Part shown: piece by piece, positions 1-32,593 of the stretch
Numbering within the stretch: position 1 is the first letter of the stretch
How the letters are laid out: each line of letters opens with the position of its first letter
Assembly: GCA_947467625.1 (NCBI GenBank)
Contig: CANIJN010000032.1
Location: 1 to 32,593, forward strand
From: Opitutia bacterium
GTDB taxonomy: Bacteria; Verrucomicrobiota; Verrucomicrobiia; Opitutales; Opitutaceae
Length of the DNA: 32,593 bases
Reading direction: 5' to 3'
Translations under genes and position numbers: made by a program
Notes under the pieces: generated by a model
Told to the model about the DNA's origin: nothing
Databases searched by the model: none
The model's input: only the letters and a program-made list of their open reading frames with translations

Positions 1-328
1 CGAGGTCGAGGGCTGCGAGGGGATCGGGTTCGAAGGTGGCGATGTCGGCGGGCGTGGCGCCGCTGTAGAAATTACAGAGGAGGGCGACGAGGCCGCGGAC
101 GAGGGGGCCGTCGGCTTCACAACGGAACGAGCAGCGGCCGTCGCGGACTTCGCTGACGAGGTAAACGAGGGAGATGCAGCCGCGGACGCGATGGGCGTCG
201 ATGCGCTCGGCGTCGGCGAGGGGCGGAAGTTTTTTCGCGCGATCGACGACGGCGCCGAGGCGTTCCTGCGGATCGTCGATGATCGCGAGGTCATCGGTGA
301 GTTGGGTGAGTTTTTCGGCGAGGGTCAC
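1..328 (-). CDS. sufE: SufE-family sulfur acceptor, 3' end beyond the left edge
   Basis: SufE accepts persulfide sulfur from a SufS-type cysteine desulfurase during Fe-S cluster assembly in the cytoplasm. Translating the minus strand from a GTG at 328 gives 109 residues with no stop before the window edge. The visible part matches the family well: an N-terminal helix (LTQLTDDLAIIDDPQERL), then HRVRGCISLVYLV with the sulfur-accepting Cys at residue 51, then LVRGLVALLCNFYSGATPADI. SufE proteins are normally about 140 residues, so only the last part is missing. The GTG start is uncertain because no good Shine-Dalgarno sequence precedes it and no ATG lies in frame nearby. The neighbouring suf genes, if any, lie outside the window. 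Confidence 0.85.
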   Translation of the reverse strand, partial: MTLAEKLTQLTDDLAIIDDPQERLGAVVDRAKKLPPLADAERIDAHRVRGCISLVYLVSEVRDGRCSFRCEADGPLVRGLVALLCNFYSGATPADIATFEPDPLAALDL

Positions 329-376
329 GAATGAGAAGTGAGCCCGGGGGAGGCGAACGCGCAAGGGTGCGGTATT

Positions 377-440
377 GAAACACCACGCGCTCACGCGCGT
401 AGCGACCAGCATTCAAAAACTCAAATGACGTTGATATCAC
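377..440 (+). repeat. 64-nt dispersed repeat, copy 1
   Basis: This stretch aligns without gaps to 13483-13546, with about 12 differences in 64 positions counted by eye. It begins with GAAAC, contains a degenerate 25-nt REP-like unit at 383-407, and ends with TGACGTTGATATCAC against TGACGCTGGTATCAG in the other copy. It lies between the sufE start and the TonB receptor stop, a region with no gene. Confidence 0.7.
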
Positions 441-464
441 CACTCGCTGGCGCTCGCGGCTACC
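440..464 (+). repeat. 25-nt REP-like motif, perfect copy
   Basis: The motif reads CCACTCGCTGGCGCTCGCGG followed by CTACC. It is identical to 31707-31731 and close to 13489-13513; a more degenerate unit lies at 383-407, in direct orientation 57 nt upstream. All copies are between genes. The family resembles bacterial REP/BIME elements, but no associated transposase (TnpA-REP) is in the window. Confidence 0.75.
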
Positions 465-537
465 CGGCAAATCACAGTCTGAATCTTTTGAGCGATTGAT
501 CGAGGAGACCGCGAACGATGGGGGGGCGCGGTGCGGG

Positions 538-3500
538 CTAGAAGTTGCCCTTGATGCCGACCTGGAAGTTGACGCCGTATTCGCCTTCGCTGGCGAACTT
601 CACGTAGCGCGGGCTGCCGATCGCGTAGGCGTAGTTTTGGTCGCGGTCGTTGAAGATATTGCGGGCGGTGAAGTAGAGGCCGTAGCGGGCGTTGAGGCGG
701 TAGTCGCCGGAGAGGTCGAGGCGGAGGCGCTCGGCTTGGTAGTTCCAACCGGCGGCCCCGAGGTTGGCGGCGGCGACGGTGGCGACGCGTTTTTTCCCGA
801 CGAGGGTCCACTTGGCCATGAGGGAGAGGCCGCGGCGGTTGTAGTTGAAGCCCCAGTTGATGATCTTGGGGGTGAAGCCGCGGAAGTCCGCCTCGGCGGG
901 GCTGCGGTTGGTGACGAGGGTGGTATTGGCGAAAAGGCGGATGCTGCGGGCGACGTTGAGTGACGTGAACGTGGTGAGGGGCGCGTTGAGATTGAACTCC
1001 CAGCCGTTGATGTGGGTGATGCCGTCGACGTTGATGGGGGCGTTGACCTGGTAGTCGGTAAATTCCTCGCCGAGGCCGATGGTATCGAGGAATTCCGGGG
1101 TCGCGATGAAGTTGCGGGTGGCGAAAGAATTTTTGATCTGCTTGCGGAAAAAGCCGGCCGAGATTTCGCCGCCGTTGGGGGTGTAGTATTCGAGCCGGAC
1201 GTCGAGGCTGTTGGCGGTCCAGGGTTTGAGCGCGGGGTTTTTTGTGGTGATGGTGCCGAGGGCAGCGCCGGTGGTGTTGCTGGCGGGATCGAAGTCCACT
1301 TGGCTGATATTCGTGGCGCCGAGAATATTGCCGAAGTCGGGGCGCCCGACGGTTTGGGCGAGTCCGAGGCGGCTGATGAGGTTGGTGGTGAGATTGTAAC
1401 TGGCGTTGAGACTGGGGTAGTAGCCGCCGTATTCCTTCTGCATGCGGGCACCGAGTTTTTTATAAACGAGTGCGTCTTCGGCGATGCCGTTGGCGACGCC
1501 TTCGGGGGTGGTGGTGTTGATGGAGGCGGCGGGATAAATCAGGATCGGGCGTTTGGCGGCGTCGAGGACGAGGTTGCCGGCGGCGTCGTGGCGGTAGCGC
1601 GCGTTGTTGTCCTGCAGAACCGTTTTGCCGTCGTCGGTGGTGCGCTCGTAGCGGAGACCGGTGACGACGCGGAGACGATTATCGAGGAGGGAGAGGTCGC
1701 CCATGAGATAGGCGGCGTCGAGGCGCTCGACCAGTTCCTCGGTGGTGGTGAGAGCGGTGCGAACGTCGGTGCGGCGATTGGTGAGCGTGTTAAAATACTG
1801 CGGGAATTGTTCGTAGAGCTGCCAGGCGCGGCGGCCGCTGACGAACTGGGCCTGGGGGGCTTTACGGGGCATCGGGAAGGAGAGCATCGCCTCGTTGAGG
1901 AGACTGAAAGGGGTCTGGGTGATGCTCTCGTCGGCGTTATTGGCGATGCCGTCGCGGCCGACGTAAACGGGGTTGAAGGAATCGTTGCTGCGACTGCGGT
2001 AGCTCTCGTTGGTGGAGACGCCAGCCTTGAGGGAGAAATTGGTTTTGGCCGTGAAGAATTTCCGTTTGGCGTCGTAGCGGGCGCTCTTGCCGACGCTGTC
2101 GTTTTCACGGGTGGTGTTGGCGCCGTTGAGGAAGAAACTGTAGCTCTTGAGATCGAAGGGATCGATGGCTTGGCCGGCGGCGTTGCGTACGGTCACGAGG
2201 CCCGGGAGGTAGGAGCTGAAGCCGTCGAGATCGACGGTGGCACTTTGGATACGGGCGGAGGCGGTCTCGAACTGGCGGTGGGAGATGGCGCGGTAAGTTT
2301 GGTCGGATACGTTGTAGCCGATGCTGCCAGTGAAGTCCCAGAGGGGGCCGATGTGGCGGTGGCTGAGGCGCAGAATGGAATTGCGGACGCGGACGTAGCG
2401 GGCGGTGTTATTGACGTTGGCGGAGCCGGAGCCGGGGCGGCCGTGAGTGAAGGTGTCGCCCCAGGAGATGGGGTTGGTGCCGGCGTTGATGGTGAAGTTG
2501 TGCTGTTCGTAGTCTTGGACGAGCCAGTTGCCGCCGGCGGAAAACGAGAAGACGTCGACGGGGGTGGCCTTCCAATCGAGCCGCGTGCCGATGGCGTAGC
2601 GATGCTCGTAAACGGGGAAGGTGTTGTAGGTGAGGCTGGAGAGGTAGGGGTTGTCGACGGTGGAGCGGAGGGGATTGGTCGCGGTGGTGATGGCGGTGTT
2701 GAAGGTGCGGTTGATGCGGCGAGCGGAGCCGAACTGGTCGTTCTTCACGGCGTTGATGGAGAAGCCGAAGGTCTTCGAGACGGGGACGGTGTAGGAGAAA
2801 TCGAAATCGGGCTGGTAGTGGAAAGTCTTGCGCTGGTCGTCGCCATCGCCGGCGCCGGGTTTGCGGTGGAGGCCGACCTCGTGGGAATTTTGGTTAATGT
2901 AGGCTTTGAAGCGGAGCTCAGGGCGGCGGGCCTCGAAGGCGGTGCGGCTGACCATGTTGATGGAACCGCCGAGGCTGGAGGCGGGCATGTCGGGCGAAGG
3001 GACTTTGGTGATCTCGATGCGGGAGGCGTTGTTGAGTGAGATGGCTTGGAGTGACGTGCTGCGGGAGAAACCGGCGGCGCCGGCGGTGTTCACATCGTCG
3101 CCATCGAGCGCGATGTTGGTGTAGGTGGCGGGGAGGCCGCGGAGTCCGATCGAGACGGTGTTCATCTGGTCGGTCCCGACATCGACGCCGGGGAGGAATT
3201 TCACGAACTCGCCGAGGTTGTTTTGGATGACGTCGCCGAGGGCATCGGTGGAGAGGACGGTCTTGATGTTACCGGCGAAGCGCTGCTCGTTGATGGCGAT
3301 GGTGGCGGCGTTGGTCTCGCGCGCGGCGCCGACGACGAACGAGTCGAGTTTCACGGTTCCGTCCGCGGCGGTGGCGGCGGGTGCGAGGCCGGTCGGGACG
3401 AGGGCGAAGTCACGTTGGGCGGTGGTGCCGGCGGGGACGGCGAGGGTGGTGGTTTGCGGAATGAGGCCGGTGGAGAAGACGGTGAGCGTGACGTTGCCGG

Positions 3501-3762
3501 GAGTGAGGCCGGCGAGACGGTATTCACCGAAGGCATCGGTGAAGGCTTCGCGGGTGGTGCCGGCGACGGTGACGCGGGCGTTTTCGAGGGAGAGGTTGGC
3601 GGCCTGGTTTTGGACGCGGCCAGTGATCGTCGCCGTGGTCGCGGATTGGGCTGGGGCGACCGTCGCGAGCAGGGCGAGCGCGAGGGACGAGACGAGCGCG
3701 GTGGTGAGGTGCGCGAGGGCGCGGGCGGCGAAGCGACGGAGAGCGGCGATGGGTGTGGTCAT
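538..3762 (-). CDS. TonB-dependent outer-membrane receptor with CarboxypepD_reg-like N-terminus
   Basis: This protein should form a 22-strand outer-membrane barrel that imports a large or scarce ligand using TonB energy; the ligand cannot be told from sequence. The chosen ATG at 3762 gives 1074 residues beginning MTTPIAALRRF, followed by a signal peptide ending near APAQS. The open frame extends 13 codons further to 3801, but that would put charged and proline-rich residues before the signal peptide. After the signal come a carboxypeptidase-regulatory-like beta domain (ITGRVQNQAANLSLENARV, about residues 45-125), a possible TonB box (KLDSFVV), the plug (LGDVIQNNLGEFVKFLPGVDV; SSLGGSINMVSRTAF) and the barrel, which ends in Phe as outer-membrane proteins do. 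The layout resembles TIGR01782-type receptors common in Opitutaceae. An intrinsic terminator at 3898-3928 separates it from the upstream minus-strand operon, so it probably has its own promoter in 3763-3897. Confidence 0.9.
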   Translation of the reverse strand: MTTPIAALRRFAARALAHLTTALVSSLALALLATVAPAQSATTATITGRVQNQAANLSLENARVTVAGTTREAFTDAFGEYRLAGLTPGNVTLTVFSTGLIPQTTTLAVPAGTTAQRDFALVPTGLAPAATAADGTVKLDSFVVGAARETNAATIAINEQRFAGNIKTVLSTDALGDVIQNNLGEFVKFLPGVDVGTDQMNTVSIGLRGLPATYTNIALDGDDVNTAGAAGFSRSTSLQAISLNNASRIEITKVPSPDMPASSLGGSINMVSRTAFEARRPELRFKAYINQNSHEVGLHRKPGAGDGDDQRKTFHYQPDFDFSYTVPVSKTFGFSINAVKNDQFGSARRINRTFNTAITTATNPLRSTVDNPYLSSLTYNTFPVYEHRYAIGTRLDWKATPVDVFSFSAGGNWLVQDYEQHNFTINAGTNPISWGDTFTHGRPGSGSANVNNTARYVRVRNSILRLSHRHIGPLWDFTGSIGYNVSDQTYRAISHRQFETASARIQSATVDLDGFSSYLPGLVTVRNAAGQAIDPFDLKSYSFFLNGANTTRENDSVGKSARYDAKRKFFTAKTNFSLKAGVSTNESYRSRSNDSFNPVYVGRDGIANNADESITQTPFSLLNEAMLSFPMPRKAPQAQFVSGRRAWQLYEQFPQYFNTLTNRRTDVRTALTTTEELVERLDAAYLMGDLSLLDNRLRVVTGLRYERTTDDGKTVLQDNNARYRHDAAGNLVLDAAKRPILIYPAASINTTTPEGVANGIAEDALVYKKLGARMQKEYGGYYPSLNASYNLTTNLISRLGLAQTVGRPDFGNILGATNISQVDFDPASNTTGAALGTITTKNPALKPWTANSLDVRLEYYTPNGGEISAGFFRKQIKNSFATRNFIATPEFLDTIGLGEEFTDYQVNAPINVDGITHINGWEFNLNAPLTTFTSLNVARSIRLFANTTLVTNRSPAEADFRGFTPKIINWGFNYNRRGLSLMAKWTLVGKKRVATVAAANLGAAGWNYQAERLRLDLSGDYRLNARYGLYFTARNIFNDRDQNYAYAIGSPRYVKFASEGEYGVNFQVGIKGNF

Positions 3763-3897
3763 GGTGCAGGTTAAAGGGAGGAGCTCACGAGGTGGGCGCA
3801 CAGTGGGTCAGGAGGGTGTGTCCAACACGATCAGAAAGACGATTTCAGCGACGGCGCGGCGTAACGATTTTGTGGCGGGAGTAAGTGCGCCAGTGGA

Positions 3898-3928
3898 TAA
3901 AAAAACGCGAGCCGTAGAAGGCTCGCGT
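3898..3928 (-). terminator. Rho-independent terminator of the DUF1501-DUF1553 operon
   Basis: Read on the minus strand there is a perfect 9-bp stem, ACGCGAGCC / GGCTCGCGT, with a 6-nt loop, followed directly by seven T residues. It lies 88 nt downstream of the DUF1549-DUF1553 stop codon (4016) and 136 nt upstream of the TonB receptor start. It should therefore end the upstream transcript and leave the receptor gene as a separate unit. Confidence 0.85.
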
Positions 3929-4015
3929 GGGTCTGTGGATCAAGGGCAGGCGTAAAGCTGGCCCACAAGACGAGACGTCGGCGGTGGGCAAAGCACCGCT
4001 CCGTTCGGAAAAGGC

Positions 4016-6766
4016 TCAGTTGTAGAACATCGCCTCGTTCGACTGGAAGAGGGCGTGGGCGAGTTTCGCCCATGCGTCGAGCGGTCGATTGTCGAAGACT
4101 CCGCCGACCTGGGCGTTGAACTTCGGGCTGCCCTTGGGGGCCTTAGCTTTTTTCTCGGCCATGCGGGCGTCGCGGGTGGACGCTTTCGCGGCGGGGAGCG
4201 CCGCGCTGAGGACGACGTCTTGGCCGGTGGGATTTGCCTTTACGTAGCGAAGGCCGATATCGACTTCGGTCTTCGTCGGCCAGCGTTGGAAGATGGCGAG
4301 GTAGAGCGAAGTCACGCGGAGGTCGTCGGTTTTGAGGTCGGCGAAGGCGGGGCGATCGACGAGTTTGCGGGCGGTTTCGATGACCATCGGGCTGTTCATA
4401 AGGAACAGGGCCTGTTGAGGAACGAGGGTTTCGTAGCGGCGGCCGGAGGAGACGTCGGGGCTGGGGAAGTCGAACTGGGTGAGGAGTTCGGGCGGGTTGG
4501 TGCGGTCGATCAGGGCGTAGATTGAGCGGCGTTTGGCGAAGGCTTCGCTGCTGATGGCGATGGGCTGGCCGCCGCGCGTCCGGTCGAGCTCGCCGGTGAT
4601 GACGAGAAGGGAGTCGTGGAGCTCCTCGAAATCCATCCGGCGAAGATTGTAGCGCCAGAGATATTTGTTGTTGGGGTCGAGTTCGACGTAGCTCGGGTTG
4701 GGCGCGCTGCTCTGCTGGTAGGAGGCGCTGAGGACGATGAGGCGGTGCATCGATTTGATGGACCATTGATTTTCGACGAAGGTGGCCGAGAGCCAGTCGA
4801 GGAGTTCGGGGTGAGTCGGCGCCGACGACATATTGCCGAGGTCGTCGGGCGTATCCACAAATCCGGTGCCCCAGTGTTGTTGCCACAGGCGGTTCATCAT
4901 GACGCGGGCGGTCAGGGGATTCTTCGGGTCGATGATGGCTTGGGCGAGTTGGAGGCGGCCGGAACCTTGGTTCCACACCGGACGTTTCTTGGGATTGGGG
5001 GAGAGGATTTCGAGGAAACGGCGCGGGACGATCTCGCCTTTGTTGGCGTTTTCTCCCCGCAGGAGGACGGGGTAGTCGCGGGAGCGGGGGACGTCGGTGA
5101 CGGCATTGGCTCGGATGGGGGCACCGGGGTGCTTGAGTTCGAGGTCGGTCTTCTCGCGGTAGAGTTCGCGTTCGGCGCGTTGCAGCTGCTGGCGCTTCAG
5201 GGGGTCGATCTTGGCGACGGAGTCCTTGGCTTTGTTTTTTCCGCTGGTGGCGCGACGGACCTCGGCCTGCTCGGCTTTGAGGTCGACCTCGCGTTTATCT
5301 AAGGCCTTGGATTTTTCGAGGTAGTCGAGGTAGTCGGCGGTTTGGGGCGCTTGCGACGCGAGGAGCGGGAGCTCCGTGGGGGTCATCGTATTCGCGAAGA
5401 TGCCGTAGAGGGAATAGTAGTCCTTGGTGGGGATAGGGTCGAATTTGTGGTCATGGCATCGGGCGCAAGCGACGGTGAGGCCGAGGAAGGCTTTGGCGGT
5501 GACATCGATTTGGTCGCCGATGATGTCTTCTTTCCGGCCGTTGAATTGATTGCCGAGGGAGAGAAAGCCGAGTGCGGCGAGCGGCCAGCGGGTGTCGGGT
5601 CGGTTGGCGATGACCTCCATGGCGGGCAGTTCGACGATGGGATCGGCGGAGCCGTTGGCGGGTTTGCCGGCGACGTGCGGGATGACGGTCGAGCGAGCGG
5701 CAGAGGGGGAGGGCTTGAGCTTGGTCTGTTTCTCGAGGTGGTTGGTGAGGTAGTCGCCGGCGAGTTGGGCGAGGATAAACTTGTCGTAGGGCAAGTCGGC
5801 GTTGAGGGCGTCGATCACGAAGTCGCGATAGGTCCACGCGTGCGGGAAGCGGTTGTCTTCCTGGCGCGGGGCGTCGCCCTTGGTGTCGGAGTAGCGGGCG
5901 ACATCGAGCCAGTAGCGGGCCCAGTGTTCGCCGTAGGCGGGGGAGGCGAGGAGGCGGTCGACGACCTTGTCGTAGGCATCGGGCGAGGTGTCCCTGACGA
6001 AGGCTTGCACGTCGGTGGGATGCGGAGGCAGGCCAATGAGGTCGAAGTAGACGCGGCGGATGAGCGTGGTTTTTTCTGCGGCTGAGTTCGGGCCCATGCT
6101 CTTGGCCTCGAGTTTGGCGAGGACGAAGTGGTCGATGGGGTTTTTGACCCACGCGGAATTCTGGACGGTCGGGAGCGCGGGCTTTTTAACGGGCTTGAAG
6201 GACCAGTGATTCTTACCCACGCCGGCGTACGCGGCCGAGTTGCCGGTGGCGACGTTGATGCGGGGGTCGGGGGCGCCGCGGCGGACCCACTCGGTGAGAT
6301 CGGCGATCTGTTGAGCGGAGAGTTTTTCGCCCTTGGGGGGCATCTGGAGGTCTTCGTCCTTGTAGCGGATGGCCTGGATGAGGAGGGAGTCATCGGGTTT
6401 GCCGGGGACGATCGCGGCGCCGGTGTTGCCGCCGGCGAGGACGGCCTCGCGGCTGTCGAGCAGCAGGCCACCCTTCACTTTGTCGCTTTCCTTGCTGTGG
6501 CACGTGTAGCACTTCTCGGCGAGGAGCGGACGGATTTTCGCTTCGAAGAACTGGAGGTCGGCGGGGGCGATCGCGGCTTTTACGACCGGGTGGCCGACGG
6601 GCAAGTCGGCGGCGCGGGCGAGGGGGGCGATGGCTGAGAGGGAGGAGAGAACGAGAACGACGAACGAGAACGAGAAGGAGAACGAGAACGGACGGGGTGC
6701 GGCGAGGGCGGTCCCGCCTCTCACGAGGGGGGCTACGGCCGAGCGGGGGAGGTGGACCGGGGTCAT
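4016..6766 (-). CDS. PSCyt1-DUF1549-DUF1553 protein (planctomycete-type cytochrome c)
   Basis: This is a 916-residue secreted protein of the family abundant in Planctomycetes and Verrucomicrobia, whose biochemical role is still unclear; a link to polysaccharide or sulfated-glycan breakdown is commonly suggested. A signal peptide (residues about 1-53) is followed by a PSCyt1 heme domain with C86-Y-T-C-H90 and a distal QMPPKGEKLS methionine region. DUF1549 follows (FDLIGLPPHPTDV, ARYWLDVARYSDTKG), with a second CxxCH motif (CARCHDHKFDPI, near residue 430), then DUF1553 (NPLTARVMMNRLWQQHWG, ALFLMNSPMV). The ATG overlaps the stop of the upstream DUF1501 gene by 4 nt (ATGA), which fixes the start and suggests coupled translation. 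The signal peptide is odd: residues 27-35 alternate Phe and Ser because they are encoded by a GAGAAC-type hexamer repeat. Confidence 0.92.
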   Translation of the reverse strand: MTPVHLPRSAVAPLVRGGTALAAPRPFSFSFSFSFVVLVLSSLSAIAPLARAADLPVGHPVVKAAIAPADLQFFEAKIRPLLAEKCYTCHSKESDKVKGGLLLDSREAVLAGGNTGAAIVPGKPDDSLLIQAIRYKDEDLQMPPKGEKLSAQQIADLTEWVRRGAPDPRINVATGNSAAYAGVGKNHWSFKPVKKPALPTVQNSAWVKNPIDHFVLAKLEAKSMGPNSAAEKTTLIRRVYFDLIGLPPHPTDVQAFVRDTSPDAYDKVVDRLLASPAYGEHWARYWLDVARYSDTKGDAPRQEDNRFPHAWTYRDFVIDALNADLPYDKFILAQLAGDYLTNHLEKQTKLKPSPSAARSTVIPHVAGKPANGSADPIVELPAMEVIANRPDTRWPLAALGFLSLGNQFNGRKEDIIGDQIDVTAKAFLGLTVACARCHDHKFDPIPTKDYYSLYGIFANTMTPTELPLLASQAPQTADYLDYLEKSKALDKREVDLKAEQAEVRRATSGKNKAKDSVAKIDPLKRQQLQRAERELYREKTDLELKHPGAPIRANAVTDVPRSRDYPVLLRGENANKGEIVPRRFLEILSPNPKKRPVWNQGSGRLQLAQAIIDPKNPLTARVMMNRLWQQHWGTGFVDTPDDLGNMSSAPTHPELLDWLSATFVENQWSIKSMHRLIVLSASYQQSSAPNPSYVELDPNNKYLWRYNLRRMDFEELHDSLLVITGELDRTRGGQPIAISSEAFAKRRSIYALIDRTNPPELLTQFDFPSPDVSSGRRYETLVPQQALFLMNSPMVIETARKLVDRPAFADLKTDDLRVTSLYLAIFQRWPTKTEVDIGLRYVKANPTGQDVVLSAALPAAKASTRDARMAEKKAKAPKGSPKFNAQVGGVFDNRPLDAWAKLAHALFQSNEAMFYN
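6645..6691 (+). repeat. Imperfect GAGAAC hexamer tract inside a signal-peptide region
   Basis: The plus strand carries seven to eight imperfect repeats of GAGAAC/GAGAACGA. On the minus strand this reads TTCTCG and similar units and encodes the alternating Phe-Ser and Val-Leu core of the PSCyt1 protein signal peptide. A second tract of the same unit lies between genes at 9916-9939. Confidence 0.8.
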
Positions 6767-8226
6767 GCGAGGAGGGGTTTGATGACGTTGCCGGCGACGT
6801 CGGTGAGGCGGAAATCGCGACCGTTGAAGCGGTAGGTGAGCTTCGTGTGATCGAGGCCCATGCAGCGCAGGATGGTGGCGTGGAGATCGTGCGGGTGCAC
6901 TTTATCGACGATGGAGGCGGCGCCGAATTCGTCGGTGGCGCCGTGGACGGTGCCACCTTTCACGCCGCCGCCGGCCATGACGATAGAGAAGGCCTTGGCG
7001 TTGTGGTCGCGGCCGGGGCTGGGGGAACCGTTGCGATCACGGGTGGGCTTACGGCCGAATTCACCGCCCCAGACGACGAGAGTGGAGTCGAGGAGGCCGC
7101 GCTGTTTGAGGTCGGTGATGAGCGCGGCGAGCGGTTGATCGATTTCGCCGGCTTTGGCGGTGAGACGGGTCTGGATATCTTGGTGATGATCCCAACCCTG
7201 ATGCCAGACTTGGACGACGCGGACGCCGCGCTCGATGAGGCGGCGGGCGATGAGGAGTTGTTTGGCCTGATCACCGCCGCGACTACCGGGAGCGCCGATG
7301 CCGTAAGCAGTGCGGGTGGCCTCGGATTCCTTGCTAATGTCAAAGGCGTCGAGGGACTCGGCCTGCATGCGGAAGGCGATCTCGTAACTCTCGAGGCGCG
7401 TCTCGAGGGCGGCGTCGCGTTGAAGGTTTTGCGCGTGGAGTTCATTCAGCTGGTGGATCATGTCGAGCTGGCGGCGCTGCTCGGATTTGCCCACGTAGGT
7501 ATTGCGGATGTTTTGGATCATCAGCGGCACGGTGGGGGCTTGCGTGTTGATGCTGGTGGCCTGGTAGACGCCGGGGAGAAACGCGGCCTGGTAGTTGGCG
7601 GAGCCGCCGGGCGGGAGGCCGCCGCCGCGCAGGGCGATGAAGCCGGGGAGATTTTGGTTTTCCGTGCCGAGACCGTAGACCAGCCAAGAACCCATGCTGG
7701 GTTTCGCGATGCGGAGGGATCCGGTGTTCATGAACACGGTGGCGACCTCATGGGCGGGAATGTCGGTCCACATGGAGCGAATGACCGCGAGGTCGTCGGC
7801 GTGCGCGGCGGTTTTGGCAAAGACATCGCTGACCTCGAGCCCGCTCTGGCCGTATTTGGAGAATTTAAAGGGCGAGCCGAGGGCAATGTCGCCGCCCGGG
7901 ATGCTCTTGCCGTGCATCTGGGTGAGGGAGGGTTTGGGGTCCCACGTGTCGACGTGCGACGGAGCGCCTTGGGCGAAGATGTGAATGACGGCTTTCGCCT
8001 TGCCGGCGAAATGGGAGGCGCGCGGGCTGAGCGGGCCGGTGACGATGTTGGCGCCGGATTGCGCGGCGGCGAGGTCGCGGGGGTCGAGCAAGTTGGCGAG
8101 CGAGAGCGCGCCGACGCCCATGCCCATGCGATTGAGAAACTGGCGGCGGGTCAGGAAATAGTCGGACAGGTCGGTCGACACGCCGTGGCAAGTGGGGTGG
8201 TCGGTGGGCGCGGGAAGGGATGACAT
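6763..8226 (-). CDS. DUF1501 family protein with Tat signal
   Basis: DUF1501 proteins have an alkaline-phosphatase/sulfatase-like fold and are almost always paired with PSCyt1-DUF1549-DUF1553 proteins; no reaction has been established for them. The product is 487 residues from the ATG at 8226. The open frame runs on to 8478, but the extension has no family character. Near the N-terminus there is a twin-arginine motif, T26-R-R-Q-F-L, followed by MGVGALSLANLL, which indicates Tat export and so folding before export. Later features typical of the family are IHIFAQGAPSHVDTWDPKP, RSMWTDIPAHE, VWGGEFGRKP and GRDHNAKAF. The gene is first in a two-gene operon, sharing a 4-nt overlap with the downstream PSCyt1 gene. 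It is divergent from dctA across about 200 bp. Confidence 0.92.
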   Translation of the reverse strand: MSSLPAPTDHPTCHGVSTDLSDYFLTRRQFLNRMGMGVGALSLANLLDPRDLAAAQSGANIVTGPLSPRASHFAGKAKAVIHIFAQGAPSHVDTWDPKPSLTQMHGKSIPGGDIALGSPFKFSKYGQSGLEVSDVFAKTAAHADDLAVIRSMWTDIPAHEVATVFMNTGSLRIAKPSMGSWLVYGLGTENQNLPGFIALRGGGLPPGGSANYQAAFLPGVYQATSINTQAPTVPLMIQNIRNTYVGKSEQRRQLDMIHQLNELHAQNLQRDAALETRLESYEIAFRMQAESLDAFDISKESEATRTAYGIGAPGSRGGDQAKQLLIARRLIERGVRVVQVWHQGWDHHQDIQTRLTAKAGEIDQPLAALITDLKQRGLLDSTLVVWGGEFGRKPTRDRNGSPSPGRDHNAKAFSIVMAGGGVKGGTVHGATDEFGAASIVDKVHPHDLHATILRCMGLDHTKLTYRFNGRDFRLTDVAGNVIKPLLA

Positions 8227-8306
8227 GGTGGTGGAGATGGGTTGGGGGGCCGCGGTTTTTCGATCTGGCTCGGAGACGTCGGGGTGGTGGGTCGGTTTCA
8301 GGTAAT

Positions 8307-8335
8307 TTGACCGCAGGACTAGCAGGGAAAAGATT
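8307..8335 (+). promoter_or_regulatory. Possible sigma-70-type promoter for dctA
   Basis: In the 199-bp divergent space between the DUF1501 gene and dctA, TTGACC (8307-8312) is followed after 17 nt by AAGATT (8330-8335). The -35 is close to consensus but the -10 is poor, so this is only a candidate. No Shine-Dalgarno sequence is evident for either divergent gene. Confidence 0.25.
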
Positions 8336-8425
8336 TCAAGCAAACGCCGCGTGCCGGAAGAGGCAACCTGTTTGAGTAAACAAGGCTTTGACGGTCGGCG
8401 GAGCCTTACCCAGCGTGGCGCCCCG

Positions 8426-9715
8426 ATGCACCTCGCTCCCCATCCGACGGCTGACGCCGCGCCGAAGAAACGCGACACGCTTTACCTGCAGGTCGTGGTT
8501 GCGATCGCGTTGGGTATTTTTATCGGCTGGCTGAAACCGCAGTGGGGTATCGCGCTCCAGCCGCTCGGAGACGGCTTCATTAAGCTCATCAAGATGATCA
8601 TCGCGCCGATCATTTTTTGCACGGTGGTGGCGGGCATCGCCGGCATGGGCGACCTCAAGCGCCTCGGCAGCGTGGGGCTGCGGGCGTTGGGGTATTTCCT
8701 GACGCTGACCACCGTCGCGCTGTTCATCGGACTCGTCGTGGCCAACGTCGTGCGGCCCGGCGACGGCATGCACATCGACGCCTCCAAGCTCGATACCAAG
8801 CAGGTTGAAACCTACATTACGCAGGGCAAGGCGCAGAGTACGGTCGGTTTTTTCCTGAATATTATTCCGAAGACCTTTGTCAGCGCGTTTGCTGAGGGCG
8901 AAATTCTCCAGGTACTGCTGCTGGCGTTGCTCTTCGGATTCGCGCTGGCGCGCATCGGTGAGCACGGCCGGCCGGTGATGAACCTGCTCAACGAAATTGC
9001 GCGGGTGATGTTTGGTATCGTGTGGTTCATCACGCGGCTCGCGCCGATCGGGGCGTTTGGCGCGATGGCGTTTACGATCGGGAAATTCGGCATCGGCTCG
9101 CTGGTGTCGCTGGGTCAACTGCTGCTGACGGTCTATATCACGTGCGCGTTGTTCATCGTGCTCGTGCTCGGCGGCGTGGCGCGGGCGGCGGGCTTCCGGT
9201 TCTGGAAGGTGATTCGCCACATTAAGGAGGAGATTTTCATCCAGCTCGGCACCTCGTCTTCCGAGGCCGCGATGCCCGGGCTCATGGAGAAACTCGAGCG
9301 CGTGGGCTGCGCCAAGCCTGTCGTGGGTGTCGTCGTGCCGGCGGGCTACTCGTTCAATCTCGACGGCACGTGCATCTACCTCACGTGCGCCGCGCTTTTC
9401 CTCGCGCAGGCGACCGACACGCCGATGGGCCTGATGGATCAGGTCGGGTTGCTCGCCGTGATGTTGCTCACCTCGAAGGGCGCGGCAGGCATCACCGGCA
9501 GTGGCTTTATCGTGCTGGCGGCGACGATCTCGACGACGGGTAACATCCCGCCTGCGGCGCTCGCCGTGATCTTTGGTATTGATCGGTTCATGTCGGAAAT
9601 TCGCGGGCTCACCAACCTCATCGGCAACGCCATCGCGACCCTCGTGGTCTCGAAGTGGGAGGGAGCGCTCGACGAATCCAAGGCGACGGAAATCCTCGTG
9701 GAAAAAAGGGGCTGA
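8426..9715 (+). CDS. dctA: C4-dicarboxylate:cation symporter DctA
   Basis: DctA imports succinate, fumarate and malate across the inner membrane with protons or sodium (DAACS family). The ATG at 8426 gives 429 residues, almost the length of E. coli DctA (428); the open frame begins at 8351, but the extra 25 residues look non-coding. Family signatures are all present: the serine-rich re-entrant loop [65 protein letters not shown] and [22 protein letters not shown]. About eight hydrophobic segments are visible. The gene stands alone, divergent from the DUF1501 operon and 364 bp before a TonB receptor gene in the same direction. Glutamate transporters (GltP) are the nearest alternative, but the C-terminal motifs favour DctA. 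Confidence 0.93.
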
Positions 9716-9745
9716 TCGTCGCGTGAGGGTGCGGAAACGCGACGT

Positions 9746-9785
9746 GGGCGTCGCATCCCCGGGGGGGGCGTCGCGTCCCCGGGAG
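9746..9785 (+). repeat. 20-bp tandem duplication, two copies
   Basis: The unit GGGCGTCGCATCCCCGGGGG at 9746-9765 is followed at once by a second copy at 9766-9785 differing at 2 of 20 positions. It lies 31 nt after the dctA stop codon. Confidence 0.75.
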
Positions 9786-9915
9786 GGGAGGCGATGGCGC
9801 GCGCGGGGTGGAGGGCTGAGGAGTGTGACCGTCGTTTATGTCCCCGGTGAGCTTGCGCTTTCCTCTTTGGCTTAATTTTTTCTACCGTCGGAAAACGGTG
9901 ACGTCGGAAAATTCT

Positions 9916-9939
9916 GACGAGAACGAGAACGAGAACGAT
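9916..9939 (+). repeat. GAGAAC hexamer tract, intergenic copy
   Basis: The tract GACGAGAACGAGAACGAGAA plus CGAT contains three perfect direct units of GAGAAC. It is the same repeat unit as in 6645-6691, here in non-coding DNA about 140 nt before the TonB receptor start. Confidence 0.75.
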
Positions 9940-10079
9940 TGGTAAATGACGCTGCCACCGGTCGGCGTGGACGCTGCGGAAGGCACGGGCAGCCTTGCCA
10001 GCCCTGCTCGCAATTGCCCCACTCTCCCCGCAGCGCCTTCAGTTGTGAAGGCACGCCATATCCATACTTTGAGCACACC

Positions 10080-13000
10080 ATGAAGTCGCACCCTTGCATC
10101 ACCGTCGCGTTGATCGTCGCCACCGCCAGTGGGCTGGCGGCTCAAGCGGCCCCGCCGATCCCGCGCCAAACACCCGCCGCGACCGTCACGATGGAGGCGT
10201 TCACCGTCACCGGCACCAATATCAAGCGCCTCGATCAGGAAAAATCGCTGCCCGTCACCATCATTTCCGCCGACGACATTGAGGCGCGCGATGCGGCCAC
10301 GCCGATGAACCTCTTGGAGAGCATCGCCTTCATTACCGACTTTCCGGAAAACGAAACACCGACCAACGCCATCGCCGGCCGGGGCGACAACGCCAACATC
10401 GCGCTGCGCGGTCTCGGTGCGGGCAATACGCTCGTGCTGCTCAATGGCCGGCGGATGCCGTTTCATCCGTTTACCACGGGCGCGGTTTCGCCGGTGAACG
10501 TCAACGTCCTCCCTTCCGCCGTGCAGCAGATCGAGGTATTGCGCGACGGGGCCTCTTCGATTTACGGGTCCGATGCGGTGGCGGGCGTCGTGAACTACAT
10601 TGCGCGCCGGCGGCCCGCGGGCGGCGATCTCTCGTTCCGCTACGGCACGACCGAGCACGGCGGCGGGACAGACTATCAGGGCAAGTTCGGCTACGCCGCG
10701 CCGTTCGCGCAGGGCCGGGGTAACTACATGATCGGCGCGAGCGCCTACACGCGCGACCCGATTTACCTACGCCAGCGGGAGATTTCGAAGTCCGCCGACA
10801 AGACCCGCTATGCCCGCGATCCGTTCAACGCCGCCGGTGGCTCGCAGGATGACCGAACGCCGATCGGCATCTGGCCGCGTTTCGTGACTGGCACGTCCAC
10901 GGCCAACCGGTGGCTCTATCCCATCAACGGCGTCCCCACCCTCACGACGACCGCGATCCCGCGCGCGCAGTATGCCGACTATAACATCTACGTCATCGGC
11001 CAACCGCAGAGCACGCGCCACTCGCTGAACAGCCGCGTCGAATACGACCTCACGCCGCGGCTCCGCGCGTTCGGCGAATTCACCGGTTACTACTCGACGT
11101 CGATGACCCAGCGGCAGCCCATCACGCTGGCCGACAGCGACCGCGCCGTGACGTTGTCGTCAAACAACCCCTACAATCCGTTCGGCGCGCGTTTCTACAG
11201 CCCCACCGGCACCGCCAACCCCGACGGCACGGCGCGCCTCACGGGCAACCCGCAGACGATCACGATCGGCGACATGCTGATGGCGGATGGTGGCCCGGAG
11301 AGGATCGAGACCTCGAATCGCATGCATCGTTTGCTCGTGGGCTTGCAGGGCAAGTTCGGGGCCTCGTCCTGGGAGTGGGAAGTCGGCGCGATGACTGGGG
11401 GCGTGCGGGCCACGGACAGTGCGGTGAACTCGATCCGTGATTCCCTGCTCATCGCCGCCGCGCAGCGCACGGATGCGAGCGCGTGGAATCCGTTTCCCTT
11501 CACCTTTAAGGTCGTCAACAACGCGGTGGTCGCCGATCAGCCTTACCAAAATCCGGCGAGCGTGCGCGGGGGCTACACGCAGGCCGCGACGCGCTACGGC
11601 AACACCCGCATCGACAGCTTTGACGCGCGCGCCAGCGGTGACGTGATCGACCTGTGGTCGGGGCCGGTCGGGGTGTCCTTCGGCACCGAGTGGCGCCGGG
11701 ACTTCAAGCTCGACCGCAAGTTGCCCTTCATCGGCCGCAACCCGGCGGACTCCGGGCTGGATCCGAATGACAACGACATCGTCGTGATGTCGCCGCGCGA
11801 GGTCTTTCGCGCCTCGCGGACGATCGCGAGTGCGTATGCCGAGACGGCCATCCCGCTCGTGGCGCGGAAAAATAATGTTCCGCTGGTACGCTCGCTCGAC
11901 CTCAGCGCCTCGGCGCGGTTCGAGCGCTACAGCGATTTCGGTAACACCACCAAGCCGAAGTTCGGCCTGACGTGGCGGCCCAGCGGGGGAATCTTGTTCC
12001 GCGCCTCGCGCAACGAGGGCTTTGTCGCGCCGGACCTCACGCGCGTTTACTCACCGACGCTCTTCTCCCGCACGAGTCCGCCCGGCGATCTCGACACGGT
12101 GCGCAGTAATTTTTTCACCGGTGCCGGCCGCCCGGCCGACACGCGTGTGCTGACAATCAACTACAATATCGCCAACCGCGCGTTGCAGCCGGAAGTCTCG
12201 AAGGGCACCAGCGCCGGCCTCGGTTTCGAAGTGCCCGGCATCAAGGGCCTCTCGTTCACCGTCGACTACTGGGAGATCGCGCAGCAGAGCCTGATCATCT
12301 CCAACGGTCGCGATACGTCGGTGGATGACGCGCGCCTCCGCGCTTACACGCAGGCGCAGCTCGCCGCCGGCGTGCCGGTCAGCCAGATCGACGTGGGTTA
12401 CCGGCTCGTGCCCGGCGACGAGTCGGGTAACTATAAGGGAGATCCGAATACGCTGCGCGCGCGGGTCACGCCGGCCGACCAGACGCTCTTCGCGGCGGCC
12501 AACGGCAACCTCGCGGCGTCGCGCCAGCTCGCGCCGCTCGGCGCGTTGATTGGTGGCGTCGTCACGTTCAGGAATAGCACCGGGCGCAATTTCACCAACG
12601 GTTTCGACTACACCCTCCGTTACCAAACGCCGCTGACGCCCTTCGGTCGGATCGGCCTCTCCCTCGAGTGGGCGCAGTTTCTCAATAAGTTTTCCAAGCT
12701 TACGCCCACCGACGAGAAGAATGACGCGGTGCACAACATGGACATCCCGCGCACGAAGATCAGCACCAACCTCACGTGGCGGAAAGGAGGTTGGACCGCT
12801 TCGGGCAACTTCACCTATCACACGCCGATTTGGACCGGCTCCAATGCGGCGCTCTCGAGCTTTGATCGGTTGAAGGACTCGGTCGATTACCTCCGCGCGA
12901 TCTACAATAATGGGGCGCTCGCGTACCATGAAATCGGTGACAAGCAGACGCAGTTGAATCTCGGCCTCGGCTATCGCTGGGGTGCGCAGGCCCACGGGTG

Positions 13001-13151
13001 GTTGCGCCGCACATCCGTGCGCGTCGGTGTCAATAATGCGCAAGACCGCGAACCGACGCACAGCCAGGCGCAGACCGGATACACCGGCAGCATGGGCACG
13101 AGCCTCTGGGTCGGTCGGGCGTATTCGTTGAGCTACGGACGGGATTTTTGA
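10080..13151 (+). CDS. TonB-dependent outer-membrane receptor
   Basis: This is a 1023-residue outer-membrane receptor of the TonB-dependent class with no recognisable ligand. The ATG at 10080 begins MKSHPCITVALIVATASGLA, a good signal peptide; the open frame starts earlier (9939), but that part is Cys/Pro/Arg-rich and implausible. After the signal comes a TonB-box-like MEAFTVTG at about residues 38-45, then the plug (LPVTIISADDIEARDAATPMN; LVLLNGRRMP; VLRDGASSIYGSDAVAGVVN), then a long barrel ending SLSYGRDF with a terminal Phe. Unlike the receptor at 538-3762 it lacks the carboxypeptidase-regulatory-like N-terminal domain. The plug resembles Caulobacter/Xanthomonas-type receptors used for plant polysaccharide fragments, but that is only a resemblance. 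It is transcribed in the same direction as dctA but too far away to call an operon. Confidence 0.9.
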   Translation: MKSHPCITVALIVATASGLAAQAAPPIPRQTPAATVTMEAFTVTGTNIKRLDQEKSLPVTIISADDIEARDAATPMNLLESIAFITDFPENETPTNAIAGRGDNANIALRGLGAGNTLVLLNGRRMPFHPFTTGAVSPVNVNVLPSAVQQIEVLRDGASSIYGSDAVAGVVNYIARRRPAGGDLSFRYGTTEHGGGTDYQGKFGYAAPFAQGRGNYMIGASAYTRDPIYLRQREISKSADKTRYARDPFNAAGGSQDDRTPIGIWPRFVTGTSTANRWLYPINGVPTLTTTAIPRAQYADYNIYVIGQPQSTRHSLNSRVEYDLTPRLRAFGEFTGYYSTSMTQRQPITLADSDRAVTLSSNNPYNPFGARFYSPTGTANPDGTARLTGNPQTITIGDMLMADGGPERIETSNRMHRLLVGLQGKFGASSWEWEVGAMTGGVRATDSAVNSIRDSLLIAAAQRTDASAWNPFPFTFKVVNNAVVADQPYQNPASVRGGYTQAATRYGNTRIDSFDARASGDVIDLWSGPVGVSFGTEWRRDFKLDRKLPFIGRNPADSGLDPNDNDIVVMSPREVFRASRTIASAYAETAIPLVARKNNVPLVRSLDLSASARFERYSDFGNTTKPKFGLTWRPSGGILFRASRNEGFVAPDLTRVYSPTLFSRTSPPGDLDTVRSNFFTGAGRPADTRVLTINYNIANRALQPEVSKGTSAGLGFEVPGIKGLSFTVDYWEIAQQSLIISNGRDTSVDDARLRAYTQAQLAAGVPVSQIDVGYRLVPGDESGNYKGDPNTLRARVTPADQTLFAAANGNLAASRQLAPLGALIGGVVTFRNSTGRNFTNGFDYTLRYQTPLTPFGRIGLSLEWAQFLNKFSKLTPTDEKNDAVHNMDIPRTKISTNLTWRKGGWTASGNFTYHTPIWTGSNAALSSFDRLKDSVDYLRAIYNNGALAYHEIGDKQTQLNLGLGYRWGAQAHGWLRRTSVRVGVNNAQDREPTHSQAQTGYTGSMGTSLWVGRAYSLSYGRDF

Positions 13152-13346
13152 GGACACCCTTTCCGGTGACGGCGCTGATCCTCGGTGTGGACCGGTGCAG
13201 GTGCGAGTTGCGCGCGACCACGGATTTCAGGGGTAACAACTCCCGTCCGTTTGCACCGCAGAGACGACACCGGAACGCAGATAAAACTGAAGACGCCCTC
13301 TCCCTCTATCCCGCAGCAATCGCGCTTTTCTGAAGAAAATCTTTTT

Positions 13347-13441
13347 TCACAGAGGGCACAGAGGTCCGAACCGAGGTCACGGAGCCCAACACCTGGTTCG
13401 CTCTGTGACTTCTGCGGGCTGGGCTCTGAGCCCTCTGTGAA
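13347..13441 (+). repeat. 95-nt inverted-repeat element, copy 1
   Basis: Terminal inverted repeats TCACAGAGGGC...GCCCTCTGTGA are perfect and extend to 18 bp with one mismatch (13346-13363 with 13424-13441). A second nested pair is GTCACGGAG / CTCTGTGAC. The whole should fold into one long hairpin. A copy of the same length and orientation, roughly two-thirds identical by hand alignment, lies at 22866-22960. Confidence 0.7.
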
Positions 13442-13482
13442 CGACAGGGTGTCAAGTCGGGTGTGAACGATCCGGGGTAGCC

Positions 13483-13546
13483 GAAACTCCACTCGCTCAC
13501 GCTCGTAGCTACCAGCGGTCAAACACCCAACTGACGCTGGTATCAG
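13483..13546 (+). repeat. 64-nt dispersed repeat, copy 2
   Basis: This aligns to 377-440 without gaps and contains a REP-like 25-nt motif at 13489-13513. Here the motif is also bracketed by an inverted repeat, GGTAGC at 13476-13481 and GCTACC at 13508-13513, so it can form a hairpin like the one at 31675-31731. Confidence 0.7.
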
Positions 13547-13663
13547 TTTTGCGGGGCGATGATTGGCGCCGCGCGTCCCTCGCATCGGCGGTCAATGAGG
13601 GAAGTCGATCGTTGCAGGCGGCGGTCTGTTTTTTGCGAATCCGCGGGGCGTCGCTTAGCGCAT

Positions 13664-14710
<1,047 letters not shown>

Positions 14711-14735
14711 GGGCGGTTTCAGATTTTCGACGGGG

Positions 14736-15050
14736 TCACAGCGAGGGCGGGCGAACGATTTCCGGCGTGCCGCGCGCTCCGTGCCAGACCCGCATGATTA
14801 CGGGGCGCGGCTGGTGAGGGAACCGTTCGTAGATGATGCGATAGGGAGCTTTGATGATTTCGCGGAGGGATTGGTCTGCGAACTCGGGAACGAAACGACC
14901 GAGGTGGGGAAATTCTGCCACAGTCTCGGCGGCCGCGATCAGCTCCAAGCCATAGGTCTCGGCGAGCAACGGACGATCGGCGGCGATCCGGAGGACGATT
15001 TCTCGCAAATCCTCCCGGGCCGTCGCGGTCCAGATTATTTTTTCAACCAT
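14736..15050 (-). CDS. ParE/RelE-family toxin
   Basis: This is a 104-residue toxin of the type II ParE/RelE superfamily. ParE members poison DNA gyrase and RelE members cut mRNA on the ribosome; sequence alone does not decide which applies. Visible family features are the N-terminal helix [20 protein letters not shown], the [11 protein letters not shown] turn, and the strand [10 protein letters not shown] followed by IMRVWHGAR. It overlaps the upstream antitoxin gene by 16 nt (15035-15050), the usual arrangement for antitoxin-first modules with coupled translation. The pair sits between murA and ruvB, so it may be co-transcribed with housekeeping genes. Confidence 0.87.
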
Positions 15051-15232
15051 TCGCGGAGATCGGTCTTGATCTGAGTCGTGGTGTAAACGCGACCCGCCCG
15101 CACGTCGGCCCGAGCCTTTTCGATCCCGGCCAGCAAGCGCATCCTTTCGGAGAGGAATTCCCAGTCGGCATCCTCCGGCAGGCTGCTCATCTCAGCCACA
15201 ATCTCAGTGACGGCCTGTTCTTTGCTCGACAT
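15035..15232 (-). CDS. Antitoxin of the ParE/RelE module
   Basis: The 65-residue product is acidic in its first half and has the pattern LAGIEKARADVRAGRVYTTT followed by a short C-terminal helix (REWLKK). This pattern is typical of small antitoxins encoded just before ParE/RelE toxins, where the C-terminal part wraps the toxin. The start codon lies 39 nt below the murA stop, leaving little room for a separate promoter. No clear ribbon-helix-helix is seen, so any autoregulation by DNA binding is unproven. Confidence 0.8.
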   Translation of the reverse strand: MSSKEQAVTEIVAEMSSLPEDADWEFLSERMRLLAGIEKARADVRAGRVYTTTQIKTDLREWLKK

Positions 15233-15271
15233 GGCGGAAACGAATCACGCGTCGCGCGACCGCGCAAGCTG

Positions 15272-16561
15272 TCACTTCCACTCCAACTCCGCGCCGAGGC
15301 TGCGGAGATTTTCGACGAAACGCGGGTGGGCGCGTTTGATGATTTCGGCGTTGCGCACGACGGAGCGGCCGGGGATCGCGGCGGCGACCATCGTCAACGC
15401 CACGGCGGCGCGGATGACGTAGGGCGAATCGACAATGGCGGGGCGGAGCGGGCGGTTGCCGAACACGACGATGCGATGCGGGTCGCTGACCATCGCGTGG
15501 GCCCCGAACTTCGCGAGCTCGGGAATCCACGAAAAACCGTTTTCATAAACCTTGTTCCAGAAATGGATCGTGCCCTCGGCCCGCGTGCTCAGCGCGATCA
15601 TCAGCGGGAGCAGATCGACGGAAAAGTACGGCCACGGCGCCGCCTCAATCTTCGGGAGTAAATTGGCGGTGAACGGCGCCTCGATCACGAGCTTCTGGCT
15701 GCGGCGCACGATGGCGGTGTCGCCCTCATGCTCGACGATGACGCCGAGTTTGGCGAAGGCGCGGGTAATGAGGTCGAAGTGATGCGGGAGGGATTTGGTC
15801 ACGCGCACTTCGCCACCGGTAATGGCGCCGAGGGCGAGGAAGGTGACAATCTCGTGGTAGTCGCTGCCGATGGTGATGGTCGCGCCGTGGAGTTTTTTTA
15901 CGCCGGTGACTTCGAGGCGGGAGGTGCCGAGGCCGGTGATTTTTGCGCCCATCGCGACGAGTGCGGCGCAGAGGTCCTGCACGTGCGGCTCGCTGGCGGC
16001 GTTCATGAGGGTGGAGCTGCCTTTTGCGAGGGCGGCGGCCATCGCAAAATTTTCCGTGACCGTGACCGACATGTAGTCGAGCCAGTGGCGGGCGCCCCGA
16101 AAGCCGGCGGGCAGAGCGATGACGAGTGGGTCGCCTTGGTGGACCGCGGCACCGAGGGCGCGGAGGATATCGAGATGGGGGTCGATCTCGCGCACGCCGA
16201 GCGTGCAGCCCTTGGTGTTGGCGTGGATTGTGATCTGGCGCAGACGGTGCAGCAGCGCCGGGTACAGCAGGACCGTGGAGCGCATGTCCTGCGGGAGTTC
16301 GTCGTTGGCGAGGGCGTTGCGAAACGTGGAGTGATCCACACGCATGACGCCCTTGTCGCGGTTCCACTCGATCTGCGAACCCTGGGCGCGGAAGAACGTG
16401 ACGAGTTTATCGAGGTCGGTGATGTCCGGAACGTTTTTCAGCGTGACGGGCTCATTGGTGAGCAGCGTGGCGCAGAAGATGGGCAACACGGAGTTCTTGT
16501 TGCCGGAGGGCGTGATGGTGCCGGAGAGGGGCTTGCCGCCGTTGACGATGAGGTCGGACAT
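15272..16561 (-). CDS. murA: UDP-N-acetylglucosamine 1-carboxyvinyltransferase MurA
   Basis: MurA transfers enolpyruvate from PEP to UDP-GlcNAc, the first committed step of peptidoglycan synthesis in the cytoplasm. The ATG at 16561 gives 429 residues, close to the usual 420; the open frame runs to 16669, but the extension would cross a terminator. Key residues are kept: Lys-Asn in SGNKNSVLP, Arg in DMRSTVLLYP, the active-site Cys119 in KGCTLGVREID (Cys115 in E. coli) with the following Arg, the general base Asp in FSVDLLPLM, and Arg in YVIRAAVAL. The Cys means fosfomycin sensitivity would be expected at this target. Overall sequence is rather divergent from proteobacterial MurA. It lies downstream of the terminator at 16606-16639 and is followed by the toxin-antitoxin pair. 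Confidence 0.9.
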   Translation of the reverse strand: MSDLIVNGGKPLSGTITPSGNKNSVLPIFCATLLTNEPVTLKNVPDITDLDKLVTFFRAQGSQIEWNRDKGVMRVDHSTFRNALANDELPQDMRSTVLLYPALLHRLRQITIHANTKGCTLGVREIDPHLDILRALGAAVHQGDPLVIALPAGFRGARHWLDYMSVTVTENFAMAAALAKGSSTLMNAASEPHVQDLCAALVAMGAKITGLGTSRLEVTGVKKLHGATITIGSDYHEIVTFLALGAITGGEVRVTKSLPHHFDLITRAFAKLGVIVEHEGDTAIVRRSQKLVIEAPFTANLLPKIEAAPWPYFSVDLLPLMIALSTRAEGTIHFWNKVYENGFSWIPELAKFGAHAMVSDPHRIVVFGNRPLRPAIVDSPYVIRAAVALTMVAAAIPGRSVVRNAEIIKRAHPRFVENLRSLGAELEWK

Positions 16562-16605
16562 CGATCGAAAAAGTTGAGGGCTGAGAGTCGGGACGAGGAC
16601 TGAAA

Positions 16606-16639
16606 ATGAAAAAGGCGTCCGTGAATCACGGACGCCTTT
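16606..16639 (-). terminator. Rho-independent terminator after the disordered-protein gene
   Basis: A perfect 13-bp stem, AAAGGCGTCCGTG / CACGGACGCCTTT, with a 3-nt loop is followed on the minus strand by a T-rich tail (TTTTTCATTTT). It lies between the stop of the minus-strand gene at 16683 and the murA start at 16561. It should end the upstream transcript and give murA its own promoter in the remaining short space. Confidence 0.88.
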
Positions 16640-16682
16640 GAAATGCGCGCGGGTTTGCGCGGTGCGCAAGGCTTAACGCGAA

Positions 16683-17930
16683 TCAGATCGCGCCGCCGCC
16701 CTGTTGGCCTTCGGGACGCGGGCCGCGATCAGCGCGACCGCTGCCACCTTCGTCGCCTCGGGAGCGTCCGCGACCACCGCGGCGCCCGCGGCGTCCACCG
16801 CCGTCGGGTCGGCCTTCGCCGCGATACTCACCGCGGGAGCTGTCACCGCCGCCGTCGGACGGAGCGACTTCATCGCGGGGATCGGGGTGCTGGAAGTTCG
16901 GGTCGCGCGGACCCCGGCCCTGGCCGCGGTTACCGCCCCGATCACGTCCACGACCACCGCGGCCACCGCGGTTGCGTCCATCGCTGCCGTAGTCGCCCTC
17001 GCGGCTCGGCTCGCGACCCTCACCGGAGGCGGGAGCTGCGGGGGTTTTCTTTTTGCCGAAGAGGCCCTTGAGCCAACCGAAGAAACCACCGGATTTTTTC
17101 ACCGGTGCGGGTTCTTCCCGGCGCTCGGGACGGTCGGAGCGATCCGCACGTTCGCTGCGGCCGGAGCGTCCGCCCCGGTCTTGGTAGGGTTGGTTCGAGC
17201 GCGGCTCGAATTTGCGGTCGTCGCGGCGCGGCTCACGGGGAGCCCCGGAGTCGAAGGGCTTCGGCTCGCGGGTATCCGCGGTACGGGAGTCGACCGGACG
17301 GGTATCCCTATTCTCGCTGTCGCTGCGGCGGCCGCGTTCCGTGCGGAACGTTGGACGATCTTCGCGGCGGGTGGGTGGGGTGGCGGCGTCGCCGGCAGCG
17401 GCGGGCGCAGCTTCCCAGTTCACCGCGGCGCGTTTCTCGCCGCCTTGGGGCGGGAGAATGTTCAACGCGGGCTTCGGAGCGTCCTCGTTGCGTTTTTCGT
17501 CGCCGAACGGGAACAGGTCGGCGGTCTGAGCGGTTGCCGGTGCTGCCACTGGCGCGGCCACGGGTGCGGCCACGCGTGCGGGTGCGACTGCGACCACGGG
17601 GGCCGGAGCCGGAGGGGGGATGACGGGGGCGGCCTGGGGTGCAGGCTCGTTGACGACGGGCGCGCTCGCGGTGGTCTCACCGGTGAACGGGTTTACGTAT
17701 TCGCTCTTCGAGGTGATGACTTCGAGGGCGCTGGGTTTGAAGCCGCTGGAGGCGGCGGCACCGGCGGCAGGGGCCGCGGGCGGGGTGACACGTTTGCCAC
17801 GGTTGAGGCCGGAGCCTCGGGTGGAGCCGAACGTGCCGAACGGCTGGGTCGCGGCGGGGGCGGCACCGCTCGCCGCCTGGGCGGGAGCTGGGGCCGGAGC
17901 CGATGCGCCGGACTGATCTTGATCTGACAT
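16683..17930 (-). CDS. Disordered Pro/Ala- and Arg/Gly-rich (RGG) protein
   Basis: I do not recognise this as a named family. From the ATG at 17930 it is 415 residues and almost wholly low-complexity. Residues 1-180 are Ala/Pro-rich and weakly charged; 186-275 are packed with Arg, Asp and Glu; 278-295 form a compact basic-amphipathic patch (KKSGGFFGWLKGLFGKKK); 315-415 are Arg/Gly-rich with many RGG/RGR units. RGG tails commonly bind RNA and drive condensate formation, as in DEAD-box helicases and RNase E, and a Phe/Trp/Leu-Lys patch could anchor to membrane or protein; both are inferences. Predicted isoelectric behaviour differs sharply between segments. The frame is real: it has its own terminator and ends cleanly. 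It is divergent from the dUTPase gene. The long antisense frames here are compositional shadows. Confidence 0.75.
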   Translation of the reverse strand: MSDQDQSGASAPAPAPAQAASGAAPAATQPFGTFGSTRGSGLNRGKRVTPPAAPAAGAAASSGFKPSALEVITSKSEYVNPFTGETTASAPVVNEPAPQAAPVIPPPAPAPVVAVAPARVAAPVAAPVAAPATAQTADLFPFGDEKRNEDAPKPALNILPPQGGEKRAAVNWEAAPAAAGDAATPPTRREDRPTFRTERGRRSDSENRDTRPVDSRTADTREPKPFDSGAPREPRRDDRKFEPRSNQPYQDRGGRSGRSERADRSDRPERREEPAPVKKSGGFFGWLKGLFGKKKTPAAPASGEGREPSREGDYGSDGRNRGGRGGRGRDRGGNRGQGRGPRDPNFQHPDPRDEVAPSDGGGDSSRGEYRGEGRPDGGGRRGRRGGRGRSRGDEGGSGRADRGPRPEGQQGGGAI

Positions 17931-18135
17931 GTGCTGTTGTTTTGTGCTGAGGCGCTCATCCTGCGTAGGCGGGAGAGCAACCGGTTTGGTTGGGCACACA
18001 CGGAGCGCGGGGACCGCGCTCGACGCGTGCATGAAGTCACTAGCGTCGCGGCGGCTCTCCCGGGGAGCAACTGCAAATTCCGCGCCGCCGAAGGCGGGCT
18101 TGCCAGCGCTGGGGCGGTTTCCCACCGTCGATCTC

Positions 18136-18507
18136 ATGGACAAACTCGAGGAAATCTTCCGGATGCAAGATGCGTTGAACCAGCGGATCGGCGTCAGCCT
18201 CCCGCCCCCGACCGACGAGGAGAAGGCCAAGTGGATCCTCAACTACACCCGCGCCATGCAGCAGGAAACGGCCGAATTGATCGACTCCGTGCCTTGGAAA
18301 TGGTGGGCGAAATACCAGAAATTCGACGAGCAGAACGCCAAGGTGGAGGTCGTGGATCTGTTTCATTTTCTCGTGTCGCTCGCCCAGACGCTCGGGATGA
18401 CGGCGGACGATGTTTACCAAGCCTACCTCAAGAAGAATCAGGTGAACCACCAGCGGCAGGACAGCGGCTACGCGAAGAAGGACGAGGCGGACTCGAAGCA
18501 CATCTGA
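18136..18507 (+). CDS. Dimeric (all-alpha, MazG-like) dUTPase
   Basis: The 123-residue product belongs to the all-alpha NTP pyrophosphatase group, most like dUTPase_2 enzymes that hydrolyse dUTP to dUMP and pyrophosphate, keeping uracil out of DNA. The two metal-binding motifs are visible: E44-T-A-E47 and E71-V-V-D74, followed by LFHFLVSLAQTLGM and the C-terminal NHQRQDSGY signature. The SVPWKWW segment after the first motif is also typical. I chose the ATG at 18136, giving MDKLEEIFRMQDALN; the frame is open back to 17929, but that part overlaps the divergent gene's start and is not conserved in character. The substrate could be another dNTP. A stem-loop with a short T tract follows at 18553-18582. 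Confidence 0.85.
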   Translation: MDKLEEIFRMQDALNQRIGVSLPPPTDEEKAKWILNYTRAMQQETAELIDSVPWKWWAKYQKFDEQNAKVEVVDLFHFLVSLAQTLGMTADDVYQAYLKKNQVNHQRQDSGYAKKDEADSKHI

Positions 18508-18552
18508 GCTCAGCGTTGCCGTGCTGCAGATCGTCGCGACCTTGCGCGGGGC

Positions 18553-18582
18553 TGCGTGGAGTGAAGAGATCCACGCAATTTT
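18553..18582 (+). terminator. Possible intrinsic terminator after the dUTPase gene
   Basis: An 8-bp stem, TGCGTGGA (18553-18560) and TCCACGCA (18570-18577), with a 9-nt loop is followed by ATTTT. The T tract is short, so termination would be partial. It lies 45 nt after the dUTPase stop and just before the converging mazF pseudogene. Confidence 0.5.
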
Positions 18583-18591
18583 GCCAGTGAT

Positions 18592-18921
18592 CTAGGGCAG
18601 CCCATACATTTCGACGATCAACTCCCGCAGTCGGGCGGCATCCGCCACGGCGAGCGCGTCCACTTTCTTGACGAGTCGCAGGGTGCTGATCGTGCGAATG
18701 TGATCAACGGCGATTTCGGCGGGTTTGCCGGCACTGCGCATGGAGATGCGCGAGCGCCACGTCGGGTGAAGCTTCGTCGTGAGCGGGCAAACGACGACGG
18801 TCTCAGCGTGCCGGTTCATGGCATCCATGCTCACGACGACGACCGGCCGCGTCTTGGCGATCTCGCGTCCGACCGTCGGATCGAGGACGGCGAGATAGAT
18901 TCCTTAGCGAGCGGGGATCAT
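18592..18921 (-). pseudogene. MazF/PemK-family toxin with premature stop at codon 6
   Basis: MazF toxins are ribosome-independent mRNA endonucleases. Read from an ATG at 18921, which overlaps the antitoxin stop as ATGA, the gene encodes MIPAR, then a TAA at 18904-18906, then an uninterrupted MazF-like frame of about 100 residues: GIYLAVLDPTVGREI, TRPVVVVSMDAMNR, VVVCPLTTKLHP, AVDHIRTISTLRLVKKV and a proper C-terminus. The stop falls about where the family has its first strand (RGD/E-I-Y/W). The longest clean frame begins with GTG at 18834 and lacks the TRPVVVVS strand holding the catalytic Arg, so it should be inactive. Either the toxin is dead, or a sequencing error or stop-codon readthrough is involved. 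The rest of the frame is undamaged, so the lesion looks recent. Confidence 0.8.
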
Positions 18922-19184
18922 CGATCCAACGCCGCGAGGCCGTCGCCCGCCGTGCTCTCGAAATCGGAAAACTCGTCGCCTTTCTTCCGCTGCTCCGCGC
19001 CCGTCGCGCGAAATGTGTCCTCCCACGACAGCCGACCATCGCGGGTCGGCCCGAGCAAAATCCCCTCGGCGGTCCGTTCGGCGATGACGGCGTGGCCGAT
19101 GCGATAATGCGAGAGCAGTGGCACGGGTAGACGCACGCCGCGGGAGTTGCCGATCCGCACAACTTTAAGGGTTTGGCTGTGCAT
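18918..19184 (-). CDS. MazE/AbrB-type antitoxin
   Basis: The 88-residue product starts with a SpoVT/AbrB swapped-hairpin DNA-binding domain (VVRIGNSRGVRLPVPLLSHY, ending ILLGP) and continues into an acidic, flexible tail (WEDTFRATGAEQRKKGDEFSDFE) of the sort that occupies the toxin's RNA-binding groove. The gene overlaps the start of the mazF-like pseudogene by 4 nt, the expected antitoxin-first order. With the toxin apparently broken, it could persist as a transcriptional autoregulator, act on another MazF, or be on its way to loss. Confidence 0.85.
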   Translation of the reverse strand: MHSQTLKVVRIGNSRGVRLPVPLLSHYRIGHAVIAERTAEGILLGPTRDGRLSWEDTFRATGAEQRKKGDEFSDFESTAGDGLAALDR

Positions 19185-19275
19185 GAGTAGTTACCGTGCT
19201 CACGCCAATCGGTTCGTCGAGCGAGGGGTGGGGTGGGGAATCCCGTGCGGCGTCCCACCGCCTTTCCGGGCGAAA

Positions 19276-19737
19276 TCAGCGCGTGACGACAAACGCCGCC
19301 GTCACATCCACGGCGGTCTCGCCGGCTTCGATCACGCGGGCGCGGAGCTTGAGCTTCGCTTTGCCGTAGCGGTCGAGGGCATCCTTAAATTCAGCAATGG
19401 CCGCTTGCGCGGGGCGTTCGCAGATCGCGCGGAGGTCACCGATCACGGGGCGGCGATAGGCGGCGCGGCTCTCCTTCACGACGATGCTCCACTCGGCTTT
19501 GTCGGCGCCTTTTTCGTTCTTCATCAGCTCCCACACGACACCATAGCCGGCGAGCGTGGCGAGGGAGACGAGGCTGCCGCCGAAGGCCGTATTGAGCGAA
19601 TTTTTGTTCTGCTCCTTGGGGGCCGTGAGGGTCAACGCCCGCGCGTCGCTCACCTCCACGCCGACGCCCATCGCTTTCGCGAGCGGGATCATCTCGTGGA
19701 GAAAAAGCTCCAGTGCGGGGACCTTGACCAATTTCAT
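19276..19737 (-). CDS. YiiD_C-type hotdog thioesterase
   Basis: The 153-residue protein matches the thioesterase-like domain found at the C-terminus of YiiD (PF09500), a single hotdog domain. Visible features are the N-terminal helix LFLHEMIPLAKAMGVGVE, the loop PKEQNKNSLNTAFGGSLVSLATLAGYGVVWELM in which the Asn/Gly-rich segment precedes the central hotdog helix, and late strands (KLKLRARVIEAGETAVDVTAAFVV). It probably hydrolyses an acyl-CoA or acyl-ACP thioester in the cytoplasm; the acyl group is unknown. It sits upstream of the MazE gene on the same strand with a 91-nt gap, and is divergent from the peroxiredoxin gene. Confidence 0.85.
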   Translation of the reverse strand: MKLVKVPALELFLHEMIPLAKAMGVGVEVSDARALTLTAPKEQNKNSLNTAFGGSLVSLATLAGYGVVWELMKNEKGADKAEWSIVVKESRAAYRRPVIGDLRAICERPAQAAIAEFKDALDRYGKAKLKLRARVIEAGETAVDVTAAFVVTR

Positions 19738-19856
19738 GAGCCCGGACGCTGGAGGGATTTTATCGGCGCGTCAAAGCTTCAACCGGAGAACTTTCGGCCG
19801 AATTTTGGGTCGTCGGATTTGACGTTTTGGGGCGAGCGGCACTCGTTAGGTTTACC

Positions 19857-20330
19857 ATGATTTCCAAGGGCAAAAAGTTGCGGGCCAAGTTTAAGCTGAC
19901 GATCGTCCAGGACGGCGCGGTGCGGGAGGTGGTGTTTGCCGACCTGCTGACCCGGCGCACGATCGTCTCGGTTTACATGAAAAATAACACGGGGAGTTGC
20001 GACAAACAGAACGACAGCCTCGCTGCGCACGCCGCCGAATTTGACCGGGCCGGCTACAATCTCGTCGCGCTCAGCCGCGACACCAGCGGCTCGCACCTGA
20101 AGTACGCGGTGAAGAAAAAAATCTCGTATGTGCTCGCGAGTGATCCGGGCGATCTTTTCGCGCAGGCGGCAGATTCGATCGTCGAAAAATCGATGTACGG
20201 AAAAACGTATCAGGGCCCCGCCCGCGCCGCTGTTGTCTTGGACGAAGACGGGACCGTGCTCGCGGTCGCCGAGAAAGTGGACACGGCGGACCACGCGGCG
20301 CAGTTACGGACACTGATTGCGGGTCTGTAA
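19857..20330 (+). CDS. Peroxiredoxin-like (BCP/PrxQ-related) protein
   Basis: This 157-residue protein has the thioredoxin-fold layout of BCP/PrxQ peroxiredoxins, which reduce hydrogen peroxide and organic peroxides. The segment VYMKNNTGSCDKQ aligns with the active-site YPKDNTPGCTKE: Thr45 and peroxidatic Cys48 are kept, but the Pro of PxxxTxxC is Met. No Cys lies five residues later, so it would be a 1-Cys type relying on an external reductant. The later conserved Arg is present in GPARAAVVLDEDGTV. The start at 19857 has a weak AGG six nt upstream; an earlier in-frame start at 19827 is possible. The metalloprotease gene begins 104 nt downstream. Confidence 0.85.
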   Translation: MISKGKKLRAKFKLTIVQDGAVREVVFADLLTRRTIVSVYMKNNTGSCDKQNDSLAAHAAEFDRAGYNLVALSRDTSGSHLKYAVKKKISYVLASDPGDLFAQAADSIVEKSMYGKTYQGPARAAVVLDEDGTVLAVAEKVDTADHAAQLRTLIAGL

Positions 20331-20434
20331 ACGCAGCTGCTCGCAGTGGAGGTGAAGTCAGCATTGCCGTTGCCCGAGGCTCGGAACGGCGAGCGCAGCG
20401 TTGCGGCGGGGGGAACTTTGCACTGACTACGCGC

Positions 20435-22831
20435 ATGTTGGAATTTTCCCGCCTACGTTTTCGTTGGCTCATCCTCTGTGGGTTGGTCGGGTTTGGTGCC
20501 ATCTGGCTCCACGAGCGACGCCCGCCCGCGCGCCGGCCGGACGGCGTGGCTAGCGGCCGCGCGGCCACTCCCGCAGCGCCGAGCTCCGTTTTATCCACTG
20601 CGGTCAGTGACGCTCCGCCGGCCTTCGCGCGAGGAGTGCTATTTGCCGCGATCGCGCCGCCTCCGACCGTGCTCGCCGCGCTCGACGCCGCGCTGCCGGC
20701 TCCGAGCCGCGCGGTCCATTACGTGCGCGTAAATAAGGCTTGGCTCGCTGGCAAGTCCTCACCGTTTTGGCAGCGTCCGGGGGAAGGGCGGGTTACCTGG
20801 CCCCTGCCGGATGGACGCGTGCTCACGGTCGTGATCGAAGCCAGCGAAATGCTCGGGTCGGATCGGTTCACTAGTACCGGACATCTCGCAGGTCGGCCGT
20901 CGAGTCGGGCGATTTTTGCGTATAACGAAGGGTTTCTCCACGCCACCGTCGACGACGCTGAACAGGGCGTGCACGTCCTGCGGGTGGCGACGGCCGAGCT
21001 TTCCCAGTATTATCAAGTGGATCCGGCCCTCGTGCCGCCCTGCGGAGGCGAACGTCGGAAGGTGGTTGACGGAGCGGTGCTGATCGCGGCGCGCGAGCGG
21101 CAGGCGCGGGCCGCCGCACTCGCCTCGGCCGCGCAGCCAGCCGATCCCTCGGCCCCCAGCGAGCTGCCGGAGCGCGCCGGGGCGGTCGCAGGAAACCCGC
21201 AGAGCGTCGAAGTGCATGTGATGATGGCCGTGACGCAACAGGTGCTGTCCACGCTCGCGGGCGCGCAGCGCACGGCAGCATTGGTGAGTGCGTTTGATAC
21301 CTCCATCGCGCGCGTGAACCGCGATCTCGCCGCGAGCCTCGTCACGGCGCGGGTGAAACTCGTGAAGGTGGCGGAGACGACTTACGACGAGACGAAGAGC
21401 ACGGGCAACAAAGTGCAGGACGAGGCGCTCACGGCGTTGCAAGGTACGGCCGACGGGCAGATGGACGAATTGCATGCGCTCCGCGACCAGTCCGGTGCGG
21501 ACCTCGTGTGCTTGGTGCTCAACCGGTCTGATTTTTCGAGCAGTGGTCTCGCGTTCGTGATCGACACGCCCGGCGATACGACGAACGCCCTGTTTGCATT
21601 TTCCGTCGTCCAGTATTTTTCGGTCGCGGGCACGAGCGTCATCGCGCACGAATTTGGCCATTCGTTTGGGTGTGCGCACGATCGGGAAAACGCCTTCGTC
21701 CCCGGAGCGTATAGCTACAGTTATGGCTATCGATTTTTTGGTGCCGACGGCGTGCGCTACCGCGACATCATGGCCTATCCGCCGGGCATCGAGCTCGGGT
21801 ATTTTTCCAACCCGAGCATCATCGCGCCGGCCCCCATCAACGTGCCCGTCGGCTTGGCCGAGGGGCGTGCGGGAGAATCCGATTCGGCGCGCACGATCGA
21901 GCAGGCGGCCTTCGAGGTCTCGACGTATCGCCTCCAGACCCAGACGAAGCCGAGCCTCGGCACTCTCGTGAATGTTTCCACGAGTGCCAGTGTCGGGCCG
22001 GGCGAACGCGCGGTGATCGCCGGCTTCACGGTCGAGGGCAGCCAGCCCAAAGCGATGCTGGTGCGGGCCGCGGGACCGGCTCTGGCGGCCTTCGGCGTGC
22101 GCGCGCCGCTGGCCACACCGGTGCTTGAGCTTTACGCGGGTCCGCTGCGATTGGCGGAAAATTCCGGTTGGTCGGCCCAGCCGGGCGCGGCGGCGGTCTC
22201 GGCGGCGGCGCTGCAGGCGGGCGCGTTTCCCTTTGTCGCCGGCAGCGCCGACGCCGCGCTCCTCCTGACCCTGCCGCCGGGTGGCTACACGGCGGTCGTG
22301 AGTAGCGAGTCCGCCACGGGCGTGGTGCTCGTCGAGGCCTACGAAAGCGGTCCTGATGCGGGGCGTATCGTAAATCTCGCGACGCGGGCCTACGCCGATA
22401 ATCGCGGCCGCCCCATCGTGGCTGGTTTCGTGGTGCGGGGCTCACCCGCTGCGACCAAACGTGTGTTGGTGCGGGTGCGCGGACCGTCGCTGGCGCGGCC
22501 CCCGTTCAATGTGCCCGACGCCATGGACGATCCCTTTATGGAGATCCGCAACGCTGCGGGGCAACTGATCCTGCGCAACGACGACTGGAGCACGGGCGCG
22601 GCCGGCGGGGCGAGCGAGGAGAACGACTTCACGCCGCTCGTGCGTTATTACCATGAAAAACAATTCGTCGCCACGGGCCTCGCGCCCGCCAACCGCCGGG
22701 AACCCTGCCTGATGGCCGATCTGCCGCCCGGGAGTTACACCGTGATTGTCATGCCCTTCGAGTTACTTCCGGACGAACCGGCGCGGCCGGGAGTGGCGCT
22801 CGTGGAAGTGTTCGAAATTGGCGGACCCTAA
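20435..22831 (+). CDS. Secreted reprolysin-like zinc metalloprotease with two C-terminal beta repeats
   Basis: The 798-residue protein is a metzincin protease. An N-terminal membrane segment (residues about 10-25, WLILCGLVGFGAIWL) suggests export or anchoring. A pro-region of roughly 240 residues follows. The catalytic domain carries the zinc site H405-E-F-G-H-S-F-G-C-A-H415-D and the Met-turn IMAYP (Met446), as in reprolysin/M12B-type and pappalysin-like enzymes. The C-terminal part holds two related repeats starting near residues 511 (LVNVSTSASVGPGERAVIAGF) and 643 (IVNLATRAYADNRGRPIVAGF), a beta module common at the ends of Opitutales extracellular proteins. It may serve as surface attachment or secretion module. 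Target proteins are unknown. It is followed by a 700-bp gap before nirK. Confidence 0.88.
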   Translation: MLEFSRLRFRWLILCGLVGFGAIWLHERRPPARRPDGVASGRAATPAAPSSVLSTAVSDAPPAFARGVLFAAIAPPPTVLAALDAALPAPSRAVHYVRVNKAWLAGKSSPFWQRPGEGRVTWPLPDGRVLTVVIEASEMLGSDRFTSTGHLAGRPSSRAIFAYNEGFLHATVDDAEQGVHVLRVATAELSQYYQVDPALVPPCGGERRKVVDGAVLIAARERQARAAALASAAQPADPSAPSELPERAGAVAGNPQSVEVHVMMAVTQQVLSTLAGAQRTAALVSAFDTSIARVNRDLAASLVTARVKLVKVAETTYDETKSTGNKVQDEALTALQGTADGQMDELHALRDQSGADLVCLVLNRSDFSSSGLAFVIDTPGDTTNALFAFSVVQYFSVAGTSVIAHEFGHSFGCAHDRENAFVPGAYSYSYGYRFFGADGVRYRDIMAYPPGIELGYFSNPSIIAPAPINVPVGLAEGRAGESDSARTIEQAAFEVSTYRLQTQTKPSLGTLVNVSTSASVGPGERAVIAGFTVEGSQPKAMLVRAAGPALAAFGVRAPLATPVLELYAGPLRLAENSGWSAQPGAAAVSAAALQAGAFPFVAGSADAALLLTLPPGGYTAVVSSESATGVVLVEAYESGPDAGRIVNLATRAYADNRGRPIVAGFVVRGSPAATKRVLVRVRGPSLARPPFNVPDAMDDPFMEIRNAAGQLILRNDDWSTGAAGGASEENDFTPLVRYYHEKQFVATGLAPANRREPCLMADLPPGSYTVIVMPFELLPDEPARPGVALVEVFEIGGP

Positions 22832-22865
22832 CGCGGATCCTTCACCCTCTCCGCGAAATGTTTTG

Positions 22866-22960
22866 TCACCGAGTGCGCAGCGATGAGCACAGAGGATTAG
22901 GAGTTCAACACGCTGGCTTGCGCTGGGTCCTTGGGAGAGGTGTCCCGCGCCCTTTGTGAA
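22866..22960 (+). repeat. 95-nt inverted-repeat element, copy 2
   Basis: It has the same length and orientation as 13347-13441: it begins TCACCGAGTGCGCAG, has GAG-TTCAACAC in the middle where copy 1 has GAG-CCCAACAC, and ends GCCCTTTGTGAA. Its terminal arms still pair at about 10 of 13 positions (TCACCGAGTGCGC against TCACAAAGGGCGC). It starts 34 nt after the metalloprotease stop codon, so it may also act as a transcript end. Confidence 0.6.
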
Positions 22961-23445
22961 TCATGCCTTGGCTGCATTGATGGGGGAATTTTCCGGGCTA
23001 AGATTCATGGCCGTCCCCGCGCGCAGGGCGTGATCAGAATCAAAGCACCGTCCGCCTCGTTCGAGCAGAATGGCGGCAAGGCCTGCTGTCGCCGCCGCCC
23101 GGACTCCGCTGCGCGCTGGGTGAGCACGGGGCTCGCGCTGGCGGTCGCGTTCGAGAGGTGTGCCCACCGGGAGCGCGCCGACGATCGCAGGGTGGATTTT
23201 GACTCTGTTGGCGGCTTGCGGCGCTGCTGGTCTCGCCCTGGCCGGCACTGCGGGCGTGGATGCTTGGTATGATCGAGACGGTGCTGGGCGCATGGTGTGT
23301 CCTCCACGGGGCGAGCGGGAGGCTCAGCGGATGAAATCCACTGAAATAACAAGATATGCGCATCTCTGGCAAAACCTCGCGCAGACGACTGGTCGTTGTT
23401 GGCCGATACTCACTCATGCCCACGAGACCTGATCCCGGCGTTTTG

Positions 23446-23459
23446 TTGAGGCTGCTCAA
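23446..23459 (+). promoter_or_regulatory. FNR/DNR-type palindrome upstream of nirK
   Basis: TTGAG-GCTG-CTCAA is a perfect inverted repeat with the 4-nt spacing of the FNR/NNR/DNR consensus TTGAT-N4-ATCAA, differing only in the innermost pair. Its centre is about 82 nt before the nirK start. A -10-like CTTAATCT lies at 23482-23489; a start point near 23494 would place the palindrome at about -41.5, the class II activator position. This fits low-oxygen or nitric-oxide-dependent induction. No gene for such a regulator is in the window. Confidence 0.6.
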
Positions 23460-23534
23460 TGCCTGCTCCGTAGGCCCCTGCCTTAATCTGCCCTCCCTAT
23501 TCAGCCTACGAAACACAACCCAACTCTGCTTCTT

Positions 23535-25052
23535 ATGAAAATCCAATGCCTCCTCCCGCGGGCCACCGCCGCTCTTGCTCTCTTGCTCGCGGGCCTCGGC
23601 GCGCTGGCCACGGTGGCCCGCGCCGCTGAAGGCACGGCGGTCGCCAAACCCGGTGGCGCGCCCATCGCCGCCGAACTCCCGCTCGAAGTCGCCGTGCTCA
23701 CCCGCGCGCCGAATGTTCCCCTGCCGATCAGCCGCAAGTATCCCGCCAAGGTCGTCGTGAATCTCGAAGTGAAAGAGGTCACCCAGCGGCTCGCCGACGG
23801 CGTCGACTATACCTTCTGGACGTTTGGCGGCGAAGTTCCCGGGCTCTTCATCCGCGTGCGCGAGGGCGATGTCGTCGAGTTCCACCTCAATAATCACCCG
23901 AGCTCGAAAATGCCGCACAACATCGACCTTCACGCCGTCACGGGTGCGGGGGGTGGCGCGGCCTCGTCCTTCACGGCGCCCGGGCACTCGTCGCAATTCA
24001 CGTTCACCGCACTCAATGCCGGGCTGTACGTTTATCACTGCGCCACGGCGCCGGTGCCGATGCATATCTCGAATGGCATGTATGGTCTGATTTTCGTCCA
24101 ACCCAAAGAGGGCCTGCCGCCCGCGGACCGCGAGTATTACGTGATGCAGGGCGACCTCTACACGCAGGGTGCGACCAATGAGTCGGGCCTCCAGGCATTC
24201 GATAATGTGAAGGCCATGGACGAACGTCCCACGTATGTTGTGTTCAACGGATCGGTCGGCTCGCTCGTCGGCGACAAGGCACTCCAAGCAAAAGTCGGCG
24301 AAGTCGTGCGCCTCTACTTCGGCGTGGGCGGCCCGAACCTGACGTCGTCGTTTCACGTGATCGGCGAGATTTTCGACCACGTCTGGACGGAGGGCGGGAT
24401 GAAACACGTGCAGGAAAACGTCCAGACCACGCTGGTGCCCGCGGGTGGCTCGGTGATTGTCGATTTCAAAGTCGAGGTCCCGGGCACGTTCATCCTCGTC
24501 GATCACTCGCTCTCGCGCGCTTTCAACAAAGGCGCGCTCGGCATGCTCAAGGTTACGGGTCCGGAGAATCGCCGACTCTATTCAGGCAAGGAGATCGATG
24601 AAGTTTACCTCGGCCAGCAGTCCGCCGCCGGCTCGGCCGCGAGCACGCGCGAGGCTCAACTCGTCGCCCAAAAAGCCGAGGCCATCGCGAGGAATCCCGA
24701 GATCGCGAACCTCACGAAGGACATTCAACTTGAGCGCGGGAAAAAGGTTTTCCTTTCCGCGTGTTTTGCCTGCCACCTCCAGGAAGGGCAGGGGCTCCCC
24801 GGCGTCTTTCCTCCGCTCGCGGGCTCGGACTATCTGCACGCGGACAAAGAGCGTGCCGTGCGTACGGTCCTGAAAGGCCTCAACGGTCCGATCATCGTCA
24901 ACGGCAAGCCGTATAACAACGTCATGCCGCCGCAGGAGTTCACCGACGACCAAGTGGCCGACGTGCTCACCTACGTGATGAACACCTGGGGCAACTCCGA
25001 TGGCACCGTCTCGGCCGATGAAGTGAAACGCATCCGCCGCGCGGGGCAGTAA
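23535..25052 (+). CDS. nirK: Copper nitrite reductase NirK with C-terminal cytochrome c domain
   Basis: NirK reduces nitrite to nitric oxide in the periplasm. The 505-residue protein has a signal peptide (about residues 1-31), two cupredoxin domains and a fused class I cytochrome c. Type 1 copper ligands are His128, Cys169, His177 and Met182; type 2 ligands are His133, His168 and His324; the catalytic pair is Asp131 and His274. The spacing in [18 protein letters not shown], one residue shorter than in Alcaligenes-type enzymes, places it with the AniA-like class. After residue 375 a linker leads to C410-F-A-C413-H414 and a probable axial Met464 in NNVMPPQ. Such a tethered cytochrome, known from Ralstonia pickettii and Pseudoalteromonas enzymes, feeds electrons to type 1 copper. 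It is first in a cluster with nirV and sco. Confidence 0.97.
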
Positions 25053-25192
25053 CCCGGCAAACACAAAAATCAGTGAACCGCTCATCCCCGCTCATCAGAA
25101 TCTCCGCAGCCACCACCACCGTCCGTGGTTCGTCGATTGGGCGAAGCCCGCAGCCGTCCGCGTCTTTCCGCGACGCCGACTGCTTAACGAAG

Positions 25193-26029
25193 ATGAACGG
25201 TTCACCCCTGAAGCCCATGTTCTCCCGCTGCCGCTACGGCTTCGCCACGCTGACGCTCATGCTCGCCGTAGGTGTCGCGGCATTACGTTCGGAGGTTGCC
25301 GCGCCACCCGCGCCCGCCGGCACGGTGGTCATTCCCGCCGGCACGTACGCGCCGCTCATCCGCTCAAAGGATGAGCCCGAACGCAGCCCGGTGGCGGCGT
25401 ATTACCTCGACGAGCGGCCGGTGACCAACGCCGAGTTCCTCGCCTTCGTGCGCGCCCTTCCGCAGTGGCAACGCTCACGCGTGAGCCCGCTCTTTGCCGA
25501 TGTCGGCTACCTGGCCCACTGGGCCGGCGATACCGCGCTCGGTGCACTCGGGCCGGCGGAGGCCCCGGTGGTGCGGGTATCATGGTTCGCGGCACGCGCC
25601 TATGCGGCCTGGGCGGGGAAACGCCTGCCGACGACTGCCGAGTGGGAGCGGGCCGCCGCCGCGGGATTCACGACGGCGGATGGCGCGACCGAGCCGGGCT
25701 TCCCAGCTTATGCCTTGGTGTGGTTTTCTCGGCCGACGCCGGACACGCTGCCGGTCGTCGGGTTGGGTCGGCCGAATGTCTACGGCGCCCGGGATCTGCT
25801 GTCGCTCGTGTGGGAGTGGGTCGACGATTTTAACACTGCAATGGTCTCCGGAGAATCGCGCGGGGACACCGGCTTGGAGCGCACGCTCTTTTGCGGCGCG
25901 GGAGCCGCCGGCGCCCGCGACCTCACCAACTATCCCGCCTTCATGCGCGCCGGACTCCGCAGCTCGCTCCGCGCCAGCTACGTCGTGCCAAACCTCGGTT
26001 TTCGCTGCGCCCAATCGATTTCACCATGA
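25193..26029 (+). CDS. nirV: NirV-like formylglycine-generating-enzyme-fold protein
   Basis: NirV is a FGE-sulfatase-fold (SUMF1-like) protein often encoded directly after nirK; its role is not settled. The product from the ATG at 25193 is 278 residues (a second ATG at 25217 is equally possible) with a signal or anchor segment (FATLTLMLAVGVAAL). Family features are VVIPAGTY, DERPVTNAEFLAFV, APVVRVSWFAARAYAAWAGK, RLPTTAEWERAAAAG, SLVWEWVDDF and the closing NLGFRCA. Of the two cysteines used by true formylglycine-generating enzymes, only the first (LFCGAGAAGA) is present, so cofactor-type oxidation of sulfatase Cys is unlikely. The stop overlaps the sco start by 4 nt (ATGA). It lies 140 nt after nirK and is probably co-transcribed. 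Confidence 0.85.
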   Translation: MNGSPLKPMFSRCRYGFATLTLMLAVGVAALRSEVAAPPAPAGTVVIPAGTYAPLIRSKDEPERSPVAAYYLDERPVTNAEFLAFVRALPQWQRSRVSPLFADVGYLAHWAGDTALGALGPAEAPVVRVSWFAARAYAAWAGKRLPTTAEWERAAAAGFTTADGATEPGFPAYALVWFSRPTPDTLPVVGLGRPNVYGARDLLSLVWEWVDDFNTAMVSGESRGDTGLERTLFCGAGAAGARDLTNYPAFMRAGLRSSLRASYVVPNLGFRCAQSISP

Positions 26030-26910
26030 AAACAAAATTCGCCGTCGTGCTTCTCGCTCTGCTCATGGTCTCCCCGGACGGGAGCCTACTGGCAGGCGAT
26101 TTCGCCGAGCCATCGCGTGGCGGCACGCTCCTACCCACGGCCGTGCCGAATACCGGCTGCTGTGCAGCAGCGACGGTGACCGCGGCGAAAGGCGCCACGC
26201 CCTGCTGCGCCGTCGTCGAGGAAAAATCCTGCTGCGATCCACTGCCCGCGGGCGCGCCGCTCTCCGCCCGCTCGCTTTATCAACTCGACGCGACTTGGAC
26301 CAACGATGTCGGCGAGCCCGTGAAGCTCGCCTCGCTCCGTCGTCAGCCCGTCGTTGTAGCGATGTTTTTTGCCAGCTGCGAATATGCCTGCCCGGTCCTC
26401 GTCAGCGATCTCCAGCGGCTCCGCGCCGCGTTGCCGGCGTCCGTTCGTGAGCAGACGCGTTTCGTGCTCGTGAGTTTCGACACCGTGCGGGACACCACGG
26501 CGGTGCTGGCCGCGTATCGGGCGAAACGCTCCCTCGACGCCGGCTGGATTCTTCTGCGGGGGCAGGCGAGGGACGTGCAGGATCTCGCGATGCTGCTCGG
26601 CGTAAACTACAAGCAGGACGCCCGCGGTCAGTTCGCCCATTCCAATCTCATCACCGTGCTGAATCCTGCGGGAGAAATCGCGCACCAACACCCCGGACTT
26701 CAGGGCGACATCTCCGAGGCGGCGCAGGCTGTGGTGGCGGTGGCGATACGGGCTTCGGTCGCGGCGAAGGCGTCGCCCGACCTGCCGCCGGCGATCGACC
26801 GCACGGTCATCATGTCGCGCGAGGTGATCCCGCTCGAACCGCGGTGGGACCAGGTTCGCGCTGCGCCGGAGGTCGTGCCGGCGCAGAAGGCAGCCCCCGG
26901 GAAGAAATGA
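26026..26910 (+). CDS. SCO1/SenC-type copper chaperone
   Basis: SCO proteins are periplasmic thioredoxin-fold proteins that deliver copper, best known for the CuA site of cytochrome oxidase. The 294-residue product has a signal peptide (MKTKFAVVLLALLMVSP), the copper-binding C118-E-Y-A-C122-P motif and the third ligand His205 in AHSNLITVLNP. Its start overlaps the nirV stop by 4 nt, fixing the start codon and tying it to the nirK cluster, so a role in loading copper into NirK is the natural inference. Unusually, three Cys-Cys pairs (residues 45-46, 60-61, 69-70) lie between the signal peptide and the fold, which might hold additional copper. The C-terminal tail after residue 250 (ATP-free, Pro/Lys-rich) is disordered. 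Confidence 0.88.
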   Translation: MKTKFAVVLLALLMVSPDGSLLAGDFAEPSRGGTLLPTAVPNTGCCAAATVTAAKGATPCCAVVEEKSCCDPLPAGAPLSARSLYQLDATWTNDVGEPVKLASLRRQPVVVAMFFASCEYACPVLVSDLQRLRAALPASVREQTRFVLVSFDTVRDTTAVLAAYRAKRSLDAGWILLRGQARDVQDLAMLLGVNYKQDARGQFAHSNLITVLNPAGEIAHQHPGLQGDISEAAQAVVAVAIRASVAAKASPDLPPAIDRTVIMSREVIPLEPRWDQVRAAPEVVPAQKAAPGKK

Positions 26911-27066
26911 AGGCCCCGGAACACCGCTGAACCCTCAATCAACCGAACTCGCCGCGCTGATTTTTCTAGGGTCGGCGCTCGCCGCGTGCCGCTGACATCC
27001 CTTCGCCTTACGCCCTTGCTCGCCGAGGCGCGCAGGCCCGTCCTTGCCTTTGCAGGCCGCGCTCGC

Positions 27067-27083
27067 GTTGATCGTGGTTCAAC
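27067..27083 (+). promoter_or_regulatory. Short palindrome just before the sulfatase start
   Basis: GTTGA-N7-TCAAC lies 9 nt before the ATG at 27092. It resembles an FNR half-site pair, but the spacing is one base too long (TTGA-N7-TCAA instead of N6). It might be an operator or a small hairpin near the ribosome binding region; neither is demonstrated. Confidence 0.25.
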
Positions 27084-27091
27084 CCATCCCC

Positions 27092-28723
27092 ATGAAATTA
27101 TCCCTCGGTCTGTTGGCTGGTCTCCTTGTGGTTTCGACGCTTTCGGCGGCGCGACCCAATATCATTGTCATCCTCGCCGACGATTTGGGCTACTCGGATC
27201 TCGGCTGCTACGGAGGCGAGATTGCGACGCCGAATCTCGATGCACTCGCGGCAGGCGGGCTGCGGTTCACGCAGGCTTACAACACCGCCCGCTGCTGGCC
27301 GTCGCGCGCGGCGGCGATGACCGGCTACTACGCCCAGCAGGTGCGACGCGATGTTGTGCCCGGGATCGCGAGCGGCGGCGGCAACCGCGGCATCCGTCCG
27401 GCGTGGGCGCCGCTCCTGACCGAGTTTTTGCGCCCGGCCGGTTATCGGAATTATCACTCGGGCAAATGGCACATCGACGGCCGTCCGTTGGGCAACGCCT
27501 TCGACCACAGTTTCGAAATTGGCGGCGGCCAGAGTAATTTCTTCAAAGCTTCCGGTAATACCGACGACGGGGTACCGAATGTGCAGACGCCCGACTACTA
27601 CGTCACCACGGCGACGGCTGATCACTCGGTGAAATATCTACAGGAGCACGCCGCGAAGTTCGGCGGGCAGCCGTTCTTCCATTACCTGTGTTTTACTGCG
27701 CCGCATTTTCCGTTGCACGCACCGGCAGCGGACATCGCAAAATATCGCGACACTTACGGCCAGGGTTGGAACGCGATTGCGGAGGCGCGTTACGCGCGGC
27801 AGAAAAAAATCGGGCTCGTCACTCATGCGCTGCCCCCGATGGAGCGCGAGATCGGCCCGCCGTATTCGTTTCCTGACGACATCGCGAAGCTGGGGCCCGA
27901 CGAGGTGAACCGCCCTCTGCCGTGGAGCGAGCTCACGAGTTCACAGCGGGCGTTTCAGGCCGCGAAGATGGCGATCCACGCCGCGATGGTCGACCGCATG
28001 GACCAGGAAATTGGCCGTATCATCGCGCAGCTGAAAGCGATGGGGGCTTACGAAAACACGCTGATCCTCTTCGCGTCCGATAACGGCGCGAGCGCCGAAA
28101 TGATGGTGCGCGGCGACGGCCACGACCCAGCGGCGCCGATGGGTTCGGCGAAAACGTTTCTCTGTATCGGCCCCGGTTGGTCGAGTGCGGCGAACACCCC
28201 GTTCCGCCGTCATAAGACGTGGGTGCACGAGGGCGGCATCTCGACGCCGCTGATTGCGCACTGGCCCGCAGGCATTGCCGCCCGTGGGGAACTGCGCCGC
28301 AGTCCGACCCACTTGATCGATATTTTGCCCACGGTGCTGGAGCTCGCCGGGGTGAAGATCCCGACCGAGATCAAGGGCTTTCCGGTGCCGCCGTCTCCGG
28401 GCCGGAGTTTTGCGGCGGCGCTCAAACAGGACGTCGCCGTCGCGCATGATTTTCTTTGGTGGGAACACGAAGGGAACCGCGCGATTCGGGCCGGCGATTG
28501 GAAACTCGTGACGGTCAAGCAGGGCGAGTGGGAGCTCTACAATCTCGCCCGCGATCGCGGTGAGTCGGAAAATCTCGCCGCGAAAAATCCCGCCAAAGTG
28601 CGCGAGCTGGAGGCGAGGTGGACCCAGCACCTAGAGGAGACGATGACGCTCGCGCTGTCTGCTCCCGCGAAGGACGTGCCGGCTCCCGCGGCGAAAAAGG
28701 GGAAACGTGCGCAGCAGGACTGA
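27092..28723 (+). CDS. Type I sulfatase (formylglycine-dependent)
   Basis: This 543-residue exported enzyme belongs to the S1 (arylsulfatase) family, which removes sulfate esters from carbohydrates or other substrates. The ATG at 27092 begins a clear signal peptide (KLSLGLLAGLLVVSTLSA); an earlier start at 27044 is less likely. The metal-binding N-terminus RPNIIVILADDLGYSD is intact, as is the modification motif C68-W-P-S-R72 followed by AAAMTG, so Cys68 should be converted to formylglycine. Further motifs are HSGKWH, TAPHFPLHAP, FASDNGAS and KTWVHEGGISTPLIAHWPAG. The Lys-rich tail is disordered. The substrate is not predictable. The cytochrome/sorbosone-dehydrogenase gene follows after 12 nt, so the two form an operon. 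No formylglycine-generating enzyme with both cysteines is in the window. Confidence 0.93.
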   Translation: MKLSLGLLAGLLVVSTLSAARPNIIVILADDLGYSDLGCYGGEIATPNLDALAAGGLRFTQAYNTARCWPSRAAAMTGYYAQQVRRDVVPGIASGGGNRGIRPAWAPLLTEFLRPAGYRNYHSGKWHIDGRPLGNAFDHSFEIGGGQSNFFKASGNTDDGVPNVQTPDYYVTTATADHSVKYLQEHAAKFGGQPFFHYLCFTAPHFPLHAPAADIAKYRDTYGQGWNAIAEARYARQKKIGLVTHALPPMEREIGPPYSFPDDIAKLGPDEVNRPLPWSELTSSQRAFQAAKMAIHAAMVDRMDQEIGRIIAQLKAMGAYENTLILFASDNGASAEMMVRGDGHDPAAPMGSAKTFLCIGPGWSSAANTPFRRHKTWVHEGGISTPLIAHWPAGIAARGELRRSPTHLIDILPTVLELAGVKIPTEIKGFPVPPSPGRSFAAALKQDVAVAHDFLWWEHEGNRAIRAGDWKLVTVKQGEWELYNLARDRGESENLAAKNPAKVRELEARWTQHLEETMTLALSAPAKDVPAPAAKKGKRAQQD

Positions 28724-28735
28724 GCCGCCGCTCTC

Positions 28736-31624
28736 ATGAATTTCTCCTGCGCGCTCGCTGTCGTGGGATTGATCGTCGTCGCTCACGTGGTCGCCCAAGA
28801 GGTGCGCCCGCTCAAAGATTATCGCGACTACGCCGGGCGTCGCGACGGGAGCGCCGAGCGCGGGCGGGGGTTGTTTGCGATGACTGAAAAAGGGGCGTGC
28901 GCGGCGTGCCACACGGTCGACGGCACGGGCGGCAAAGCCGGGCCGGACCTGTTTGCGATCGGCGACAAATTTCCGCGTCGCGAGTTGATCGATGCGCTCC
29001 TCGAGCCCTCGGCAACGATCGCCGTCGGCTACGATGCGACGATCGTGGAGACGACATCCGGCGAGACGTTTTACGGGGTCATCAAGCAGGCCGATGCCGC
29101 GGCGGTGACGTTAATGGGCGCGGACGGGAAAGCGGTGCGCGTGCCCACGGCGACGATCTCAGCGCAGCGCGGCAGTCCCGTTTCGCTCATGCCGGCCGGG
29201 CTCCACGCGGCGCTGTCGCTCGCGGAGTTTACCGATGTGGTGGAATACCTCGTGAGCTTGAAGCAGCCAGAGACGTCGCTCCGCAGCCATCAAGGCATGC
29301 CGGACGTCATCGCTGAATTGGCGCAGCCGGTGACGCTGCGTCCGCTCTTCGACGAGGCGTTGCGTTTTCCGGCGACGGTGGTGCGCAAGCCGGGAGACGT
29401 CCGCACAGGGCTCACGTGGTTCGGACAGGTGCCGGGCAGCGAGGGCGTGTTTTTGGTCGCCCACCAGCGGGGCCAGATTTGGCGGCTGGAAAAAACCGAC
29501 AGGGGTTTTGTGAAGACGCTGTTCGGCGATTTTTCCGCCGGAGTATTTTCGCAACGCGGGCCCAACGGGCTGCTCGGCGTGGCATTTCATCCGAAGTTTC
29601 GCGAGAACCGGAAATATTACCTTAAACACCAGGCGATGGAGGCGGGGCAGCTGGTGACGGCGCTCGTCGAGCTCCGCGCCTCGGCGGACCTGCGCTCCGA
29701 CTCGGGCGAGCCGGCGCGGCGAATCATGGCGATCCCGGCGGTGACGCAAAACCACACCGGCGGCTGCATCGCGTTTGGGCCGGATGGATTTCTCTACCTC
29801 GCGATGGGCGACACCGGCCCGCAGCAGGATCCGAACGGCCACGCGCAGAACCTCGGGCTGCTCCTCGGCAAGATACTGCGCATCGATGTCGATCGCCACG
29901 AAGGCGGGCTCGCGTACGCGATTCCCGCGGACAATCCGTTTCGCGGGCAGGCGGGTGCGCGGCCGGAGATCTGGGCGTTGGGTTTTCGCGAGCCGTGGCG
30001 CTTTAGCTTTGATTCCGCGACCGGCGATCTCTGGGTCGGCGATGTCGGCCAGGATCGCGTGGAGGAAGTCGCCCTCGTGCGCCGCGGCGAGAACCACGGG
30101 TGGAACGTCATTGAGGGCTTCGAGCGGTTCTCCAACCTACGCCAGCGAGAGGGCGCAAGCTATTCGCCGCCGGTCGCGGCCTATCGCCGGCGCTATGGTA
30201 ACTCGGTGACGGGCGGACACGTTTACCGCGGAGATCCGGCCTCGTCGTTTCACGGGGTGTATGTTTTCGGCGACTACACGTCGCGGTATATTTTCGGAGT
30301 CGCGCAAAAGCAGGGGCGGCTCGAGGCGATGCGCATCATCGGCGTGGCGCCCGAGAGCCTGGCCTCGTTTGCGACCGACGAGCGCGGGAAAATCTACGTC
30401 GTCGGCTATGAAGGCATGATCTTCGAGGTGGATTTTTCGGGCGCGGACTTCGGGGGTGCGGCGAAGGTGGCGACGCAGACGAAGGCGATCGGCGCGTCCG
30501 CGGTGAAACGCGAGACGGTGAATTGGGAACGGCGCGCGTATGCGTTGCCCGAGTCGATCTGGAGCGTCGAGGCCCTCGACACGAATGGCGACGGCGTGAA
30601 GGAATTCATCGCGATGGGCGTGACCAAGGTATTCGCGGTCGATGTGGCGAACTGGAAAACGGAGGTGCTGTTCGACGCGCAGGAGGGCAAGCTGCTCTAT
30701 TGCGCGGCCGTGGATGCGGACGGCGACGGCGACCTGGATCTGGCGCTCGGCCGCTATCAGATTCCGTGGATCGAATTTCGTGCGCCGCGCGTCTCGGGTA
30801 AGCGCGTGCCGCCAGAGCCGAAGGGTCCCGATTTCAGTGTGGCGTGGATCGAGAACCGCCGGCGCGCGGGCACGTGGCCGCTGCACGTCGTCGATCGCGA
30901 GCTCAACGGCATCCACGGTCTCGCGGTGGGCGACGTCGATGCCGATGGCCGGACCGACGTGATCGCTGGTAGCATCAGCGGCCCGTTTTTTCAGAATAGT
31001 ATCGCCTGGTTTTCGCTCGCGGAGAAAGCCGCCGCGCCCGCCGCGCGCCACGTGGTGACCTCCGGTGGTGCCGATGGCCGTCCTCACTATTTGGATTTCG
31101 CCGATCTGAACCGCGACGGCCGCGGGGATGTTTTGTTGGGCGACTCCGGCAAGGGCACGTTGACGTGGTGGGAGCGCGGCGTGAACGATGCGGCGCCCTG
31201 GACGAAACATCTGATCGCGCAGGAGAAAGGCGCGACGAATATCAAGGCGGGCGACATAAACGGTGATGGTCGCGCTGATGTGGTTGGCGCGTGTGGCCAC
31301 GGCAAGGGCGTGTTTTGGTTCGAAGGGCCGACATGGACGAAGCACGTGATCGACGCGGAGCTCGCGACGCCGCACGCCCTGGCCGCGGGTGATTTTGATG
31401 GCGACGGTGATCTCGATGTCGCTGTCGCGTCCTACACGGCGTTTACGGTTCGCTGGTATGAGAACGACGGTCGCGGTGGCTTCACGCCGCACGACATTGA
31501 CGTCGGCCACAAACAAGAAGCCTACGATCTGAAAGCGACTGACCTCGACGGTGATGGTCGCACGGACTTGATCCTCGCCGGTCGCGAAACGCGTAACGCG
31601 GTCGCGTATTTCAACCGGAAGTAG
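28736..31624 (+). CDS. Heme-binding / sorbosone dehydrogenase-like / VCBS repeat fusion protein
   Basis: This 962-residue exported protein joins three modules. A signal peptide (about residues 1-20) leads to a Pirellula/Verrucomicrobium-type heme domain (TIGR02603-like) with C55-A-A-C-H59. A six-bladed propeller of the glucose/sorbosone dehydrogenase type follows at about 205-565 (GLLGVAFHPKF, NHTGGCIAFGPDGFLYLAMGD, LGKILRIDVDRHEGG, GFREPWRFSFD, GDVGQDRVEEV). From about residue 610 there are seven FG-GAP/VCBS repeats with calcium-loop motifs such as DTNGDGVKEF, DADGDGDLDL, DINGDGRADV and DFDGDGDLDV, ending DLDGDGRTDLILAG. Electrons from sugar oxidation could pass to the attached heme; PQQ use and substrate are inference. 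The gene starts 12 nt after the sulfatase stop. Confidence 0.88.
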   Translation: MNFSCALAVVGLIVVAHVVAQEVRPLKDYRDYAGRRDGSAERGRGLFAMTEKGACAACHTVDGTGGKAGPDLFAIGDKFPRRELIDALLEPSATIAVGYDATIVETTSGETFYGVIKQADAAAVTLMGADGKAVRVPTATISAQRGSPVSLMPAGLHAALSLAEFTDVVEYLVSLKQPETSLRSHQGMPDVIAELAQPVTLRPLFDEALRFPATVVRKPGDVRTGLTWFGQVPGSEGVFLVAHQRGQIWRLEKTDRGFVKTLFGDFSAGVFSQRGPNGLLGVAFHPKFRENRKYYLKHQAMEAGQLVTALVELRASADLRSDSGEPARRIMAIPAVTQNHTGGCIAFGPDGFLYLAMGDTGPQQDPNGHAQNLGLLLGKILRIDVDRHEGGLAYAIPADNPFRGQAGARPEIWALGFREPWRFSFDSATGDLWVGDVGQDRVEEVALVRRGENHGWNVIEGFERFSNLRQREGASYSPPVAAYRRRYGNSVTGGHVYRGDPASSFHGVYVFGDYTSRYIFGVAQKQGRLEAMRIIGVAPESLASFATDERGKIYVVGYEGMIFEVDFSGADFGGAAKVATQTKAIGASAVKRETVNWERRAYALPESIWSVEALDTNGDGVKEFIAMGVTKVFAVDVANWKTEVLFDAQEGKLLYCAAVDADGDGDLDLALGRYQIPWIEFRAPRVSGKRVPPEPKGPDFSVAWIENRRRAGTWPLHVVDRELNGIHGLAVGDVDADGRTDVIAGSISGPFFQNSIAWFSLAEKAAAPAARHVVTSGGADGRPHYLDFADLNRDGRGDVLLGDSGKGTLTWWERGVNDAAPWTKHLIAQEKGATNIKAGDINGDGRADVVGACGHGKGVFWFEGPTWTKHVIDAELATPHALAAGDFDGDGDLDVAVASYTAFTVRWYENDGRGGFTPHDIDVGHKQEAYDLKATDLDGDGRTDLILAGRETRNAVAYFNRK

Positions 31625-32167
31625 GGCGGCGCCGGCAGACTCTTGGCTGGCTGAGACGGCGGACTCGAAGCGCGGGTAGCGGCGAGCGCCAGCAAGCCGA
31701 CGCCATCCACTCGCTGGCGCTCGCGGCTACCTTCGCATGCTAGGCGTTTAGGAACTCCAGCGCAGTGCGGTCCGAAACGTGCTCGGCCAAAACGTTTCGT
31801 TGGAGCGTTAAAGATTGAGCGTTCCGGTCATCCAGCTTCGCCGTGAGGGGCGGGCCACGCTCATCATTTAACGCCCAACGTCCCGGCGGAGCGAAGGTGC
31901 CCTTTCCGAAATTTGAGCGTAAGAGCGTTGAGCGTTGTCCGGGGCGCGTTTGTCCGGACTGTCCACCCGCCGGCGTTCGGGAGGGCGGGGGATACCGCGA
32001 GTGCGTGCAGCCAGAAGTGGTGGCTTTGCTCGGGTGTGGCGGTGGTCATTCTGCGTTGGCGAGTGAACCGATGTCGGAGGCAAATTCGCAGCTGGCGGTT
32101 TTTTAGAAAAAAGTTCGTCAGATTGGGCCGGATACCGGAGTCATTCGCTGAAGCGCCCCTCTTCCGC
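31625..32167 (+). other. Intergenic region before the sigma factor gene
   Basis: The 543 bases have no convincing gene. They start with a strong REP-like hairpin (31675-31731). Further on are a 7-bp inverted repeat CGAAACG / CGTTTCG (31773-31779, 31793-31799), several GAGCGTT-type short repeats between about 31803 and 31938, and a perfect palindrome TTTTTTAGAAAAAA at 32099-32112, 56 nt before the sigma factor start. An 87-codon frame at 31843-32106 has no family character. The last 55 nt probably contain the sigma factor promoter, but no consensus is clear. Confidence 0.5.
31675..31731 (+). repeat. REP-like hairpin with 25-nt motif and inverted partner
   Basis: The left arm GGTAGCGGCGAGCGCCAGCA (31675-31694) pairs with TGGCGCTCGCGGCTACC and preceding bases (right arm 31711-31731), 19 of 21 positions, around a loop of about 15 nt. 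The right arm is part of a 25-nt motif (31707-31731) identical to 440-464. It lies 50 nt after the stop of the fusion-protein gene, where it could also act as a transcript-stabilising or terminating hairpin. Confidence 0.8.
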
Positions 32168-32593
32168 ATGTTAACCCCGCCGTCATCCGCTCCCCGTGAA
32201 ACGCATGAAATCTTCATGCAACTGCTCGCGCGCCATGAGCCGGTGATTCGCGGCTACCTGCGGTCCCTCGTTTCGCGGCCGGCCGATGTCGATGAACTGA
32301 TGCCGGACGTCGCGCTGGTGGCATGGCGCAAGTTTTCCGAGTTGCGCGAGCCCGAAGCTTTTCCTCGCTGGGCCTGTGTGATTGCGCGCTACGAGGCGCT
32401 ACGTTTTCACCGCGACCGGGCCCGCGACCGGCTCGTGCTCGACGAGGCCGTGATCGCCAAGCTTGCTGATGAAGGTGCCGGCGAAACGCCGCTGCGGGCG
32501 CGCCAAATGGCGGCGCTGGAGGTGTGTGTGGATGGTCTGCCCGCCGAGCGGCGTGAATTGCTCCTGACGTGTTATGCGACCGAGACGGCGATC
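32168..32593 (+). CDS. ECF sigma factor, Rhodopirellula/Verrucomicrobium type, 3' end beyond the right edge
   Basis: An ATG at 32168 opens a frame of 142 codons that runs off the window without a stop. The product begins MLTPPSSAPRETHEIFMQLL and has sigma-70 region 2 features: EPVIRGYLRSLVSRPADVDELMPDVALVAWRKF, then FPRWACVIARYEALRFHRDRAR, which resemble the planctomycete/verrucomicrobial ECF family (TIGR02989-like). A region 4 start is visible as VDGLPAERRELLLTCYATE. Full members are about 170-180 residues, so about 30 residues are missing. In this group an anti-sigma factor with FecR-like or membrane domain often follows, but that would lie outside the window. Confidence 0.88.
   Translation, partial: MLTPPSSAPRETHEIFMQLLARHEPVIRGYLRSLVSRPADVDELMPDVALVAWRKFSELREPEAFPRWACVIARYEALRFHRDRARDRLVLDEAVIAKLADEGAGETPLRARQMAALEVCVDGLPAERRELLLTCYATETAI

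Follow-up and report, generated by a model that had tools for sequence, protein, structure and literature searches.

The minus strand of the window (the whole stretch of 32,593 nucleotides that was analysed, from an Opitutia bacterium of the family Opitutaceae, whose members live in soil and water) carries a gene for a disordered 415-residue protein, here called P0001, set between a divergent dUTPase_2/MazG-like gene and the pair murA and ruvB (Table 1). The coordinates and length given for the gene in the initial annotation were correct, and the strand is added here. Both strands of GC-rich coding DNA are often open, and at this high-GC locus a 407-codon ORF (407 aa; 16704-17927, plus strand) also lies opposite the gene. 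The minus frame is the gene because pairwise comparisons gave a dN far below dS there and a dN above dS in the mirrored antisense frame; the antisense ORF was therefore rejected as a high-GC shadow. Within the genus, dN/dS was 0.25 over the whole minus frame and 0.09 over its conserved motifs, indicative of purifying selection (dS 0.55 and dN 0.14 for the whole frame against a same-genus homologue, and dS 0.49 and dN 0.04 for the motifs). A search with the whole protein returned no Pfam, NCBIfam or PDB match, an Rfam search over the locus returned nothing, and no paralogues of P0001 were found in its own genome. The gene is real, and its conservation and architecture are established.

Table 1. 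Features of the P0001 locus, in window coordinates.
Feature	Position	Strand	Details
P0001 gene, 415-aa disordered protein	16683..17930	-	ATG at 17930, TGA stop 16685-16683; translation, homologues, dN/dS
Motif 1, residues 34-47	17790..17831	-	consensus FGxxRGSGLARGKR; G39, G41, L42, R44, G45, R47 invariant in 44 aligned homologues
Motif 2, residues 64-85	17676..17741	-	consensus YxPTAIEVITxxxEYKNPFAPE; P66, F82 invariant; Y64, Y78, N80, P81 >=90%
Motif 3, residues 153-173	17412..17474	-	consensus KAELNILPPxExxRPAQSWE; I158, L159, W172 invariant; L156, P160, P161 >=90%
Motif 4, residues 188-202	17325..17369	-	consensus RRxxRPxFRPERRDxR; two alignments
Membrane-targeting-sequence-like patch, residues 278-295	17046..17099	-	KKSGGFFGWLKGLFGKKK; AF2 helix, amphipathicity, profile match to RNase E segment A / MTS
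Predicted helix, residues 283-291	17058-17084	-	sole helix in AF2 model
RGG / Arg-rich tail, residues 296-415	16686..17045	-	candidate RNA-binding region; 31% G, 21% R
Arg box 1, residues 320-329	16944..16973	-	family consensus RRRHRGGRGR; alignment
Arg box 2, residues 380-392	16755..16793	-	family consensus RRRRRGGRGRxRG; alignment
Predicted intrinsic terminator between gene and murA	16611..16639	-	13-bp stem, U-rich tail
murA (EPSP synthase family), syntenic downstream neighbour	15272..16561	-	Pfam PF00275, E 8.8e-60
ruvB, second syntenic downstream neighbour	13664..14710	-	Pfam RuvB domains
Divergent dUTPase_2 / MazG-like gene, syntenic upstream neighbour	18136..18507	+	PF08761, E 2.8e-24; start inferred from onset of homology

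Distribution and genomic neighbourhood

The single P0001 sequence matched 49 of the 61 sampled Opitutaceae genomes at E<=1e-3, a family profile picked up 7 of the 12 remaining genomes (E<=1.2e-6), and a broader profile matched genome G012 (1.9e-26), such that about 57 of 61 carry the gene by one or other of these means. We also scanned 84,980 genomes with two peptide patterns from the alignment, followed by tblastn with the window protein, and kept the best 80 loci. Seventy-two of these 80 belong to Verrucomicrobiota, with labels that are mostly Opitutaceae or Opitutae, and 8 are proteobacterial.

Synteny with murA and the dUTPase gene, a check proposed in the initial annotation, turned out to be stable: 47/48 family loci have murA downstream in the same orientation, and 34/48 have the divergent dUTPase_2 gene upstream, where some flanks are short. 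Among the named loci of the genome scan, murA was present in 69 of 72 and the dUTPase gene in 61 of 72. Other families of the order have a gene of the same build at the same place, beside the dUTPase gene and murA or ruvB, with changed motifs. The promoter and terminator scan of the locus yielded nothing noteworthy except the terminator ahead of murA; the number of predicted terminator sites did not exceed that in shuffled sequence, and the stem at 16611..16639 is long and well placed. Given this predicted terminator, the gene and murA are probably not one operon, and the neighbourhood is probably a stable address instead. The murA copy itself is 60-90% identical to that of the window in most of the family. 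At the same spot in other lineages (L068, L072, L073, L077, L203-L208) it is 32-37% identical, as if murA had there been swapped in place for a different copy.

Protein architecture and likeness to the RNase E scaffold region

By regional composition, P0001 consists of an Ala/Pro-rich segment (1-120), a mixed R/D/E region (121-277), a K/G/F/L/W patch (278-295) and a G/R-rich tail (296-415), which is the order first annotated. No folded domain had been recognised in it, in agreement with the empty domain searches and with an AlphaFold2 model (44 homologues) that has no domain and predicts disorder (mean pLDDT 46.4) everywhere but in a single helix at 283-291. The homologue alignment revealed a few short conserved stretches in an otherwise freely varying protein; the counterpart of motif 4 in divergent relatives reads VQEFRPSRD at a comparable place. 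These motifs matched no known PNPase, helicase or enolase site, and P0001 has no catalytic or docking domain that would tie it to RNA decay. Docking sites for PNPase, RhlB and enolase differ even among proteobacteria (PMC11964227). The tetrapeptide RPTF, which the E. coli PNPase site also has, was rejected as a PNPase-type docking motif, being found in only 15/48 members and 0/9 divergent ones.

The patch is highly conserved among homologues, appearing in the alignment as KKSGGFFGWLKGLFGG, and its pattern has a single match in the window's whole 5.6 Mb genome. No other 11-residue window of the protein is as hydrophobic and amphipathic, in any of the 48 family members or of the divergent order-level relatives tested; distant families have other letters there (e.g. 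GLLASILSIFG, GFMGAVKKFFSSLFG) of the same character. Together with the modelled helix, this supports a candidate amphipathic membrane helix at the patch. A phylum-level match in genome G286 was identified by eye as a D-Ala-D-Ala carboxypeptidase-like protein and set aside as a chance match. The RGG tail is likewise present as described, with two conserved Arg boxes, and R324, G325, R327, R329, R384, G385 and G386 are conserved in the 44 aligned homologues. Thus both the patch and the tail, on whose conservation in relatives the proposal had been staked beforehand, are conserved. P0001 is likely tethered to the membrane, and it is just as likely to bind RNA.

All 8 loci outside Verrucomicrobiota among the best 80 of the 84,980-genome scan are RNase E, from Cupriavidus, Rhodoferax, Comamonas, other Burkholderiales and Colwellia; one of the 8 genes is truncated at the end of its contig. 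The matching frame in Colwellia starts just before the helix, and the assignment there is by a typical RNase E C-terminal half alone. The matched region is the membrane-targeting sequence (MTS) and the Arg-rich stretch that follows it, e.g. SGGFFGWLKSLFGG. With a 20-residue profile of the patch only, RNase E ranked top in each of 7 proteobacterial genomes (E 6.8e-8 to 4.1e-4; next E>=2), which speaks to specificity and not sensitivity, as these genomes were picked because their RNase E had already matched; in the window's own genome, the same profile found this gene only. Read by eye, E. coli RNase E has the same order of elements, namely an A/P-rich segment, GLLSRFFGALKALFSGG and an Arg-rich region, and its element at residues 565-582 ends GLLSRFFGALKALF. 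Those residues are the experimentally defined MTS, and residues 604-644 are the RNA-binding region AR1 (PMC4435900, PMC4372235); the MTS has been described as restricted to beta- and gamma-proteobacterial RNase E (PMC4435900).

P0001 and the noncatalytic C-terminal region of proteobacterial RNase E share disorder, compositional bias, an A/P-rich lead-in and short motifs (PMC4435900, PMC4372235, PMC11964227), and in both an amphipathic helix with a bulky hydrophobic face and basic flanks precedes an Arg-rich region. At the level of sequence, the patch has the short helix, aromatic face and basic flanks of an MTS, and the Arg boxes lie distal to it, as AR1 does. The matches outside Verrucomicrobiota uphold the resemblance to the scaffold region of RNase E, as opposed to an enzyme, whereas the likeness to DEAD-box helicase tails that had also been suggested found no support, P0001 having no helicase domain and its tail no DEAD/helicase core to sit on. 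Unlike the RNase E region, P0001 is encoded by a separate gene in Opitutales of Verrucomicrobiota, free-standing in all relatives read; it has neither the S1 and DNase I-like catalytic domain nor the Zn-link of RNase E (PF10150), and its motifs resemble no known PNPase, RhlB or enolase docking site of that enzyme. Common descent is not claimed because the helix is so short (about 11 residues); the likeness to the MTS may equally reflect convergence on a common way of touching membranes. By membership P0001 is not RNase E, and by working it is the closest counterpart of the RNase E scaffold found outside RNase E.

The window's genome has one Rne/Rng-family enzyme, a scaffold-less protein of 599 aa that has its own gene, on contig C60, and matches the RNase G model almost from one end to the other. 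Among 77 genomes searched, all RNase E/G matches not cut by a contig end measured 543-669 aa from stop to stop; the 30 that were read end 88-95 residues past the Zn-link motif, and none has an MTS-like helix. As read from these sequences, the RNase E/G of this lineage is catalytic-only, lacking a C-terminal half and a membrane helix. For the Chlamydiae/Verrucomicrobia group, RNase E/G of 510-554 aa was listed as unlikely to form a degradosome owing to its shortness (PMC3071783). The P0001 gene could supply the missing scaffold part to RNase E/G in trans. Strict complementarity between the two genes was rejected, since other Verrucomicrobiota classes have a short RNase E/G with no detectable copy of the P0001 gene. 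Accessory function in trans, the idea proposed here for P0001, is known from chloroplast RHON1, which partners RNase E and has its own gene; RHON1 bears no relation to P0001 and, unlike it, contains a folded Rho-N domain. No description of a scaffold of this kind as a separate gene was found in the open-access literature, most subscription journals being outside the scope of the search.

Proposed role and alternatives

We propose that P0001 is a free-standing disordered scaffold that is tethered to the membrane, binds RNA and acts in trans in the manner of the RNase E noncatalytic region, a reading to which we assign a probability of about 0.5. The lysine-flanked amphipathic helix at 283-291 would lie on the inner face of the cytoplasmic membrane, the adjoining Arg/Gly tail would bind RNA, mRNA or polysomes, and folded partners would dock on short linear motifs within the first 200 residues, so that RNA turnover would be concentrated at the membrane. 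Speculatively, the likeliest partners would be the cell's own catalytic-only RNase E/G and/or either PNPase or a DEAD-box helicase. A role in a degradosome is plausible; that RNase E/G or other enzymes of RNA decay dock on P0001 is put forward tentatively, and it is with still more reserve that we suggest that Opitutales have an RNA degradosome at the membrane whose scaffold and ribonuclease are products of separate genes, in effect a split RNase E.

In two other lineages of the same class (G100, G064), a patch-like helix was also found on small proteins that combine a true RRM domain with a basic stretch. The RRM proteins at L067:1081-1821(-) and L252:1189-1767(-) carry an RNase E/FtsA-type amphipathic helix beside the basic stretch, which suggests that they are membrane-bound. 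As in P0001, a basic or RGG stretch adjoins GLLGWLKKLFG or AAWLKSLFGG, but they have a folded RRM domain and P0001 does not; RRM_1 was found neither in P0001 nor anywhere in the window's genome, and a search of viral contigs for an RRM-plus-helix protein returned none. As the helix is seen with RNA-binding parts in RNase E, in the RRM proteins and in the P0001 family, the two are coupled in at least three settings. A weaker match of the patch profile (E 0.1) fell at the extreme C-terminus of FtsA, the site of the known FtsA membrane helix. The FtsA of a same-order relative (G148; L253:307-1542(+)) ends KGFLPWLKSLFRF, very like the P0001 patch. Both helices are short, amphipathic and of the same type; FtsA is otherwise a folded actin-like protein, and its likeness to P0001 is limited to the anchor, at E 0.1. 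The match fits the reading of the patch as a membrane anchor.

The RRM proteins bear on a rival account, in which P0001 is a membrane-tethered RNA-binding protein that scaffolds no degradosome and instead localises mRNAs or polysomes to the membrane or acts there as an RNA chaperone, as a membrane-bound counterpart of bacterial RRM/RGG proteins. In two other lineages of the class the same helix is indeed joined to an RRM without any ribonuclease part, and the window's genome has no RRM protein of its own; however, the conserved motifs at 34-47, 64-85 and 153-173 suggest protein docking beyond RNA binding, and the architecture matched is that of RNase E. We consider this account unlikely, though it deserves more weight than one in which P0001 serves the envelope or the nucleoid, as a disordered, polycationic and membrane-bound protein that binds DNA or anionic lipids and functions in cell division or peptidoglycan synthesis. 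The very stable synteny with murA and ruvB and the similar profile match to the FtsA-type membrane helix would suit such a factor, but the predicted terminator stands between the gene and murA, and elsewhere the gene stays where murA is a very different copy or was not found at that spot, so it does not follow murA; this makes an envelope or nucleoid role improbable. That the protein is a low-complexity spacer or a high-GC artefact with no specific function, as its strong composition bias and the two open strands might suggest, has a negligible probability in view of the conserved motifs, the synteny, purifying selection in the minus frame only and homologues throughout the family.

A short RNase E/G has so far been taken to mean that no degradosome forms (PMC3071783); if the scaffold reading is true and a scaffold can have a gene of its own, enzyme length may greatly understate how common degradosomes are, and RNA decay would have come to be placed at the membrane a second time, in a different phylum. 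A scaffold gene could also be deleted cleanly, such that the effect of membrane tethering on RNA decay would be separable from the catalytic enzyme.

Elsewhere in the window, adjoining genes at 23535-28723 encode a multicopper oxidase/cytochrome c protein, an FGE-sulfatase-type protein and a sulfatase, likely a sulfatase cluster, and the 798-aa product of the gene at 20435-22831 has an M12B reprolysin-like metallopeptidase domain.
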